From: Natronorubrum halalkaliphilum
GTDB taxonomy: Archaea; Halobacteriota; Halobacteria; Halobacteriales; Natrialbaceae
Direction: 5' to 3'
DNA length: 64,000 bases
Assembly (NCBI RefSeq): GCF_009834785.1
Contig: NZ_WUYX01000023.1
Location: forward strand, 1 to 64,000
The translations under genes and the position numbers were made by a program. Below are positions 1 through 64,000 of this stretch, one piece after another. The first letter of the stretch is position 1; each line of letters starts with the position of its first letter. The notes under the pieces were generated by a model. It worked only from the letters and a program-made list of their open reading frames with translations. It searched no databases and was not told the DNA's origin.

Positions 1-22
1 TACTCACCATCTCTCTTCACGA

Positions 23-1906
23 TCAGCGGCGGTCGCTTACCGTTGAGGTTGCGGTTTCAGTACCGAACTTTGTGAGGTACTGAGCATCCGTTTTGAATTC
101 ACCAGCAACTATCTTAGAGTCGTAAAATACATATCTACCATCATCTTTCAGCTCACCTTCGATATCAACTTCACCGATGGGTACTCCCCCATAGTGCTGA
201 ATCAATGTTCCTGAGACCTCGAAAGACTCACCAACCTCAAATGGAGAACGATCTATTCGGGCTTCTCGCGCTTCATCCTCGGACTCTTCTATTTTCGAAA
301 TAACCTCATCAATATCCTCGCAATCATCCATATAGTTCGCAGTGAGACTTAATATTCTTCTCGAGAAATTCCGTAACCGAGTCAGTTGATATTCTAATTT
401 CGGAATATTATATTCTGCATTATGCACAATCATACTTCTAGTCTCATACATATCTCTCAAAGCTCTCTCTGTTTGTGGTTTGTATTCCTCTAATACTTGT
501 AACAATCTTACCGCCCGTGTGTTGAGTGCTGATTTTTCCTCACCTCTTCCAGAGACAAGAAGACTTTCTAAGGAAATCACCATTTTTAAAAACTCTTCTT
601 CTGATTCCGAACTCTGGACGGCGTAACGATGCCATCTTAAACTGTTTCTGAAATTTTGTTGTAACTCAGTTTTCTTTCCTCGGTCAAAGTACGATGAAAA
701 GAGTTGAACTTTCTCAGTGACATCCTCCCTCTCTTTCCCGGTCATATATGGAAGGGTCTTTTCAGAACCCAAAGGCCTGAGCTCTCCAGAATCTGTTTCT
801 TTATAGAATGATCCATGGGAATCATAAAATGGAGGCTCAATTACCCCTCGATCCTCACCAAAATTGAGCACATCAAATGCCATTGATATCCTTTCCTTTG
901 CTCGTCGTCGGCTAGCTCTACTCAAATCATATTTTACTTCAACAGAGGCAAAGATATCAATCCCTTTTTCAAAAACTTGGGAATCCTCTTTAATAGAGGG
1001 GTCTTCAAATAATGAATTGCTCAAGCGTGAATCAAAGTCGACTTCATCAGAATCCCTTTTACTAAATGTAATACCATCAATCTCTATTCCTTCTAATTCC
1101 ATAGGGAATTCGGGTATTGGCACATAAATAGTTGTGTTATTTTCCTCTAATGATTCAACCTTTTCACATAGGTAGTCTATTCTATCTTCTTTCGTTTCAA
1201 ACGTCCCTGTGAGAAAACCCCGTAGGAGACTTTCAAAATCCTTCTCCCGCCAACTCTCAATTGTTAGTTCAGAAGAGAGGTCCTCAATATAGCGATAAAG
1301 ATCCTCGTCATTTAGACAACTTTCTTGGTGCAAATGACTTCTAAGCTGAGCTGATAAATGCTTTCGATAGTCCTCTCGTAGTTCAGGAGCAGAGAGCTTT
1401 CGGTTGAGCTCATTAATTGAGTCCTTAAGTTGATCATAGCTTACTTCGTCACGTGCAGCTTCTTGAGCCGTTTCTTCAAACACATTCAGCAGTTTGTTAT
1501 ATATTGCATCGGCATTTTGATCGATGGCCTCTTCTTCGAAATAGTCGCCAACTTCGCTTCTATCAAATTCAAAATTCTCACGGAGTTTTTCTCGCAGTTC
1601 ATTACGTTGATTCGAATAATTCGTCGTATCTATCTCGACTCCCTCACACAATTCCGGAACATTCTCCTTGAAAAAGTCGATAGATATCAAATCATCAATT
1701 TCTGTATTTAAAGACTCGATGAAGCTTTCCGCCTCGTCAATACGGTTATCAGTAAGTAATTTTGAAATTGTATCCAATAAATTCTGGACTTCTACTCTCT
1801 CACTCGTGAACTCTTCTTCTTCATCAATCGCCAAAAGCCAAACGTCTGAGAAATCCAATAAATGATCACAATCTGTTCGGCAATTCCAATGGCGTTTTTT
1901 CGTCAT
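23..1906 (-). CDS. Large HEPN (Apea-like) domain protein, putative ribonuclease
   Basis: This is a 627-residue protein. About the first 300 residues are highly charged, Glu/Lys rich and probably coiled-coil; I recognise no domain there. Roughly residues 400-525 are helical and contain TRSMIVHN, so R490 and H495 form the R-x4-H signature of HEPN ribonucleases; the layout resembles Apea-like HEPN proteins. A short beta-rich tail follows from about residue 560. HEPN proteins are commonly RNases in toxin-antitoxin, abortive-infection or RNA-processing roles, but the role here is inferred. The gene is visibly AT-richer than its neighbours and uses many A/T-ending codons, which suggests horizontal acquisition. 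No antitoxin-like partner is directly coupled to it. HEPN assignment is moderately sure; the biological role is unknown. Confidence 0.75.
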   Translation of the reverse strand: MTKKRHWNCRTDCDHLLDFSDVWLLAIDEEEEFTSERVEVQNLLDTISKLLTDNRIDEAESFIESLNTEIDDLISIDFFKENVPELCEGVEIDTTNYSNQRNELREKLRENFEFDRSEVGDYFEEEAIDQNADAIYNKLLNVFEETAQEAARDEVSYDQLKDSINELNRKLSAPELREDYRKHLSAQLRSHLHQESCLNDEDLYRYIEDLSSELTIESWREKDFESLLRGFLTGTFETKEDRIDYLCEKVESLEENNTTIYVPIPEFPMELEGIEIDGITFSKRDSDEVDFDSRLSNSLFEDPSIKEDSQVFEKGIDIFASVEVKYDLSRASRRRAKERISMAFDVLNFGEDRGVIEPPFYDSHGSFYKETDSGELRPLGSEKTLPYMTGKEREDVTEKVQLFSSYFDRGKKTELQQNFRNSLRWHRYAVQSSESEEEFLKMVISLESLLVSGRGEEKSALNTRAVRLLQVLEEYKPQTERALRDMYETRSMIVHNAEYNIPKLEYQLTRLRNFSRRILSLTANYMDDCEDIDEVISKIEESEDEAREARIDRSPFEVGESFEVSGTLIQHYGGVPIGEVDIEGELKDDGRYVFYDSKIVAGEFKTDAQYLTKFGTETATSTVSDRR

Positions 1907-2078
1907 ATTCTACTCTCAACTGAGAAGCACCAATAGCTTCGCATAAGACATATCTCTTACAGAATTCGATCGCTAGCTTGATATCAAGATATCTTGTAGC
2001 CTTCCTTAAAATAGCAGTGTAATAAAATCAGGTAGAACCATCTATTTACTCGGATGAAACTAGTGTTAGAACTCTACT

Positions 2079-2291
2079 TCAGTCGGATATGCTGCTGTTC
2101 TGTCGATGCCATCGAGCTTCTTGGATCAGGTCATAGACGTATTGGCTAAGACTACAGCCCTGTTCTTCAGCTTCTTTCATCCATTCACCTTTGTGCTGAC
2201 GATGACAATATACCTCGAGACTCGTCGTGTCCTCGTTTAGGTTTCTGATCTCGTCACTCGCTCGTCGTGGTGCCGGTGGGACTTCGGACAT
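2079..2291 (-). CDS. Small ribbon-helix-helix-like DNA-binding protein
   Basis: This 70-residue protein has a predicted beta strand (SLEVYC, about residues 24-29), a helix (KGEWMKEAEEQGC) and a second helix (SLSQYVYDLIQEA). That order is the ribbon-helix-helix DNA-binding fold. Such proteins act as dimers that bind short palindromes and usually repress their own gene. An inverted repeat ATATAG-N7-CTATAT lies 12-30 bp upstream of the ATG, exactly where an autoregulatory site would sit. The gene belongs to the AT-rich patch with the HEPN gene and points the same way, with about 170 bp between them. It could be an antitoxin-like regulator or a relic of an integrated element. Fold assignment is by pattern only. 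Confidence 0.65.
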   Translation of the reverse strand: MSEVPPAPRRASDEIRNLNEDTTSLEVYCHRQHKGEWMKEAEEQGCSLSQYVYDLIQEARWHRQNSSISD

Positions 2292-2302
2292 GCGAAAACA
2301 CC

Positions 2303-2321
2303 ATATAGATAGACGCTATAT
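2303..2321. promoter_or_regulatory. Inverted repeat ATATAG-N7-CTATAT upstream of the RHH gene
   Basis: A perfect 6-bp inverted repeat with a 7-bp spacer lies 12-30 bp before the start codon of the RHH gene and overlaps the expected TATA position. This is a plausible operator for autorepression. Confidence 0.45.
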
Positions 2322-2332
2322 CAGATAATAAT

Positions 2333-2359
2333 GATACCGACAAGTGGCTCACTGGTATC
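2333..2359. repeat. Inverted repeat GATACC-N15-GGTATC
   Basis: Perfect 6-bp arms flank a 15-bp spacer between the RHH gene and the 75-codon frame. It could be a second operator half-site pair or chance. Confidence 0.3.
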
Positions 2360-2576
2360 GATCCTTCTTAGATAATATCGTGGTACTGGTAAGTCGTTCC
2401 TGTTCGAGTGCCGAGGCCATCAATTTACATGCACCACTACACATTCTTATCGATAATCTATTAAGTATAGATCCGAATCCGATTTTCTCGACCGACGGGT
2501 GAACCGATTCGGTTCCATGAATCATCACTTCCGCTCGGTTATCCGAGGTATACGTTATTTCGATTTCGTCGTTCAA
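2349..2576 (-). CDS. Hypothetical 75-residue protein, possibly truncated
   Basis: This open frame begins MNDEIEITYTSDNRAEV and reads plausibly as protein for about 28 residues. The C-terminal half looks less like a folded haloarchaeal protein and is not acidic. It starts only 18 bp from the divergent DUF2270 gene, leaving very little room for two promoters. It may be the 5' remnant of a gene lost when the accessory patch formed, or not a gene at all. I recognise no family. Confidence 0.3.
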   Translation of the reverse strand: MNDEIEITYTSDNRAEVMIHGTESVHPSVEKIGFGSILNRLSIRMCSGACKLMASALEQERLTSTTILSKKDRYQ

Positions 2577-2594
2577 GAGTTACCGGAGCGTGCT

Positions 2595-3299
2595 ATGAAC
2601 GAGCATACCGATCAAAACTCAGTCGATCAGCCCGATCTCGGCGATAAGATTGGGGGCGACGTCTCCGAGACGAGTTCGGTTCTCGGCGACGCGTACCGCG
2701 GCGAACTCGACCGGGAGACGACCTGGCGCGAGCGACTCGACCAGACGACGACCTGGGCTGTCACCGTGATGGCCGCCATCCTCACGTGGGCGTTCTCGAG
2801 TGCCGACAACCCACATTACGTAATCCTCGTCGGCGTCTTAGCCGTTGCAACGTTCCTTCTGATCGAAGCTCGACGGTATCGCGACTACGACGTCTATCGA
2901 TCTCGCGTGCGGCTATTTCAGGAGAATCTACTTGCGGGCGTGCTCGATCCGTCTCAAGAACGCGAGCACGAGAATTAGAGAGTCGAGCTCAGCGACGACT
3001 ACCGAAACCCCACGATCAAGATTACGTTGCTCGAGGCGGTCGCGAACCGGCTGCGGCGCATCTACTTTGCGCTTCTGACCGTGCTGTTACTCGCCTGGGT
3101 GTTCAGAGTTACCGCGTTCGTAGTGAGCGACAGTGTGTTCGAGACCGCCGCCGTCGGCGGTTTCCCCGGACTCGCTGTCGTCGTCGTTATCGCGACGTTT
3201 TACGCGATCCTCCTTGCGATCATGCTGTGGCCTCGCGATCGCGAGGCAAAAGAAGAGTTCGACGACGAGGAAATCGGCGACTGGAAGGATACCAGCTGA
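2595..3299 (+). pseudogene. DUF2270 integral membrane protein interrupted by an in-frame TAG
   Basis: The frame runs from ATG 2595 to TGA 3299, and a single TAG at 2976-2978 splits it. The first part (127 residues) has two membrane segments (about residues 50-90) and ends FQENLLAGVLDPSQEREHEN. After the stop the same frame continues at once as RVELSDDYRNPTIKIT and then two more membrane segments and an acidic tail. DUF2270 proteins carry all of this in one chain, and the position fits a Trp codon (TGG) mutated to TAG. The downstream part is otherwise intact, so the lesion looks recent. A GGAG-like site precedes ATG 2595; a GTG-type start further upstream is less likely because that extension is basic and unlike the family. 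The N-terminal half may still be made. Function of the family is unknown. Confidence 0.8.
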
Positions 3300-3545
3300 G
3301 AGCCGATGAGCTGTCTTGATCTGTGGGTTACAGAGCCCTGATCTCTTCCAGAACTAATTCTAACTCCAAATCAGTCCGCGAGTGAGTTCGGCGGTTGATC
3401 CCGACGGGGAAGTCGATAGTCGATTCACCAGGCGTTGGGCTCACCCGCATGCTTGGCTCTAGACACCTCCCGACTCGGATTGGCCCACCGACCGACGACT
3501 GTCCCGCCGGTACGTTTTCTATTGTCCGAGTGAATGTCACTTGTA

Positions 3546-5141
3546 ATGGACGATATCGGTCCCCAGGGGAACGACCAATCCGAAGATTTCGAGTCGATCC
3601 TGCGGTCGACAACCGCCGATCGAGTGCCGCCGTCGGGAAAGGGCGAGGTGACAGTTGTTGAGTCAGCACCCGAGTCGACGGCCGATAGCGCCGGGATTCG
3701 CGAGTCGATTGCCCGGACAGATCCCGACGTCGTCGCGGTGGAGGTCGACGATCTTCGGTACGAGGAACTCGTCGGGGAGACCGAGACTGACGTCGACCGC
3801 GAGGACGTGGTAAGCGGGACGACGTCGGCACAGTTACTCGGTCACTGGCTGCTCTCTGGAGCGCGAACGCGACTCGAGGGCCGGTCCGACGCCGATCCGG
3901 ACGCCCACAGTGCAGCGGCGGTGTCGGCTGCAAACGCCCAAAATCTGCCCGTCGCGCTCGTGGATCGGCCGCTCGAGGACACCGTCGCCGATCTCTGGGA
4001 GCGACTCTCGCGACGAGCGAAGCTGGCGACTGGAGGTGCCCTCGTCGCCGAGTTCGGCGGGCCGCTGAAAGCCGGCCTCGGGCTGGGATTGTTCTGGGGA
4101 CTGTTGATCGGGGCGACCGTCCGTCTCGTACAGGACCCCCTGCTCGTCCCCGTCGATGCGCTCTCGAGCGGCGGTTCGGGGGCCGTCGGATCGCTCCTGG
4201 GACCGCTGCTCTCGGTTCTCGACGCGGTTCTCCTGATCGTCCTGCTGGGCCTCGCGTTCGGCGTGCCGCTCTGGCTGTTGCTGGCGCGGGCGACCCGGCG
4301 ATTCGAGAGCGGCGACACTAACCCGACGGCCGCCCAAGATGCCGTTGGAACACTGATAGCGGACCACAGCAGGTCGACGACTGACGCCGACGCGCTCGCC
4401 GAACGTCGCGATGGAGTGACTGCGCGACGGCTGCTCGCATTGCGCGAGGCGGGGTACGACGTCCTCGCGGTCGTCAGCGCCGGTCGTCGATCGCGGATCG
4501 AACGGTTTCTCGAGGAGCCGGCGTCGGTCCCGCTGACCGCCGTTGAGGAGCCGTCCGGATCCAACCGGCTTCGATCGGTCCTCTACCGCGTCGTCGGCTA
4601 CGCCTTCACGCTCGGGTTCCTCTCGCTGTTCGGTCTGATGGCCCTCGGCGGCGCACAGGACTGGTTCGTGGTGCAGCTGTTTGCGGCGTGGTTCCTGGTA
4701 AACTTCGTCGCCGCGGCGGGCGTCGCCTGGCTCGCGGGCGCTCACTGGACCAGCGCTGGCGCTGGCGGCGCGGTCGCCTGGCTCACCAGCGTCAACCCCT
4801 TTATTACGCCAGGGTTGTTCATCGCCTACGTCGAACTGCAGTACACGAGGGTCAAACTCGCCGATATCTTTCAGATCAAAGACACGCTGGCGAAGCGAGA
4901 GCGAGGGTTGCTCGAGCGACTCCGCGGGCTTCACGCCGAGGTCGGGCTCTTTCGGCTGCTGGCGATTATGACGGTCGCAAACCTCGCAAGCTTCATCGCG
5001 AGCGTGCTGTTCGTCGTCGCCGTCCTCCCGTATCTCGCCGCCGACATCGGCGGCCTCGAGGGCGTCGGCGAGACGCTGCTCGAGGGAATCCATGAGGGCA
5101 TCCGCATCGTCGAAACCGTTAGCCCGCTGTTCGTCCGCTGA
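3546..5141 (+). CDS. TraB/PrgY family membrane protein
   Basis: This 531-residue protein belongs to the TraB (PrgY, pheromone-shutdown) family. The N-terminal domain (about 30-160) carries family features: the ESIARTDPDVVAVEVDDLRY stretch, the GTTSAQLLGHWLL segment and the LVDRPLEDTVADLW segment, where the family keeps acidic and His residues of an EreA/ChaN-like fold. The C-terminal half has several hydrophobic helices (about 185-245 and 350-520), so the protein sits in the membrane. In enterococci the relative PrgY lowers pheromone activity; the archaeal role is not known. ATG 3546 is preferred over ATG 3534 because a TATA-like TTTCTATT lies about 27 bp upstream, fitting leaderless transcription. 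The gene is convergent with the photolyase gene, 56 bp away. Confidence 0.82.
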   Translation: MDDIGPQGNDQSEDFESILRSTTADRVPPSGKGEVTVVESAPESTADSAGIRESIARTDPDVVAVEVDDLRYEELVGETETDVDREDVVSGTTSAQLLGHWLLSGARTRLEGRSDADPDAHSAAAVSAANAQNLPVALVDRPLEDTVADLWERLSRRAKLATGGALVAEFGGPLKAGLGLGLFWGLLIGATVRLVQDPLLVPVDALSSGGSGAVGSLLGPLLSVLDAVLLIVLLGLAFGVPLWLLLARATRRFESGDTNPTAAQDAVGTLIADHSRSTTDADALAERRDGVTARRLLALREAGYDVLAVVSAGRRSRIERFLEEPASVPLTAVEEPSGSNRLRSVLYRVVGYAFTLGFLSLFGLMALGGAQDWFVVQLFAAWFLVNFVAAAGVAWLAGAHWTSAGAGGAVAWLTSVNPFITPGLFIAYVELQYTRVKLADIFQIKDTLAKRERGLLERLRGLHAEVGLFRLLAIMTVANLASFIASVLFVVAVLPYLAADIGGLEGVGETLLEGIHEGIRIVETVSPLFVR

Positions 5142-5197
5142 GTTCGGGCGAGACTGACCGACACGACGGTACGGACCACCCGAAGCGACGATCGACC

Positions 5198-6598
5198 CTA
5201 CTCGTCGCCACGAGCGGCCTCGAACATGTCGATAGCCGCCTCGCGACGCTCCGCGTGATCGACGATCGGATCCGGATACGCCGATGCGGCGTTCGCTCGC
5301 TCATCGGGGTCGAGGGAAACCCAGTCGTGGATCGTCTCGGCGGGAACATCCTCGAGTTCGGGGACGTACGTTCGGATGTACTCGGCGTCGGGGTCGTGAC
5401 GCTCCCCCTGGGTCATCGGGTTGAAGATCCGGAAGTACGGTTGTGCGTCGGTGCCGGTTCCGGCCGCCCATTGCCAGCCGCCGACGTCGTTTGCGGTGTC
5501 GTGATCCGCGAGTTTCTCGCGGAACCAGGCGTACCCCTCGCGCCAGTCGAGCAGCAGGTCCTTCGTCAGGAACAACGCGACGATCATTCGCAGGCGGTTG
5601 TGCATGAACGCCTCGGCTCGAAGCTGGCGCATCCCGGCGTCGACGATCGGATACCCGGTCTTCCCGTCCTTCCAGGCCTGGAGTGCGCCAGCATCGGTTC
5701 GCCACTCAATCGGGTTCTCGTAGGACCGGTAGTTCGTCGTGACGGTGTTCGGATTCGCGGCGAGTACGTGGGCGTAGAACTCGCGCCAGGCGAGTTGGGA
5801 TTCGAACTCCTCGCAGGAGTCGGCCGCTGCGTCGTCCGGCGCCTCCGATTTCGCGCGCTCGAGCGCCTCGTACACCGTGCGGATACCGATGGTTCCCCAC
5901 TTGAGGTGGGCCGAGAGGCCGGAGGTGACGTCGGCCGTGGGGTCGTCTCGCCGGTCTGCGTATCGATAGATTGGCTCGGCACAGAACGTCTCGAGCCGAC
6001 GACGTGCAGCCTCCATCCCGCCGTCGGAAATATCTGCTTCGGGCTCGTCGAAGCCGAGGGCGTCCTGCGACGGAAGCGAGTCCCCGGAGACCGACGCCAG
6101 TTGCTCGGTGTTCGGTTCCGGGACGGGCGACTCCTTCTCTCGGTCGCGCCATTTCTTCCAGAAGTACGAGTAGACGGCGTACGTCTCGCCTTGCTGGGTG
6201 GTAATCGAGCCGGGTTCGAACAGGAGCGCGTCGTCGACGGACGCGGCCTCGAGTCCGGCGTCAGTTAGCGCCTCGCGGACCGCCTCGTCTCGCTTGCTGG
6301 CAAGCCCGGAGTAGTCACGGTTCCACGACACGCGCTCTGCGCCGTGCTCGCGGGCGATCCGCGGCAGTTCGTCTCGGGGATTACCGATGGCGACCAGGAG
6401 GTCACTGCCGCGCTCGCGATACCAGGCCCGGAGTTCCGAGAGCGACTCGAGCATGAACGCCACTCTGGGCGGCGAGGCGAACTCGAGGACGGACGGGTCG
6501 AAGACGAACGCGGGTATCACCGACCCCGCTTTCGCCGCGGCGGAAAGCGAGCGATTGTCCGCGGCTCGGAGGTCTCGGCGGTGCCAGTGAACGTTCAT
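5198..6598 (-). CDS. phr: Deoxyribodipyrimidine photolyase
   Basis: This 466-residue flavoprotein would use blue light to split UV-induced cyclobutane pyrimidine dimers. The N-terminal alpha/beta photolyase domain starts MNVHWHRRDLRAADN and spans about residues 1-125. The C-terminal FAD-binding helical domain contains the LAWREFYAHVLAANP region, the GYPIVDAGMRQL motif, HNRLRMIVA and QWAAGTGTDAQPYFRIFNP, all typical of class I CPD photolyases. Length matches the family. The close cryptochromes share these motifs, so a signalling role cannot be excluded, but the Trp and Asn-rich core fits repair. A light-repair enzyme is expected in sun-exposed hypersaline organisms. It is transcribed alone, convergent with the TraB-family gene. 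Confidence 0.93.
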   Translation of the reverse strand: MNVHWHRRDLRAADNRSLSAAAKAGSVIPAFVFDPSVLEFASPPRVAFMLESLSELRAWYRERGSDLLVAIGNPRDELPRIAREHGAERVSWNRDYSGLASKRDEAVREALTDAGLEAASVDDALLFEPGSITTQQGETYAVYSYFWKKWRDREKESPVPEPNTEQLASVSGDSLPSQDALGFDEPEADISDGGMEAARRRLETFCAEPIYRYADRRDDPTADVTSGLSAHLKWGTIGIRTVYEALERAKSEAPDDAAADSCEEFESQLAWREFYAHVLAANPNTVTTNYRSYENPIEWRTDAGALQAWKDGKTGYPIVDAGMRQLRAEAFMHNRLRMIVALFLTKDLLLDWREGYAWFREKLADHDTANDVGGWQWAAGTGTDAQPYFRIFNPMTQGERHDPDAEYIRTYVPELEDVPAETIHDWVSLDPDERANAASAYPDPIVDHAERREAAIDMFEAARGDE

Positions 6599-7032
6599 AA
6601 CGCGGTGAGGTCACCGTTCGGTGTCGTAGTTATCCCACTGACCGTCCCAGGAGGGCCCGACCGTGTTCCCCCAGATCGGGCTGTGTATCCGCGGCTCATA
6701 GTGTGACCCCTCCCGCTCAAACCTTATCGATTTCTCCTAACAATCCAATTTCCTAACGAGATGCCAGTTCCACAACCGGCTTCGATCGACCTTGAGGAGA
6801 CCGAGCCGAAACGCGACAGGAGTGATTCACCGCCCAGTCTGACGCTCGCTCGAGGGTCACGGCTTTCTACAACCTGTTTTGAGACCGTGTTCGGCCGGTA
6901 ACCAGCGTCCGAACGAACCGTATCGCGAGCCCTTTAGCGCGGGCTTCGTTTCGCGTTCGAACGCGCCACTGCAAAGCGTGAAGCCGGTCACCGACGCACA
7001 ATCCTTATTCGCCGTAGTTGATGAGATGGGGT
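6599..7032. other. Intergenic region between photolyase and DUF2085 genes
   Basis: This 434-bp stretch has no complete gene. On the minus strand, 6611-6737 is an open frame of 42 codons with coding-like third positions (residues include HSPIWGNTVGPSWDGQWDNY) but no usable start codon. It may be the relic of a small protein upstream of the photolyase gene. The rest shows nothing I can interpret. Confidence 0.35.
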
Positions 7033-7503
7033 ATGCAAATCGATCGGACGGAGTTACGAAAGGGACTGGCGAGGACGTGTCCGTACCTCCTTTCCCACCA
7101 CCTGCCGTCCGAGCGGGATCGGTGTTACTCGCCGACGGTCTTCGGACGACGGATTCACCTCTGTGCGCGCTGTACGGGAATTTATCCGGGGATACTCGTC
7201 GCGCTCGTCGCCTCGATGTTCGCGTCCGGTCTCGCGCATTCGTCGACCGCTGCCCTGTTCGTCGTCCTCGCGTTTCCGCTGCCCGCACTCGTCGACTGGA
7301 CGATCACGACGTTCACCGAGCGTTCGGGCTCGAACGGCGTTCGAACGATGACGGGTGTGTTGCTCGGATACGGATACGGTGTCGGCCTCTCCCAGCTGTT
7401 TCTTGCAGCTGACTTTCGCATCGCTGCCGTGGGTATCGTTTACGGAGTCACCGCCGGGATACTCATTTATACATCACAACGCAACCAGTCGCCGTATGAG
7501 TAA
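7033..7503 (+). CDS. DUF2085 family membrane protein
   Basis: This protein of about 156 residues matches DUF2085. The conserved N-terminal region has CPYLLSHHLPSERDRCYSP and then GRRIHLCARCTGIYPG, a paired His/Cys pattern that suggests metal or haem binding near the membrane. Three or four hydrophobic helices follow (about 58-80, 84-98, 112-135, 138-150). ATG 7033 is chosen because the residues before it (two ATG options from 7018) look non-coding. Function is not known for the family. It is followed after 40 bp by the TM2-domain gene on the same strand, so the two may be co-transcribed. Confidence 0.75.
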   Translation: MQIDRTELRKGLARTCPYLLSHHLPSERDRCYSPTVFGRRIHLCARCTGIYPGILVALVASMFASGLAHSSTAALFVVLAFPLPALVDWTITTFTERSGSNGVRTMTGVLLGYGYGVGLSQLFLAADFRIAAVGIVYGVTAGILIYTSQRNQSPYE

Positions 7504-7543
7504 CATTTTATGACTACTGTGACAACTCGAAACAGGCTCTAGA

Positions 7544-7981
7544 ATGAAATACTGTCTCGACTGTGGGGAGCAGATCGACGCCGACGCAGAGCTCTGTCCG
7601 AGCTGTGGCGTTACCCAGACGACCACGCTCGAGGGGCAACGCAAGGATCGAGCCGAGAACGAGAAATACTGTTTCGAGTGTGGCGAGCTAATAAACAAAA
7701 AGGCGGAGATCTGTCCGGAGTGTGGCGTGAGACAGTACGGTGGTGGTAGCAGCGCCAGCTCCGATAAGATCGTCGCCGGGATTCTGGCCCTGTTGCTCGG
7801 TGGAATCGGCGCGCACAAGTTCTACCAGGGGAACATCAAGTACGGCGTCCTTTACCTGTGTTTCTTCTGGACCGGTATTCCCGCGCTCCTCGGACTCATC
7901 GAGGGGATCATCATGCTGATCGCGGACGATCTGGAGTACGAACAAAAGTACGCTGACGGGAGCATCTTCGGGAAGCTGTAG
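7544..7981 (+). CDS. TM2 domain protein with two zinc ribbons
   Basis: This 145-residue protein has two four-Cys zinc ribbons at the N terminus: CLDCGEQIDADAELCPSCG (about 4-22) and CFECGELINKKAEICPECG (about 43-61). A TM2 domain follows (about 75-140), with two membrane helices and the LLGGIGAHKFYQGN turn motif. The zinc ribbons should face the cytoplasm. TM2 proteins are small membrane proteins of unknown biochemical role; the ribbon fusion suggests contact with nucleic acid or other proteins. It probably shares a transcript with the DUF2085 gene upstream. Confidence 0.82.
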   Translation: MKYCLDCGEQIDADAELCPSCGVTQTTTLEGQRKDRAENEKYCFECGELINKKAEICPECGVRQYGGGSSASSDKIVAGILALLLGGIGAHKFYQGNIKYGVLYLCFFWTGIPALLGLIEGIIMLIADDLEYEQKYADGSIFGKL

Positions 7982-8168
7982 AGCCGAGAGCGTCGGATCG
8001 GATACAGTAGCCACTGGAAGTCAGTGGACACCCGATCGCACGACGGGAGCGCGGTTCGGAGCCGAGGGGTGAGAACCGCGGACAGTGCGATCGGTGTGTA
8101 AACAGTTCCAGTTGTTACTATACCGAGTATTCGAGGGTACCGAGCGTACGACTTCCGCCTCTGATCGA

Positions 8169-9758
8169 TCACTCCGGCGGGGCGACTTCGACCGGTTCGT
8201 TGTTGCCACAGCCGTGGCCGTATATCAGCCGGATCTCCCTGTCGCGGTCGGCCGGGTCGTCGATCGTCTCGAGGGTGACGTCCTCGATGCCATAGTACAT
8301 GTTGACGTGTGTTAGCTCTACGTCCCGATCTTCCTGCCAGGTCTCACAGTAGTGCGTTGCGAGCGTCGCCGAAACGAGATCGTCGGGCCCGCCGCGTCGG
8401 ACGCTGTTCATGTAGAACCGTTCCCGGTACGTGTCGAACTGTTGCTGGAGTTCGTCGTGGGGCCTGTCGTAGGTGTGTTCTCTGTCGTTGTAGACGTCGA
8501 TCACCTCCCCGTCTGCGGTCGCCGCCGGAAAGACGTAGTACCGATCCGAAGTCCGAGGATGGGGAGCGAAGACGCTCCAGTCCGGTTGCTGGACGGCAAC
8601 GGTCGCTGCAGTGTCGTCAACCCGTTCCTTGGGGCCGCCCTCGTCGTCGACGAACCCGCCGATCGGCATGTGTGAAACCGCCGGAATCACCAGCAACGAA
8701 GTGACCGCGATGACCAGGGCGATACTGTAGAGCCCGCTGGTAATCCGCTCGTGGGTTCGAGCGTCGACTCCGAACTGGGGGAGTCGTGCCCCGAGTCGCT
8801 CGAGTCGGGCGTACGGTGGCGTCACGCGGGCTCGGTCGAGCGGAGGGGCCCGTAGCAGGGCGTTCGCGTCGTCCCAGAACTGCGTCTGGAGGAAGAGGAC
8901 CAGCCCCGCAATCGCCACGTACGGGAACGCGCCGATCCGGACCGTGATCGCAAAGGAGGCGTGGCCGCCGATGAACATGGCGACGAGAAACAGACGCGCC
9001 CGACCGCGGAGGACGAGGAGGAGCCACGAGAACAGCAGCATGTAGTACCACGTCAGTCCGCCGTACTGGAGCAGCGTCGGGAACGACCGCATGAATTCGC
9101 CGAGCAGGAAGGTGGTATTGTCCAGCCCCATGATCAACGGGGTTGCTTCCCCGCCGGTCCACAGCTCGGACTCTCGCTTGTGATACCCGTTGAGAAAGTA
9201 CATGTAGACGATTTGAACCAGTATTGCGGCAGAAGCGAGGCTCGTGATCCGCGCTCTCGGTTCCGAGTCGGCGTGAACGGCGTCGACCGACCATCGTTCG
9301 CCGAGCGGGAGAAAGATCGCCCAGAACAGGAGCAGTCGGAAGAGGACGTCGGCGTAGCTGAGAACCAACGGGTTGTGGTGATCCAGCGAGATGACCAGAA
9401 GGAAGGAGAGAACGGTTGCGATCGTCGTTCGGTATCCGATGAGTAACTGGAGGGCGATCAGGACTTGCACTACGAACAGCGCCGCGATCACGGTCGAATC
9501 CGTCGTGAGATAGTAGACCGAGATGGCGTTGTCCGGCGTCATTTCCATCGCCAGGGACTGCGGAACGACGCCCTCGTTGGTGTAGAAGAACCCGAAGTTC
9601 CGCGACCGGAGCAGGATATCGGCGACGATCAGCAGTGCAGCGGCGATGCGGAAGACGGCCAACGACCGGGTGTCGATACTGACGGACCGAAAATCGATGT
9701 ACGTCGGATTCGTCGCTCGAGTCCGCACGTGGCGTGCGATAGTGTGGAGAGAACGCAT
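8169..9758 (-). CDS. HTTM domain membrane protein (vitamin K-dependent carboxylase-like)
   Basis: This protein of about 529 residues has the HTTM (horizontally transferred transmembrane) domain. It begins with DTRSLAVFRIAAALLIVADI, then RNFGFFYTNEGVVP, then a series of hydrophobic helices to about residue 390 including DHHNPLVLSYADVLFRLLLF. This fold is related to vitamin K-dependent gamma-carboxylase. The C-terminal 140 residues lie outside the membrane and contain DWSVFAPHPRTSDRYYVFPA, common in HTTM proteins. No catalytic assignment can be made. I prefer ATG 9758 over a GTG at 9782 because the AAATATGC TATA-like box at about 9797-9806 then gives a short leader. Palindromic element copy A lies upstream. 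Confidence 0.8.
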   Translation of the reverse strand: MRSLHTIARHVRTRATNPTYIDFRSVSIDTRSLAVFRIAAALLIVADILLRSRNFGFFYTNEGVVPQSLAMEMTPDNAISVYYLTTDSTVIAALFVVQVLIALQLLIGYRTTIATVLSFLLVISLDHHNPLVLSYADVLFRLLLFWAIFLPLGERWSVDAVHADSEPRARITSLASAAILVQIVYMYFLNGYHKRESELWTGGEATPLIMGLDNTTFLLGEFMRSFPTLLQYGGLTWYYMLLFSWLLLVLRGRARLFLVAMFIGGHASFAITVRIGAFPYVAIAGLVLFLQTQFWDDANALLRAPPLDRARVTPPYARLERLGARLPQFGVDARTHERITSGLYSIALVIAVTSLLVIPAVSHMPIGGFVDDEGGPKERVDDTAATVAVQQPDWSVFAPHPRTSDRYYVFPAATADGEVIDVYNDREHTYDRPHDELQQQFDTYRERFYMNSVRRGGPDDLVSATLATHYCETWQEDRDVELTHVNMYYGIEDVTLETIDDPADRDREIRLIYGHGCGNNEPVEVAPPE

Positions 9759-9916
9759 GCGGTTCGAGTCGGCTACTACCACGGACGGCTTTGAGAAGCA
9801 TATTTGTTTGTTTCAGTTATTTGTCCGACCCGAAAGCTCTATTCCAGACGGCTATAGCAGGGTACTCTCGACGCGTCGTCTCGCTTGACTAGAAACAAAC
9901 CGAACCGGACTCTCTC

Positions 9917-9998
9917 ATACGATTTACTGTAGTCAATGACCGCCGATCACCGACCCCGTCCCTGGTGATCGGCGGTACATAGTTACAGCAATCCGTAT
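9917..9998 (-). repeat. Stop-anchored palindromic element, copy A
   Basis: This is an 82-bp imperfect palindrome. Read on the minus strand it begins TGATACGGATTGCTGTAAC, has inner arms ACCGCCGATCACC and its complement around a GC-rich centre, and ends TACTGTAAATCGTATGAG-like. It is about 95% the same layout as copies B and D. It lies 76 bp downstream of the methyltransferase gene, oriented like the other copies relative to the gene before it. Confidence 0.85.
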
Positions 9999-10074
9999 CA
10001 GTTCATGCCGTGACGGCCGGCGTCGGATCGTACTCCGAGGATGTCGACGAACTCGGGTTCGAACCCGGGCTGAC

Positions 10075-10716
10075 TTACGCTGTAGGGCGGAACGTCCGGA
10101 CGGTATCTCGCTTGCCCGACCTGACGTCGACCTCGAGAAAGCCTAATTCGGTGAACACCCGGTTCCAGTTGCGGTGGTACAGGGGAAAGTCGTCGTTGAC
10201 GTAGGTTACGTCGGGTTGAGTCTGGTTGTCCTGGCTCTCGCCTTCGGGTTCGCCCTCGCTCTCACCTTCGTTCTCGGCCGTGATGAGCAATTCGTCAGTG
10301 ATCCTCGCCAGATCCTCGAGGACCCACTCGACGTCCGGGTGTAGGTGCTGGAGCGTCTCCACCGAATAGACGACGTCGAACTGGCCCGTCTCGAACTGTC
10401 CGACGACGTTTTCGATGGAATCGTGGTAGAACGTTCCGGCGGCGGCAAGGTCGGGATAGGTGTCCGCCATCACCTCGAACGCGTCGTTGTTGACGTCGAT
10501 TCCGGCCAGCTCTTCGAAGCCGTGTTCGTGGAGGTGGGCGAGGTGCCGACCGGAACTGCAGCCGAGTTCGAGGATGGATGCGTCTCGGGCGACGAACCGC
10601 TCGAGGATGCTGCGGATCGTCTCGCTCATCTCGTTCGGCCCGTAGTAGGCGTAATACTCGGGCGAATACTCACCGGATCGTTCCTCCCATCGTCGACGGA
10701 CCGCCGTTGAATCCAC
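10075..10716 (-). CDS. Class I SAM-dependent methyltransferase
   Basis: This 213-residue protein has a Rossmann-type SAM-binding core. Motif I is SILELGCSSGRHLAHL (about 48-63), the acidic end of strand 2 is GIDVNNDAF, and motif IV is FDVVYSVETLQHLHPDVEW (about 115-133). An acidic insert rich in EGESEGEPEGE sits at about residues 150-165 before the last strands, likely a surface loop suited to high salt. The substrate is unknown; the layout fits small-molecule or ubiquinone-type methyltransferases. It stands alone with element copy A downstream. Confidence 0.83.
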   Translation of the reverse strand: MDSTAVRRRWEERSGEYSPEYYAYYGPNEMSETIRSILERFVARDASILELGCSSGRHLAHLHEHGFEELAGIDVNNDAFEVMADTYPDLAAAGTFYHDSIENVVGQFETGQFDVVYSVETLQHLHPDVEWVLEDLARITDELLITAENEGESEGEPEGESQDNQTQPDVTYVNDDFPLYHRNWNRVFTELGFLEVDVRSGKRDTVRTFRPTA

Positions 10717-10947
10717 GTGTCACATCCTCGGCGGACACGTAAACGCTCGTCGGACCCACCGCATTCGTTTCGAGCACCGATCCGAGCGTTCACTCGCGAA
10801 ACTCGGTATCTCACTCGAGTATCCGGCTGTGATCGCTCGCGGGTCGACGACGGTCGATGTACCGTGCCCAGTGTTCGACGGCGTCGGGATCAGATCTCGA
10901 CCGTTCGACCTGTACTTTATACCCGAAACCGGGACAAATCCGGATCG

Positions 10948-11325
10948 ATGGGAAAGACCTGTCTGAACTGCGGAAAGCCGCTGGGAAGCCACACCACACT
11001 CTGTCATGGCTGCGAAGCCGACGGCGTCGATCCGGCGTCGATCACCGATGTCGAGGAGACCGTTCTCGAGCGACTCGAACGCTACTTCATCGTGTCCTCG
11101 ACGAAGTGTGCCGACTGTGACGACCTCCACGGGACCGTGACGATTGACGGCGAATCGTATACGGCGGCGGATTTCGGCATCGAATCGCTCGAGGAGTGGT
11201 CCCTCGAGATGGACGCGGAAGAAGACTGGATGCGAGCGAACCGAGAGACCGTCCGCGCGGCGTTACCGCGTCTCGAAGACGACTGGCCCCGGTCGGTGGC
11301 TGCCGTTCGACAGCACGTTTTATAG
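10948..11325 (+). CDS. Small zinc-ribbon protein, haloarchaeal family of unknown function
   Basis: This 125-residue acidic protein starts MGKTCLNCGKPLGSHTTLCHGCEADG, giving a C-x2-C...C-x2-C zinc ribbon (residues about 5-24). A second CADC pair lies at about residue 53 (STKCADCDDLHG). The rest is soluble, with a helical C terminus. A longer reading from 10717 is rejected because the extra N-terminal residues are basic and unlike the rest. I do not recognise a named function. The next gene on the same strand starts 65 bp downstream and may be co-transcribed. Confidence 0.7.
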   Translation: MGKTCLNCGKPLGSHTTLCHGCEADGVDPASITDVEETVLERLERYFIVSSTKCADCDDLHGTVTIDGESYTAADFGIESLEEWSLEMDAEEDWMRANRETVRAALPRLEDDWPRSVAAVRQHVL

Positions 11326-11390
11326 TCCGCCGCCCGCTCGAGTCGACCGCACGCGAACATACATTCTTGGGGCTGGTGTATCTCTCCGCA

Positions 11391-12125
11391 ATGATCCCGG
11401 TCGGACCACCGGACGCGGTGCTCGCACCCGCGTTCGCGGCCGCTCTCGCCCTGATACACCTCTTTGCGGGACGGCTCGGGTTCAGTGCTCGCCGACCCCG
11501 CAGTCGGTGGTTGTCCGTCGCGGGCGGCATCTCGGTCGCCTACGTCTTCGTGCACCTCCTGCCCGAGATCGGGGAGGCCGCAGCGACGCTCGAGCGCCGC
11601 GGCGGCTCATCCCTGTTCGCCGAGCAGTACGGCTATCTGATCGCGCTGTTCGGCTTCGTCGCGTTCTACGGCCTCGAGCAGCTTGCCCGACGGGGGAACG
11701 TCGAGACAAGTCGAGGGAACCGACCTGACGAAACCGCCCTGTTCTGGATTCACGTCGGCTCCTTCGCCGTCTACAACGGGATCATCGGCTACCTCCTTCT
11801 GGACCGCGAACTCGGCGGCCTGGTCACGTTTTTCGTCGCGATGGCGCTTCACTTCGTCGTCACCGACGCGGGACTTCGGGAGCACCACGGGCCGACGTAC
11901 GATCGGCGGGCTCGATGGGTGCTCGCGACGGCCGTGCTCGTCGGATTCGCCGGCGGGTACGCGCTCGAGGACGCCGACTTACTCATCGCGGTCTTCGTTC
12001 CGTTTCTGGCCGGAGGCGTTATTCTCAACGTGATCAAGGAGGAACTGCCGTCCGATCGCGAAAGTCGATTCTGGGCGTTTGCGCTCGGCGGAGCGGGCTA
12101 CGCCGCGTTGTTGCTGTTCGTTTGA
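11391..12125 (+). CDS. Polytopic membrane protein, weakly ZIP-like
   Basis: This 244-residue protein has about seven hydrophobic helices. YVFVHLLPEIGEA (about 47-59) and ALHFVVTDAGLREHHG (about 155-170) resemble the His/Glu-bearing helices of ZIP metal transporters, but the classic HNxPEG motif is absent. It could be a divergent ZIP relative or an unrelated membrane protein; metal transport is only a suggestion. ATG 11391 is chosen because the upstream extension overlaps the end of the zinc-ribbon gene and is not hydrophobic. Same strand as its neighbours. Confidence 0.65.
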   Translation: MIPVGPPDAVLAPAFAAALALIHLFAGRLGFSARRPRSRWLSVAGGISVAYVFVHLLPEIGEAAATLERRGGSSLFAEQYGYLIALFGFVAFYGLEQLARRGNVETSRGNRPDETALFWIHVGSFAVYNGIIGYLLLDRELGGLVTFFVAMALHFVVTDAGLREHHGPTYDRRARWVLATAVLVGFAGGYALEDADLLIAVFVPFLAGGVILNVIKEELPSDRESRFWAFALGGAGYAALLLFV

Positions 12126-12244
12126 GTTCGCTTCGGGGCGAATCTCGACGGCCGTACCGCACTCGGAACCGATCATGTCATCGAACTCGCTGACTCCGGT
12201 TTCGAAGACGAACCGCTTTTGCGGTGATTGCCCCAATCGGCGGT

Positions 12245-12790
12245 ATGGAGAAACTCCTCGCGTCGCTCGACGATGCACCGATCATCGACAAAGACGGCTA
12301 CGAGTACCTCGTCCACCCGATCAGCAACGGCGTACCGATGCTCGACCCGGCGCTGTTGCGCGAGGTCACCGTCGAGGTCATGCAGACGGCCGATCTGGAC
12401 GTCGACAAGATCGTGGCTCCCGAGGCGATGGGCATTCACCTCGCGACCGCGGTCTCGCTCCAGAGCGACATTCCGCTCGTCGTGATCCGAAAACGCGCCT
12501 ACGGCCTCGAGGGTGAGGTGTCGTTACACCAGCAGACGGGCTACTCCGAGTCGGAGATGTACATCAACGACGTCCATCCGGGCGATCGGGTGGTTATCGT
12601 CGACGACATGCTGTCGACCGGCGGCACGCTGGCGTCGATTTGCCAGGCCTTGGACGATATCGGTGCCGAAATCGTTGATATCGTCGTCGTCATGCGGAAG
12701 GTCGGCGACTCCGCGCTCGACGATACCGAATTCGAGGCCACGAGCCTCATCGATATCACCGTCGAGGACGGCGAAGTCACGGTTCACTGA
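12245..12790 (+). CDS. hpt: Purine phosphoribosyltransferase (HGPRTase-like)
   Basis: This 181-residue enzyme would transfer phosphoribose from PRPP to hypoxanthine/guanine or adenine, salvaging purines in the cytoplasm. The PRPP-binding loop is [14 protein letters not shown] (about 119-132), with the two Asp residues and the Ser-Thr-Gly-Gly phosphate loop intact. [17 protein letters not shown] is the early loop of the adenine-PRTase-like archaeal family. In haloarchaea members are labelled HGPRTase-like, so substrate choice is open. A nucleobase permease follows at 13124 on the same strand, matching a salvage role. Its TGA stop forms the first bases of palindromic element copy B. Confidence 0.85.
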
Positions 12791-12871
12791 TGCGGATTGC
12801 TGTAACTATGTACCGCCGGTCACCAGGGACGGGGTCGGTGATCGGCGGTCATTGACTACAGTAAACCGTAT
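12788..12871 (+). repeat. Stop-anchored palindromic element, copy B
   Basis: The element begins TGATGCGGATTGCTGTAAC, where the TGA is the stop codon of the phosphoribosyltransferase gene. Inner arms pair ACCGCCGGTCACC with GGTGATCGGCGGT, and it ends TACAGTAAACCGTATGA. It could end the hpt transcript before the permease gene. Confidence 0.88.
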
Positions 12872-13123
12872 GATACTGCTGGACAGAACTATTCGAAGAT
12901 CGGTCGCGCTACTGCGGCCGTCATCCTCGAGAACGGCCGCGAATTCGCGACCGACTTCTCATCGACTGCTGTCCGACAGTATGAAGCGCCGACCCAGCAG
13001 GTGAACTGTTTCCCCGTGCCCACTATTATGCAAGAATGTGGTCACAAATGCCTATTTCACCCCTCGAGTTGAGCGTACTTACGAATCCTTTTGTACACCG
13101 ACTCGCAACGTGGCGGCCATAGC

Positions 13124-14503
13124 ATGTCGACTGAATCCGATGGGGGCATTCAACTCGAATACGGACTCGACGACAAACCACCGTGGCCGAAGTCACTCCT
13201 GCTCGGCCTCCAGCACGTCGCAGTGATGATCGTTCCCGCGACGGCGGTCGCGTTCGTCGTCGCGGGCGACGTGGGACTCAGCAGTGCCGACACGGCGTAC
13301 ATCGTCCAGATGGTTCTCCTGTTCTCCGGGCTGGCGACGATGGTTCAGGCGTACACCGTCGGCCCGGTCGGCGCGCGGCTCCCGATCGTCATGGGCTCGA
13401 GTTTCACGTTCGTCGGCGCGTCGATCACGATCGGCGTGGACTTCGGGATGGCGGCAGTGTTCGGGGCGATACTCGTCACCGGGTTCGCCGTCGAGGGGCT
13501 CATCGGCTGGCAGTTCAAGCGGATCAAACCCTTCTTCCCGCCGTTGGTGACCGGCCTCGTCGTCGTCATCATCGGGCTGTATCTCATCCCCATCGCCATG
13601 GAGTACGCCGCCGGCGGCGTCGGCGATCCGGACTTCGGCGCGGCTCACAACATCGCGCTGGCGTCGCTCGTCCTGTTCATCGCGGTCGCGCTCAACATGC
13701 TCACGCGAGGCGTCACGCGGATTCTGAGCATTCTCGTCGCACTCGCCGTCGGCTACGCCGTCGCCGTCCTCTTCGGGCTGGTCGATTTCAGTCCGATCGG
13801 CGAGGCCGCCTGGGTCGCGATCCCCGAACCGACCCGATTCGGCGTCGAGTTCGAGCCGATCGCGATCGTCATGTTTGCGTTCCTCTTTCTCGTCTCCGCC
13901 ATGGAGACGGTCGGCGACATGTCCGGCGTTACGGCGGCCGAGGGTCGTAACCCGACGAACGAAGAGTTCCGTGGCGGGCTGTTCAACGACGGCCTGTTGA
14001 GTTCGATCGGGTCTATCTTCGCCGCGTTCCCGATCACATCGTTCTCGCAGAACGTCGGCATCGTCAACTTCACCGGCGTAATGAGCCGCCACGTCGTCGG
14101 AATCAGCGGTGCCATCCTCGCCGTGCTCGGCCTCAGCCCGAAAGTCGGTGCCGTCGTCACGACGATCCCCAGCGCGGTCTTCGGCGGCGCAGTCTTGCTC
14201 ATGGCCGGGATGGTCGCGGCGAGCGGCGTTCGACTGATCGTAACCCGGACGGAACTCGAGCGCCGGAATACGGTCATCATCGCCGTCGCGCTCGGCCTCG
14301 GCCTCGGCGTCGCGACGACCCCCGAAGCGCTCGCGGGGCTTCCGTCTGCAGTCGAGCGGTTCGTCGGCGAACCCGTTATCATGACCGCACTGTCGGCACT
14401 GGTGCTCAACACGTTCGTTCCCGGCGAGCAGAGCCCCCTCTTTGACGCCGCTCCCGTCGACACTGCCGGCGAGTCCGCGAAGATCGAACCCAGCGACGAT
14501 TGA
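13124..14503 (+). CDS. Nucleobase:cation symporter-2 family permease (uracil/xanthine type)
   Basis: This 459-residue protein has about 12-14 hydrophobic helices and NCS2 family motifs: LLLGLQHVAVMIVPATAV at the start of helix 1, GSSFTFVGASITIG, FFPPLVTGLVVVIIGLYLIP, and the signature SAMETVGDMSGVTAAEG followed by GGLFNDGLLSSIGSIFAAFP and SFSQNVGIVNFTGV. It should import a purine or pyrimidine base with H+ or Na+. The adjacent phosphoribosyltransferase suggests a purine or xanthine substrate. ATG 13124 gives a normal family N terminus. The 250 bp upstream hold element copy B and an otherwise plain promoter region. Confidence 0.9.
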   Translation: MSTESDGGIQLEYGLDDKPPWPKSLLLGLQHVAVMIVPATAVAFVVAGDVGLSSADTAYIVQMVLLFSGLATMVQAYTVGPVGARLPIVMGSSFTFVGASITIGVDFGMAAVFGAILVTGFAVEGLIGWQFKRIKPFFPPLVTGLVVVIIGLYLIPIAMEYAAGGVGDPDFGAAHNIALASLVLFIAVALNMLTRGVTRILSILVALAVGYAVAVLFGLVDFSPIGEAAWVAIPEPTRFGVEFEPIAIVMFAFLFLVSAMETVGDMSGVTAAEGRNPTNEEFRGGLFNDGLLSSIGSIFAAFPITSFSQNVGIVNFTGVMSRHVVGISGAILAVLGLSPKVGAVVTTIPSAVFGGAVLLMAGMVAASGVRLIVTRTELERRNTVIIAVALGLGLGVATTPEALAGLPSAVERFVGEPVIMTALSALVLNTFVPGEQSPLFDAAPVDTAGESAKIEPSDD

Positions 14504-14721
14504 CCGCCGTCGTCGCTCTCGGCTGTCGCTTTTCGTTCGTACACACTCGAGACTCGACGCGAGTGAGAGTCGTTGAACTCGATCTCACGGATCGCGGGCC
14601 ACGGGCTAATCGGACCGATACTGCCGGACGGAACTCTCGTGAGCGGTCGCCGTCCCGTCCGGCGAATCTTCTTCAGTGACTTCCGCCGGCAGTGTAAAAA
14701 CGTGTGAGAGACGACCCAGCG

Positions 14722-15462
14722 TCAGTCGGCTGCGGAGATATCCGCGTCCGGGTCGGAATCGCTCTCGAGCGGGCCGATATCGAACGGCAGCAACGGGTCC
14801 GTCTCGGCAGTATCCTCGAGCGCGTCGACGCTCCGGATGAGGATCCCCCCGAAGCCGAGGAGGAGGATGGCTTCGACGTAGATGCCGAGGAAGAGACCGA
14901 CGAAGTCGTCGGTGATACCGACGCCGTTGAGCAGGCCAGCGACGACGAGTCCGACCCAGGCGAGGACGACCAGGTTCCTGAGTTTACTGTAGAGGAGTGC
15001 TCGCTCCCCGCTGATGGTTTCAATGGCCCGCATGAACGGACCGAACAGGAGGTACACGCCGACGAACAGGGCGGCAAACGTACTTAGCGTCAGGAACAGG
15101 CCGACGGCTCCATCGACGCTCCAGCTTGCGTACGTGATCCAGAGGCGCGCAAGAACGACGCCGAGCAGTGCCAGCGTCAGCCGTCGCCCGGCGTTAGCGA
15201 CCGCTCCGACGACGAAACAGATCGCGATCCACACGACAGAATAGCCAGCAAAGCGAGTGAAATCGGTCTCCATTCCGGCCAGTTCCACGGGCACCATAAT
15301 CAGATACGCAACGCCCATTCCTCCGCAGGCCACGGTCGCAGCGTAGCCGTACGGCCGACAGGCAGCCGGCAGCCGGAACGTCCCCAGCAGGAATAACAGC
15401 GCACCGGTCACGAACAGTGCGCCCGAACCTGCGAGGATGTACGTCATCGAAATCACGACCAC
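14722..15462 (-). CDS. Bacteriorhodopsin-like membrane protein lacking the retinal lysine
   Basis: This 246-residue, seven-helix protein aligns with microbial type-1 opsins. The last two helices are clearest: LYSKLRNLVVLAWVG matches the helix F start of bacteriorhodopsin, and LLLGFGGILIRS matches VGFGLILLRS at the end of helix G. In that register the retinal lysine (K216) is Leu201 and D212 is Glu197. In helix C, R82 is kept as Arg70, while D85 and D96 become Gly73 and Val84. It therefore should not bind retinal as a Schiff base or pump protons. Retinal-less type-1 opsin relatives are known in haloarchaea, with unknown roles. Start options are GTG 15462, GTG 15456 and ATG 15447; a small upstream frame ends in GTGA at 15456, suggesting coupling. 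Confidence 0.8.
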   Translation of the reverse strand: MVVISMTYILAGSGALFVTGALLFLLGTFRLPAACRPYGYAATVACGGMGVAYLIMVPVELAGMETDFTRFAGYSVVWIAICFVVGAVANAGRRLTLALLGVVLARLWITYASWSVDGAVGLFLTLSTFAALFVGVYLLFGPFMRAIETISGERALLYSKLRNLVVLAWVGLVVAGLLNGVGITDDFVGLFLGIYVEAILLLGFGGILIRSVDALEDTAETDPLLPFDIGPLESDSDPDADISAAD

Positions 15463-15572
15463 TCACCTCCCGCGGGAGCGACATCCGTCGGTGGCATCGT
15501 GGCAATCCTCGCGCCGCATCGACGCCGAATCCGCTCGAGACGTTGCCAGTCGAGTTTTACGCGGTCACTCAT
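15453..15572 (-). CDS. Small 39-residue protein upstream of the opsin-like gene
   Basis: ATG 15572 opens a 39-codon frame (starts MSDRVKLDWQRLERIRRRCG) whose TGA overlaps a GTG start of the opsin-like gene as GTGA. Its own ATG overlaps the stop of an even shorter frame as ATGAGTGA (the upstream frame reads MNSHFGAVNKGIDHNE from ATG 15615). The chained overlaps look like translational coupling. An AATAACAATTATCA stretch at 15644-15657 (minus-strand reading) is a good TATA candidate for a leaderless transcript from about 15615-15627. No family recognised; the basic composition leaves real doubt. Confidence 0.42.
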   Translation of the reverse strand: MSDRVKLDWQRLERIRRRCGARIATMPPTDVAPAGGEWS

Positions 15573-15788
15573 TGTGGTCGATACCCTTGTTCACGGCTCC
15601 GAAGTGGCTGTTCATCGTCTCTCTCACTGTCTCCTCGTCGATGTGATAATTGTTATTGCCAACCGGGTCTCGACTCGCCGCTCCGCAGTGCGTTCGGGAT
15701 CCAGACGGCCCGCTGTCAGTCAGTGTCAGAGGACTGCGAGCAGGCTGGCGATCGCTCCGAGATACAGCTTCAGCGGCCCGTATCAGCC
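15573..15788. other. Intergenic region between opsin-like and HTH genes
   Basis: It contains the TATA candidate (15644-15657) for the opsin-like unit and the very short leader frame at about 15565-15615. Both neighbours are on the minus strand, so transcription from the HTH gene could also read through. Nothing else is visible. Confidence 0.4.
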
Positions 15789-16580
15789 TTAGTCCAACAG
15801 ATCGTCGTCGAACGGCTCCGCGGACTCCCAGTAGTCGGCGATCGCGTTCTGAGCCCACGACCGAACCACCTCGTCGTCGGTATCGATCGACGCGCGCAGA
15901 ACGCCCTGCTCGTCTCTGACGAGGAGGTAGACGACGTCGTCGAGGACCATGACCGCGAGCGGAATGTCCTCGTTCCGGATCCGTACCGACGCCTCGTCGG
16001 CCGCAAGCAGCGTCTCGAGGCGCTCTCGAAGCTCCGTCTCGTCGGCGAGCGCTTCGATCGCGTTCTGGGAAAAGACGCCGCTGAACGTCTGTTCGCCGCT
16101 CGTCGCCCGCTCCTGGACGACCGTCAGGGTCTGTTCGTTGAACGCGTGCGAGACCGTCCGCACGTCGTCGGCGTCCTCGAGCAACTCGAGCAGCCGCGAC
16201 AGCGGTGCGTTCGGCCGCGTCTGACTGGGAGTGGTGATCGTCGCGTCGGCCAACCGTTCCAGGTCGAATCCCATCGCTTCGGTCGGCAGGTACTCGACGA
16301 CGTCGCGAAGGCGCTGTTCGGTTTCGATGATCTCCTGTAGGTCGGTAAACCCGGATGCGACGAGTTGGCCGGTGGCCGTCGCGCCGTACTCGCTCCCGCT
16401 GTGTTCGATCCACGACCGATCTTGAAAATCGCCGAGAATGCGTCCGAGCGTCGCCTGCGACGCGCCGGTCGCCGCGGCCAGTTCGTTTCTGCTGTACTCG
16501 CGCTCCGACAACAGCCGAAGCACGTCGACGCGGTTCGCCGAAAGCGCGAGGAACTCGATCTCCTCGAGTGCCGATTCCAT
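15789..16580 (-). CDS. Winged-helix transcriptional regulator
   Basis: This 263-residue protein has an N-terminal winged helix (about 8-75): FLALSANRVDVLRLLSER, then YSRNELAAATGASQATLGRI as the helix-turn-helix, then a wing. The C-terminal domain (about 90-260) resembles the sensor region of haloarchaeal regulators related to the DUF1724/FilR1 group. It lies upstream of the opsin-like gene on the same strand and may control it and itself. Three palindromes lie at 16604-16664 just before its start codon, consistent with autoregulation. A second regulator of the same general layout is at 60355. Confidence 0.78.
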   Translation of the reverse strand: MESALEEIEFLALSANRVDVLRLLSEREYSRNELAAATGASQATLGRILGDFQDRSWIEHSGSEYGATATGQLVASGFTDLQEIIETEQRLRDVVEYLPTEAMGFDLERLADATITTPSQTRPNAPLSRLLELLEDADDVRTVSHAFNEQTLTVVQERATSGEQTFSGVFSQNAIEALADETELRERLETLLAADEASVRIRNEDIPLAVMVLDDVVYLLVRDEQGVLRASIDTDDEVVRSWAQNAIADYWESAEPFDDDLLD

Positions 16581-16603
16581 ACGGTTACTTCCGGCCGCTT
16601 CGG

Positions 16604-16664
16604 GAAAGTACTTTCGAACTGTGAAATAGTTTCACACCGTGATGTGGCGTGAATCGTGGTTCAC
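16604..16664. promoter_or_regulatory. Three inverted repeats upstream of the HTH regulator
   Basis: GAAAGTACTTTC (16604-16615) is a perfect 12-bp palindrome at about -27 from the ATG, on the expected TATA site. GTGAAA-TAG-TTTCAC (16621-16635) and GTGAA-N6-TTCAC (16649-16664) follow. Two sites share the GTGAA half. Together they look like an operator cluster for the regulator. Confidence 0.5.
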
Positions 16665-16847
16665 AGTTTCGCGGCCCCAATCCATTTCTTGGCTATGTGT
16701 ACAAACTTCGCCCTGAAATACTTTCTGAACGAAACTATATGCGCTGATGTCCTACGGTATTGTAAGATGATTCCCGCTTTCGCCACGTCGATCGGTCGTC
16801 GGTCGGCGCGGTCACTTGCTCCCCGCGGAACCGAGGTGAAACCGTAA

Positions 16848-17840
16848 GTGATCGACCGTCGCACGCTCGTCTTCTTCGTCCTCTCGAGCGTCTTCTTCGG
16901 CGGGACCTTCGTCGCCGCGAAAGCCGGGCTCGAGTACTTCCCGCCGCTGCTGTTCGTGGCGCTCCGGTTCGACGTCGCGGCGCTCGTCATGCTGGGCTAC
17001 GTCGCGCTCACCGCCTCGCGCGAGGAACTCCGGCCCAGAACGCGAGGGGACGTCGTCGGCATCCTCGCGACCGGCGGCCTCGTGATCGGTCTCTCGAACG
17101 CACTGTTGTTCGTCGGCCAGCAGTACGCGACCAGCGCCGTCGGTGCGATCGTCTTCAGTCTCAACCCCATCCTGACGCCGGTATTTGCTGCCGTCCTTCT
17201 CTCGGACGAGCGCCTCTCACCCCGCGGCGCGGCCGGAATGGTCCTCGGGCTTCTCGGCGTCGCGCTCGTCGTCAGTCCCGATCCGGCGAACCTGCTGGGC
17301 GGCGGCGACGCCCTCGGCCGAGCGATCCTGTTCGCCGGCGCGATCAGCGCCGCCCTCGGCGCGGTCCTCATCCGCCGGGTCGCACTGGACGCGACCCTCT
17401 CGAGTACGGCCCGGATCGCCTGGGGACTGCCCGTCGCCGCGGTCCTCTGTCACGGCTTCGCCTGGTCGGCCGGCGAGTCGACGAGCGCGATCACGTGGTC
17501 AGCGGGCGCGCTCGTCGCGCTCGGCTACGTAAGCATCGTCGCCGGCGTCCTCGCGTACATCGCCTACTTCGGGCTGCTCGAGACGACGGGCGCGATTCAG
17601 GCCAACCTGATCTTCTACGTCGTGCCGGTCGTCTCGACGCTGGGCGGCTGGGCGCTGCTCGGCGAGTCCATCGCGCCGCTGGCGGTCGTCGGCTTCCTGA
17701 CCATCTTTGCCGGCTTCGCGGTCCTCGGCAGCGAGTCCGTCGACGTCCGATCGCTGCTCCCCGCAGCGCTGACCGACGCGTCGGTTTCCGAGGACGGTTC
17801 GACGGTGGCCGAGGAACCCCGGGGCTACCGTTCCGACTGA
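16848..17840 (+). CDS. EamA/DMT family transporter
   Basis: This 330-residue protein has ten hydrophobic helices in two repeated EamA halves (about 5-140 and 150-300), the hallmark of the drug/metabolite transporter superfamily. Typical stretches are SSVFFGGTFVAAKAGLEYFP and LSNALLFVGQQYATSAVGAI in the first half and LLETTGAIQANLIFYVVPVV in the second. Members export amino acids, metabolites or drugs; the substrate here is unknown. The start is GTG 16848, preceded by a GAGGTGA-like Shine-Dalgarno at 16833-16839, so this transcript has a leader. A short acidic tail follows the last helix. Confidence 0.88.
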   Translation: MIDRRTLVFFVLSSVFFGGTFVAAKAGLEYFPPLLFVALRFDVAALVMLGYVALTASREELRPRTRGDVVGILATGGLVIGLSNALLFVGQQYATSAVGAIVFSLNPILTPVFAAVLLSDERLSPRGAAGMVLGLLGVALVVSPDPANLLGGGDALGRAILFAGAISAALGAVLIRRVALDATLSSTARIAWGLPVAAVLCHGFAWSAGESTSAITWSAGALVALGYVSIVAGVLAYIAYFGLLETTGAIQANLIFYVVPVVSTLGGWALLGESIAPLAVVGFLTIFAGFAVLGSESVDVRSLLPAALTDASVSEDGSTVAEEPRGYRSD

Positions 17841-17879
17841 TCGGAGCTCAACACACGTCGTCTCCGTCTCTTTTCACCG

Positions 17880-18239
17880 TCACGCGCTTCTCGATACGAC
17901 GAGTTCGTCGAGTGAATCGTCGACAGGGCGGACTCGTACGCCCTCGGCCCCGGGACCGACGATCCCGACATGGGGCCGCTCAACCACGCCGAGCACTTCG
18001 AGTCGGTCCTCGAATACGTCGACGTCGGCGTCTCCGGTGGAGTGTTCTCTCGAGATATCACGCAGGCGCTCAACACGGCCCGGCGGATCGACGCGGGGAG
18101 CGCCTACGTCAACGAGTGGTTCGGCGGCTCGATCGAAACGCCGTTCGGCGGGATGAAACGGAGCGGTATCGGCCGCGAGAAGGGCCTCGAGGCGCTCGAC
18201 TCGCATCTGCAGACGAAGAACATCTCGGTGACCCTCGAG
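17880..18239 (+). pseudogene. Aldehyde dehydrogenase C-terminal remnant
   Basis: About 120 codons match the last quarter of aldehyde dehydrogenases: LGPGTDDPDMGPLNHAEHFE, then GGVFSRDITQALNTARRIDAG, AYVNEWFGG, and PFGGMKRSGIGREKGLEAL. An in-frame TGA at 17913-17915 interrupts RYDEFVE(stop)IVDRADSYAL, probably from a Trp codon. The catalytic Cys and NAD-binding parts are missing entirely. The frame runs on without a stop into the next gene, which can mislead gene callers into a fused 506-codon prediction. Confidence 0.85.
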
Positions 18240-18413
18240 GAGCGAGATCGCTACTCGACCGCCGTCGGACACGCGTTCGCCCGAACGAGGCATGAGTGCG
18301 CCGGCAAGTGGCTCAACTCTCCCGTTCTCGTAACATCGGTACCCGCCGATCTCACGAGATCCCGTTCTCGCCGGTGGATCGGCACTCACAACGACGTTCA
18401 CAGCTACGATATC

Positions 18414-19490
18414 ATGTCACTCGCATCCTACGAACTCCACGAGCGCCTCGACCGACTCTCGTCCGCATCCGCCGACCGAGATATTCTCGTTACCGTCGCC
18501 GTCCCGCCCGAAGAATCGATCGGCGAAGCCCGTCAACCCGTCGAGACCGACTACGCGGAGGCGAGTCAACTCGACGAGCGATCGTTCCCCAAACCGCTCA
18601 CCGATGCCCTCGAGACCGTCCGGAGCGAACTGAACGAGTACGACGAGGTTCCGGAAAACGGCCTCGCGATCTACGCCGGCGCTCCCGACGGCGACCTCAT
18701 CACCTCGGTCTTCGACGACCTCCCCGTCGCCATCGACGAGTCGATCTACCGCCACGCCAACGAGTTCGACCTCGAGCCGCTCGAGGACGTAACCGAGCCC
18801 GAGTCGAACTACAGGCTGTTGGTCGTCGAACGCGGCGGTGCCGCGCTGGGTCGACTCGACGACGAGGGCGTCGATCCGGTCGAGACGTTCGAGAGTCAGG
18901 TCCCGGGCAAGTCGAGCGCGGGCGGCCAATCCGCTGAGCGGTTCGAACGCGACCGCGAACGGCAGAAACGGGAGTTCTTCGACGAGGTCGCCGAGCGGGC
19001 CGAACGAGCGTTTCTCGACGAGGATCTCGACGGGATTCTCCTCGGCGGTACGACGGGAACGATCGAGAACTTCCGCGAGGAGGCGACACTCGATCACCGC
19101 CTCGAAGAGCTGTTGATCGGCGAGTTCGCCGTCGAGTACGCGGGCGAACAGGGGCTCAGACAACTCGCGGAGAAGGGCGAGGAGGCGATCGACGAACGCG
19201 ACCGCGTGGGCGCCCGCGAGACGCTCGCGACGTTCTTCGAAGCGGTCCGCGACGACGACCAGCCCGTCGCCTACGGCCGCGAGGAGGTCGACGACGCACT
19301 GGAGTTCGACGCGGTCGAGACGCTGTTGCTCTCGACGGCACTCGAGGGAACCGACCTCCAGACGTTCGGCGACCGAGCGGACGAACAGGGCGGCGAGACC
19401 GTCGTCCTGCCCGACGATTTCCCGGACGGGAACCGGTTCGTCGAGGCGTTCGACGGCGTCGGAGCGCTGTTGCGGTTCCCGATCGAGTGA
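18414..19490 (+). CDS. Vms1/Ankzf1-type release-factor paralogue with GGQ motif
   Basis: This 358-residue acidic protein is related to archaeal/eukaryotic release factor 1. The central domain carries VPGKSSAGGQSAERF, with Gly-Gly-Gln at residues 170-172, the motif that hydrolyses peptidyl-tRNA. The C-terminal domain has DGILLGGTTGTIENF, matching DGILVGGPSPTKDEF in the true aRF1 at 56398. The NIKS codon-recognition motif of aRF1 is absent from the N-terminal domain, so it should not read stop codons. This fits the Vms1/Ankzf1 or baeRF group that frees nascent chains from stalled ribosomes. ATG 18414 is the start; upstream in-frame sequence belongs to the aldehyde dehydrogenase remnant. Confidence 0.83.
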   Translation: MSLASYELHERLDRLSSASADRDILVTVAVPPEESIGEARQPVETDYAEASQLDERSFPKPLTDALETVRSELNEYDEVPENGLAIYAGAPDGDLITSVFDDLPVAIDESIYRHANEFDLEPLEDVTEPESNYRLLVVERGGAALGRLDDEGVDPVETFESQVPGKSSAGGQSAERFERDRERQKREFFDEVAERAERAFLDEDLDGILLGGTTGTIENFREEATLDHRLEELLIGEFAVEYAGEQGLRQLAEKGEEAIDERDRVGARETLATFFEAVRDDDQPVAYGREEVDDALEFDAVETLLLSTALEGTDLQTFGDRADEQGGETVVLPDDFPDGNRFVEAFDGVGALLRFPIE

Positions 19491-19597
19491 GTCCGAGCGG
19501 ACCCCACGGCTTCCACCGCTAGCCGCCGACGACGGGTCCGGTCCCGCGAGCGAATCAGAGGGTTTACGGGCTTTCCCGGGAACTGATGGAATTAACA

Positions 19598-20176
19598 ATG
19601 TGTGCGAGTTTCACCGACGACGATGTCGGCAAACCCGTCGAACGCACCGACGGAAAGGTGATCGGAACCGTTGCAGCACTGGAAGAGGAGGGCGCCTACA
19701 TCGAACCGGCACCCGACGTCATCGACCAGCTAAAGGCCCGCTTCGATTGGGGCGAACTCGGCAGTCCGTTTCTCCTCGATGAAAGCGATGTCCGCGAAAT
19801 CTCGAAGACTCGAGTACACCTCGAAGCGGAGTTCTCGCGGACGCCCGCGGAGGGACGAGCGGGTCCGTCCGCCGCCGGAACCGGCGAGGCCGGTGCCGGA
19901 AGCGAGCAGGCAGTTTCACCGGGGAACTCGACCGCCGACGCAAGCGGTGTCGGCCGACTCGAAACCCGATTCCAGATCGGCGCCGCGGTCGTCGCGGGGA
20001 TCAGCGCCCTTCTTGCGCTCGTCTTCGGCTGGTTCGGCTATCAAGGGGCGGACCTGCTCGGCTTCGGCCCGGAACTGAACATCGTTTCCGGAATGGCCGG
20101 ACTCATGTTCCTCGCGTTCGCGGCCGTCGTCGCGGCCGTCGCCGCACTCTACATGGAACCCGGCTTCGATCACTGA
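19598..20176 (+). CDS. PRC-barrel-like protein with two C-terminal membrane helices
   Basis: This 192-residue protein begins MCASFTDDDVGKPVERTDGK and has a beta-barrel-like domain (about 1-80) resembling PRC-barrel domains. A Gly/Ser/Ala linker follows (about 85-120), then two membrane helices (about 127-150 and 163-185). It is a paralogue of the next gene (start MCTLFTDDDVGKPVENAGG) and of the protein at 61440. PRC barrels often mediate protein or RNA contacts; here the function is unknown. The longer start at 19586 adds only four residues; the MC start matches the neighbour. Confidence 0.75.
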   Translation: MCASFTDDDVGKPVERTDGKVIGTVAALEEEGAYIEPAPDVIDQLKARFDWGELGSPFLLDESDVREISKTRVHLEAEFSRTPAEGRAGPSAAGTGEAGAGSEQAVSPGNSTADASGVGRLETRFQIGAAVVAGISALLALVFGWFGYQGADLLGFGPELNIVSGMAGLMFLAFAAVVAAVAALYMEPGFDH

Positions 20177-20517
20177 AACCGGACCCGGACCCCGACTCTG
20201 ACTCCGACCCGGCATCGATCGCGCCGTTTCGACGAGATAGCTGACGAACGAACACACTCGAGTCGCGTTCGCCGGCCCGCTGGTGTTCTGGGGTCGCGGA
20301 CGCTATCGCGTTCTGCTACCGATTCCAAAATCTGTTCTCGAGACCGCACCCGGATACGGTTACGGCCACCGTATACAGCTTCGTCGCCGTCTGGGGGCTC
20401 TTTTTCGCAATGTGCTCCGCGGTCCGACGATCTGCCGCCCGCGAGTTTTGGACATCGCTGGACACCCTGACGCTTGCAGGCACCACTGGCTTGCCTCGAC
20501 TACGAATAGCGTGGCCT
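20177..20517. other. Intergenic region between the two PRC-barrel-like genes
   Basis: The 341 bp show no gene I can support. There is a small inverted repeat around CGGATACGGTTACGGCC/CCGTATAC near 20350-20375 and nothing else notable. Confidence 0.3.
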
Positions 20518-21423
20518 ATGTGTACATTGTTCACGGACGACGACGTCGGCAAACCCGTCGAGAACGCCGGCGGCGACGAGGTCGGCATCGTCGCGACGGT
20601 CGACGGCGACGTCGCCCGCGTCCGACCGGCTTCCGGCGTCGTCGACTCGATCAAATCTTCGATCGGCTGGGATAGCGTCGCGGAGGAGACACAGCCGCTG
20701 GCCTCCGATTCCGTTCGCGAGATCACCGAGGATGCGGTCCGTCTCGAGGGAGAGTTCCCGACGAGCGACGACGATTCCAGTGCCGTCGAGGGGGCGACCA
20801 GCGACCCCGCTCTTGAATCGACTGCCGACGATGAGGACACCCCACAGACGGAGCCGGCCGGCGGATCGGCCGGCCTCGAGGAGACCGAGGGCGCCGACGA
20901 CCGACGCGAGGAACCCGACGAAGAGCGTCTCGAGATGACGGATACGGAATCGATCGACGAGCCCGCGAGGGATCGAGGACTCGAAGTCGATCCGACCGAA
21001 CTGGCACGAAACGAGGCCGGAACCCGAACCGACGCGGCGGTCGAGCCGGACGACGATCGGCAGCCGACCGACGCCGCCGTCGAACTGGACGGCGAACCGC
21101 GGCGGACGGACGCGGCGGTCGATCCCGGCGAACAACCCCGTCGAACCGGCGCCGAAGTCGATCCGGACGACCTTCGTGGTGAAGCGCCGGTCGGGAGCGG
21201 GCCGACGACCGAAGATGCGGAACGGACCGACCTCGAGGGTGGCCCCGAACAGGAGCGTCGGACGGATCTCGAAGGGGCGGACGCCGATCGAGATCGAAAT
21301 CGAGATCGGGACCGGGACCGAGAACGAGATCAGAATCTCGCGAGCGAAGACGGATCGGAGGACCGAGACGGAGACGCAGACCCAGGCGCAGACGCAGACA
21401 GAAATCCAGACGTAGACGGCTGA
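20518..21423 (+). CDS. PRC-barrel-like protein with long acidic low-complexity tail
   Basis: This 301-residue protein has the same N-terminal barrel as the gene upstream (MCTLFTDDDVGKPVE start, domain about 1-78, ending in a VRLEGEFP segment). The remaining 220 residues are disordered and very acidic. They include a run of near-repeats built on TDAAVEPDDDRQP/RRTDAAVDPGEQP and a charged Asp/Arg stretch near the end (DRDRNRDRDRDRERDQN). There are no membrane helices, unlike the neighbour. The repeats suggest slippage-driven growth of a surface linker. Start ATG 20518 is set by the paralogue. Confidence 0.72.
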   Translation: MCTLFTDDDVGKPVENAGGDEVGIVATVDGDVARVRPASGVVDSIKSSIGWDSVAEETQPLASDSVREITEDAVRLEGEFPTSDDDSSAVEGATSDPALESTADDEDTPQTEPAGGSAGLEETEGADDRREEPDEERLEMTDTESIDEPARDRGLEVDPTELARNEAGTRTDAAVEPDDDRQPTDAAVELDGEPRRTDAAVDPGEQPRRTGAEVDPDDLRGEAPVGSGPTTEDAERTDLEGGPEQERRTDLEGADADRDRNRDRDRDRERDQNLASEDGSEDRDGDADPGADADRNPDVDG

Positions 21424-21514
21424 CGACCCGAAATATCGACTGCGGCGAGCGGGTCTACCGGGACCCGCGGTTTGCCGGCCCGGAAACTAAGTCCCGTCTC
21501 GTGAAACGACGGCT

Positions 21515-22312
21515 ATGGCTAAACGCGGCGGTGATCGTGGACTCGAGGGTATCGATGTCGCCGGTCCGGACGACGCCCAGTCAATCGTGTTCGTCCACGG
21601 CGCGATGTTCACGCGGAAAATGTGGCTTCCCCAGCAACGCGGACTCTCCGACGAGTATCGCGTGGTCGCTCCGGACCTGCCGGGACACGGCGTGCGTGCG
21701 GCCGAGACGTTCCGGATGGAGCCGGCGATCGACCTCCTCGAGACGGTGTTCGAACGCTACACTGACGGAAGCGCAGTACTGGTCGGTCTCTCCCTCGGCG
21801 GCTACGTCGCGACGGAGTACGCGTACCGCCGCCCGGGCGACGTCGACGGACTGGTGCTAACGGGGGCCAGCCCGAACCCGGTCCGCGGGATGGAACTCCT
21901 CACTCGAGCGACCGGCGGTATCGCTCGGCTCGCGACGAAGCCGGACGCGGGCAAGCGCGCCGTCGAACGGCTCGGCGAACGGTGGGTTCGGAACCGGGAG
22001 CTTCCCGAAGACGTCAAAGCGGCGATCATCGAATCCGGGATCTACCCGAAACAGTTCGGCGACGCGGGACCGGACATCGCGGGCGAGGATTTCCGCGCCA
22101 AACTGTCGACCTATCCGGGACCGACGCTCGTGCTCAACGGCGAGCGCGATAAGATCATGCGCCGGGGCGAACGCAAGCACGCGGCGGCGGCACAGGACGG
22201 CCGTATCGAGGTGCTCGCGGACGTCGGCCACATCTGTAATCTCCATCGGCCGAAAACGTACACGTTTCGTGTTCGAAACTTCGTGCGACAGCGAGTTGCC
22301 AGCCCGCAGTAA
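21515..22312 (+). CDS. Alpha/beta-fold hydrolase
   Basis: This 265-residue protein has the alpha/beta hydrolase signatures: the oxyanion region SIVFVHGAMFTRKMW (about 28-42), the nucleophile elbow GLSLGG (about 93-98, catalytic Ser), an acid candidate in LNGERDKIM (about 208-216) and the catalytic His in DVGHICNLHRP (about 237-247). It is a soluble esterase or lipase-like enzyme, substrate unknown. The gene stands between the PRC-barrel-like gene and the convergent BrkB-family gene 24 bp away. Confidence 0.87.
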   Translation: MAKRGGDRGLEGIDVAGPDDAQSIVFVHGAMFTRKMWLPQQRGLSDEYRVVAPDLPGHGVRAAETFRMEPAIDLLETVFERYTDGSAVLVGLSLGGYVATEYAYRRPGDVDGLVLTGASPNPVRGMELLTRATGGIARLATKPDAGKRAVERLGERWVRNRELPEDVKAAIIESGIYPKQFGDAGPDIAGEDFRAKLSTYPGPTLVLNGERDKIMRRGERKHAAAAQDGRIEVLADVGHICNLHRPKTYTFRVRNFVRQRVASPQ

Positions 22313-22336
22313 GAGCCAGACGGAACGCGGGTCGGT

Positions 22337-23644
22337 TCAGGAGCGTCGCTCGCCGATCATATTGCGGATGCGGCCGGGAATTCCGAGAACGGAGATGCCG
22401 AAGCCGAACAGTACCATCAGTCCGTAGACGCCGAGGACCGAGGTCCAGACGACGAACATCGCGAGGATGGCCCAGCCGCCCGAGAGGTAGTAGAACGCCC
22501 CGAGAGCCAGCACCGTTCCGTACAGTAAGACGAGGTACGGCCCCCAGCCGCGAGCGTGACCGCGGCGCTGCTTCCGGCGGACGTAGCGCTTGAGTTCGCT
22601 CTCGAGGGACTCCTTCCTGACGGTGCGGCGCTCGACGTTGTCTTCGAACGACTCGACCCGGTCTCGCAGGCGCTCGATCTCTTCTCGGAGCGCTTCGGGA
22701 TCGTCGGACCGGTCCCGCGTTCGGGCGCTGGCGCGGGCACTCGCAGCCGTCTCTGTACCCGTCTTCGCGCGGTCCTCCGTCGCCCCCTCGTCGGCACCCG
22801 TGGCGTCGTCGGTCATCGCTTCTGTTGGAAACTGTCGAGCGCCGGGACTTTGTAGCTGCCGATCCACTTCACGGTCGGCGAGGACTGCGTTGAGGACGGC
22901 GCCGAAGACGAGGATGATCGCACCGATGTACAGCCAGATGAGCACGAGAAAGACGGCTCCGAGTGCGCCGTAGAGGACGTAATCGCCCGCAAAACTGGCG
23001 TATATCGAGAACGTACGGCTGAGAATGAACCAGCCGACGGCGGCCACGATCGTTCCGGGAATGGCCTCTCGAAGACCGACGTTTGCATCCGGAAAAACGA
23101 CGTACAGCGGCAGAAACGTGGCGACCAGTCCCAACACGATGAGTGGCGGTCCAAAGACCGTGGCTCCGACGAACGGCACGGTCCGAACGACGAACTCGAG
23201 GGCACCGACAAGCGCGAGTCCGATCGTGATCACGATGAAGACGATCATCGCGTCCCAGAACGTATCGAGCAGCGACTTCGACGCCGCGGTGCCGTACACC
23301 TGCGAAAACGCTCGATCGAGGCCGCGAAGCACCCGACTCGAGCCCCACAACAGCCCGAGTGCGCCGAAGACGGTCGCCCCCTGTCGCCCGGTATCGTCGA
23401 GGACCGTCTCGGCGAGTAGCTCCTGGGCCGACTGCGTGAGAACGTCGCTGGCCGCAGCCGTGAGCTGGGCGGCGAGCGCTTCTCCACCGACCGAAGCGGC
23501 GATCCCCAGCGCGAGCAACATCAGCGGGACGAGCGAGATGAAGCCGTAAAAAGCGACGCCGGCCGCCAGCAGCGTGAGCTGTTCGTTCCGAGCGAGCTGC
23601 ACGACATTGGTTGCGAACTCGAGGCCCTGTCTACGGTCGATCAC
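22337..23644 (-). CDS. YihY/BrkB family membrane protein
   Basis: This 435-residue protein has the YihY/UPF0761 (formerly BrkB, ribonuclease BN) membrane domain across about residues 20-270 with six helices. Family features include LAAGVAFYGFISLVPLMLLA, WGSSRVLRGLDRAFSQVYG and the LWLYIGAIILVFGAVLNAV end. After an acidic linker comes a coiled coil (EALREEIERLRDRVESFEDN), a basic patch and two further C-terminal helices, a layout common in haloarchaea. The name RNase BN for this family was a historical misassignment; function is unknown. Confidence 0.85.
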   Translation of the reverse strand: MIDRRQGLEFATNVVQLARNEQLTLLAAGVAFYGFISLVPLMLLALGIAASVGGEALAAQLTAAASDVLTQSAQELLAETVLDDTGRQGATVFGALGLLWGSSRVLRGLDRAFSQVYGTAASKSLLDTFWDAMIVFIVITIGLALVGALEFVVRTVPFVGATVFGPPLIVLGLVATFLPLYVVFPDANVGLREAIPGTIVAAVGWFILSRTFSIYASFAGDYVLYGALGAVFLVLIWLYIGAIILVFGAVLNAVLADREVDRQLQSPGARQFPTEAMTDDATGADEGATEDRAKTGTETAASARASARTRDRSDDPEALREEIERLRDRVESFEDNVERRTVRKESLESELKRYVRRKQRRGHARGWGPYLVLLYGTVLALGAFYYLSGGWAILAMFVVWTSVLGVYGLMVLFGFGISVLGIPGRIRNMIGERRS

Positions 23645-23924
23645 GGGTCGTAGGTATCGACGGCCAGGGGGTTATGAGATACTGTGGCACAGGCTTGCAG
23701 TCGGCAGCCGAACGAGGCGAGCGATTGGTTCGAGTCCGAAGACCAACCTTGTGAACGGAGCGTATTCGCGTTATTCATACGAACGACGATGGACGGGTGT
23801 CCCTATCAGTAAGTGATGAATACGGGCGGCTGGTACGCTGTCAGCTGTCGATCGCTAATCGGTCGGCAACGGAACTGAACTCGAAAACCGAAGTTCTCTT
23901 CTAGTGTCACGAACCTCGCTTCGT
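23645..23924. other. Intergenic region
   Basis: No gene is visible. It must hold the divergent promoters of the BrkB-family gene and the small zinc-ribbon gene. A GGTTCGAGTCC string near 23727 resembles a tRNA T-loop but no tRNA can be folded around it. Confidence 0.3.
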
Positions 23925-24125
23925 ATGGACCATCGACGCTGTCCCGACTGCGGTGTGACGATGGAAGAGACGACGGTTCGCTCGCAAGAAGGGTTCACAC
24001 TCACCGTCGACACCGGCAAACGGACCGGACTCCTCGGCAAACTCGGCGTCGGGACGACGGCGGGTGTCGATGCGGTCTGCTGTCCCGAGTGCGGGCTGGT
24101 TCGGCTCTACGCCGACCTCGAGTGA
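23925..24125 (+). CDS. Small zinc-ribbon protein
   Basis: This 66-residue protein has CPDCGVTMEE near the N terminus and CCPECGLVRLYADLE at the end, forming a four-Cys zinc ribbon around a Gly-rich middle. Such haloarchaeal ribbons are often nucleic-acid or protein binders; function is unknown. ATG 23925 is preferred to an upstream GTG-type start at 23904. It is convergent with the trm1 gene, 9 bp away. Confidence 0.72.
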   Translation: MDHRRCPDCGVTMEETTVRSQEGFTLTVDTGKRTGLLGKLGVGTTAGVDAVCCPECGLVRLYADLE

Positions 24126-24134
24126 GTCGGTGAG

Positions 24135-25256
24135 TCAGTTGAGGTTCTCCGCGGTCGCTTCGCGGATCTCGCCGACGCTCGCATCCGTTTTGAACGTCGT
24201 TCCGCCGTAGTGGGCTCTCGAGGCGGCATACCCCGCCTCCCGGAGATCCGCCAGAAACTCGTCCATCGCGTTCGCGGGCAGCCCCCAGTTGCGACAGAGC
24301 TTGTGCTGGTCGTAGTGTGTCGGCTCGTCGAGTTCGGCCGCGAGCGTGTCACAGAGCTCTCGAGCCTCGGGAGCGGTGTCGAACGTGTAGGGAATTTCGT
24401 CGCGGACCGACGCGACGAACGCCGGGTCCTGGATGGGACCGAGCCAGACGGGGCCGGCCGTGAGCATGCGATTCCCCTCGCAGTGATGGCAGGTCTCGAG
24501 CGGATCGGCGATCAACCCCCGATCGACTTCCCGGTACATGCAGTCCTCGCAGTGGTAGATGTGGCCCAGTTCGTCGATCGCGGCGTCGGCCGCGGTCGGC
24601 TTGTGCTCGAGTTCGAGGTACGTCCGGACGTAGTGGCTGGTCGCGTGGGTGAGAATAGGCTCGATGCCGGTGTCGAAGCGGGCTGCGCTGCGGGCGAGCG
24701 CCGAGATGAGAATTCGGACGCCCATCTCGGCGTGGTAGTCCGTATTTTGCGGGGTCGCGGAGTAGGATCGGACGCCGCTGTTGAAGTGGGCCCCGCACAT
24801 CGGCGCGGTGTCGGTCGCCGTCACGCAGACGAGATCCCGACAGTTCGCGAAGGCCGCGTCGGCGAAGGGCATCGGCGTGCCGTAGGGATCGAGGTCGATC
24901 ACGTCGAACGTCGAGTCGTGCATGAGCGCGTTGACGTTGCGGTGTTCGACGGTCACGGCCTCCTCGCAGCCGTTTCGCTCGAGGTTCCGTCGTGCGAGGT
25001 CGACGGCCTCCTCCTCGACGTCACAGCAGGTCACGTCCCAGTCGTCGGTCGCCGCGCGAACGCCGCGGACGCCGCTTGCCGTCATCGCGTCGAGATACGA
25101 CTCGGCGCGCTCCTCGCGCTCGCGGTAGGCCCGCAACGTCGCGATCGTCAGATCCCGGTTCAACTCCTGTCGCGGGTTGTAAAAGACCGACTCCTCGACT
25201 CCCTCCGTCTGTTCGCCGGGGACCTCGAGTTCGATCCCACCCTCGGTGACGCGCAT
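24135..25256 (-). CDS. trm1: tRNA (guanine(26)-N(2))-dimethyltransferase
   Basis: This 373-residue enzyme would dimethylate G26 of tRNA using SAM. Family features are FYNPRQELNRDLTI at the N terminus, the SAM site MTASGVRGVRAA, the catalytic-type FDVIDLDPYGTPMPFADAA (about 118-136), and the zinc-binding YHCEDCMYRE...CHHCEGN region. Length and C-terminal domain match archaeal Trm1. It stands alone, with its ATG at 25256. Confidence 0.94.
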   Translation of the reverse strand: MRVTEGGIELEVPGEQTEGVEESVFYNPRQELNRDLTIATLRAYREREERAESYLDAMTASGVRGVRAATDDWDVTCCDVEEEAVDLARRNLERNGCEEAVTVEHRNVNALMHDSTFDVIDLDPYGTPMPFADAAFANCRDLVCVTATDTAPMCGAHFNSGVRSYSATPQNTDYHAEMGVRILISALARSAARFDTGIEPILTHATSHYVRTYLELEHKPTAADAAIDELGHIYHCEDCMYREVDRGLIADPLETCHHCEGNRMLTAGPVWLGPIQDPAFVASVRDEIPYTFDTAPEARELCDTLAAELDEPTHYDQHKLCRNWGLPANAMDEFLADLREAGYAASRAHYGGTTFKTDASVGEIREATAENLN

Positions 25257-25444
25257 ACCATCTCTCGTCGGTAGCGAGCGAAAAACGGTGTGGTCTCGTC
25301 GCCTCCGATACCGTCATCTCGCCGGTAACGACTATCGTCACCAACCGACGTTCGTGTGGTATTCTCTCAGGTGGTGACTGGTATCAATACCCGTTAGTTA
25401 AAGAAATCTGAAAGTTTATCAGTGTCTGATGGTTCGGAGGAGAT

Positions 25445-25882
25445 ATGGTTCGACGAACCCTTACCCGCCGGCGATTTGGTGCGACTCTTACAGCCCTGGC
25501 AACCGTTGGTCTTGCCGGCTGTTCTGACGACGAAACGGCAGATGATGAGAACGATGACTCGGACCCGTTCGAGCTCGACGATCCCGGTGCACTCACGATC
25601 AACTTCGAAAACGAAGACGGTGACCCCGTCTCGTCCGGCCTCGAGATAACGGTCAGAAACGAAGACGAAGGCTTCACCGCGAACTTCGGCGACGATGTCG
25701 ACGAGGGAACGGTTCTGGCTGCCGGTCTCATCTACGAGGGCGAGTACGATATCACCGTCGAGAGCGCCGACGACGAGTTCGATACCGTCGAGGAAACCGT
25801 CACCCTAGACGAGGACGACGAGACAGTTACGATCGTTCTCGAGGGCGCGCCGGCCGATCCGATGGACGAGGACGACGAGTAA
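25445..25882 (+). CDS. Small acidic Tat lipoprotein
   Basis: This 145-residue protein has a twin-arginine signal (LTRRRFGATLTALATVG) ending in the lipobox LAGC, so Cys26 should carry a lipid anchor outside the cell. The mature part is very acidic and reads as one beta-sandwich domain of about 90 residues, similar in feel to carboxypeptidase-regulatory or PEGA-like domains. The tail is DEDDE. No function is assigned. Confidence 0.75.
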   Translation: MVRRTLTRRRFGATLTALATVGLAGCSDDETADDENDDSDPFELDDPGALTINFENEDGDPVSSGLEITVRNEDEGFTANFGDDVDEGTVLAAGLIYEGEYDITVESADDEFDTVEETVTLDEDDETVTIVLEGAPADPMDEDDE

Positions 25883-26089
25883 CGCTCCGACACCCCTCTC
25901 GGTTACGATTCTGCACCAATCTTCTTTCGATGTCGACTTCGTTCAGACCAGTAGCCGCCGCTTACAACCGATTCGAAATTTAGGTTCGAGGGAGTTCCAG
26001 TCTGAATCGTTCACGCAACCGAATTAGTCACGATCCCGGGTATTCGAGCAAACCAAACCGATTTTACAGTCCGGTACAGAGACACCCAC

Positions 26090-26446
26090 GTGAGCGAACG
26101 GACTCCGGTCGAGCGATGGCAGGCCGAACTCGAGGAAGCGGGCGAACTCACCCCCGAGATCGTCGGCCAGATCTCCCGCATCCACGGCGACCGAGGGGTC
26201 CGCGCGATCGAAGCCGTCGGCGAGAACCGGGTCAAAGCCTACCGCGATTTCACGATCGTCGTCGGCTACGACGACGAGTACATCGTCGAGGACGGCGGCT
26301 GTACCTGCAAGGACAGCGAGTACAACCTCGACGCCGACGATCCGACCGACCGCTGCTGGCACGTCCTCGCCGTCGAAATCGCCCGCCGTGTCGGACACGT
26401 CGACTACCACGATATGTGGTACTCGGAAGTCCGTGAATTACTGTAA
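26090..26446 (+). CDS. SWIM zinc-finger protein
   Basis: This 118-residue protein has the SWIM zinc finger C-x-C-xn-C-x-H: CTCKDSEYN (about 75-83) followed by CWHVLAVEIA (about 95-104). SWIM domains bind zinc and mediate DNA or protein contacts; in archaea they occur in recombination and chromatin-related proteins. The start is GTG 26090. The haloarchaeal family to which it belongs has no assigned role as far as I can tell. Its stop is 20 bp from the end of the convergent gene. Confidence 0.8.
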   Translation: MSERTPVERWQAELEEAGELTPEIVGQISRIHGDRGVRAIEAVGENRVKAYRDFTIVVGYDDEYIVEDGGCTCKDSEYNLDADDPTDRCWHVLAVEIARRVGHVDYHDMWYSEVRELL

Positions 26447-26466
26447 CCACCGCGTCACGAACCGAC

Positions 26467-27300
26467 TCAAGCAACTCGAGGAGCTGTTTCAGCGTCACGA
26501 ACGCGACGAATTACTTCTCTGACGACGGCTTCGTCATCCGGATGCGTTCCGTACACGATGGTCTTGGCGTGTGGCTCGAGTTGCCGTGTTAATCCGACGA
26601 GGCGGTCGGCGTCGATACCGTCCGTTGCGAGTTGGATCGTCACCGTCGCGTCGACCCCCTCGAGTTCGCGGGCGAAGCCGCGGGCCAGCGACTCGACCCA
26701 GTAGGTCGTCTCGTAGCTCACGCCGCACAGCGGAACGAGGAACTCGTCGACGGCGGAAGCGAGGGCCCGCGGATCGAGCCCGGCGCGTTCGCGGAGGTTT
26801 CCCGGGTAGGGGTCCGGATACAGCGTGGTCACCAGATCGCCCGCGACGCAGTCTGCCGCGTCCGCGACGAATTCGGTAATGACGCTCGTTCGCCACGCGT
26901 TACGATCCGCGAACTCGCTCGCGGCGAACAGCCGATCGCAGCGATCGCAGTGACAGAACGACGCCCCGGGAAAGCCGAGCGTCGTGAGTCGCACGTCGCC
27001 GGCGGCACCGACGCGACCGATCCGCTCGAGTACTTCGGCGCGGTAGTCCGGATCGGTCGGGCAGACCGTCCCCCAGTGGTGACCCTCGACGTCCGACGCC
27101 GCTCGCGTTCCGTCGGCTGCAACCGCGGCCCGATCGGGTTCGTCGGAGACCGTCGCCGTATCGCCCCAGCAGGCGACCGAACTGATCGCACCGTCGAGTG
27201 GGGGCTGGCACGTCCCGTCGACGTAATTGGTGAAATAGTAGGTTACGTCACCGATATCGGAGCGAGCGAGTTCCGGGTCGTCGGTAAGAATGCCGAACAT
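26467..27300 (-). CDS. Hypothetical protein with a CxC-x2-C cluster
   Basis: This 277-residue soluble protein has no family I recognise with confidence. FCHCDRCDRLFAASE (about 117-131) is a compact His/Cys cluster that could bind a metal. VTTLYPDPYPGNLRERAGLD and LCGVSYETTYWVESLARG resemble segments of TIM-barrel glycosidase-like proteins, which would suit a catalytic barrel, but this is weak. Codon use matches the core genome. It precedes the origin-linked initiator gene but is separated from it by 126 bp. Confidence 0.6.
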   Translation of the reverse strand: MFGILTDDPELARSDIGDVTYYFTNYVDGTCQPPLDGAISSVACWGDTATVSDEPDRAAVAADGTRAASDVEGHHWGTVCPTDPDYRAEVLERIGRVGAAGDVRLTTLGFPGASFCHCDRCDRLFAASEFADRNAWRTSVITEFVADAADCVAGDLVTTLYPDPYPGNLRERAGLDPRALASAVDEFLVPLCGVSYETTYWVESLARGFARELEGVDATVTIQLATDGIDADRLVGLTRQLEPHAKTIVYGTHPDDEAVVREVIRRVRDAETAPRVA

Positions 27301-27426
27301 ACCGTGGCCTTCAGGACGACCGACCTTAACGATTGGTCGGGAGCGGATGGGGGAGCGGCGTATCGTTCGACCTCGACGAAAACCGCGTTCTCGAGTGTTA
27401 TTTCGGCGAACGCAACGTGGACCCTG

Positions 27427-28626
27427 CTACTCGGATTCGTTACAGGCCGCGATAATGACCTCCGAGTCGTCGATCAGTCGGTTCTCCATGTAGTTGCCTT
27501 TCCCTTTGCCCGCCCACTTGCGTTCTTGCTCGATGATGGAAAGGAACTCGAGTTCCGAAAGGATATCCCGCACTCGGCGGAGCTTCAGGTGGTCGGACTG
27601 GTCGCGATCACAGAGTCGCTTGTAGAGATCGTACACTTCGTTCGTCTTCACGGGTGCGTCCTCGCCTTCCTTTTGCTGGGTGAGCAACGCCATCGCCTCG
27701 AGGACCAGTTTCGCGTGACTCGGACTCTTGGAGATCAGTTCGGCCAGCCGGCTGGTTTCCTCGCGTTCGTGGGCTTGGTCCACGCAGGCCTCCGTGACCG
27801 TCTCGAACCCGTTCTCCTCGGCGATCTCCCCGGCAAATCGGAGGATGTCGATCGCTTTCCGCGCGTCGCCGTGTTCGCGAGCGGCGAGTGCGGCCACGCG
27901 GGGGACGACGCTGTCCTCGAGAACGCCCCCGTGGAACGCATCCGAGCGCGACCGGAGGATTTCCCGGATCTGATTCGCGTCGTACGGTGAAAAGACGTAC
28001 TCGCGCTCACAGAGACTCGACTTGATCCGTTCGTCGAGCGAGTCCTTGTATCGGACCTTGTTCGAGATGCCGATGACGCCGACCGTGCTCTCGGTGAGTT
28101 TCCCGGATTCGACCGCCCGCGAGAGCTGCATCAGGATATCGTCGTCTTCGATCTTGTCCACCTCGTCGAGAATGATCAGCGCGACGTCGTAGCGGTTATC
28201 GACGATGCGCCACAGCCGACGGTAGTATTCGGACGTGCTCAGACCCGAGTGGGGGATCGAAATACCCGTTTCTTGGTGCTCGTTGAGCTGGTAGCCGGTC
28301 GATTGGACGGCCTGTGTCTCCGTCGATTCCTGGAGACAGTCGACGTAGGCGACGCCGATCGAGACGTCGTTTCCCTTCGCGCGTTCGACGGCTTGATTCG
28401 TGATGAACTTCGAACAGAGGGATTTACCGGTGCCCGTTTTCCCGTAGACGAGCACGTTGTTCGGGGTGTTGCCGCGGGTTGCCGGTTTAATGGCGTTCGC
28501 GAGATTCGTGAGTTCGTCTTCGCGACCGATGATCCGGTCACCGTCGGGGAGATGGGAAACTTGCAGGAGTTCCTTGTTCCGGAAGATTTCGTTCTCGCTC
28601 CCGAAGTAATCCGTGGAATCCGACAT
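27427..28626 (-). CDS. orc: Orc1/Cdc6 replication initiator
   Basis: This 399-residue AAA+ ATPase would recognise origin repeats and load the replicative helicase. Walker A is VYGKTGTGKSL (about 60-70), Walker B is ALIILDEVDKI (about 150-160), sensor 1 is GVIGISNKV and sensor 2 lies in REHGDARKAIDILRFAG. A C-terminal winged-helix domain (about 300-395) should bind DNA. Upstream are nine ORB-like repeats, the first 54 bp before the ATG and just outside a CTTAAA TATA-like box (28657-28662), so the protein may also control its own gene. Which numbered paralogue it is cannot be said. Confidence 0.92.
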   Translation of the reverse strand: MSDSTDYFGSENEIFRNKELLQVSHLPDGDRIIGREDELTNLANAIKPATRGNTPNNVLVYGKTGTGKSLCSKFITNQAVERAKGNDVSIGVAYVDCLQESTETQAVQSTGYQLNEHQETGISIPHSGLSTSEYYRRLWRIVDNRYDVALIILDEVDKIEDDDILMQLSRAVESGKLTESTVGVIGISNKVRYKDSLDERIKSSLCEREYVFSPYDANQIREILRSRSDAFHGGVLEDSVVPRVAALAAREHGDARKAIDILRFAGEIAEENGFETVTEACVDQAHEREETSRLAELISKSPSHAKLVLEAMALLTQQKEGEDAPVKTNEVYDLYKRLCDRDQSDHLKLRRVRDILSELEFLSIIEQERKWAGKGKGNYMENRLIDDSEVIIAACNESE

Positions 28627-28679
28627 TCAATCGGTGGTGACTTTCAGCGCAGTGGTCTTAAACGTTCGGAACCTGATTG

Positions 28680-29064
28680 CCGCTGTATAGTGAGTGCTTT
28701 TGCAGCATGAGCGGCTGCAGAACCCGATCTACACCCCTCGGTGCCGCTGTATAGTTGAAACGCGACCCCGAATTTCCGCTGTATAGCTGGCACAGGACCC
28801 CGCGGTTCCGCTGTATAGCGACCGCGGATTCCGACGCGGTATCGGCCCGATGATTCCGGTCTCAGGTTCCAACCGGGACCCCGGAGTGCCGCTGTATAGC
28901 CACCCACACGGGCTCGAATCAGCGGACGAAGTCGTTCTCGACGGTACGGTACCGTAGTTCCGCTGTATGAATTGAAAAGAATTTCTATAGGAAGTGAGCC
29001 GGCGGATCTACACCCCTCGGTGCCGCTGTATGGGGAGACACACACCCCGTATTGCCGCTGTAAG
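28680..29064 (+). repeat. ORB-like repeat array (eight direct copies)
   Basis: The consensus is ACCCC-N6-CCGCTGTATAG (22 bp). Full copies lie at 28733-28754, 28765-28786, 28797-28818, 28878-28899 and 29012-29033. A copy with one base missing is at 29044-29064. Partial copies with only the CCGCTGTAT core are at 28680-28690 and 28959-28970. Copies 2-4 are spaced exactly 32 bp apart, three helical turns. Confidence 0.87.
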
Positions 29065-29236
29065 GTTGTGGTGGGGTGGGTGCAGGTGAAACGGCGGTCA
29101 GTACGGCCGGTTTGGAGAGCGTCGACACTAAGCATTGCCCGAGTTTAGGCTCCAAGAGTTGGTCGAACTGAGACGCCGGAAACGGACTCGCTCGAACTCC
29201 GAAAAACGGGCAAATTCCTGCGGAGAGGCGAACGAG

Positions 29237-29312
29237 ACGCTGTACGGAACAGAGCCGACAAAACTGCAGGCGAAACGCTGTACAGAACAAAATCGACGAA
29301 ATTCCGCTGGGG
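29237..29312 (+). repeat. Tandem 38-bp repeat in the origin region
   Basis: Two adjacent 38-bp units both start ACGCTGTAC(A/G)GAACA and continue with a similar GCCGACAAAACTG/ATCGACGAAATTC part. The CGCTGTA core is shared with the ORB-like repeats. Confidence 0.55.
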
Positions 29313-29419
29313 CGCTGGGTGCCTGTGCAAGCGCTCCGAAAGCATTTCAGGTAGGTTCGGATCGACTCGAGGGACGATGGTGCGTTCAATACCGATTGAA
29401 CGACTTGCGTTCAATGCAC

Positions 29420-29475
29420 TTAGTGGTCGATTACACATAACATCTATTTAATGCTACTGATGTCATTCTGAAAGG
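29420..29475. other. AT-rich tract, candidate DNA unwinding element
   Basis: This is the most AT-rich stretch in the origin region, lying between the direct ORB-like array and the inverted copy. Confidence 0.5.
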
Positions 29476-29557
29476 GAGCTGGAGCGAACCCCACGTTAAC
29501 GAACACCTCGATATCCCGATTCAGTAGGTTTCAACGGAACTAGCCGCTCTCCCGAAC

Positions 29558-29579
29558 CTATACAGCGGCACCGAGGGGT
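29558..29579 (-). repeat. Inverted ORB-like repeat
   Basis: On the minus strand this reads ACCCCTCGGTGCCGCTGTATAG, identical to the copy at 28733-28754 but facing it from the far side of the AT-rich tract. Confidence 0.85.
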
Positions 29580-29654
29580 GTGTCCCCGTCGAAACGAAGT
29601 CTCCTACTGAAACGAATTGTAGCGAACCTCGAGTCGGCTCCGAAATCCAACTGT

Positions 29655-29745
29655 TCCCTCTCAAACCAACTATCCTCGAACTGGCCTCCCTCAAACCGAC
29701 TCCCCTCAAACCAATCTCTCTCGAATGAACGAGTCCCCTCACTGC
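29655..29745. repeat. 15-bp tandem repeat tract
   Basis: Five or six imperfect units built on CCTCAAACCRAYTCC follow each other. On the minus strand the tract encodes pentapeptide-like units FERDW, FEGSR, FEGGQ, FEDSW, FEREQ inside an 82-codon open frame (29558-29806). It is either an eroded pentapeptide-repeat gene or a DNA-level iteron. Confidence 0.5.
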
Positions 29746-29810
29746 AAAACGGTTGCTCGAGTGCGACCGAAGCAAAGACGCACAAAACGGCACTCATTCG
29801 CGACACAGCG

Positions 29811-29891
29811 ATACGGTCTCCTGAACGTCAGTGCCGGCACACCCACAACCGCCGTGGTTGCACCGGTCACTCGGTGTAGCAGTCGGTATCA
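29811..29891 (-). repeat. Stop-anchored palindromic element, copy F (subtype 2)
   Basis: On the minus strand it starts TGATACCGACTGCTACACC, the TGA being the hisH stop codon, and ends GAGACCGTAT after 79 bp. The centre (GCCGGCACACCCACAACCGC on the plus strand) is shared with copy E but not with copies A-D. Confidence 0.8.
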
Positions 29892-30551
29892 GTCGTCGGC
29901 ACAGATTCCGACGAAGTTCCGCAGGATCTGTAGTCCGGTCTCGCCGCTCTTTTCGGGGTGGAACTGTGTCCCGAAGACGTTGCCTGCGTCGTTAGCGACG
30001 ATCGAGGGGAACTCGCGTTCGTAGTCGGTCGTCGCAACTGCCGCGCCCTCGTCGTCCGGCATCGCGTAGTAGGAGTGCACGAAGTACGCGTAGTTGCCGT
30101 CTACCCCCTCGACGAGCGGGTGGTCTCGCTCGACGTTCAGTTCGTTCCAGCCCATGTGAGGAACCTTCTGGCCCTCGGCGAACCGGACGTTGGTTCCGGG
30201 GATCAGATCGAGGCCCTGGACCGCAGACTCACCGTCGTTCTCGCCCTCTTCGCTTGTCGTCAACAGCATTTGCATCCCGAGACAGATGCCGAACAGTGGC
30301 GTGCCGGTTTCGGCCACCTCGAGGAGGTCTTCGCGAAGCGGATCGGCGTTTTCGACGCCTTCGCGGAACGCACCGACACCCGGCAGGACGACGCCGTCGG
30401 CCGCGGCGAAGTCGTTCGGATCGTCGGTGATCTCGACGTCGGCACCCGCGCGCTCGAGGCCGCGAGTAACGCTGCGCAGGTTTCCCAGCCCGTAGTCGAC
30501 GACCACGACCGAGGCGAGAGACTGCTCCTGTGGAGACGAAACAGTGTTCAT
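29889..30551 (-). CDS. hisH: Imidazole glycerol phosphate synthase glutaminase subunit
   Basis: HisH releases ammonia from glutamine and channels it to HisF to make imidazole glycerol phosphate in histidine biosynthesis. This class I amidotransferase has VVVVDYGLGNLRSVTRGLER at the N terminus, the nucleophile Cys in LFGICLGMQMLL (about 84-95), and the His-Glu pair in GTQFHPEKSGETG. The oxyanion-type GVGAFREG motif is present. Length of 220 residues is normal. ATG 30551 is preferred over a GTG 15 bases upstream. hisF is not nearby, as is usual for scattered haloarchaeal his genes. Its stop codon is part of palindromic element F. Confidence 0.93.
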   Translation of the reverse strand: MNTVSSPQEQSLASVVVVDYGLGNLRSVTRGLERAGADVEITDDPNDFAAADGVVLPGVGAFREGVENADPLREDLLEVAETGTPLFGICLGMQMLLTTSEEGENDGESAVQGLDLIPGTNVRFAEGQKVPHMGWNELNVERDHPLVEGVDGNYAYFVHSYYAMPDDEGAAVATTDYEREFPSIVANDAGNVFGTQFHPEKSGETGLQILRNFVGICADD

Positions 30552-30870
30552 ACTTACACTCGGCACGGCGCGTTGAAGTGTATTGCCTTTCGTGCAACCA
30601 TCCGACGTTCACCGCCGCTGCAGCGGTCAAGAATTCGAAATCCAGCATTGCTTAGCCGTCGGCCAGCACCCGCTATTGTGCTGGTCGTCTGTGACTGTCG
30701 ATCAAACCTCATCAGTTCCGTAGCCGTCGGTCGAACGAGTTTCAACCTCGGTCGTCAATCGCCAACTGCTTCTCTTCAATCGCCAAAATTGCCAACCGGT
30801 AATCGCCACTCGTCAACCTCCAACCACCGATCGTTGATTCGAATCTCCTCAGACATTGATTCGAACCCCC
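30552..30870. other. Intergenic region upstream of hisH
   Basis: The 319 bp have no gene. Short direct repeats are visible: ATCGCCA three times between 30755 and 30810, and TTGATTCGAAYCYCCTCAG-like at about 30833 and 30857. The hisH promoter should lie at the left end. Confidence 0.35.
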
Positions 30871-31473
30871 TCAGAATCCGTCGAGTCGCGTTTGCCCACC
30901 GTCGCTCTCCTCGACACCCGCGAGTTCGGCCGCCCGCTCGAGTGTCGCTTCGAACGTGTCTTCCTGGCTCCGATCGTACAGCGTCGCGGCCGGGTGGACG
31001 CAGATCAACAGTCGCCGCGGAGTGCCTTCGATTCGGACGTCTTCGACGGTTCCCGCCTCTTTGGTCACTGCGACGGATCGCCCCAGCAGGTGCTCGCTGG
31101 GTACCTTCCCTAGCGTGACGATCACGTCCGGGTCCAGAAGTTCGATCTCCCGCTCGAGGTAGCCTCGACAGTTCGCGAGTTCGTCTTTGTGCGGGTCGCG
31201 GTTCTCCGGTGGCCGACAGCGCACGCAGTTGGTAATCCGGATATCCTGGCGCTCGAGGCCGACGGTTCGGAGGCCGTCGTCGAGGACGGTTCCGCTGCGA
31301 CCGACGAAGGGTTCGCCGCCGCTGTCTTCCTGTGCGCCGGGTCCCTCACCGACGAACAGCATATCGGCGTCCTCGGGACCGGTTCCGTTGACGATCCGGC
31401 TGCGAGAGTCGACCAGTGCCGGACAGCGCGTACACTCGGTGACACAGAGCTCCGATTCGTCCATCTCTCCCAT
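30871..31473 (-). CDS. udg: Type-4 uracil-DNA glycosylase
   Basis: This 200-residue enzyme removes uracil from DNA after cytosine deamination. Motif A is FVGEGPGAQEDSGGEPFVGR (about 40-59) and motif B is CVHPAATLYDR (about 157-167). Cys residues in CVTECTRCPAL (about 10-20) and ITNCVRCRPPENRDP (about 80-94) fit the [4Fe-4S] cluster of family 4 enzymes. Length matches. It follows no operon partner; the DUF99 gene upstream is about 100 bp away on the same strand. Confidence 0.92.
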   Translation of the reverse strand: MGEMDESELCVTECTRCPALVDSRSRIVNGTGPEDADMLFVGEGPGAQEDSGGEPFVGRSGTVLDDGLRTVGLERQDIRITNCVRCRPPENRDPHKDELANCRGYLEREIELLDPDVIVTLGKVPSEHLLGRSVAVTKEAGTVEDVRIEGTPRRLLICVHPAATLYDRSQEDTFEATLERAAELAGVEESDGGQTRLDGF

Positions 31474-31574
31474 ACGGGTTGCTCAGACGGACGCCTCCTA
31501 CGTCTTTCGGGTCGCAGGTGCTGGCTCAGAGATGCAGGCTCCCCGACCGAATCACTTGGGTTGGCTGGCCCCGT

Positions 31575-32177
31575 TCAATCCCCCGAGTCGCCCGCATCGT
31601 CTGGATCTCTCGAATCGCCCGCATCCACGTACGAATCCCCCGCTCGAGCGACCTGCTTCGCCACCCGGATCGGCTCCGGTCGACCGCCCGCCGGGGTAAA
31701 GGATCGAACGACCGCCGCAGCCTCGTCCACCGTACAGCCGACGTGTCTGACGTAGACGGTGTCGTCGTTGACCGACAGCGCCCGCCGTTCCGGCAGTGCG
31801 CGATAGTCTTCGAGACGCCGTTCGAGTTCGGCTCCGGAAAACGCCTCGCGGAGGCCGTCCTCGAGGCCGTCGCTTGCCTCGAAGGTGACGGCGATCACTG
31901 GCCGGTCGGCCGTCTCGTGAACGCGCGAAATATCGAGAAGATTGTACCACGCGGGGGCGACGGCACCGAGCAGGACGTACTGCACGTCGGGTCGGCCGAG
32001 GTCGTCGACCAGGCCGAGGACGGCGTCGGTCGCGTCGGTGCCGCCGACGGTACACGAACGGTAGGCGACTCCGTCGAGGACGCGGTCGGCGCGGACGACG
32101 GCACCGGCGAACGTGCTTCGATCGCGACCGTCGCGGTACGACTCGGCGATCCCCAGTGCCCGCACCCCGGCCTTCAT
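31575..32177 (-). CDS. DUF99 (UPF0215) family protein, endonuclease V-like fold
   Basis: This 200-residue protein matches archaeal DUF99: MKAGVRALGIAESYRDGRDR at the start, VVVRADRVLDG-type strand, a DVQYVLLGAVAPAWYNLLD core and RPVIAVTFEASDGL. DUF99 shares an RNase H-like fold with endonuclease V, which suggests nucleic-acid cleavage, but activity has not been assigned to my knowledge. The C-terminal tail (about 180-200) is Asp/Gly rich. It begins 4 bp after the stop of the small DUF5786-like gene, so the two are an operon, and a uracil-DNA glycosylase follows. Confidence 0.85.
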   Translation of the reverse strand: MKAGVRALGIAESYRDGRDRSTFAGAVVRADRVLDGVAYRSCTVGGTDATDAVLGLVDDLGRPDVQYVLLGAVAPAWYNLLDISRVHETADRPVIAVTFEASDGLEDGLREAFSGAELERRLEDYRALPERRALSVNDDTVYVRHVGCTVDEAAAVVRSFTPAGGRPEPIRVAKQVARAGDSYVDAGDSRDPDDAGDSGD

Positions 32178-32181
32178 CGAC

Positions 32182-32361
32182 TCAGCTCTCGTCCTCGTCT
32201 TTGATCTCTTTCAGCCGATCGAGTAACTCGTCGCTCGAGGCACCGTTCTCGAACTCGATCGTGCCATCGTGACTGTTTTCACCGGATTGTACGGCATCGT
32301 CCTCGTCAAAATCGGCGTCGACTTCCTGCTGTTCGGATTCGTCGTAGCTCCCGAACCCCAT
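32182..32361 (-). CDS. DUF5786-like small acidic protein
   Basis: This 59-residue, highly acidic protein starts MGFGSYDESEQQEVDADFDE and ends in a short charged helix (SSDELLDRLKEIKDEDES). It matches the small haloarchaeal family DUF5786, with no known function. ATG 32361 is chosen because upstream residues are basic. It is the first gene of an operon with DUF99. Confidence 0.78.
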   Translation of the reverse strand: MGFGSYDESEQQEVDADFDEDDAVQSGENSHDGTIEFENGASSDELLDRLKEIKDEDES

Positions 32362-32577
32362 ACGGTGTTCCCTACGGACTTCCGATTGAAAAATTTCGTG
32401 GTCACCTCGCTCCGTCTGACGGGAGGCCTGTCGTCTCTCCGGTCTCGGCATCGCGTCAAAACGCTGTTTTCAAACGACTCACGGCCCCTCGCATGGTTCA
32501 CGACGGTCCCGTCTCACAACCGACGCGGATCTGCCGTGGACGGCACCATTTTGGGCCCAGCCCTCGAGTCGTCGTGT

Positions 32578-33192
32578 ATGGAGGTTCATCACGTCACCGA
32601 CACAGCGGAGACGTTCACCTGTAACGCCTTTTTGGCGGTTAGCGAGGAGCACACGACGCTCGTCGACGCTGGCGCGTGGGAGGGCGTCGTCGACGAAATT
32701 CGAACGCACACCGACACCGTCGACACGGTCGTTATGACCCACCAGCACGGCGACCACGTCGCCCAACTCGAGGCCGTCTGCGACGCCTTCGATCCCGACG
32801 TGTACGCCTACGACGATCACCCGACGCGGACCCACGAATTCGAGGACGGCGATACGGTCACGATCGGCGACGAGGAATTCGACGTCGTCTACACGCCCGG
32901 GCACGCCGACGATCACGTCTCGTTCGTCTCGGAGACGTCACTGTTCTCGGGGGATGTCGTCGTCCACGACGACGGTGCGTTCGAGTACGGGAGCTTCGGT
33001 CGCACCGATATGGCCGGTCAGTCCCGCGAGCGGCTCATCGAGAGCATCGAGGAACTGCTCGAGCGCATGCCCGAGGGCGTCGAACACATGTACGCGGGCC
33101 ACGGTGACGTCTTCCACGGCGACGTACTCGACGTGGTGGAGACGGCACTCGAGCGGGCGGCAAAGCGGGAGCCGAAGTATCCGGACGAGTAG
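32578..33192 (+). CDS. MBL-fold metallo-hydrolase
   Basis: This 204-residue enzyme has the metallo-beta-lactamase fold: VVMTHQHGDHVAQLEAV supplies the HxHxDH metal motif (about 52-58), TPGHADDHVSFV gives the next His, LFSGDVVVHDD the bridging Asp, and MYAGHGDVF the final His. It is a compact glyoxalase II-like hydrolase; substrate unknown. ATG 32578 begins at the first conserved strand. The 3' flank is a run of GTAGT/TTGTAG microrepeats. Confidence 0.86.
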   Translation: MEVHHVTDTAETFTCNAFLAVSEEHTTLVDAGAWEGVVDEIRTHTDTVDTVVMTHQHGDHVAQLEAVCDAFDPDVYAYDDHPTRTHEFEDGDTVTIGDEEFDVVYTPGHADDHVSFVSETSLFSGDVVVHDDGAFEYGSFGRTDMAGQSRERLIESIEELLERMPEGVEHMYAGHGDVFHGDVLDVVETALERAAKREPKYPDE

Positions 33193-33290
33193 TCGTGGTA
33201 GTCGTAGCAGCGTTGTAGTTGCGTTATAATTGCGACATACCAGTGTGGTAGTTGCGTCGTAGCAGAGTAGTAGCAGTAGCCACAGCGTCG
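33193..33290. repeat. GTAGT-rich microrepeat tract
   Basis: Irregular repetitions of GTAGT, GTTGTAG and GTCGTAGCAG fill about 100 bp directly after the MBL-fold gene. It looks like slippage-generated low-complexity DNA. Confidence 0.5.
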
Positions 33291-33338
33291 CGAGCGATGA
33301 GCTGACGTCCCAGCGAAAAAGCGACTCTCGAGTCATCC

Positions 33339-33418
33339 ATACGGACTGCTGTACGTCAGTGCCGCGTGATCCAAGACCCCTCGCGATCCCTAGGACACAG
33401 GTACAGCAGACCGCCTCA
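33339..33418 (-). repeat. Stop-anchored palindromic element, copy G (diverged)
   Basis: On the minus strand it begins TGAGGCGGTCTGCTGTACC, with the TGA being the stop codon of the MscS-like gene. It ends GTACAGCAGTCCGTAT, so the terminal arms pair well. The centre differs from the other copies. Confidence 0.68.
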
Positions 33419-34159
33419 GTCGTCGCTCGGTGCAGCCTTCGAGTCGCTCGCCGCGTCTCTGGAGCGTTCCGCCCAATCGTCGAGGTTGGCCGCGACGTAG
33501 TCTTTGCCGGCCCAGCCGAAGGCGATGCCGACCGCCAGGGCGACGGCCAGGCCTCCGGCGAGCGCGAACGCTTCGGCGAACGTGTAGAGGATGGTCACGT
33601 TGACGCCCATCGTCTCGAGTCCGATGACGGCGACGACGAAGTAGAGGAACGCCTTCGTCGCGCCGGCGAGGACGGCCGAAAAGCCGGAGTCCCGTGCGGC
33701 TTCCGATCTGCGGACGACGGTGCCGGCGTAGTCGGCGACGAGGAAGCCGACGAGCAGGATCGCGAGTCCGGCGGCCAGTGCGGGCAGGTACGCGACCGCG
33801 CTCTCGATCCAGGCGCCGACGAACTGGAATCCGAGTCGGTGTGCGGCGGTCACGAGTGCGATCAGGACGACGTAGTATTTGACCAGAAGGCCGACGCCCT
33901 CCGAGACTGCTGTCGGTCCGTCGGGAAACAGCGACTCGAGCGGCGTCTGGCGGACGGTTTCGTCGAGGGAAACGCGCTGGCCCGTACGGCTGACAATCGG
34001 CTGGAGCTTCGATCCGATGAACAAACCCAGCAGGACGATCACGGCCGCCGCGATCAGCGACGGCAAGAACGCGATGAGATCGGCGATTGCGGCCTCGAAC
34101 TCGGCCTCAATCGTCTCGGTGAGTAGTGTCACTGGTGCGAACTGCGCTGGTTGGTGCAT
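33416..34159 (-). CDS. Conserved TM-helix protein, mechanosensitive-channel-like
   Basis: This 247-residue membrane protein has five hydrophobic helices and two copies of the TM-helix repeat found in MscS-related proteins: LPSLIAAAVIVLLGLFIGSK (about 31-50) and LPALAAGLAILLVGFLVADY (about 124-143). The Gly/Ala-rich helix LAGGLAVALAVGIAFGWAGK (about 198-217) resembles the pore-lining helix of small-conductance channels, but the MscS beta domain is missing. It may be an osmotic-stress membrane protein; channel activity is inference. Its stop codon is part of palindromic element G. Confidence 0.75.
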   Translation of the reverse strand: MHQPAQFAPVTLLTETIEAEFEAAIADLIAFLPSLIAAAVIVLLGLFIGSKLQPIVSRTGQRVSLDETVRQTPLESLFPDGPTAVSEGVGLLVKYYVVLIALVTAAHRLGFQFVGAWIESAVAYLPALAAGLAILLVGFLVADYAGTVVRRSEAARDSGFSAVLAGATKAFLYFVVAVIGLETMGVNVTILYTFAEAFALAGGLAVALAVGIAFGWAGKDYVAANLDDWAERSRDAASDSKAAPSDD

Positions 34160-34398
34160 ACAGAGTGACGTTCAAAGATACAGTAATTAATTTCTTTGAT
34201 TCGTGTCTGATGATCTAACTACCCGTCTAGAAAGAGCAACTCGTGGAACGGTTACAAACCGATTTTCGGCTATCTAATCGATTAACTGCCAGTACAGCGT
34301 CAATTGGGTACTTGTCGGTGAGCAGTATTCGGTGGGGCGACCGAAGGAATCACGAACCGATGGCTCTGTCGTCGAAACCCGGCTGAAAAGTCCGCTGT
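34160..34398. other. Intergenic region between the TM-helix gene and L40e
   Basis: No gene is seen. The right-hand part near 34180-34200 (ATACAGTAATTAATTTC) is AT-rich and is the likely promoter of the MscS-like gene. Confidence 0.35.
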
Positions 34399-34414
34399 CC
34401 GCCGCGAGCGGCGG
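34399..34414. terminator. GC-rich hairpin 3' of rpl40e
   Basis: CCGCCG-CGAG-CGGCGG forms a perfect 6-bp stem with a four-base loop, 15 bp beyond the L40e stop codon. No T-run follows, so its action as terminator is uncertain. Confidence 0.4.
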
Positions 34415-34429
34415 TGTCGGAGACGGAGA

Positions 34430-34579
34430 TTATGCCGCGCGGGGCTCTTTCGCTTTCGGGCGAAGCTTCCCGTAGCCGCACTTGCGGCAGCTGTCGGCGT
34501 CTTTCGAATTGCGAGCGTTACAGCGCATGCAGATCATTTTCTCGAGCGTTCGTTTCTCGGCGGCGTCGAAACTGGCCAT
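34430..34579 (-). CDS. rpl40e: Large-subunit ribosomal protein L40e
   Basis: This 49-residue zinc-binding ribosomal protein reads [20 protein letters not shown] and then [20 protein letters not shown], finishing PKAKEPRAA. Four Cys residues (C17, C20, C31, C34) form the C4 zinc finger of eL40. The length and sequence match archaeal L40e closely. It is on the minus strand 3' of tsr3, with palindromic element C between them; both genes serve ribosome assembly. Confidence 0.96.
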
Positions 34580-34710
34580 ACCGGTCCGTTTGGCCGTGGT
34601 GCATTTAACCGCTGTGATTGTGCCCCCTGACGGGATTGACCGTGACCGAGAGAACGACCGCCGTCTCCTCGCGGCGGTCGTCGGTAGGCCAATCAGTGCT
34701 CGAGCCAGTC

Positions 34711-34793
34711 ATACGGTTTACTGTAGTCAATTACCGCCGATCGCCAGAACGGGGTCGGAAATCGGCGGTAGATAGTTACAGCAATCAGTATCA
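34711..34793 (-). repeat. Stop-anchored palindromic element, copy C
   Basis: On the minus strand it starts TGATACTGATTGCTGTAAC, where TGA is the tsr3 stop codon, and ends TACAGTAAACCGTATGAC. The inner arms are ACCGCCGATTTCC and GGCGATCGGCGGT, less perfect than in copies A, B and D. Confidence 0.88.
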
Positions 34794-35294
34794 CTCCTCG
34801 TCAGCCAGATAGTCCTCCTGTACCGCGACGACCTCGCTCGAGTCCGTACACTCGCTGTACCGGCGAAGTGGCTCCTCGTTGAGCGTGAGAAACGTCTCTC
34901 CCCATCGGAACGGCTCGAGAATCGCCTCGGCGCGCCCGCGTTCGCCGAAAATACAGAGCGCACTGGCCAGCGCCTCGACGGTCGTCAGCTGGAACGGCCG
35001 ACCGTAGTTAACGGGATTGGCGGCGACGAGAAAGGGGAGTGCTCGATGGACGCCGTTCATCTTGAACGACGCTTCCTCGGCGGATTCCCAAGAGCAATCC
35101 AGTGCGACGAGCGTTCCCAGCCCGTCCTCGGCGTCGGCCGGCGAGAGCGCCTGCTCGGCGTGGGGGTTGAGGACGACGCCGTAGGGGACCTGCCCCATTG
35201 TGCGATAGAGGGTCGCCTCGTCGAACTTCTCGAGGCGACGCGCGGTGCACTTGTCGGGGTCGTCGTCGCCCTCGTAGTAGATGTGACACTCCAC
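34791..35294 (-). CDS. tsr3: Tsr3-type 16S rRNA aminocarboxypropyltransferase (DUF367)
   Basis: Tsr3 moves the aminocarboxypropyl group from SAM to a modified uridine of small-subunit rRNA. This 167-residue protein has the DUF367 features: [20 protein letters not shown] at the start, [15 protein letters not shown], the [14 protein letters not shown] core and [20 protein letters not shown] followed by [15 protein letters not shown] 35294 is the likely start: the family begins there and a TATA box TTTTTATATGG lies about 24 bp upstream, implying a leaderless mRNA. A longer reading from 35333 would run through that promoter. Confidence 0.9.
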
Positions 35295-35312
35295 AGCTGC
35301 CAACTGTCTCCC

Positions 35313-35323
35313 CCATATAAAAA
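35313..35323 (-). promoter_or_regulatory. TATA box of tsr3
   Basis: TTTTTATATGG on the minus strand centres about 24 bp before the GTG at 35294, the spacing for leaderless archaeal transcription. Confidence 0.6.
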
Positions 35324-35423
35324 CAGTTCGCATATGTAGGATGTTCGACTATATCGACAATATAATAATCCGGTGTATAGGCGGGATAGAACCCTCGTTT
35401 CCAATATCTAAAGGTAATACCTA

Positions 35424-35462
35424 GGTGATACTGTTATTCACCAACCACAATAGATTTATATA
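35424..35462 (+). promoter_or_regulatory. Promoter and candidate operator of the dpp operon
   Basis: GGTGA-N9-TCACC (35424-35442) is an inverted repeat lying just upstream of the TATA-like TTTATATA (35455-35462). The ATG is at 35490. An AGGTAATACCT near-palindrome precedes it at 35412-35422. Confidence 0.5.
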
Positions 35463-35489
35463 GTGTTAGTTAGAGGTACTGGTGTACAA

Positions 35490-37154
35490 ATGCCGGATGA
35501 TATCACGACGCGGAGATCGGTGCTGAAGGGTGCAGGGGTTGCTGGAGTTACAGGACTTACCGTAAGCCTCGCTGGCTGTACTGGCGATGGAGATGATTCG
35601 GATGTTGAGGGTGCAGACGAGATAGCCGACGAAGTGCCGGAAATCCATCTCGTCGCACCGACGGCCGGAACGAATCCGTTCCGAAACGAACTCGCCTCGA
35701 TCGTCGCCGAAAACTGGGAAGAGATCGGTTTCGATGTTGACCTCGAGGAACTCCAGTTCGGTGCACACGTCGATCAGGTTGTCGTCCAGCAGGATTACGA
35801 CGCGTCGCTGCTCGGGTGGGGCGGAACGCCGGAGCGGATCGACCCCCACACGTTCATCTACGATATGCACCACTCCGACAACACGCAGGAGGGTGGCCGG
35901 AACACGCCGGGGTACGCGAACGACGAGTACGACGAACTGGCCGAGTTGCAGGTGACGCAGGTCGACGAAGACGAACGTCAACAGACCGTCTACGAGGCCC
36001 AGGAGATTATCGCCGAGGATCAGCCGCGTACGTACATCGCCAACGAGGGCGGGTACCATCCGTACGCAAGCGCCCGCGTCACCGACGTCGACCCGACGCT
36101 CGGTGAAGGGCTCAACTCGTTCTGGAACATGACGTCGGCGACTCCAACCGACGACGATACGGTTCGCTTTGGATATCCCTCCGAGATTATCTCGCTGAAT
36201 CCGATGCAGGATCTGGCGACGCCGGATCGCCAATTCGTCCGCCTCATTTACGATCAGTTGTACCGCATCGGCCCGGACGGTTTCCCACAGCCGTGGCTCG
36301 CCACGGACGATCCGGAGATCGAAGACGACGGTATGACCTACACGGTCGAGATCCGAGACGATCTCACCTTCCACGACGGCGAAGATCTCACCATCGACGA
36401 CGTCGAATTCACCTACAACCTGTACGCCGACTCGCCGACCTACAGCGGTCTCGTCGAAATCATCGACGAAATCGACACCTCGGGCAACGAGATCACGTTC
36501 CACCTCGAGGAACAGTATGCACCGTTCACGGCGAACGTTCTCGGACAGGTGTACATCTTCCCGGAACACATCTGGGGCGATGTCGGCCCGGACGAACTCG
36601 CGGACTTCGAGGACGAGAACTGGGTCGGAAGCGGTCCGTTCCAGTTCCGCGACTGGGAGCGCCAGGCCGAACTGCAACTCGAGGCGTTCGACGACCACTT
36701 CGAAACGCCAAACGCCGACAACTTCATCCGCATCCCGGGGGCCGACACCGCACAGCTGGTCAACGACCTCGAGGCCGGCCAGATCGACATGGTCGGCGCA
36801 GTCCCACAGCCGACGGCGGTCGACCGCGTCAGAGACGACGACGACCTCGACCTCGCCGAGTTCGAGGCTATCGGCTACGCGATGATCGAGTACAACATGC
36901 GCAACGAGCCACTCGACGACCGCCACATCCGGCGGGCGCTCTCCTACGGCGTGCCGAAAGAGGAGTACGTCGAGTTCATCCGCGACGGCATGGGAACGGT
37001 GACCCACACGACGATCTCCGAGCACAACGAGTTCTGGCACAACCCTGACGTCGAAGAGTTCTACGAGGACCTCGAGGCTGCACGACAGGAACTGGCCGAC
37101 GGCGGCTACGGATGGGACGGCGATGGGCGCCTTCACTACGGCGCCGACCAGTAG
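35490..37154 (+). CDS. dppA: Peptide ABC transporter substrate-binding lipoprotein, circularly permuted
   Basis: This 554-residue SBP family 5 protein has a Tat signal (TTRRSVLKGAG) and lipobox SLAGC, lipid on Cys30. Residues about 52-200 (NPFRNELASIVAENWEEIGF, DASLLGWGGTPERIDPHTF, QQTVYEAQEIIAEDQPRTYI) correspond to the C-terminal part of DppA-like proteins. Residues about 222-550 (VRFGYPSEIISLNPMQDLAT, YTVEIRDDLTFHDGEDLTID, GSGPFQFRDWERQ, LDDRHIRRALSYGVPKEEYV) correspond to the normal N-terminal and middle parts. The protein ends GYGWDGDGRLHYGADQ where a normal family member would enter the C-terminal segment. The order is thus circularly permuted. It should capture oligopeptides or similar solutes outside the cell and pass them to the permeases encoded next. 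Confidence 0.88.
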   Translation: MPDDITTRRSVLKGAGVAGVTGLTVSLAGCTGDGDDSDVEGADEIADEVPEIHLVAPTAGTNPFRNELASIVAENWEEIGFDVDLEELQFGAHVDQVVVQQDYDASLLGWGGTPERIDPHTFIYDMHHSDNTQEGGRNTPGYANDEYDELAELQVTQVDEDERQQTVYEAQEIIAEDQPRTYIANEGGYHPYASARVTDVDPTLGEGLNSFWNMTSATPTDDDTVRFGYPSEIISLNPMQDLATPDRQFVRLIYDQLYRIGPDGFPQPWLATDDPEIEDDGMTYTVEIRDDLTFHDGEDLTIDDVEFTYNLYADSPTYSGLVEIIDEIDTSGNEITFHLEEQYAPFTANVLGQVYIFPEHIWGDVGPDELADFEDENWVGSGPFQFRDWERQAELQLEAFDDHFETPNADNFIRIPGADTAQLVNDLEAGQIDMVGAVPQPTAVDRVRDDDDLDLAEFEAIGYAMIEYNMRNEPLDDRHIRRALSYGVPKEEYVEFIRDGMGTVTHTTISEHNEFWHNPDVEEFYEDLEAARQELADGGYGWDGDGRLHYGADQ

Positions 37155-37230
37155 TCAACCGACGTTCCCTCCACTAACGTGTTTAATGCAAACATATGAT
37201 ACTCACTAGAGACATGGGGTGTAGCGATCG

Positions 37231-38211
37231 ATGGGGCTAAGGGCGTACGTCGTCCGACGGGTGCTCCAGCTTATCGTCACCTTCTGGGCCTTCTTTACGA
37301 TTCTGTTCGTTCTGTTCCGGATGATGCCCGGTGATCCGACGTCGATGTTTATCATGGACGGCATGACGCCGGAACAACGCGAACAGCGGATTGCAGAGCT
37401 CGGATTGAACGAACCGCTGCACGTTCAGTACGTCGAGTACGCTCGACAACTGCTTCGCGGCGACTTCGGACAGTCGTTCATCTATCGCGACCCGGTTATC
37501 GACATCATCGCCGTTCGCTTTATGAACACGATCGTCCTGATGGGGACGGCGCTCCTCTTTGCCTACCTCATCGGGATCACGTTCGGTGCGATCATGGGCT
37601 GGTGGCGCGACTCGAGGTTCGAACGCGGCGGAATCATCGTCACGCTAGTCGCCCGCTCGTCGCCGGAGTTCTGGGTGGGGATCGTTCTCCTGTCGGTGTT
37701 CGTCTTCTGGCTCGGCTGGTTCCCCTCGAGTGGGATGCGCACGACCGGAGGCGAACTCGGCGGCAACTTCGCCGCCAGATACGGCTCGGTGGACTTCCTG
37801 CGACACCTGTTCCTCCCGGCGCTGACGGGAGCGATCGCCTATCTGGCGACGCCGACGCTGTTGATGCGCTCGACGATGCTCGACGTGCTCAACGCCGACT
37901 TCATCGAGATCAAGAAAGCGGAGGGGCTGCCCGAGCGGACGGTGTTGTTCAAACACGCCGCTCGGAATTCGGTGCTTCCGCTCGTGACGGTTATGGCGAT
38001 CGCTACCGGCTCCGCGATGGGTGGCTCGGTCGTCATCGAGACGGTTTTCAACTGGCCCGGAATGGGCCGAGAGATGGTGAATGCGGTAAACAACAACGAC
38101 TATCCGCTGGCGATGGCGGCGTTCTTCCTCATGGGATCGGTCGTGATCATCATGAACTTCGTCGCTGACCTCGCGTACGTATATCTCGATCCGAGGGTGG
38201 AATACGAATGA
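37231..38211 (+). CDS. dppB: Peptide ABC transporter permease, DppB type
   Basis: This 326-residue membrane protein has the DppB N terminus (YVVRRVLQLIVTFWAFFTIL, FRMMPGDPT) and six helices. The cytoplasmic EAA loop is DFIEIKKAEGLPERTVLFKH (about 222-241), which docks onto the ATPases. Its last helices end in VYLDPRVEYE, standard for the family. Its stop overlaps the start of the dppC gene by 4 bp (ATGA), so the operon is translationally coupled. Confidence 0.93.
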   Translation: MGLRAYVVRRVLQLIVTFWAFFTILFVLFRMMPGDPTSMFIMDGMTPEQREQRIAELGLNEPLHVQYVEYARQLLRGDFGQSFIYRDPVIDIIAVRFMNTIVLMGTALLFAYLIGITFGAIMGWWRDSRFERGGIIVTLVARSSPEFWVGIVLLSVFVFWLGWFPSSGMRTTGGELGGNFAARYGSVDFLRHLFLPALTGAIAYLATPTLLMRSTMLDVLNADFIEIKKAEGLPERTVLFKHAARNSVLPLVTVMAIATGSAMGGSVVIETVFNWPGMGREMVNAVNNNDYPLAMAAFFLMGSVVIIMNFVADLAYVYLDPRVEYE

Positions 38212-39143
38212 GCACCGAACGAACGTCTCCGACCGACAGGACAGAAACCGACGGCGGTACCCTCGAGTTCATCCGCTCGAAACTCGAGATCTTCGAGGGT
38301 GACAGGCTCGGCCAGATCGGACTGGGTATCCTGTGCTCGTTCATCCTTATCGGCATCTTCGCTCGGCCGTACACGATCGACTTCCTCAACCTGACGATTC
38401 CGGGGCTGGCACCCCACGATCCGGCTGAACGAGCTGTCGGCGGCCGACTCGAATCTCCGTCGGGCGCTCACCCGCTCGGGACGACCCACATGGGTCGAGA
38501 CGTGCTCTCGCAACTGATCGCCGGTACCCGCGTGACGCTGATCGTCGGCAGTCTCGCGGCGTTCATGGCCGTCTTCATCGGGACGAACGTTGGCCTTATC
38601 AGCGCCTACTTCGGCGGCTGGGTCGACGACGTGCTGATGCGGATTACTGATATCGTCTACGGTGTGCCGTTTCTCCCGTTCGCGATCGTTCTCGTGGCGA
38701 TTCTGGGCAGCAGCATCGTCAACATCATCGTCGCAATCGTGTTGATCCTGTGGCGATCGACGGCACGGGTGATCCGCGCGCAAGTATTGAGCCACAAACA
38801 GCGGCCATACGTCGAGAGCGCACAGGCCATCGGGGCTAGCCACACGCGAATCATGTACCGCCACATCCTGCCGAACGTGTTGCCACTTACGTTCCTGTAT
38901 GCGGCCTTCGCGGTCGCGTGGGCGGTCATCGCCGAGGCGAGTCTCTCGTTCCTCGGGTTCGGTGACCCGAACATGCTCTCGTGGGGAGAGATGATCTACA
39001 ACGTCTACACCGCAAACGCCATCCGCGAGGCCTGGTGGTGGGTCTTCCCACCTGGCATCTGCATCATGCTGTTCGTGATGTCGGTGTTCTTCATCGGCCG
39101 TACCCTCGAAAAAGAGGTTAATCCCGAACTCCAACATCAATAA
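38208..39143 (+). CDS. dppC: Peptide ABC transporter permease, DppC type
   Basis: This 311-residue permease has the long DppC N-terminal extension (about 1-40), helix 1, an extracellular loop with HPLGTTHMGRDVLSQLIAGT (about 86-105), and five further helices. The EAA loop is YVESAQAIGASHTRIMYRHI (about 203-222). SLSFLGFGDPNMLSWGEMIY is a typical late-helix stretch. It overlaps dppB by 4 bp and dppD by 1 bp. Confidence 0.93.
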   Translation: MSTERTSPTDRTETDGGTLEFIRSKLEIFEGDRLGQIGLGILCSFILIGIFARPYTIDFLNLTIPGLAPHDPAERAVGGRLESPSGAHPLGTTHMGRDVLSQLIAGTRVTLIVGSLAAFMAVFIGTNVGLISAYFGGWVDDVLMRITDIVYGVPFLPFAIVLVAILGSSIVNIIVAIVLILWRSTARVIRAQVLSHKQRPYVESAQAIGASHTRIMYRHILPNVLPLTFLYAAFAVAWAVIAEASLSFLGFGDPNMLSWGEMIYNVYTANAIREAWWWVFPPGICIMLFVMSVFFIGRTLEKEVNPELQHQ

Positions 39144-40216
39144 TGACGCTACTCGATATCAACGGACTGAAGACGTACTATCGGGCCGACAACGGGTGGG
39201 TCCGAGCAACGGACGACGTTTCGCTGTCGATTGATCGCGGCGAGACCGTCGGGTTGGTCGGTGAAAGTGGCAGTGGCAAGACGACGCTTGCGAAATCGAT
39301 CATTCGGCTGCTATCGGACAACGCCGAGATCGTCGACGGCTCGATTAATTTCGACGGCACTGAAGTGACCGAACTCTCCGACAAAGAACTCCGTAAACAG
39401 ATCCGCTGGTCGGAGATTTCGATGATCCCACAGAACGCGATGAACGGGTTCGACCCGGTCTACACCGTCGGTCAACAGATCGTTCAGGTGATCCGTCATC
39501 ACGAGGACGGCACGTCAAAGAAAGAGGCTCGAGAACGGGCCCGCTCGCTGTTCGATGAACTCGGGATCGAACCCGACCGTGTGGATGACTATCCCCATCA
39601 GTTCTCCGGGGGGATGGCCCAGCGTGCGATGATCGCGCTCGCACTCGCGCTCTCGCCGTCGCTCGTGCTCGCGGACGAGCCGACGACGGCACTCGACGTC
39701 GTGATCCAGGATCGCATTCTGGATACGATCAAAGAGATGCAAGAAGAGCTGAACAGCGCGATGATCATGATCACTCACGATATGTCGGTCGTCAGCGAAA
39801 CCTGCGACCGCATCGCCGTGGTCTACGGCGGCCGAATCGTCGAAATTGCGGACACGGAGACGATCATCACCAACCCGCGTCATCCGTATACGCTCGGCCT
39901 CCGGAACGCGTTCCCGGACATCAACGATGACGATCAGGAACTCATCTCCATTCCGGGAACGCCGCCGGAACTCGTCGATCCTGGCGAGGGCTGTCGGTTT
40001 GCTCCTCGCTGTCCGTTCGCCGAACAGGAGTGTTGGGAGGAGACACCCGAGGCCGAATCGTACGGCGATGGCCACGCGGTCGAATGCCACCGCGCCGACG
40101 AGATCGACCATTTGCAGGAAGAAGCCGGAAAGAAAGAAACGTGGACCGAACAAGATCTCGGTCGACCGGAAGACTCCCAATCGGATCAGCCCGAAGAGGT
40201 GATGCTCGATGACTGA
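39143..40216 (+). CDS. dppD: Peptide ABC transporter ATPase, DppD type
   Basis: This 357-residue ATPase has Walker A GESGSGKTTL (about 39-48), the Q-loop at SMIPQNAMNGFDPV, the signature SGGMAQR (about 154-160) and Walker B LVLADEPTTALD (about 173-184), followed by the His switch ITHDMS. The C-terminal oligopeptide-transporter motif GCRFAPRCPFAEQECW carries Cys residues that in some family members hold a metal or FeS cluster. It overlaps dppC and dppF, showing tight coupling. Confidence 0.93.
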   Translation: MTLLDINGLKTYYRADNGWVRATDDVSLSIDRGETVGLVGESGSGKTTLAKSIIRLLSDNAEIVDGSINFDGTEVTELSDKELRKQIRWSEISMIPQNAMNGFDPVYTVGQQIVQVIRHHEDGTSKKEARERARSLFDELGIEPDRVDDYPHQFSGGMAQRAMIALALALSPSLVLADEPTTALDVVIQDRILDTIKEMQEELNSAMIMITHDMSVVSETCDRIAVVYGGRIVEIADTETIITNPRHPYTLGLRNAFPDINDDDQELISIPGTPPELVDPGEGCRFAPRCPFAEQECWEETPEAESYGDGHAVECHRADEIDHLQEEAGKKETWTEQDLGRPEDSQSDQPEEVMLDD

Positions 40217-41537
40217 CGCGCTCAAAATGGGGTCACGCACCGACCCGAACGAATCCTACAAACTGAGAGTCGAAAACCTCGAGAAACACTTCCCCGTCAA
40301 CACCGGGATCATCTCGCGTATCTTGCGCGGCGAGAGCAACCAGGCGGTCAAGGCCGTCGACGGCGTCTCGCTGGGGATTCGCGAGGGCGAGGCGTTCGGC
40401 CTCGCCGGCGAGTCCGGCTGCGGAAAGACGACACTCGGCAAGAGCGCCATCAGACTACTCGAGCCGACGAACGGGGAGATCTACTTCGACGACGAAGAGA
40501 TAACCAGCGCAAGCGGCAGCAAACTGAACCAGTTCCGTCGGGAAGCCCAGATCATTCACCAGGATCCGTACAAGTCGCTCAATCCGCGATTCACGGTCTA
40601 CGAATGGGTCAAGGAGCCACTCGACGTTCACGATATCGGCACGGCCGAGGAGCGAGACGCGCGGGTGTACGAAACCATCGAACAGGCCGGACTGCAGCCG
40701 GCTCACGCCTACGCCCACGAGTATCCGAGCGAACTGAGCGGTGGCGAACGCCAGCGCGTCGGTATCGCCAGAGCGCTGGCGCTCGAGCCGTCGTTCTTGT
40801 TGGCCGACGAACCGGCGAGTATGCTCGACGTCTCGATCAGGGCGAGCATTCTCGACCTGTTCAAGCGTCTGCAGACGGAGTTGGGGCTGACGGCAGTGTA
40901 CATCAGCCACGACCTCTCCCTGCTCAAGCACATGTGCGATCGGATCGGGATCATGTACCTCGGCGAACTGGTCGAGGTCGGTCCGGCAGACCAGATCATC
41001 AACGATCCGAAACACCCCTACACGCAGGCGCTGGTCTCCTCGGTGCCGCGGATCGATCCGACCGAAGAGCGAGAGCGAATCGAACTCGTCGGCGAGGTCC
41101 CCGACCCCGTCGACGTCCCGAGCGGCTGTCGGTTCCACCCGCGCTGTCCGAAACTCGTCCAGCCCGAGGGGTACGACATGGAACAAACTCACTGGCGGGC
41201 GGTTGCGAACTTCCGTCACGACCTGTTGCAGGATGACGTCACCCTCATCGACGAAGCGGAGGCGGAGACGCCCGATGCGATCCGCGACGCCTACGACATC
41301 CCATCGCAGCTATCGGACGGCGACGCCGAACGCGTCCTCTCGGACGCGTTGCAGACGGTAACGGGTGGCGACCGCGAGGAGGCTCGAGCGCGACTTGAGA
41401 CCGAGTTCGCGACGCCGTGTGAGCGCGGCGAGATCGAGACCTATCAGGTGACGCCGGACCAGACGGCAAAGTGCGTCCGGTACGACGAAAGTTCGCGGTA
41501 CGATGCCGACGGCGGCGGCACCATCGAGGGCGACTAA
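40209..41537 (+). CDS. dppF: Peptide ABC transporter ATPase, DppF type, with C-terminal extension
   Basis: This 442-residue ATPase has Walker [14 protein letters not shown], signature [15 protein letters not shown], Walker [13 protein letters not shown] and the His switch YISHDLS. The usual end, [18 protein letters not shown], comes at about residues 302-319. A further 110 acidic residues follow, containing [19 protein letters not shown] and a [19 protein letters not shown] segment. Such extensions occur in some haloarchaeal DppF proteins; the two Cys could matter for metal binding. Its TAA overlaps the stop of the convergent Rieske gene by 4 bp. Confidence 0.92.
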
Positions 41538-43438
41538 CGCTCCGTCGCTGTTTCGTCGTTTTCGTGGATGGTTTCCCCGCGATTCAGCCGTTCGGCGATG
41601 GTAAACGTCTGTTCTGCCTCGCGGCGAGTCGGGAACTGTGCGGCCATGTAGCGAGCCGTCGCGATGAGCGGGACGCGACGCCGGGACTCGAGATCGACCG
41701 CCGACTCGGTGGGTTCGGCTCCCGAGTCACCGCCTCCGTTCATCGACTCGCCGACCGCAGTTGCCGATTCGCCGCTTTCGCTCGCACGCGCTTCGGCGAG
41801 ATCGAACTGTCGGAACGCCGCCTCGAGATTCTGGAGCGTGTGGAAGCCGGCGTCCTCGCGCAGTAGTCCGTGACCCAGCGTTCGCTTCAGCGCGTCGGGA
41901 TCGCCGCCGCAGTCGAGGAATTCGGTGACCAGTTGCCCGGCCTCGTCCACCTCGCCCTCGGTGTCGAACGTCTCCAGAACGTTCTCGAGGATCGACTCCG
42001 GATCGCGTCCGGTATCGTTGTCGCCGGGTTCGGGAATCGGCGCGGGCGGCGTGTTGAGGAACCGATCGAGGTAGACGTTGAGGGCGGCGTCGAAGACGCC
42101 TCGATAGAGTTCGACCGCTTCCGTCCGCCGCGTCGACTGGTGGACGGCGTTCGCGTATGTGAACGTGTGGTGGACGGTGTTCCAGTCGCTGAACTCGTTT
42201 GCGGTGCCGAACTGGGCGACGCGCGTAGCCGCGGCGTGGGTCACTTCGGCGGCGAGTGCCTCGCTCGTTGCCCCTTCGCGAACGGCGTCGGCGAGCGCGT
42301 CGACGATATCCTCGGGGTCGTCCGCGAGCAGGGTTTCCTGCAACTCGCCGGGCGGCGACCAGGAGTTCCCGGCGCCCTCGGCAGCGAGTTCCTCGAGGCC
42401 ACTCGTTTCCGTGACGTCGCCGCCGTAGACGTCCTCGAGCAGGACGACGAGATCGATCGGCTGTCGCCACGACGATCGTTCGTCGCTGCGACTGGCGGTC
42501 ACGAGCGGTTCGACGAGACTCGATACGGTTTCTTCGGCGTGGTCCCAACCCACGTGCTCGAGGATCTCGAAGGCCGTGTTCGCAAAGTCGAGAACGTGGC
42601 CGGTCGAGAGGTACGGGTGGTCGGTCGCGGCGGCGAACAGCAACTCCGCGACCTCGGCTTCCGAACGACCCGAGGCGATCGCGGTGCGGAGACAGCGCTC
42701 GGCCCCGTCGCGGTCGCGCACCTCGACACAGTCCCGGAACCACGATTTCAGCCGATCGAACGCGACGTCGTCCGTCGAGAACGACGGCTGCTCGAAGTTC
42801 GGCGGTTCGCCCGCACAGTCGTCGCCAACGTGGCGAACGCCGGTGTACAGCGCCCGTTTTCGGTCCTGTGGCTCGAGGTCGTCGATCACGTTCGCCAGAC
42901 AGCCCAGAATCGTGAGACCGGGCCCCCATCCCGACTCCCGGTACCGGGTGCCGAACGCGAGGGCCGTCGCCATCGGCTCTCGGTAGTCGACGCCGGCGTC
43001 AAGCAACCCGCCCGTCGATTTCGCGACGACGAGTCGCAGGTTCTCCTCGAGTCCCGTCTCGAGGCGGTCGGCCCAGTGCTCGGCGGGCGGCAACTCTCGG
43101 GTCGGGGACGGGTTCACGTGGACGGTGCCGTCCCGGATTTCGGTGGGATACGTCTGCACGTCGTCGGCCCACGGATCGAACGTGTCGCCACAGGAGAGTT
43201 CGAAGCGCGCGTGGTGCCAGTGACAGGTCAGGATGCCGTCGTCGACGGTTCCCTCGACCAGCGGAAACCCCATGTGTGGACAGCGGTTGTTCACGGCCCG
43301 GACCTCGCCCTCGTGGTAGAAGACGGCCAGCGGCGTGCCGTCGACGCTCGTTAACTCCCGTCCCGATTCCTCGAGGTCGGCGAGCGGGACGACCGGTCGA
43401 AATTCGCCTTCACGTTCGCTTTCGTCTGTCGTCGACAT
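41534..43438 (-). CDS. Rieske [2Fe-2S] domain protein with long helical C-terminal region
   Basis: This 634-residue protein has an N-terminal Rieske domain (about 12-105): CPHMGFPL and CHWHHARF supply the two Cys and two His ligands (C53, H55, C72, H75). The remaining 500 residues are mainly helical and soluble with repeated Asp-rich segments such as GWGPGLTILGCLANVIDDL and NEFSDWNTVHHTFTYANAVH. No oxygenase iron site is evident, so it is not a standard ring-hydroxylating enzyme. It may pass electrons to a large helical partner domain. ATG 43438 is preferred over ATG 43459, which adds seven residues. Confidence 0.8.
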   Translation of the reverse strand: MSTTDESEREGEFRPVVPLADLEESGRELTSVDGTPLAVFYHEGEVRAVNNRCPHMGFPLVEGTVDDGILTCHWHHARFELSCGDTFDPWADDVQTYPTEIRDGTVHVNPSPTRELPPAEHWADRLETGLEENLRLVVAKSTGGLLDAGVDYREPMATALAFGTRYRESGWGPGLTILGCLANVIDDLEPQDRKRALYTGVRHVGDDCAGEPPNFEQPSFSTDDVAFDRLKSWFRDCVEVRDRDGAERCLRTAIASGRSEAEVAELLFAAATDHPYLSTGHVLDFANTAFEILEHVGWDHAEETVSSLVEPLVTASRSDERSSWRQPIDLVVLLEDVYGGDVTETSGLEELAAEGAGNSWSPPGELQETLLADDPEDIVDALADAVREGATSEALAAEVTHAAATRVAQFGTANEFSDWNTVHHTFTYANAVHQSTRRTEAVELYRGVFDAALNVYLDRFLNTPPAPIPEPGDNDTGRDPESILENVLETFDTEGEVDEAGQLVTEFLDCGGDPDALKRTLGHGLLREDAGFHTLQNLEAAFRQFDLAEARASESGESATAVGESMNGGGDSGAEPTESAVDLESRRRVPLIATARYMAAQFPTRREAEQTFTIAERLNRGETIHENDETATER

Positions 43439-43613
43439 ACGCCAACTATTGTCAAACATACGTGTAAGCGTTCGCTGAACTCGATTATTGTAAAATCTAT
43501 AATATGTGTTCGAGAACGGCCCTCGACACTCCCATCGAATCCCATCGAGGGTTCGAGCGGACCACAGCCGTTCGGAGTGGCACGTTTTTGCCGTTCGCGA
43601 CGAAACGTCGGGT

Positions 43614-43937
43614 ATGGACCCGGCCGTCCTCGTTCGGCGATACTACGCTGCGCTCGACGAACACGACTACGAGGTCCTCGAGGGGCTCCTCTCACCTGAC
43701 TTCGTCCAGCATCGTCCCGACCGCACGTTCGAGGACCGCGAGGCGTTCGTTCGCTTCATGCGCGAGGAGCGGCCGAATCCGGACACCAGTCACGAACTCG
43801 AGGCGGTACTCGCCGACGACGGTCGCGTTGCCGCTCGTGGCCGAGTGTTCGACGGGGAGACGAAACTGTTCGAGTTCGCGGACTTTTTCGAACTCGAGGA
43901 CGACCGCCTCAGCGGGCTCGAGACCTACTCGCGGTAG
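43614..43937 (+). CDS. SnoaL-like / NTF2-fold protein
   Basis: This 107-residue protein has the NTF2-like alpha+beta cone: LVRRYYAALDEHDYEVLEGL helix, LLSPDFVQHRPDRTFEDREA, then REAFVRFMREERPNPDTSHE and two C-terminal strands. The family includes SnoaL-type cyclases and many unassigned polyketide- or stress-related proteins. No catalytic residues can be assigned. ATG 43614 is chosen because the upstream extension is basic and unlike the rest. Confidence 0.78.
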   Translation: MDPAVLVRRYYAALDEHDYEVLEGLLSPDFVQHRPDRTFEDREAFVRFMREERPNPDTSHELEAVLADDGRVAARGRVFDGETKLFEFADFFELEDDRLSGLETYSR

Positions 43938-43987
43938 CGAACGGTCGTTGCGCTTCCGTTGGGGACCCCGCCTCGAGACGGACGGTG

Positions 43988-44161
43988 TCAATAGAAGTGA
44001 ACCCAGTAGGTGTGTCCGTTCGAACACGTCACCTTCGTCTGCTCGCCGAACGCTGCGACGGAGCGGCTTGGTTCCGGTTCGCCGTCTCCGCCGGGGACTG
44101 AGATGCTCGTACGGGTGTCACAGTGGGGACATTCGACCTGACGTATCGTCGTGATCTGCAT
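43988..44161 (-). CDS. Small zinc-ribbon protein (57 residues)
   Basis: A 57-codon frame reads MQITTIRQVECPHCDTRTSI, continues through a Gly/Pro/Glu linker and ends CSNGHTYWVHFY. CPHC at residues 11-14 and C46 plus H50 would form a zinc-binding site. Third codon positions are GC-rich as in neighbouring genes, and the composition is protein-like. It is too short for many gene-length cut-offs. Function unknown. Confidence 0.72.
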   Translation of the reverse strand: MQITTIRQVECPHCDTRTSISVPGGDGEPEPSRSVAAFGEQTKVTCSNGHTYWVHFY

Positions 44162-44242
44162 TTCGCTTCACCGTGGTTCGTATGACACGAGACTACATAA
44201 CCCGTTTTCACGCAAATCGAATAGGTCCGGCAGCTGCCGATT

Positions 44243-45388
44243 TCACGCCGAACAGTTGTTCGGCCCTAACTCGAGTTCGACTCGGTCTTCGGGGGCGCGT
44301 TCGTCGACCCCGCGGTTCAGATCGATGATCTCCTCGTAGTTCGAGGGTTTCTCGCCGGCGTCGGCCATCCGGTCGACGAACGCTTCCTCGTCGAGTTCGA
44401 GCAGGTCGATCCCGGTGCGAGCCGCCCGAATCGTCGTCGTAATCGACTCTCCGGGTGCGCCGTACTCGAACTCGCCGTCGGCCGTGACCGTGACGTGGCC
44501 CGGACAGACGACGAGGCTCTCGGGCTCGGCCAGCAGCGTGCGGTGGAGCGTCTCGTAGAGCAGTTTCGCCCCCCGTTCGCCTTCGTCTTCGCTGAACTCG
44601 AGTTCCGTCCGTCCCACCGAGTCGACGTGTAGCGTGTCGGCCGTCAACAACGCCGCGTCGTCGACGAGCACGGTGATCATCTCGCTCGTGTGTCCCGGCG
44701 TCGCCACCGCCTTGAGTTCGCGTTCGCCGACCTCGAGTACCTCGTTTCGCTCGAGCGGCGTGAACTCGATCTCGACGCCGCGTTCGTGGGCGCGCTCGCC
44801 GAGGTAGTAGGGGACTCCGAGTCGGTCGGCGAGTTCGCGGCTGCCGGAGACGTGGTCCGCGTGGACATGCGTATCGATCACGCCCGTGATCGCGAGCTCG
44901 GCTTCTTCGGCGGCGATCTCGAACTCGTCGATATCGCCGGTCGCATCGACGACGACGGCTTCTCCCGTCTCGTCGCAGCCGACGACGTACCCCAGACAGC
45001 CCTTCGCGCGGCGCTGGACCTGAACGAGCGTGAGGGAGTCGTCGCCCGCATCGAGTTCGACGTGGTCGTAGACGCCGCTCCAACCTTTCATTCCGCCGTC
45101 GACGGTCTGGACGTCGTAGGCGTCCGTCGCCGACTCGAGTTGCGTCGCCAGATTCCCGGACGAGATCCCCTTGGCACAGGTGGTAATCACGCGCTCGGCG
45201 TCGCCGACCAGTTGTCGGAACTCCTCGAGACGGCCGTCGAGTTCCTCCTCCGGACCGAACGGGAAGTGTAGCGCTCCGGCGATGTGCCAGGACTCGAAGC
45301 TGTCTTCAGGTCGCGTATCGACGAGGGCGAATTCGGCGTTTTCGTCCTGTAGCTCGGCGAGTCGGTCGGCAGAGAGCGTGGTGACCAT
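44243..45388 (-). CDS. Rhodanese-MBL fold fusion protein (persulfide dioxygenase-like)
   Basis: This 381-residue protein fuses an N-terminal rhodanese domain (about 1-105) to an MBL-fold hydrolase (about 120-370). The rhodanese active site is ITTCAKGISSGNLA, with a Cys in the loop. The MBL metal motif is VIDTHVHADHVSGSRELADR (HxHxDH), then TPGHTSEMITV, LLTADTLHVD and VVCPGHVTV. This arrangement matches persulfide dioxygenase (ETHE1)-related proteins that oxidise glutathione- or other thiol-bound sulfur. It is divergent from a DoxX-family gene, and both share a palindromic control region, suggesting sulfur or thiol metabolism. Confidence 0.86.
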   Translation of the reverse strand: MVTTLSADRLAELQDENAEFALVDTRPEDSFESWHIAGALHFPFGPEEELDGRLEEFRQLVGDAERVITTCAKGISSGNLATQLESATDAYDVQTVDGGMKGWSGVYDHVELDAGDDSLTLVQVQRRAKGCLGYVVGCDETGEAVVVDATGDIDEFEIAAEEAELAITGVIDTHVHADHVSGSRELADRLGVPYYLGERAHERGVEIEFTPLERNEVLEVGERELKAVATPGHTSEMITVLVDDAALLTADTLHVDSVGRTELEFSEDEGERGAKLLYETLHRTLLAEPESLVVCPGHVTVTADGEFEYGAPGESITTTIRAARTGIDLLELDEEAFVDRMADAGEKPSNYEEIIDLNRGVDERAPEDRVELELGPNNCSA

Positions 45389-45441
45389 ACTGGCTCTACG
45401 ACCTCGCCCGATGTAAGTTTCGCCACGCGAGTGCCGCGATC

Positions 45442-45492
45442 GCCGTATATACGGCCTGTATATCGTGGGTTACAACCACGCCGTTTCCCACG
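45442..45492. promoter_or_regulatory. Palindromic control region between the MBL-rhodanese and doxX genes
   Basis: GCCGTATATACGGC (45442-45455) is a perfect 14-bp palindrome. It is followed by CCTGTATATCG, a partial copy, and by CGTGGG...CCCACG (45464-45492), a 6-bp inverted repeat with a 17-bp spacer. The sites sit midway between the two divergent starts. Confidence 0.55.
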
Positions 45493-45560
45493 GAATGAGG
45501 ATTATAATTCGGACTCAAGTAAACAGATCTCCAACCAGTATTCGTAAGAGGTGACCGACG

Positions 45561-46094
45561 ATGTCAACAACGACCAAAAACCGATTGGAAAGTCGCCTCG
45601 GTGGCGTGACCCTCGAGGGCCGACCACACCACCTGAGCGCGTGGGCGATCGTTGGCCTCCGACTCCTGATGGGGTGGGTGATGCTGTCGGCGGGCTGGGG
45701 GAAGCTGACGGGCGAATTCAGCGCCTACGGCTACCTCGCGAACGTCGATCCGGCGAGTCCGGCGAGCGGGCTCTTCGGGGCGATGGCCGAAAGCGCCGCG
45801 TTGATGGGGGCGATCGACGTGATCGTTCCGGTCACGCAGGTGCTCATCGGCGTCGCGCTGATCGCCGGCGTGTTCGTCCGACTGGCCGCGTTCGGAGCGG
45901 CGGCCCAGATGGTCATGTTCTACTTCGGCAGCTGGGAGGTCGCCGGCGGGCTGGTCAACGACCAACTCGTCTACGCCGCGGTCTTCCTGACGCTGGGGGC
46001 GCTGGCCGCCGGTCGAATCCTCGGCGTCGACCGCTACATCGAACAGCACCCGATCGTCGAGCGCGTGCCACAACTTCGGTACTTGCTCGGCTGA
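45561..46094 (+). CDS. DoxX family membrane protein
   Basis: This 177-residue protein has four hydrophobic helices (about 26-48, 74-96, 102-125, 130-150). LRLLMGWVMLSAGWGKLTGE is the DoxX first-helix signature. In Acidianus the DoxD/DoxA proteins oxidise thiosulfate to tetrathionate with quinone, and DoxX relatives occur near sulfur genes. Here it is divergent from the MBL-rhodanese protein across a palindrome. A GAGGTGA Shine-Dalgarno at 45548-45554 precedes the ATG, so the transcript has a leader. Confidence 0.85.
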   Translation: MSTTTKNRLESRLGGVTLEGRPHHLSAWAIVGLRLLMGWVMLSAGWGKLTGEFSAYGYLANVDPASPASGLFGAMAESAALMGAIDVIVPVTQVLIGVALIAGVFVRLAAFGAAAQMVMFYFGSWEVAGGLVNDQLVYAAVFLTLGALAAGRILGVDRYIEQHPIVERVPQLRYLLG

Positions 46095-46251
46095 TCGCGG
46101 CCCGCTCCCACACCCGTATCGATACCCCTTCTCGCTCCCGTTTTCATCCCGTACACCCGTACCAACACTCGCTATCGTCTCCTCTGTGAAATAGCCCCGA
46201 AACCGATGTCACAATACCTACGTTCCTCCGCCGTAAATTCAACGACAACGA

Positions 46252-46530
46252 ATGTCATCGATTCGGTCCATTCTGAGCGGCTTGCTCGCTAGCGTCATCG
46301 GAATTCTCGTCATCGGTCTCCTCGCGACCATCGTCTTCGCCGTCGCGATCTTCGTGGTCTCGACGGGTGCCGGCCTCGCCGGCTACGAACCGAGCGCGGA
46401 CTACGTCGTCCTCTCGGCGGCGCTGGTCGTCGTCGCCGTAATTCTCACCGGCGGCTTCACGCCGCGACTGTCGGGCGGTGGAACCGACGAGGACTCGACC
46501 GACCAGTTCGACGATCGGACGTTCAACTGA
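46252..46530 (+). CDS. Small membrane protein of unknown function
   Basis: This 92-residue protein has two hydrophobic helices (about 8-38 and 50-70) followed by a Gly-rich acidic tail (GGGTDEDSTDQFDDRTFN). It resembles a haloarchaeal DUF family of small two-helix proteins, but I cannot name it. It is on the same strand as, and 90 bp upstream of, the SpoIIM-family gene; a shared membrane role is possible. Confidence 0.62.
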   Translation: MSSIRSILSGLLASVIGILVIGLLATIVFAVAIFVVSTGAGLAGYEPSADYVVLSAALVVVAVILTGGFTPRLSGGGTDEDSTDQFDDRTFN

Positions 46531-46621
46531 TCGTCGCTGTCGCCGTCGACTGCCGCACGTCGCTCCTCACGGTCGGCGAGCAAGTAGGTTCACTTAACTG
46601 ATACACGAGTGAAGTGTCCCT

Positions 46622-48151
46622 ATGCGCCTCTCGGACACCGTTCGCGCCGCCGTCGCCGTGCTCCGTCGCCGCCCGAGTGACCTCCTCCCGTGGTATCTGC
46701 TCGGTGCTGCCGTCCCCGCGATCGCCCGCGTGATCCCGTTTCTGGCGATCGCGGTCGGCTTCGTTTATCTCGAGGTAACCGGCCGTCTCGCGACGATTCA
46801 GGACCACCTGACCGGGATGGACACCGAGCCCCCGGATCCGAACGCCGACCCCGACGCGTTCGAGGAGTGGGCGAGCGGGTTCGACCCGATCGTCGAGCAA
46901 CTGTTTACCCTGGAACTGGTCGCCTTGCTCCTCCTGACGATCGGGGCGACAGTCCTCGTCGGCGTCGTCCTCTCTGCAGTCGTCGCTGCCGGTCAACTCA
47001 CGGCCTGTGCCGCACGGCTGCGCGACGAACGCGGGCTAACCACCGGTATTGCCGGTATCCGCCGCTACTGGCTGCGATTTCTCGGGTTATATCTCCTCGA
47101 GTTCCTGCTGTGGATGGCGATCCTGCTGACGATCGGAATGGGGGCAGCGCTGGTCGGTGGTCTCGCCGTGGTCGCAACCGGGTCGGCGCTGGTCGCCATC
47201 CTCGTGGCGCTCGTGGCCGGGCTGTTCGCCGTCGCCGCCGTCGCGGTGATCCGGGCGCTGTTCGCGTTCGCGCCGGTTGCGGTCGTCGTCGACGACGCGA
47301 CTGCCGTCGGGTCGCTGTCGAACGTCGTCGCGTTCGTTCGTGCTCGACCGATCGGCGCGGCGTTTTACTACGTCGTCGCCGTCGGCACGACGCTCGCAAT
47401 CTCCGTGGTCTCGGGCGTGTTCGTACTCGTCGATGTGATGGCGTTCACCTCGCTGCTCACCGTCCTCCTTGTTTTCCCGGCGCTTGATCTCCTGAAGACG
47501 GCCCTCTACAGCGGCTACCGGGGTCGGCTAGCCCCGCCGGCGATGCCGGACCGATCGCTCCGCCGTCAGTTCCGCGATGGCGTCGGGCGCGGGTGGGCCG
47601 AGATGACGTCGTTCGTCCGGGCAACCCTCAGCACCCACGCGGTCGTCGTCGCCCTCGCCCTCGCCAGCTTCTGGGTCGGCTGGGAGGTCGCCGAGCCGCT
47701 GGCCGGCACCCTCGAGACGTCGATTTCGGCCCGCCTCGAGGGCCACATCCCGCCGGCCGCGGCGCTCGAGTTCTTCGGTAACAACTGGATGGTCGCGATC
47801 ACGACGGCCTTTTCGGGGATCGCGCTCGTGCTTCCAGCGATCGCGTCGCTGCTGTTCAACGGGGTCTTCATGGGCGTCTACGCGCGGACCGAAGCCGCTC
47901 CCATGGAACTGCTCGCCTTCGTGATTCCCCACGGGATCTTCGAGATTCCGGCCATCTTCATCGCCACCGCGGTCGGGATCTGGCTGGGGCTCGTCGGCTG
48001 GCGGACATACCGGGGTCGGATGAGCCGAACGGCGTTTGCGGACGCCCTCGAGCGCGCCTTCTGGGTTCTCGTCGGCGTGGGCCTCCTGCTAGCCGTCGCG
48101 GCGTTCGTCGAGGGGTTCATCAGCCCGTACTACTTCCGGCTGTTCCTCTAA
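46622..48151 (+). CDS. SpoIIM (stage II sporulation protein M) family membrane protein
   Basis: This 509-residue protein has about ten hydrophobic helices. The C-terminal third has the SpoIIM domain with FNGVFMGVYARTEAAPMELL and FVIPHGIFEIPAIFIATAVG, the conserved loop of the family. The N-terminal two thirds (about 1-290) form a separate multi-helix region of the glycerophosphoryl-diester-like membrane type. In bacteria SpoIIM acts in peptidoglycan remodelling during engulfment; archaea have no sporulation, and the role is unknown. ATG at 46622 has CCCT upstream and no visible Shine-Dalgarno. Confidence 0.82.
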   Translation: MRLSDTVRAAVAVLRRRPSDLLPWYLLGAAVPAIARVIPFLAIAVGFVYLEVTGRLATIQDHLTGMDTEPPDPNADPDAFEEWASGFDPIVEQLFTLELVALLLLTIGATVLVGVVLSAVVAAGQLTACAARLRDERGLTTGIAGIRRYWLRFLGLYLLEFLLWMAILLTIGMGAALVGGLAVVATGSALVAILVALVAGLFAVAAVAVIRALFAFAPVAVVVDDATAVGSLSNVVAFVRARPIGAAFYYVVAVGTTLAISVVSGVFVLVDVMAFTSLLTVLLVFPALDLLKTALYSGYRGRLAPPAMPDRSLRRQFRDGVGRGWAEMTSFVRATLSTHAVVVALALASFWVGWEVAEPLAGTLETSISARLEGHIPPAAALEFFGNNWMVAITTAFSGIALVLPAIASLLFNGVFMGVYARTEAAPMELLAFVIPHGIFEIPAIFIATAVGIWLGLVGWRTYRGRMSRTAFADALERAFWVLVGVGLLLAVAAFVEGFISPYYFRLFL

Positions 48152-48257
48152 GCACGAGGCGAGCCTCGCCGTCGGCTCCGGGAACGGCGTCCGCCGTACG
48201 CGTCAGCTACTTTTCATCACCGGTATAGCTATGTTCGGGGCGTGTCACAGTCCAATC

Positions 48258-48710
48258 ATGATCTCGGACACTCGCTCTCGACGGACGGTCGCGTACTGTC
48301 TGGTGGGGGGAATCGTCCACGCGATACTCGCGCTCTGGCTGGGCGCGGCGGTTCGGGGCCGTTCGATTCCGGTATCGACGCCGGACACGCCGTCGGGAGG
48401 ACTGGTCGTTGCAGTGACGCTCGTCGGACTCGTTCTCCTCGGCGCGGTTCCGCTCGCGTTGCGTATCCGTAAGCGGCTCGTGACGCCGCTCGTCGCCCTC
48501 GGTGTCCTCTTTGCGTGGGCGTTCGTCAGTAGCTGGTTTCACTTCGAGACGGCACGGGACACGGGGGCGACGCCGACCGGGTTGTACGCGGACTCGCTGT
48601 TCGGCGTTCTCTGGTTCGTTCCGCTCGCCGTCGTTCTCCTTCTCGGAATCGTCGAGTACGCGGTTCGAACTCGTTTCGACAGCCACCGGTTCAGCGCCGT
48701 CCAGAACTGA
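48258..48710 (+). CDS. Hypothetical four-helix membrane protein
   Basis: This 150-residue protein starts MISDTRSRRTVAYCLVGGIV and has four hydrophobic segments (about 10-30, 48-68, 75-95, 115-135). The chain ends in a short basic tail. I do not recognise a family. ATG 48258 is chosen over ATG 48231, which adds nine residues. Neighbouring genes give no hint of function. Confidence 0.6.
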   Translation: MISDTRSRRTVAYCLVGGIVHAILALWLGAAVRGRSIPVSTPDTPSGGLVVAVTLVGLVLLGAVPLALRIRKRLVTPLVALGVLFAWAFVSSWFHFETARDTGATPTGLYADSLFGVLWFVPLAVVLLLGIVEYAVRTRFDSHRFSAVQN

Positions 48711-48915
48711 GCGACCGATCGATCGAAGACGCGGTTTCTGTATCCCCTTGGCCCCTCACGAACGAGACGACAGAACCCGTCTTCCGTCCCGGTCCAATCA
48801 TCGTCCCACTGAACCGGTGTTATTGGCGAACTGACGGAACGCCAGTGCCGTCCGACCCCGCCGCTGGCTGGGAGACACCGAACCAATAAAGACGGACGCC
48901 TCCGTGCTCGAATAC

Positions 48916-49875
48916 ATGACGACGACGCTCGGAACGGCGAGCGCGGGACCCGGCGAGATCGATACGGGTCGTCTCGAGGTCGGCGAAACCCGAGACGGGA
49001 GCCCGTTCGGTCTGCCGGTCGCCGTGATCAACGGCGAGCGGCCGGGAAAGACGCTTTATATGCAGGCGGCGAGCGACGGTGACGAACTCAACGGTGTGGG
49101 GGTCATCCAGCGCGTCGTTCCGCAACTCGATCCCGCCGAGATCGCCGGGACGATACTGATCGTGGGAATTGTTAACTACCACGCGTTTCAGGTCGCAGAA
49201 CATCGCAACCCGATCGACGACACGAAGATGAACCGAGCCTATCCGGGCAACGAAACCGGCACCTCGAGCGAACGGATCGCGGCCGCGACGTTCGAGGCGG
49301 CCAGCCGGGCGGATCTGATCCTCGATCTCCACCAGGGGTCGACCAGCCGGATGATCGACGAGGTCCGGGTCCGCTGTGGCAAGCGCCACCGCCTTCACGA
49401 CGACTGTCTCGAGCTCGCGAAGGTCTTCGGCTGCGGCCACGTCCTCGATCAGAAGGGGCCGGACGGACAACTCGCCCGCGCCGCACCCGACGAGGGCGTG
49501 CCGACCGTCGATCCCGAACTCGGCGGTGCCGTCGGCTGGGACGAGACGAGCATCGAGAAGGGTGTCGACGGCGTGTTCAACGTCCTCACCTACTACGGCT
49601 TCCTCGACGGCAGCGTGGCGGTCGAGTCCCAGACCCGTGCCCGCGGGTTCGACCAGTACGGCGCGCCGGGCGGCGGGCTCGTCTCGTTCCGGACGGAACT
49701 GGGCGAATCCGTCCGGAGCGGCGACACGCTGTTCGAGGTGACGACGCCCTTCGGCGAACCGAAAGCTGAGGTGACGGCCGACAGCAACGGGATCCTTTGG
49801 CGGACCCGCCGACTGCCACAGGTCGCATCCGGCGAGTACGTCTGCTCCGTCGCCACCGACATCGACGACTATTAA
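48916..49875 (+). CDS. Succinylglutamate desuccinylase/aspartoacylase family protein
   Basis: This 319-residue protein matches the AstE/AspA zinc-carboxypeptidase-like family. The first motif is MQAASDGDELNGVG (about 50-63): the usual HGDE has Asp in place of the first zinc-ligand His. The remainder is standard: NYHAFQVAEHRNPIDDTKMN with the Asn-Arg substrate pair and LILDLHQGSTSRM with the second zinc His. The C-terminal part has a barrel-sandwich feel. Substrate may be an N-acyl amino acid or other amide; the missing His leaves activity uncertain. It is followed after 1 bp by the threonine-synthase-like gene, so the two form an operon. Confidence 0.85.
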   Translation: MTTTLGTASAGPGEIDTGRLEVGETRDGSPFGLPVAVINGERPGKTLYMQAASDGDELNGVGVIQRVVPQLDPAEIAGTILIVGIVNYHAFQVAEHRNPIDDTKMNRAYPGNETGTSSERIAAATFEAASRADLILDLHQGSTSRMIDEVRVRCGKRHRLHDDCLELAKVFGCGHVLDQKGPDGQLARAAPDEGVPTVDPELGGAVGWDETSIEKGVDGVFNVLTYYGFLDGSVAVESQTRARGFDQYGAPGGGLVSFRTELGESVRSGDTLFEVTTPFGEPKAEVTADSNGILWRTRRLPQVASGEYVCSVATDIDDY

Positions 49876-49876
49876 C

Positions 49877-50980
49877 ATGCCATCTGACCTCACCTGCCCG
49901 AACTGCGACATCATCTACGAGGCCGGTCCGAACGAACCGTGGCGCTGTGCGTGTGGCCACGCCCTCGAGTTCACCGAGCGACCGCACCCGAAGGGCGAGC
50001 CGCTGCCCCTGCACAGCCTCGACACCAGCGACGGCCTCTGGACGTTCTTCGAGTTCCTGCCGATCGAAAAGCACGTAACCTTCCACGAGGGGTTCACGCC
50101 GCTGGTCGACGCCCCCGAGTGGGACGCCCAGTTCAAACTCGAGTACGTCTTCCCGACCGGCTCGTTCAAGGACCGCGGCGCGACGACGACGCTCTCTCGA
50201 GCCGTCGAACTCGGCGTCGACAAGATCATCGAAGACTCCTCGGGCAACGCCGGGGCCGCGATCGCGACGTACGCGGCTCGGGCGGGCATCGAAGCGGACA
50301 TCTACGTCCCGGCGAACGTCAAACAGTCCAAGCTGATGACGATCCAGCGGGCCGACGCCCGCCCGGTCCGGATCGAGGGGAGTCGGCAGGACGTGACCGA
50401 CGCCTGTATCGACGCCGTCGAGGAGGGCGAGGGCTGGTACGCCAGCCACGCCTGGAACCCGGCGTTCTACGCTGGCACGATGACCGTTGCGTTCGAAATC
50501 GCCGCCCAGAAGGGGTGGACCGTCCCGGACGCCGTCGTGCTCCCGCTCGGGCACGGAACGCTCTTCCTCGGCGCCTATCGCGGCTTCTCGCTGCTCAAGG
50601 AGGCAGGGATCACCGATCGCACGCCCCGACTGCTCGGCGCGCAGGCGGCGGGCTATGCACCCATCGTCGACGAACTCGGCGGCGCGACGACGGACGAAGA
50701 CGGCGAGGGGACGGACATCGCCGACGGCATCAAGATCACTGAACCCGCTCGCAAGGACGAGATTCTCACCGCCATCGACGCGACCGACGGCGACGCTATC
50801 GCGCTCGGCTCGGATCCGGTCGAGACCGCGCTCGACCGACTCCACCGCGGCGGGTTCTACGTCGAGCCAACCTGTGCCGTCGCCCCCGCGGCCCTCGAGG
50901 AGTACCGCGAGCGAGGCGTGCTCGAGGAAGGGGCCGACGTCGTCGTCCCGCTGACGGGAAGCGGATTGAAAACGCTTTGA
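49877..50980 (+). CDS. Threonine synthase-like PLP-dependent enzyme
   Basis: This 367-residue enzyme of fold type II begins with a zinc-ribbon-like LTCPNCDIIYEAGPNEPWRC (Cys at 7, 10, 24, 26) as archaeal threonine synthases do. The PLP lysine is in PTGSFKDRGATTT (about 93-105) and EDSSGNAGAAIATYAA is the phosphate-side Asn loop. The C-terminal PLTGSGLKTL contains the nucleotide-ring contact. It could make threonine from O-phosphohomoserine, but haloarchaea have several paralogues and beta-elimination roles are possible. It is 1 bp downstream of the aspartoacylase-family gene. Confidence 0.87.
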   Translation: MPSDLTCPNCDIIYEAGPNEPWRCACGHALEFTERPHPKGEPLPLHSLDTSDGLWTFFEFLPIEKHVTFHEGFTPLVDAPEWDAQFKLEYVFPTGSFKDRGATTTLSRAVELGVDKIIEDSSGNAGAAIATYAARAGIEADIYVPANVKQSKLMTIQRADARPVRIEGSRQDVTDACIDAVEEGEGWYASHAWNPAFYAGTMTVAFEIAAQKGWTVPDAVVLPLGHGTLFLGAYRGFSLLKEAGITDRTPRLLGAQAAGYAPIVDELGGATTDEDGEGTDIADGIKITEPARKDEILTAIDATDGDAIALGSDPVETALDRLHRGGFYVEPTCAVAPAALEEYRERGVLEEGADVVVPLTGSGLKTL

Positions 50981-51006
50981 TACCCTCGGTTCGGATGAGT
51001 CGGTAG

Positions 51007-51543
51007 ATGGTTAGCCGTCCCGCCGAGTACTGCCCGCACTGCGGCACCTCTCTCGAGACGATCACGTTCGACGCCCGCGAGCGCGAGCGCTGTCCGGCCT
51101 GCGAGGACGTGATCTGGCACAACCCGGTGCCCTGTGCCAGCGTCGCGGTCGTCGATCGGTCGGGTTCCGAACCCGCGGTGCTCTGTGTCGAACGGGCCGT
51201 CCCGCCGGGCGTCGGCGAGTGGACGATCCCCGGCGGCCACATGGAGATCGGCGAGGAGCCGGCGGTCGCCGCCGCCCGCGAACTCGAGGAAGAAACCGGC
51301 GTCGCCGTCGATCCCGGAGCGCTCGAGATTCTCGACGCGGCGTCTCTGCCGCCCCGGGAGGGAAAACACGTCGTGACGATTCACTACGTCGCACGGCGGG
51401 CCGATGCCGCGGGGGAGCCGACGGCGGGAAGCGACGCGAGCACGGCTCGGTTCTGGACGCCGAGCGAATTCGACGCGACCGACGAGACGTTTCGGCCGGT
51501 ACACGAGGAACGGTTCCGCGCTGCCGCCGAGCGATTCGACTGA
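51007..51543 (+). CDS. Nudix hydrolase with N-terminal zinc ribbon
   Basis: This 178-residue protein has CPHCGTSLETI...RCPACEDVIWHNP (about 9-42), a four-Cys zinc ribbon like that of NADH pyrophosphatases. The Nudix box is GGHMEIGEEPAVAAARELEE followed by ETGV (about 78-101), with Mg-binding Glu residues intact. It should hydrolyse a nucleoside diphosphate-linked compound such as NADH, ADP-ribose or a modified nucleotide. It starts 26 bp after the PLP-enzyme gene on the same strand. Confidence 0.88.
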   Translation: MVSRPAEYCPHCGTSLETITFDARERERCPACEDVIWHNPVPCASVAVVDRSGSEPAVLCVERAVPPGVGEWTIPGGHMEIGEEPAVAAARELEEETGVAVDPGALEILDAASLPPREGKHVVTIHYVARRADAAGEPTAGSDASTARFWTPSEFDATDETFRPVHEERFRAAAERFD

Positions 51544-51643
51544 TCGGTCCGTTACCGGATCACACGGCCCACCTACAGCTACCGACCCCTTCGAGCCAGC
51601 CAGTATCAACAGATTCAGTAGCGGCCCGACCGTGGATCGAACG

Positions 51644-52324
51644 ATGAGTATTCCGTCGTTCGTTATCGGGATCGCCGGTGGGACGGGAGCGGGGAAGACG
51701 ACCGTCGCACGCACCGTCGCGGACACCGTCGGCGAGGCCGTCACCCGCATTCCGATCGACAACTACTACGAGGACCTCTCGCATCTCGCGTTCGAGGAAC
51801 GAACGGAGGTCAACTACGACCATCCGGACGCCTTCGAGTGGGAACTGCTCCGAGAGCAACTGAACGCGCTCTTGATGGGCCAGCCGATCGAGATGCCCCA
51901 GTACGATTTCGAGGCCCACAATCGCACGGACGAGCGCGTGACGGTCGAACCGACGGACGTGATCGTCCTCGAGGGAATCTTCTCGCTGTACGACGAGGAC
52001 ATCCTCGAGATGCTCGACCTCTGTGTGTACGTCATGACCGACGCGGACGTCCGCATTCTTCGGCGCATCGAGCGCGACGTTATCGACCGCGGACGCGGCC
52101 TCGAAGGCGTGATCGACCAGTACCTCGAGACGGTCAAACCGATGCACGAGCAGTTCGTCGAACCGACGAAGAAGAACGCGGACGTGATCATCCCCGAAGG
52201 CGCAAACCGAGTGGCCGTCGACCTGCTGATCGAGAAGATACAGGCCGAACTCGCTGCCGACGGTCCCGAGCGAACGGACGACCCGGACTCCGAACTGTCG
52301 TTTTCCGAACCCCCGCGCGACTGA
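51644..52324 (+). CDS. udk: Uridine kinase
   Basis: This 226-residue P-loop kinase would phosphorylate uridine or cytidine with NTP for pyrimidine salvage. Walker A is GIAGGTGAGKTTVAR (about 9-23). NYYEDLSHLAFEERTEVNYD and HPDAFEWELL form the substrate-binding region, and VIVLEGIFSLYDE gives the Walker B strand. The lid motif is RRIERDVIDRGRGLEGVIDQ. ATG 51644 starts at the family N terminus. The tail beyond about residue 205 is acidic. Its TGA begins palindromic element H. Confidence 0.92.
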   Translation: MSIPSFVIGIAGGTGAGKTTVARTVADTVGEAVTRIPIDNYYEDLSHLAFEERTEVNYDHPDAFEWELLREQLNALLMGQPIEMPQYDFEAHNRTDERVTVEPTDVIVLEGIFSLYDEDILEMLDLCVYVMTDADVRILRRIERDVIDRGRGLEGVIDQYLETVKPMHEQFVEPTKKNADVIIPEGANRVAVDLLIEKIQAELAADGPERTDDPDSELSFSEPPRD

Positions 52325-52404
52325 TACGATCTGCTGTACCGATTTACCGCGGGACCACGACCCGTCCTGCGGTCCTACCGGAAACGACTTCCAACGGTTC
52401 GTAT
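52322..52404 (+). repeat. Stop-anchored palindromic element, copy H (diverged)
   Basis: It starts TGATACGATCTGCTGTACC, with the TGA as the uridine kinase stop codon, and ends ACGGTTCGTATGA. The centre (CCGCGGGACCACGACCCGTC region) pairs only in part. Confidence 0.68.
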
Positions 52405-52471
52405 GACACTCTCGCCCGACTCGGCAGCCAAACCCGACATTCCTTTACTCGAGCCCTGAATACGAGCGGGT

Positions 52472-54259
52472 ATGTTCCTCTCCCTACGCGCCGAGGTCGA
52501 GGCCGCTCTCGAGGCGGCACTCGCCGAACTCGAGTTCCCGACGGACGATCTCGGGATCGAAGAACCGCCGGAAGACGTCGAGAGCGTCCTCGCCTCGAGC
52601 GTCGCCTTCCGCCTCGCGAGCGAGGCGGGCGCGCCGCCGCCGCAGGTCGCCGGCCGACTCGCCGAGTCGATCGACGCCGACGAACTGACCTACGTCGCTG
52701 AGATCCAGACCCAGGGGCCGTACCTCAACTTCCTGCCGAGCGACGCCTACTTCGCCCAGACCCTCGAGACCGCCACCGACAAGAGCTACGGCGCACTCGA
52801 GGATCGCGAGACGTCGGTCGTCGTCGAACACACCAGCGCGAACCCGACGGGGCCGGTCCACGTCGGTCGTGCACGAAACCCGATCATCGGCGATGCCGTG
52901 GCGAACCTACTGGAGTTCGCCGGCTACGACGTCGACCGTCACTACTACGTCAACGACGCCGGTCGCCAGATCGCGACGTTCACCTGGGCCTACGAGACGT
53001 TCGACGAGTCCGATCTCGAGACGGAGCCCGAACGCGACCGCATCGAGTACGACCTCGTCCGCTACTATCGCATCGGGAACGCGTTCCTCGAGGACGGCCC
53101 CGAAGACGAGGTCGAGGCCGCCGAAGCCGAAATTGAGTCGATCATGCAGGGTCTCGAGTCCGGCGACGAGGAGGCCTACGAACGGGTCAGCGAGGTTGTC
53201 GATCAGGTGCTGTCGGGGATGAAAGGCTGCCTCGAGCGCCTCCCCGCCGAGTTCGACGAGTTCGTCAAGGAGACGCGGTTCATGCGAAACGAGGCGACCG
53301 ACGACGTCGTCGAGCGGCTCAAGGAACTCGACGAGGCCGTCTACGAGGACGAGGCCTGGCAGCTCGAACTGGAAGACCACGGCCTCGACAACAACCTCGT
53401 CTTCCTGCGGTCGGACGGGACCTCCCTCTACGCCACCCGCGATCTGGCCCACCACGAGTGGAAGTTCGACAACTACGACCGCGCGGTGACGATCCTCGGC
53501 GAGGACCACAAGCTGCAGGCCAAACAGATCACGACGACGCTCGAGTTGCTTGGAACCGACACCGACGACCTCCGACAGGTGCTCTACTCCTACGTCAACC
53601 TGCCGGAAGGCAAGATGAGCACGCGCCGCGGCACCGGCGTCGATCTGGACGATCTGCTCGACGAGGCGATCGACCGCGCCCGCGAGGAGGTCGAGGACCG
53701 TCTGGACGACCGCATCCGCGACGACGACTTAGACGAGGACGATATCGAGCGAATCGCCCACCAGGTCGGCATCGGCGCGGTCCGGTACGACATCGTCTCC
53801 AAACAGCCGACGAAGGCGATCACCTTCGAGTGGGAGCAGGCGCTGGACTTCGAGGCCCAGTCCGCACCGTACGTCCAGTACGTCCACGCGCGCTGTTGTG
53901 GTATCTTAGAGGAGGCCGGACTCGATCCCGAAACCGACCTCGCGGCACAGGACATCGAACTCGACGCGCTCGACGCCGATCTGCTCGAGACCCAGGCCGA
54001 ACGCGACCTGCTCGAGACGATCGCTCGACTGCCGGCCGTTATCGATGAGGCGGCGGACGACTTAGAGCCACACCAGATCGCGACCTACACCCGCGAGTTC
54101 GCCGATCGGTTCAACGCCTTCTACCGGGAGTGTCCGGTGCTGGCCGACGACGTCGATACCGAGGTCAGAGCGGCCCGACTCGCGCTCGTGGCGGCGTCGA
54201 AACACACGGTTGCGAACGCGTTGTCGATCCTCGGCGTCGAACCGCCGCGCTCGATGTAA
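52472..54259 (+). CDS. argS: Arginyl-tRNA synthetase
   Basis: This 595-residue class I synthetase charges tRNA-Arg. The N-terminal Add1 domain (about 1-110) precedes the catalytic domain. The HIGH-type motif is [20 protein letters not shown] (about 129-148), with HVGR. The KMSK-like motif is [13 protein letters not shown] (about 376-388). The C-terminal DALR anticodon-binding domain contains [18 protein letters not shown]-like residues and ends normally. Acidic insertions are visible ([11 protein letters not shown]). It stands after udk with element H and the promoter between. Confidence 0.95.
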
Positions 54260-54421
54260 GCTGTACCGGCCTGCGATGTGCCTGTCGCGCGGGCCGGAAC
54301 TCGACGACCCGGCGCGAAATTCAGCTTCGTCGAACGAGCCGCGTCGCTACTCGAGTCGTCGTCGGCCGAAAAAGTCGAAGTCTTCCGAGTCGGCTCGACA
54401 GTCACGCGGGCGACTGCGCGG

Positions 54422-54961
54422 TCACTCTGCTGTCTTCTTGACCTTGTCGATGAACTCGTCTTTCGAGATGTCGCCCTTGTGGTAGTCGGCGATCCACTGG
54501 ACGTCGACGGACAGCGAGACCACTTGCTTGTCTTTGTGGTCGATGGTCCAGTCGATCGTCTTGATCTTGCTCATGAACCGCTCGAGATCCATGGTCGCCT
54601 TGTCGATGTCATCGGCGAGTGTCCTGAGTTCGGCGTACAGTTTTTCGAGATCGGTGATCTCGGTCGATGCGACGACGCTGACTTTGTCGTCTTTGCGTTC
54701 GATTCGCTTCACCGACACCGCATCGCTGTCGAGGTCTAATTTCTTGCCGTCGAACCCGGGGACGTCGTCGATATCGTGATCGTCGTTGTCGTGATCGCCG
54801 TTATCGTCGTGGTCGCCGTTGTCGTCACCGTTACCGTTGTCGGTGATCGATTCTTCGGAGTCGTCGGATCCGTTCTCGTCGCCGGTCTCGCTACTGGAAC
54901 AACCAGCGAGTGCGGTCGCGAGCGCTGCGCCACTGCCAAGGAGGATTTTTCGTCGCTCCAT
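54422..54961 (-). CDS. Secreted lipoprotein with His/Asp-rich linker
   Basis: This 179-residue protein begins MERRKILLGSGAALATALAG with the lipobox LAGC at Cys21, and a twin-Arg-like RRK suggests Tat export. Residues about 30-70 are a linker rich in Asp, Asn, Gly and His (NGDDNGDHDDNGDHDNDD). The last 110 residues form a helical or mixed domain (TDLEKLYAELRTLADDIDKA). The linker may bind divalent metal ions through its His and Asp residues, which is inference. No family recognised. Confidence 0.75.
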   Translation of the reverse strand: MERRKILLGSGAALATALAGCSSSETGDENGSDDSEESITDNGNGDDNGDHDDNGDHDNDDHDIDDVPGFDGKKLDLDSDAVSVKRIERKDDKVSVVASTEITDLEKLYAELRTLADDIDKATMDLERFMSKIKTIDWTIDHKDKQVVSLSVDVQWIADYHKGDISKDEFIDKVKKTAE

Positions 54962-55266
54962 GGTCGAGTCATCGATAACGGAGGTGATTAGTAATCAGAT
55001 CGTTACCATTTTTCTCTCGTGACCATCGGCGATACTTCGGATATCGCGCGTTATACGCCCGCTGTAGCGTTTTGAGTGACTCTTCTCGAGGTACTTTCCG
55101 ATCGAATGGAGGTCGTTACCCCAGTTGTGACAGACACTAACTACTGATACTCTTATCGCAACGACAGTTTCCGATTCGACACGGTCTGGCGCTCCGTGCC
55201 AGTAATACCCGGTATAGGGGCCGCTTACAGGCGAAAATATTCGCTCCCAGAACGGAAACTGTTGGC
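54962..55266. other. Intergenic region between the lipoprotein and minD genes
   Basis: The 305 bp have no gene. The left end carries the lipoprotein promoter. GTTACCATTTTTCTC and TATACGCCCGC are the only AT-rich parts. Confidence 0.3.
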
Positions 55267-56169
55267 TCAGGGATCGGATTCGGCTTCCGTGATCGCGTTC
55301 GAAACGTCGTCGTGTGCTGCTTCCCGCTCGTCGGCTTCCTCGTCGGAGACCGGCGAATCGGAATCGGAATCGGAAACGGGTTCCGACTCGGTATCGTCAC
55401 CGTCCTCCGGTGGCACATCGTCGTCTTTCGTCTCCGGCGTACTCGTCGGCGTCGGAATATCGATGCCGGCCAGGTCGGCCGCGAGCTGTCGGTAGCCGAC
55501 CGCCGCGGGGCCATCTGGCTCGTAGACGACCAGCGGCGTTCCGGCGTAGACGCTCTCGCGGGCCGCGGGATCGTCGGGGATCGTCCCCAGCAGAGGGGTT
55601 CCTAACTGATCGGCGATTTCCTCGTAGGCGATATCGCTGTCCGGCCGCGTCCGGGTTACGATCAGCCCGGTCACCTCGCCGCCTGCCCGCTCGGTCAACT
55701 CGAGGGTCTTCTTCGAATCGTGAACGGCCGCGGGTTCGGGCGTCGATACGAGGAGGACGGAGTCGGCGAGTCCCAGCGGAAGCACGGTCTCGTGGCTGAC
55801 GCCGGCACCGACGTCGAGAAAGACGTAATCGAACTGGGAGCGGAGATCGTCGACGACCTCGCGAAGGCCCTCGGGGGAGGTGTCGGCGTACTCGTCGAGG
55901 CTGGTCCCGCTCGGAACTGCCACGATGTTCTCTGTGATTCGATAGGTGGCGTCGTCGATCGATGCGTCACCGGACAACACGTCGTGCAGCGTCGTCGAGT
56001 CGGGGGTCAGGCTGACGAACCCGGAGAGGTTCGCCATGCCGAGGTCGACGTCGACGATGGCGACGCGCTCGCCGGCCTGGGCGAGCGCCGTCCCGAGGTT
56101 TACCGTCGTCGTCGTCTTGCCGACACCGCCTTTCCCGCTCGCGATAGCATAGACCGTCTCGTGAGACAT
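55267..56169 (-). CDS. minD: MinD/ParA-type P-loop ATPase
   Basis: This 300-residue ATPase starts MSHETVYAIASGKGGVGKTT, a deviant Walker A (KGGVGKTT, about 13-20). Switch I is VDVDLGMANLSGF, and Walker B-like DYVFLDVGAGVS follows at about 110. PEPAAVHDSKKTLEL is typical of MinD. The C-terminal 60 residues form a disordered acidic tail (SESEPVSDSDSDSPVS-like). Haloarchaea have several MinD homologues that affect cell positioning of archaella and chemosensory arrays; this copy cannot be assigned to one of them. Confidence 0.87.
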   Translation of the reverse strand: MSHETVYAIASGKGGVGKTTTTVNLGTALAQAGERVAIVDVDLGMANLSGFVSLTPDSTTLHDVLSGDASIDDATYRITENIVAVPSGTSLDEYADTSPEGLREVVDDLRSQFDYVFLDVGAGVSHETVLPLGLADSVLLVSTPEPAAVHDSKKTLELTERAGGEVTGLIVTRTRPDSDIAYEEIADQLGTPLLGTIPDDPAARESVYAGTPLVVYEPDGPAAVGYRQLAADLAGIDIPTPTSTPETKDDDVPPEDGDDTESEPVSDSDSDSPVSDEEADEREAAHDDVSNAITEAESDP

Positions 56170-56397
56170 ACTGGATACTGTCCGGACAGTAGAACGGAAG
56201 CACCGTGAATCTTGCCCCCTGCGTTCGACCGGTGATAGTCATGCCAAAATAACAACAAAATGAACCCTTTTGACGTCCGCGTCGCGAGCGATCGACTCTC
56301 CGCAGCGTCCGCCGGGGCCGAACGCTCTTCGGCAGTCGTTGACACGTCGAACGGTGTGTCAAAGGATTCTTACCCACAGCCCCGATTTATACGGGTA

Positions 56398-57657
56398 ATG
56401 AGCCAGGAGGGCGAGCAGGAGCAATCCGACCGGAAAAAGTACGAGTTCCGGAAGGTTATCGAGGATCTCAAGGACTTCGATGGCTCCGGAACGCAGCTCG
56501 TGACGATCTACGTCCCCGACGACAGACAGATCAGCGACGTTGTCCAACACGTGACCCAGGAGCACAGCGAAGCGGCTAACATCAAATCCAAGCAGACCCG
56601 AACGGCCGTTCAGGACGCGCTGACGAGCCTCAAAGACAGACTCCGGTACTACGACACTTTTCCACCGGACAACGGTCTCGTGCTGTTCTCCGGAGCCGTC
56701 GACTCCGGCGGCGGCCGGACCGACATGGTCACCAAAGTACTCGAGAGCCCGCCCCAGCCCGTCGAGTCCTTCCGCTATCACTGCGACTCGGACTTTCTCA
56801 CCGAGCCGTTAGAGGAGATGCTCGCGGACAAGGGTCTCTACGGCCTGATCGTCCTCGATCGGCGCGAAGCCAACGTCGGCTGGCTGAAAGGCAAGCGCAT
56901 CGAACCGGTCAAATCCGCCTCCTCGCTCGTTCCCGGCAAACAGCGTAAGGGTGGCCAGTCCGCACAGCGATTCGCCCGACTGCGCCTCGAGGCCATCGAC
57001 AACTTCTATCAGGAAGTCGCGGGCATGGCTAACGATCTGTTCGTCCCCAAGCGCCACGAGATCGACGGGATCCTCGTCGGCGGTCCCTCGCCGACCAAAG
57101 ACGAGTTCCTCGACGGGGACTACCTCCATCACGAACTGCAAGACGAGGTTCTGGGCAAGTTCGACGTCGCCTACACCGACGAATCCGGCCTGAAGGATCT
57201 GGTCGACAACGCCGAAGACGCGCTGGCCGACGCCGAGGTGATGAAGGACAAAAAGCAGATGGAGGAGTTCTTCGAGGAACTCAACGCGGGCGACCTCGCG
57301 ACCTACGGGTTCGACCAGACCCGCAGGAACCTCGTGATGGGCGCGGTCGACCGACTCCTGATCAGCGAGGATCTGCGGAAGGACGTCATTACCTACGACT
57401 GCGGCGAGTGTGGCAACACCGACCGCGAGGTCGTAGACCGACGCAAGTCCACCTCGGCACACACCTGTACGGACTGCGGAAGCGACGTCGAAGCGAGCGA
57501 CGAGGACCGCGAGGACGCGATCGACCACCTCATCGACATCGCCGAACAGCGCGGAACTGAGACCAAGTTCATCTCGACCGACTTCGAGAAGGGCGAACAG
57601 CTTCTCAACGCCTTCGGCGGGTTCGCGGGCGTGTTGCGGTACTCGACGGGCGTCTAA
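56398..57657 (+). CDS. prf1: Peptide chain release factor aRF1
   Basis: This 419-residue factor reads all three stop codons and triggers peptide release. Domain 1 has the NIKS motif at residues 61-64 (EAANIKSKQTRT). Domain 2 has the GGQ motif at 185-187 (KQRKGGQSAQRF). Domain 3 contains DGILVGGPSPTKDEF and a zinc-finger-like CGECGNTDREV...CTDCG (about 336-362) typical of archaeal members. ATG 56398 begins at the family start; a longer reading from 56260 is rejected. A polypyrimidine, T-rich tract downstream (57660-57730) probably ends the transcript. Confidence 0.95.
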   Translation: MSQEGEQEQSDRKKYEFRKVIEDLKDFDGSGTQLVTIYVPDDRQISDVVQHVTQEHSEAANIKSKQTRTAVQDALTSLKDRLRYYDTFPPDNGLVLFSGAVDSGGGRTDMVTKVLESPPQPVESFRYHCDSDFLTEPLEEMLADKGLYGLIVLDRREANVGWLKGKRIEPVKSASSLVPGKQRKGGQSAQRFARLRLEAIDNFYQEVAGMANDLFVPKRHEIDGILVGGPSPTKDEFLDGDYLHHELQDEVLGKFDVAYTDESGLKDLVDNAEDALADAEVMKDKKQMEEFFEELNAGDLATYGFDQTRRNLVMGAVDRLLISEDLRKDVITYDCGECGNTDREVVDRRKSTSAHTCTDCGSDVEASDEDREDAIDHLIDIAEQRGTETKFISTDFEKGEQLLNAFGGFAGVLRYSTGV

Positions 57658-57659
57658 GG

Positions 57660-57730
57660 TGTTCCTGTCGCTCTCCTGTCTCTCCTCTTTCACGGTCTTT
57701 TTCGCTCTCCCCTACTCTCACCCCTTCGCG
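57660..57730 (+). terminator. Polypyrimidine tract after prf1
   Basis: A C/T-rich stretch with T runs (CTCTTTCACGGTCTTTTTCG) follows the stop codon within 30 bp. Archaeal termination often uses such T-rich tracts. Confidence 0.5.
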
Positions 57731-57948
57731 CCGTCCCCACTGCTTCCCGCGCTGCGCTCCGCTAACTGTCGATCCTGGGGATCGATCACTTCGAGAAGGT
57801 TGCTTTCCTCGAGTGACGGTCAGCCGGGTCGAATCGGTCTTACCAGCGCGCGGTAATCCGTCCGGCCGCGGGAGAACGAGTGAATTATCGGTTATTTCCC
57901 GTAACGGTGTGGTCCTTTTTCGAATACTCGATCGGGATTTCCCGCAGT

Positions 57949-60162
57949 ATGTGGCCGAACGGACCGACGCGTAGAGGTATTCTCAAGGGTGTCGCCGGTG
58001 GGAGTATCGTTCCGATTGCGATGCGGCCCGAGACCGTTGCGACGACCGCCGCGTTCCAGGAGACGCCGATCGCCGTAACAATTCTCGAGACGAATACACC
58101 CGTCGAGACCGGGGCCGTCCTCGAGGTGACGGCCGAGGTCGAAAACGGCGGAACCGACCCCATCGACACGGCTGCTACGCTCGTCGTCGGAGACGACCCG
58201 ACCGTGGTCGACAACCAGTCCGTCGAAATCGAGCCCGGAGCGACGGCGACGGTCGACCTCTCGTTCGAGACGGCGACCGTCGCTAACGATCAGGAGTTTC
58301 CGGTCTGGGTCGTCGTCGACGACGCCGTCGATCGGACGAGCGCGTTCGTCTACGTCGATGAACCGCCGGTCGACGTGACCGTCCTCGAGACGAACGACCC
58401 CGTCGTATCGGGCGAGTTCCTCGAAGTCACCGCGCGGATCGAAAACGAGAGCGGGAGCGAAACGACGCGGGACGTGTCGCTCGTCGTCGGGCACGATCCA
58501 CAGGAGGTCGATTCGGAGGCAGTGACGGTCGGCGCCGACGAGGCAACGACGGTTACACTGGGGTTCCAGACGGCGGCGATCGACACTGACCAGGAGTTTC
58601 CCGTCCGGGTCGAGACGGGGACCGAGACGGCGGAACAGAGCGTCCTCGTTTACGCGGACGAACCCACGGTGCCGGTCGATATTCTCCGAACCAACGACCC
58701 CGTTGCGGCTGGCGAATTCCTCGAGGTAACGGTACAGCTCGAAAACACCGCTGAGAGCGCAGTGACCGAGGAAATCGCGCTGATCGTCGGCCACGATCCG
58801 CAGCAAGTGGATTCCGAACTCGTCACGCTGGACCCCGGACTGAGGCGATCGGTTTCACTGGGTTTCGAGACGGCCGTCGTCGAGAGCACACAGGAGTTCC
58901 CGATCCGGGTCGAAAGCGACGACGCTGCCGCCGAACGGACCGTGCAGGTTCTCGGCACCGACGACGATCCCGTCGAAACGGACGTGACGTTTCCCTCTTG
59001 TACGCGAGCCGAAGTCTCCGGCACGTTCGGGGCGGGCGATAACGTGGCGGCGAGTACGGGATTCTACGACGAGACGGGTGGTGAGCCCCTCTACGGCAAC
59101 ACGCGCATGGAGGACTGGATCGAGATCGGCACCCACGTCGATCCACCGTTTTCGGGAACGATCGTCTTCGAAATCGGCGAGGAACGCAGCGTCTCCGAAA
59201 CGGACGGCGGGATACGGGTCGAAGTTCCGGCGTACGGCGATCTGGGGACCGTCCTGTCGGGTATCACGTTACCCGAGGATTACGCGACGGCGACGATCAC
59301 CCACGGCAATCCACAGGCCGGGTCGTGTCTCGACGAGATTGCCGACGACGGCGAGGACGAAGACGAGACGGACGACGATGAGACGGATGATGACGACGAA
59401 TCCGAGGAGGCGGCGCTCGACGTTTCGATCACCGGAACGAACGCACCCGTTCAGGCGGGCGAGTTCCTCGAGGTAACGGCCCAACTCACGACCACCGGTG
59501 GCGAAACGGTGACCCAGACCGTCTCACTCGTCGTCGGACACGACCCGCAGACAGTCGATTCGTCGTCGGTGACGCTCGAGCCGGGTACAAGCCAAACGGT
59601 GACGCTCGGTTACGAAACGTATGGGACCGAACGGACCACCGAGTTTCCGGCTCGAGTCGAGAGCGAGGACGATTCCGATGTTCGATCTGTCGAGGTAGTT
59701 GGGACCGGAGAAGAGCCGAACGAGGAAGTCGATGACGGCCCCGAAGCGGAGACAGACGAGGAGCCGGAAGAAGAGTCGGACGACGACTCGGATGGGGAGC
59801 CCACCGAAGAACCGGACACAGAGACGGATGACGAACCTGCCGAGGAACCACGTGAAGAGCCGGACGACGGGCCGGACACAGAACCGGACGATGGACCTAC
59901 TGAGGAACCACCTGAAGAGCCGGACGACGGGCCAGATGAGGAATCGACCGAAGAACCGGACACAGAACCGGATGACGAACCTGCCGAGGAACCACCTGAA
60001 GAACCGGATGACCCCGAAACGAACGACGAGGCAACTCCCGACGCCGACGGCGGGTCGGCCGACGAGGGTGCGACAAACGACGATGCCGAAACCGGTGCTG
60101 ACCCCGACGACGCCGCCGAAACGGAAGCTGAGGACGCGAACACACGTCTCGAGTTCCGGTAA
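57949..60162 (+). CDS. Secreted protein with four CARDB-like 100-residue repeats and an acidic tail
   Basis: This 737-residue protein has a twin-Arg signal (NGPTRRGILKGVAGGS). Three adjacent repeats of exactly 100 residues follow (about 41-140, 141-240, 241-340), each with LETNDPV..GEFLEVTA, LVVGHDPQ.VDS and TDQEFPVRV elements. A separate 130-residue domain with two Cys (about 352 and 460) and an acidic spacer come next, then a fourth repeat (about 489-590). The last 145 residues are Glu/Asp/Pro rich (EEPEEESDDDSDGEPTEEPD and similar). The repeats look like CARDB beta-sandwich domains. It is probably a cell-surface or secreted adhesion-type protein. No C-terminal membrane anchor is seen. ATG 57949 is preferred over GTG 57880. 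Confidence 0.78.
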   Translation: MWPNGPTRRGILKGVAGGSIVPIAMRPETVATTAAFQETPIAVTILETNTPVETGAVLEVTAEVENGGTDPIDTAATLVVGDDPTVVDNQSVEIEPGATATVDLSFETATVANDQEFPVWVVVDDAVDRTSAFVYVDEPPVDVTVLETNDPVVSGEFLEVTARIENESGSETTRDVSLVVGHDPQEVDSEAVTVGADEATTVTLGFQTAAIDTDQEFPVRVETGTETAEQSVLVYADEPTVPVDILRTNDPVAAGEFLEVTVQLENTAESAVTEEIALIVGHDPQQVDSELVTLDPGLRRSVSLGFETAVVESTQEFPIRVESDDAAAERTVQVLGTDDDPVETDVTFPSCTRAEVSGTFGAGDNVAASTGFYDETGGEPLYGNTRMEDWIEIGTHVDPPFSGTIVFEIGEERSVSETDGGIRVEVPAYGDLGTVLSGITLPEDYATATITHGNPQAGSCLDEIADDGEDEDETDDDETDDDDESEEAALDVSITGTNAPVQAGEFLEVTAQLTTTGGETVTQTVSLVVGHDPQTVDSSSVTLEPGTSQTVTLGYETYGTERTTEFPARVESEDDSDVRSVEVVGTGEEPNEEVDDGPEAETDEEPEEESDDDSDGEPTEEPDTETDDEPAEEPREEPDDGPDTEPDDGPTEEPPEEPDDGPDEESTEEPDTEPDDEPAEEPPEEPDDPETNDEATPDADGGSADEGATNDDAETGADPDDAAETEAEDANTRLEFR

Positions 60163-60198
60163 AAACGACACTCTCAGACTACCGGTTCACCTGTCCTG

Positions 60199-60280
60199 AT
60201 ACGGATTGCTGTAACTATGTACCGGCGATCACCAGAGACGGGGTCGGTGATCGGCGGTAATTGACTACAGTAAACCGTAT
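60199..60280 (+). repeat. Stop-anchored palindromic element, copy D
   Basis: Reads ATACGGATTGCTGTAACTAT at the start (preceded by TG) and TACAGTAAACCGTATGAG at the end. Arms ACCGGCGATCACC and GGTGATCGGCGGT pair. It lies 37 bp after the stop codon of the secreted protein gene. Confidence 0.88.
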
Positions 60281-60354
60281 GAGACCTCCGACCGCGCGCC
60301 GCGACGATCGGCGCTGTTTTACCCGACGAAACCGTACCACCTCGAGAACTTTCG

Positions 60355-61155
60355 ATGCCCTCGCCGCACTCGGACCGCGATGTCCTTCGAACCGTCGCCC
60401 AGCGACGCGCCCTTCTCGAGGCGCTCGCCGACGGTCCACGCCAGAAACGGGATCTCGTGGAGAGGCTCGACTGCTCACGATCGACGGTCGATCGGGGAGT
60501 TCGCGAGCTCGAGCAGGTGGAGTTCGTTCGACGCGAGGAGGGAGCGAGCGGCGGCTATCGGTTGACCGCCGCCGGACGCCTCGCCCTCGAGGCGTACCGT
60601 CGGAGCGTCGAAACATTTGAGGCGATCGGCGAGGCGACCGAAGTGCTCGGCTACGTCCCGCGGGATGCGCCGATGTCTTCCGCGTTACTCGAAGGAGCCC
60701 GCGTAACGGAACCGCCGTCACACGCACCGTACGAACCGCTCGAACGGCTGGTCGACGAAATCTCCGTCGCCAATCGAATTCGGGGTGTGATCGCCGCCGA
60801 ACGGACGCCGAAGACCCGGACGCAACTCTACGATCGAACCGTCGAGGGGGATCTCGACGTCGAAGCCGTTCTTGCCGAAGACCTCGCGTCGTTTCTGATC
60901 GAACAGCACCCGGAGCAGGTCCGCGACGTCATTCTCGAGGGTGCGTTCGACATGTACGCCGTCGAGTCGGTCCCTTACGAGTTTACGATCATCGAGACGC
61001 CGACCGAATCGAAGGTGTTCGTCTTTATCCTGAACGAGACGGCGGAGATCCGCGGCGTCATCACGAACGAGACGGACGCAGCCCTCGAGTGGGCGAGCGA
61101 CGTCTACGCGCAGATTCGGGCGACCGCACGCCCGCTGTCTCCGCCGTCGGACTGA
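60355..61155 (+). CDS. HTH regulator with DUF1724/FilR1-like sensor domain
   Basis: This 266-residue regulator has an N-terminal winged helix (about 10-80): RRALLEALADGPRQKRDLVE, then RLDCSRSTVDRGVRELEQVE as the recognition part and YRLTAAGRLALEAYRR as the wing end. The C-terminal domain (about 110-255) resembles the FilR1 middle domain found in methanogen and haloarchaeal regulators, ending VFVFILNETAEIRGVITNET. The target is unknown. Its layout is like the regulator at 15789-16580. ATG 60355 follows element D by 75 bp. Confidence 0.8.
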   Translation: MPSPHSDRDVLRTVAQRRALLEALADGPRQKRDLVERLDCSRSTVDRGVRELEQVEFVRREEGASGGYRLTAAGRLALEAYRRSVETFEAIGEATEVLGYVPRDAPMSSALLEGARVTEPPSHAPYEPLERLVDEISVANRIRGVIAAERTPKTRTQLYDRTVEGDLDVEAVLAEDLASFLIEQHPEQVRDVILEGAFDMYAVESVPYEFTIIETPTESKVFVFILNETAEIRGVITNETDAALEWASDVYAQIRATARPLSPPSD

Positions 61156-61439
61156 CTCTCGAGCACGAATCGTTGCTCCCGACCGGCCACAACCCTCAAG
61201 AAGTGACCTGGCGAACGTCACCAACGGCGACGACGGCCACAACGGTCGGGGTGGATGGCTGGGTGAAGGATGGCGTAAGGGGGCGAAGCCCCGTGAGTCG
61301 AGCCGGCGAGGGCACCGCGGACTCGATCTCACGGTCTTATCGCCGGACGGTGTTTCGTACCGCATCCCGTTTGAATCGGGAAATCACCGGTAGTTGACGC
61401 CGAGACAGTGGTGCTCTTCTACGCTTTGGCCGACCCACC
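61156..61439. other. Intergenic region
   Basis: No gene is visible. A GGGGC-GAA-GCCCC hairpin at 61280-61292 lies in a G-rich stretch about 125 bp after the regulator gene. The rest is featureless. Confidence 0.3.
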
Positions 61440-61685
61440 TCAAAGCGTACCGCGGAGATGGACCGCATCGTCTGTGATTTTCTTGATACTGCCCTCGTCG
61501 AGCGGGTGAGACTCGTCGCTTCTCGAGGCCCAGCCGAGTTTGGCTTTTATGGTGTCTGTAATGCTCGGATCGGGTTCGACGTAGCCGTGACCGTCACGGA
61601 CTTCGACGATCCGACCGATCTCGGTTCCGTCGGTGTTCAACACCCGTTTGCCTTCGTCGTCTTTCGTGATCGTGTCCTCAGTCAT
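61440..61685 (-). CDS. Small PRC-barrel-like protein
   Basis: This 81-residue protein (MTEDTITKDDEGKRVLNTDG start) is the stand-alone form of the barrel seen at 19598 and 20518: TEIGRIVEVRDGHGYVEPDP, IKAKLGWASRSDESHPLDEG and DDAVHLRGTL match those proteins in order. It has no tail or membrane helices. The three paralogues suggest a small haloarchaeal family in which the barrel is the functional unit. ATG 61685 is preferred over longer readings. Confidence 0.75.
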   Translation of the reverse strand: MTEDTITKDDEGKRVLNTDGTEIGRIVEVRDGHGYVEPDPSITDTIKAKLGWASRSDESHPLDEGSIKKITDDAVHLRGTL

Positions 61686-62037
61686 TGGTTGGCCATCGAC
61701 CCGTTGATCATCCGGTGGGGTTCCGACAGTGCCGCTGAAAGCCTGATACGGACTGTTGTACCGAGGTCCCGGCGTACCCACGGCGGCTGTGGGTGTGCCG
61801 GTACTGCTCTCCGGTAGACCGTATGATACGTTGGCGGACGGGTCGGATATCGGGTCAAAGAATGCGCGACCAATAAAGCGGTAAAACCGTTTCCGTCACT
61901 CACGGATTAGTTACGAACCGATACGCCGACGGTGATCGATTAGTCAGTCACTACTGGCCGCCAGCCTGGTGTTGGCCGCCACCGCTCCCGATACAACAGA
62001 AGGGTTATGCCGGTAGTCACGTATTACCACTCGATCA
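61686..62037. other. Intergenic region with palindromic element E
   Basis: Apart from element E (61746-61824) no feature is visible. The right part holds the promoter of the TraB-like gene, with a TATTAC near 62021. Confidence 0.35.
61746..61824 (+). repeat. Palindromic element, copy E (subtype 2)
   Basis: Starts TGATACGGACTGTTGTACC (TG included) and ends GGTAGACCGTATGA. It is 79 bp, equal in length to copy F and about 80% identical to it when reverse-complemented. It is not next to a stop codon of a visible gene. Confidence 0.78.
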
Positions 62038-62787
62038 ATGGACGAATCCCCTCCCTTCGCCGCGTCGTTCGACGACCCTCGCATCACCACCCAGTTCTGT
62101 CGGCGGGTGGCCGGGTCGGACGGCGATTGTTTCCTTCTCGGCGTCGTCCACGACCACCCTGCAAGCATCGCACGCGTCGAAACCGTCCTCGAGGCGGTCG
62201 AGCCTGACACCCTCGCACTCGAACTTCCGACGGCGGCTCTCCCGCTGTATCGCGCCTACGCTCGCGACGGCACGGACGACTCTCCGCCTCGGTTCGGCGG
62301 CGAAATGAGCGCAGCGATTGACGCTGCTACCGCCGCTGACGTCGTTGGTATCGACGCCCCGAACTGGTCGTTCTTACGCCGACTCGTGACGCGACTGATC
62401 GCCGACCGCGTCTCGACGGCGACGGCCCGCCGCGTCATCTCGGGTCTCGGCGGGGCGACGCGGGAGGCCCTGACCTGTCGCGTCGCTGCGACGCTGACTC
62501 ACGCGACGTCGATGACGATCGCCTGTGACGACCCGATCGAGTACGAGTGCGATCACGACGACTCGCCGGAGCGCCAGGCCGCCCACGAACGCTCGCACGT
62601 TGCCGGTGTACAGGCGTTGCTCGGGAGCGTCCAGACGGACGACAGCGCGCTCACCTACCGTGACGAAACGCGCGAACGGTGTATGATCGATCGCCTCGAG
62701 GAGCTTCGTGAGACTACCGACGGTGACGTCGTCGCCGTCGTCGGCGTCGATCACCTCGAGACGCTCGCGGATTCGCTGGCGGCGTAG
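62038..62787 (+). CDS. TraB/GumN-like protein without membrane region
   Basis: This 249-residue protein begins with a FLLGVVHDHPASIARVETVL stretch (about 32-51), the His-containing strand of the TraB/EreA-like fold, followed by VEPDTLALELPTAALPLYRA with its conserved Glu. VAVVGVDHLETLADSLAA at the end holds the second conserved His. It lacks the C-terminal membrane helices of the TraB-family protein at 3546. Function unknown; hydrolase or metal-dependent activity is possible. Confidence 0.75.
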   Translation: MDESPPFAASFDDPRITTQFCRRVAGSDGDCFLLGVVHDHPASIARVETVLEAVEPDTLALELPTAALPLYRAYARDGTDDSPPRFGGEMSAAIDAATAADVVGIDAPNWSFLRRLVTRLIADRVSTATARRVISGLGGATREALTCRVAATLTHATSMTIACDDPIEYECDHDDSPERQAAHERSHVAGVQALLGSVQTDDSALTYRDETRERCMIDRLEELRETTDGDVVAVVGVDHLETLADSLAA

Positions 62788-62856
62788 CCACTCGACTTCT
62801 CGCGGCTGTCTCGACTGCACGATAGCTGTGGTCCGATAAAGGACGACACCGCCGCA

Positions 62857-63177
62857 TTACCGCTGTACGGGCGGTTCGATCAAAATTTCGCCGTCGCTTT
62901 TGACCGTTACGTAGTGTTCGTGGATGGCAAACGAAAGCGAGCCACCGCTTCGTGGTCGGCCGTCGTGGCGCGGTCGAAAGAGTTGATCGAGCGCATCGGG
63001 ATCGACGGCGTCGTACAGCGAGATGCGGCTGTCGGTAACATCGGTCCCCAGACAGTCGGCCAGCGCGTGGGCCACGGTCGTACTGAGCGTCGCCGGGCCG
63101 TCGGGATCGTGCGTAACGCGATACACCGATGGAGAGCGAGACTGGGGGGCGGGGGAACGGGGGGTCTGTCCGTACAT
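62857..63177 (-). CDS. HalOD1 output domain protein
   Basis: This 106-residue protein has a basic, Pro/Ser-rich N terminus and a single HalOD1 domain (about 20-103): ATLSTTVAHALADCLGTDVT, SLYDAVDPDALDQLFRP and SLSFAIHEHYVTVKSDGEIL are its typical parts. HalOD1 is a haloarchaeal output domain often seen alone or in signal-transduction proteins; its partner is unknown. Confidence 0.82.
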   Translation of the reverse strand: MYGQTPRSPAPQSRSPSVYRVTHDPDGPATLSTTVAHALADCLGTDVTDSRISLYDAVDPDALDQLFRPRHDGRPRSGGSLSFAIHEHYVTVKSDGEILIEPPVQR

Positions 63178-63368
63178 GACTATTCGACTTCTCTCTGCTA
63201 TCTTTGCTTGAAGGATAAAAGCGTAATCGTTTATTACTCCATCGAGTGGGCGTCTCGCCTGCGGTTTTCTATAATATTTTAAGATAGTATCGAATTAGTG
63301 AACGACCGACTATCGACCCGGTCGCCTCAGCGGGCATTCGAAAGCGACTCGAGCGCCAGCCCCGACTC

Positions 63369-63698
63369 CTACTGTCGCAGCGACGAGATGCAGTTCCAGC
63401 AGTACGTAAACGTCTGATCGGCGTCGTTTCGAACGCCGCAGTGCGGACAGCGAATCGTCTCGCCGTCGAACTCGAGTTCGTGGTCGTCCTCGAGTTCCTC
63501 GGGGTCGTCGATGTCGTCGGGTGCGCGAGGGTAATGGTCGGATCCAGGCGTCGTCCGAGGGCTCGCCCGATTGGGGTCGGCAAACGATGGCGAGCCCGCG
63601 TTTTCACCGTCATCGCCGCGGACGTAAACGTAGTACAGTATCAGGTGGAGAAGGGCGAATAACACCACGTATCCGATGAGCCAGCCCCAGAGCTCCAT
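63369..63698 (-). CDS. Membrane-anchored zinc-ribbon protein
   Basis: This 109-residue protein begins MELWGWLIGYVVLFALLHLI with one membrane helix (about 4-26), followed by a disordered acidic linker and a C-terminal zinc ribbon: RCPHCGVRNDADQTFTYCWN followed by C (Cys at about 83, 86, 101, 104). The ribbon should be cytoplasmic. It resembles the haloarchaeal DUF7577-type ribbon proteins. ATG 63698 is preferred over an upstream start that adds seven residues. Confidence 0.72.
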   Translation of the reverse strand: MELWGWLIGYVVLFALLHLILYYVYVRGDDGENAGSPSFADPNRASPRTTPGSDHYPRAPDDIDDPEELEDDHELEFDGETIRCPHCGVRNDADQTFTYCWNCISSLRQ

Positions 63699-63833
63699 CG
63701 GTATGATATTCGTTCTCAAGGCACTTGGATATTCCCCGTATTGCGAAGGGCAAAGCGTAACGAAACGAAGACTGAACGGGGAGCTTATAGGATGAACGGG
63801 CGCAAAACCTCGCGCTTCAGTGCGGGGAGGATG

Positions 63834-64000
63834 TCAAAGGTCGCGGCCGAACTCGTCGAAGACCTCGAGATCGTCGGGGAGGTCGTACTCGATCCGTCGT
63901 TGCTCTTGTCGGTTGACGCCAGCCTCCTCGAGAGGGGTTGCGACGTCTTCCCAGCCGGGTTTGATCTTGACGCTCTTCGCCGGCATCCCGATGGCGATGT
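63834..64000 (-). CDS. C-terminal part of a hexapeptide-repeat (gamma-carbonic anhydrase-like) protein, runs off the window
   Basis: Only the last 54 codons are in the window. The visible start IAIGMPAKSVKIKPG matches the end of left-handed beta-helix (hexapeptide-repeat) proteins such as gamma-carbonic anhydrase-like or acyltransferase proteins (VG-P-AK motif). The tail is acidic and ends DLEVFDEFGRDL. The start lies beyond 64000, so the activity cannot be judged. Confidence 0.7.
   Translation of the reverse strand, partial: IAIGMPAKSVKIKPGWEDVATPLEEAGVNRQEQRRIEYDLPDDLEVFDEFGRDL

Follow-up and report, generated by a model that had tools for sequence, protein, structure and literature searches.

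Evidence for a naturally circularly permuted SBP_bac_5 substrate-binding lipoprotein in a haloarchaeal DppABCDF-type operon

Introduction

Natural circular permutations are usually regarded as rare events of great age that relate distant proteins to each other. A gene at the head of a dpp operon in the window (the whole stretch of 64,000 nucleotides of Natronorubrum halalkaliphilum DNA analysed here) raises the question of whether the two parts of an SBP_bac_5 binding protein have exchanged places along the chain, and of whether such an exchange concerns this gene alone. The original prediction described a single gene, permuted and rebuilt around a new start, in an otherwise standard operon.

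The gene and its operon

The open reading frame at 35490–37154 (+) encodes an intact SBP_bac_5 protein of 554 residues with a Tat motif and a lipobox, typed by Pfam, by phmmer against structures and by AlphaFold; ATG at 35490 is a better fit for the start codon than the GTG upstream at 35463. The Tat signal peptide and the lipobox LAGC occupy residues 1–30 (35490–35579, +) at the new N terminus, where the RR pair and LAGC can be read directly (the match to TAT_signal is weak), so the claim that both stand at the true N terminus is borne out; RR, G29 and C30 are conserved in alignment A1.

Directly downstream, and on the same strand, lie the genes of a DppB/OppB-type permease (37231–38211; PF00528 and PF19300), a DppC/OppC-type permease (38208–39143; PF00528), a DppD/OppD-type ATPase (39143–40216; PF00005 and PF08352) and a DppF/OppF-type ATPase with a C-terminal extension (40209–41537; PF00005 and PF08352). 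The operon thus joins an exported binding protein, with signal and lipobox, to DppBCDF genes, and is standard in the way that had been predicted. The gene order SBP-B-C-D-F is conserved across haloarchaea, Clostridia, SAR324, Bacillaceae and Alphaproteobacteria, which points to the binding protein as a component of the importer. Convergent with dppF, on the minus strand at 41534–43459, there is a gene for a protein of 641 residues that opens with a Rieske domain and whose long C-terminal part has no Pfam match.

By analogy with its relatives, the product is most likely a lipid-anchored binding protein for a peptide or small amide that serves a DppABCDF importer; the ligand would be held between the lobes, as in the canonical relatives, and then handed to DppBC. 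None of the NCBIfam equivalog cut-offs, those for DppA, OppA and NikA included, is reached by the protein; the DppA equivalog NF043070 scores 85.2 bits against a curated cut-off of 1005, and the protein is therefore filed as SBP_bac_5 and not as DppA. The alphaproteobacterial and Halalkalicoccus operons adjoin genes for M20/M28 peptidases, hydantoinase/oxoprolinase or creatininase, neighbours that tentatively suggest peptides or cyclic amides as substrates; no catabolic neighbour gene was identified for the operon of the window. Two alphaproteobacterial plasmid operons (L217, 2137–19542; L218, 6903–19548) offer a substrate clue of this kind, with a permuted binding protein among M20/M28 peptidase and hydantoinase/oxoprolinase genes.

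Two segments in swapped order

The family profile PF00496 matches the protein with 224.1 bits (gathering cut-off 32.4), and the match is split into two stretches. In the protein search, profile positions 2–284 fall on residues 266–546 and the end of the profile lies upstream of them; in the genome-level search, positions 287–366 are found at 35610–35885 and positions 2–288 at 36285–37148. The collinear canonical order is not present, and since the stretches stand in swapped order the protein is filed as a permuted variant and not as a plain member of the family. Comparison with proteins of known structure gives the same picture: by phmmer, residues 275–548 match chain positions 74–353 of AppA (1xoc; 3e-32) and residues 60–184 match positions 368–487 (1e-6), and the same swap is seen against CcNikZ-II (8efz) and E. 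coli DppA (1dpp). The motifs and coordinates are accordingly those that had been claimed, with the C-terminal motifs first and the N-terminal ones later.

The chain can be divided into consecutive parts. Residues 45–188 (35622–36053, +) correspond to the canonical C-terminal segment, placed first (AppA 355–491 by structure, 368–487 by sequence). Residues 189–218 (36054–36143, +) comprise the canonical C-terminal tail and, after it, a short linker that leads into the canonical N terminus, and contain the conserved junction GEGLNSFW..P..D. Residues 219–554 (36144–37151, +) are the canonical N-terminal and middle part, placed last. The new C terminus, residues 538–554 (37101–37151, +), lies in the hairpin that follows the helix 528–537, at a point where canonical proteins continue, as placed by phmmer against structures, the comparison of cut sites and AlphaFold; the last residues are ...GYGWDGDGRLHYGADQ.

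Predicted structure

AlphaFold, given 22 window and database orthologues, predicts one confident two-lobed protein (pLDDT 86.9, pTM 0.84) in which low confidence is limited to residues 1–37. When the whole model is compared with AppA, residues 219–554 fall on 18–359 (Z 24.4, rmsd 4.9), and with NikZ on 1–330 (Z 23.6, rmsd 2.7); the structural aligner is sequential and places one part of a permuted chain at a time. Folded alone, residues 45–217 give a poor model (pLDDT 68), which indicates that the C segment is not an independent domain; within this model residues 45–188 find their best match in AppA 355–491 (Z 8.9, 26% identity), a match that counts as supporting evidence only, because the model is poor. 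Both aligned ranges meet at AppA ~355–359, as a circular permutation demands. The N-terminal part is not predicted to take a different fold, an outcome that would have told against the original prediction, and the whole is modelled as a single two-lobed binding protein of cluster C, on the strength of the pTM and of the complementary alignments to AppA.

With both segments identified by sequence, a confident model and structural alignments that complement each other, the binding protein is very probably a naturally circularly permuted cluster C (SBP_bac_5) substrate-binding lipoprotein of a DppABCDF-type ABC importer. It shares with DppA, OppA, AppA and NikA both segments, the two-lobed model, export by lipobox and Tat signal and the DppABCDF operon, and differs from them in the permuted order and in having its new termini in lobe 2.

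Distribution of the permuted form

Dozens of genomes, each assembled independently, show the same swapped order at 30–89% identity. All of the best 30 loci in relatives are permuted (30/30), a full-span match is present in at least 36 of 61 genomes, and the 143 fetched open reading frames divide into 98 permuted and 45 canonical. In the genome to which the window belongs, 5 of 12 SBP_bac_5 frames are permuted: the gene of the window on contig C39, two on C38, one on C44 and one on C13. An artefact of assembly or gene calling, in which a wrongly joined contig or a pair of truncated adjacent genes mimics a permuted gene, has nothing in its favour except the unusual order itself and has a negligible probability: the frame is intact, the signal and lipobox stand at the new N terminus, the predicted fold is confident, and the genome-level profile search found no further copy of either segment on the contig, so that the adjacent copy named as the other possible refutation of the original prediction is not there. 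The recurrence of the order in independent assemblies excludes such an artefact or a split gene, and the permuted homologues in many genomes likewise exclude a peculiarity of one species.

Homologues of the same order, which it had been proposed to look for, are spread across Halobacteria; the archaeal carriers among the named loci include Natronorubrum, Natrialba, Natronococcus and Halorubrum, a set biased to close relatives because the profile for the contig scan was built from a close alignment. Group III (L047–L050) is a second archaeal lineage, from family f21 of the same phylum, and one of its members (L047, 1406–3169, genome G239) is a permuted binding protein with a C-terminal PGF-type membrane anchor in place of the lipobox. 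Outside the archaea, the permuted form occurs in Oceanobacillus halotolerans, Mesobacillus, Clostridia MAGs and SAR324, and, among Alphaproteobacteria, in Nitratireductor, Ketogulonicigenium, Roseomonas and Neorhizobium. In Bacteria it is sparse, with at least 2 of 159 genomes in the Oceanobacillus family and at least 6 of 52 in the SAR324 phylum, counts that are minima, as scoring was confined to the top candidates.

The permuted form is thus a large old family (clade I), within which the topology is stable. What had been predicted holds in that the gene is permuted and carries its signal at the front, but the idea of a single rebuilt gene was too narrow, for the form also occurs in Bacteria and has recurred independently near the same site. 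Among the records listed, permuted proteins are annotated only with the generic name "ABC transporter substrate-binding protein"; annotation based on profiles hides topology.

Number of separate permutations

All cuts lie within one stretch of ~25 residues, a helix and hairpin of lobe 2, and their exact positions vary. In clade I the C-terminal end comes after the helix and the first strand of the hairpin (GYGWDGDGRLHY); in IIb it is just past the helix (EELLEEVVEDHDLN), with the restart at APFQLQLEVNAD; in III it is also after the helix; and in IIa it comes before the helix (TGTDYQDELAEEHLEVQ), which is carried N-terminally (AEELIAEGF).

Trees were calculated with both segments of each protein re-set in canonical order. 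On the tree of 80 rows (47 permuted and 33 canonical; these are quick trees with composition warnings), the permuted or canonical label changes four times, each change being forced by starred branches, and the N segment alone gives five changes, four of them forced. One ancient permutation could have given rise to all permuted SBP_bac_5 proteins if the canonical proteins that branch within them owe their place to tree error or to reversion, and it would agree with the position of every cut in the same helix-hairpin region and with AU tests that do not reject one clade for the 24 permuted IIb rows (p 0.094) or for IIa alone (p 0.073). Such a single origin is nonetheless highly improbable, since AU tests reject one clade of all permuted proteins (p 4.9e-5), of clades I and III (p 0.0035) and of IIa (L019–L022, L028, L157–L164, L166) with IIb (L038; p 3.9e-5), since the chain is opened ahead of the helix in IIa but beyond it in I, IIb and III, and since the DppB proteins of canonical and permuted members group by subfamily and not by topology. 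From these trees, permutation would have happened independently at least three times, and probably four, if the canonical order is ancestral, which is likely because that order is universal.

A further possibility, tentative and on balance doubtful, is that haloarchaeal SBP_bac_5 genes have a single hot spot at which topology changes repeatedly, from canonical to permuted and back. In the tree, a canonical IIb clade from f14 genomes (Halalkalicoccus included) is nested among permuted proteins, and the canonical L067, L153 and L154 are placed beside the permuted L166. If two-way switching were true, it would imply a recurrent route of duplication and deletion and a topology that is near-neutral for the transporter.

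The DppB encoded beside the permuted IIb binding protein of the genome studied is 81–85% identical to the DppB proteins beside canonical ones (L168, L171, L175, L207), and in IIa the DppB of canonical L148 is 60% identical to those of permuted L151 and L152. These permease identities are the strongest hint that a single importer can work with either topology.

Origin of the permuted order

Circular permutations have been explained by a model of duplication and fusion (PMC3320104), and the permuted binding protein probably arose in this way. In a tandem duplication followed by fusion, the canonical C terminus of one copy would have been linked to the spacer that precedes the first strand in the following copy, while the signal peptide would have been retained at the front, so that an internal deletion would also be needed. 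The permuted IIb junctions read ...QVMWMDEDAHPDDTDLSDLQEGGTLR..., and the canonical IIb relatives end in ...QTMWLERE and start, after the lipobox spacer, with ...DFGNLQAGGTLR or DFADLQEGGTLR; in the junctions the canonical C terminus runs into the spacer (DLQEGGTLR) that follows the lipobox in canonical proteins, as expected from duplication and fusion. No tandem-duplicated intermediate was found among the 143 frames, which counts against an origin by duplication.

Position of the lipid anchor

From the published domain description of DppA/OppA, we assign the canonical termini to domain I (lobe 1) and the new termini to domain III (lobe 2). Because of this difference, the lipid anchor would now hold lobe 2 instead of lobe 1.

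Naturally permuted binding proteins are already known. TpMglB-2 (Tp0684) of Treponema pallidum, assigned to "Cluster Bc / Type Ic", is a naturally circularly permuted binding lipoprotein of an ABC importer, with bacterial relatives, in which relocation of the anchor has been suggested to aid docking or export of tethered binding proteins (PMC4990184). The protein of the window resembles it as a permuted importer lipoprotein with bacterial relatives and is an analogue, not a member of Cluster Bc: TpMglB-2 belongs to the glucose/galactose-binding type I fold cluster and represents a separate event, and the sequence and fold matches of the window protein are to SBP_bac_5 and cluster C.

A similar advantage, by which tethering through the opposite lobe favours docking or export, might have led to selection of the permuted form; this proposal concerns retention and is compatible with an origin by duplication and fusion. 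The permutation recurred, according to the AU tests, most permuted members are Tat lipoproteins, and the PGF-type anchor of L047 has likewise been moved to lobe 2. Selection of this kind is still unlikely, as the alphaproteobacterial permuted proteins have cleavable signals and no lipobox, which weakens a hypothesis of the TpMglB-2 type, and as canonical haloarchaeal orthologues are also lipoproteins and serve permeases 81–85% identical, so that the new topology appears unnecessary.

What is unusual, then, is recurrence with live orthologous pairs. Unlike TpMglB-2, SBP_bac_5 shows several separate events, and canonical and permuted orthologues on one transporter, one event being recent enough for the permeases of such orthologues to remain 81–85% identical; the literature searched, which did not extend to subscription journals, yielded no report of a permuted SBP_bac_5 protein. 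Such pairs make the stepwise course of a permutation, and the importance of the anchored lobe for docking, directly testable.

Permuted genes in other settings

Permuted genes also occur away from the operon. On contig C38 of the same genome (L146, 9123–14592), two permuted binding proteins alternate with genes for PAP2-superfamily membrane proteins, in the order SBP-PAP2-SBP-PAP2 and with no ABC permease genes; a similar adjacent pair, also without ABC genes, is found at L147 (genome G021). In Mesobacillus, two permuted genes (L106, 5941–7629; L107, 5782–7533) have no adjacent dppBCDF, and at L107 the permuted gene is followed by a nitrite-reductase-like gene.
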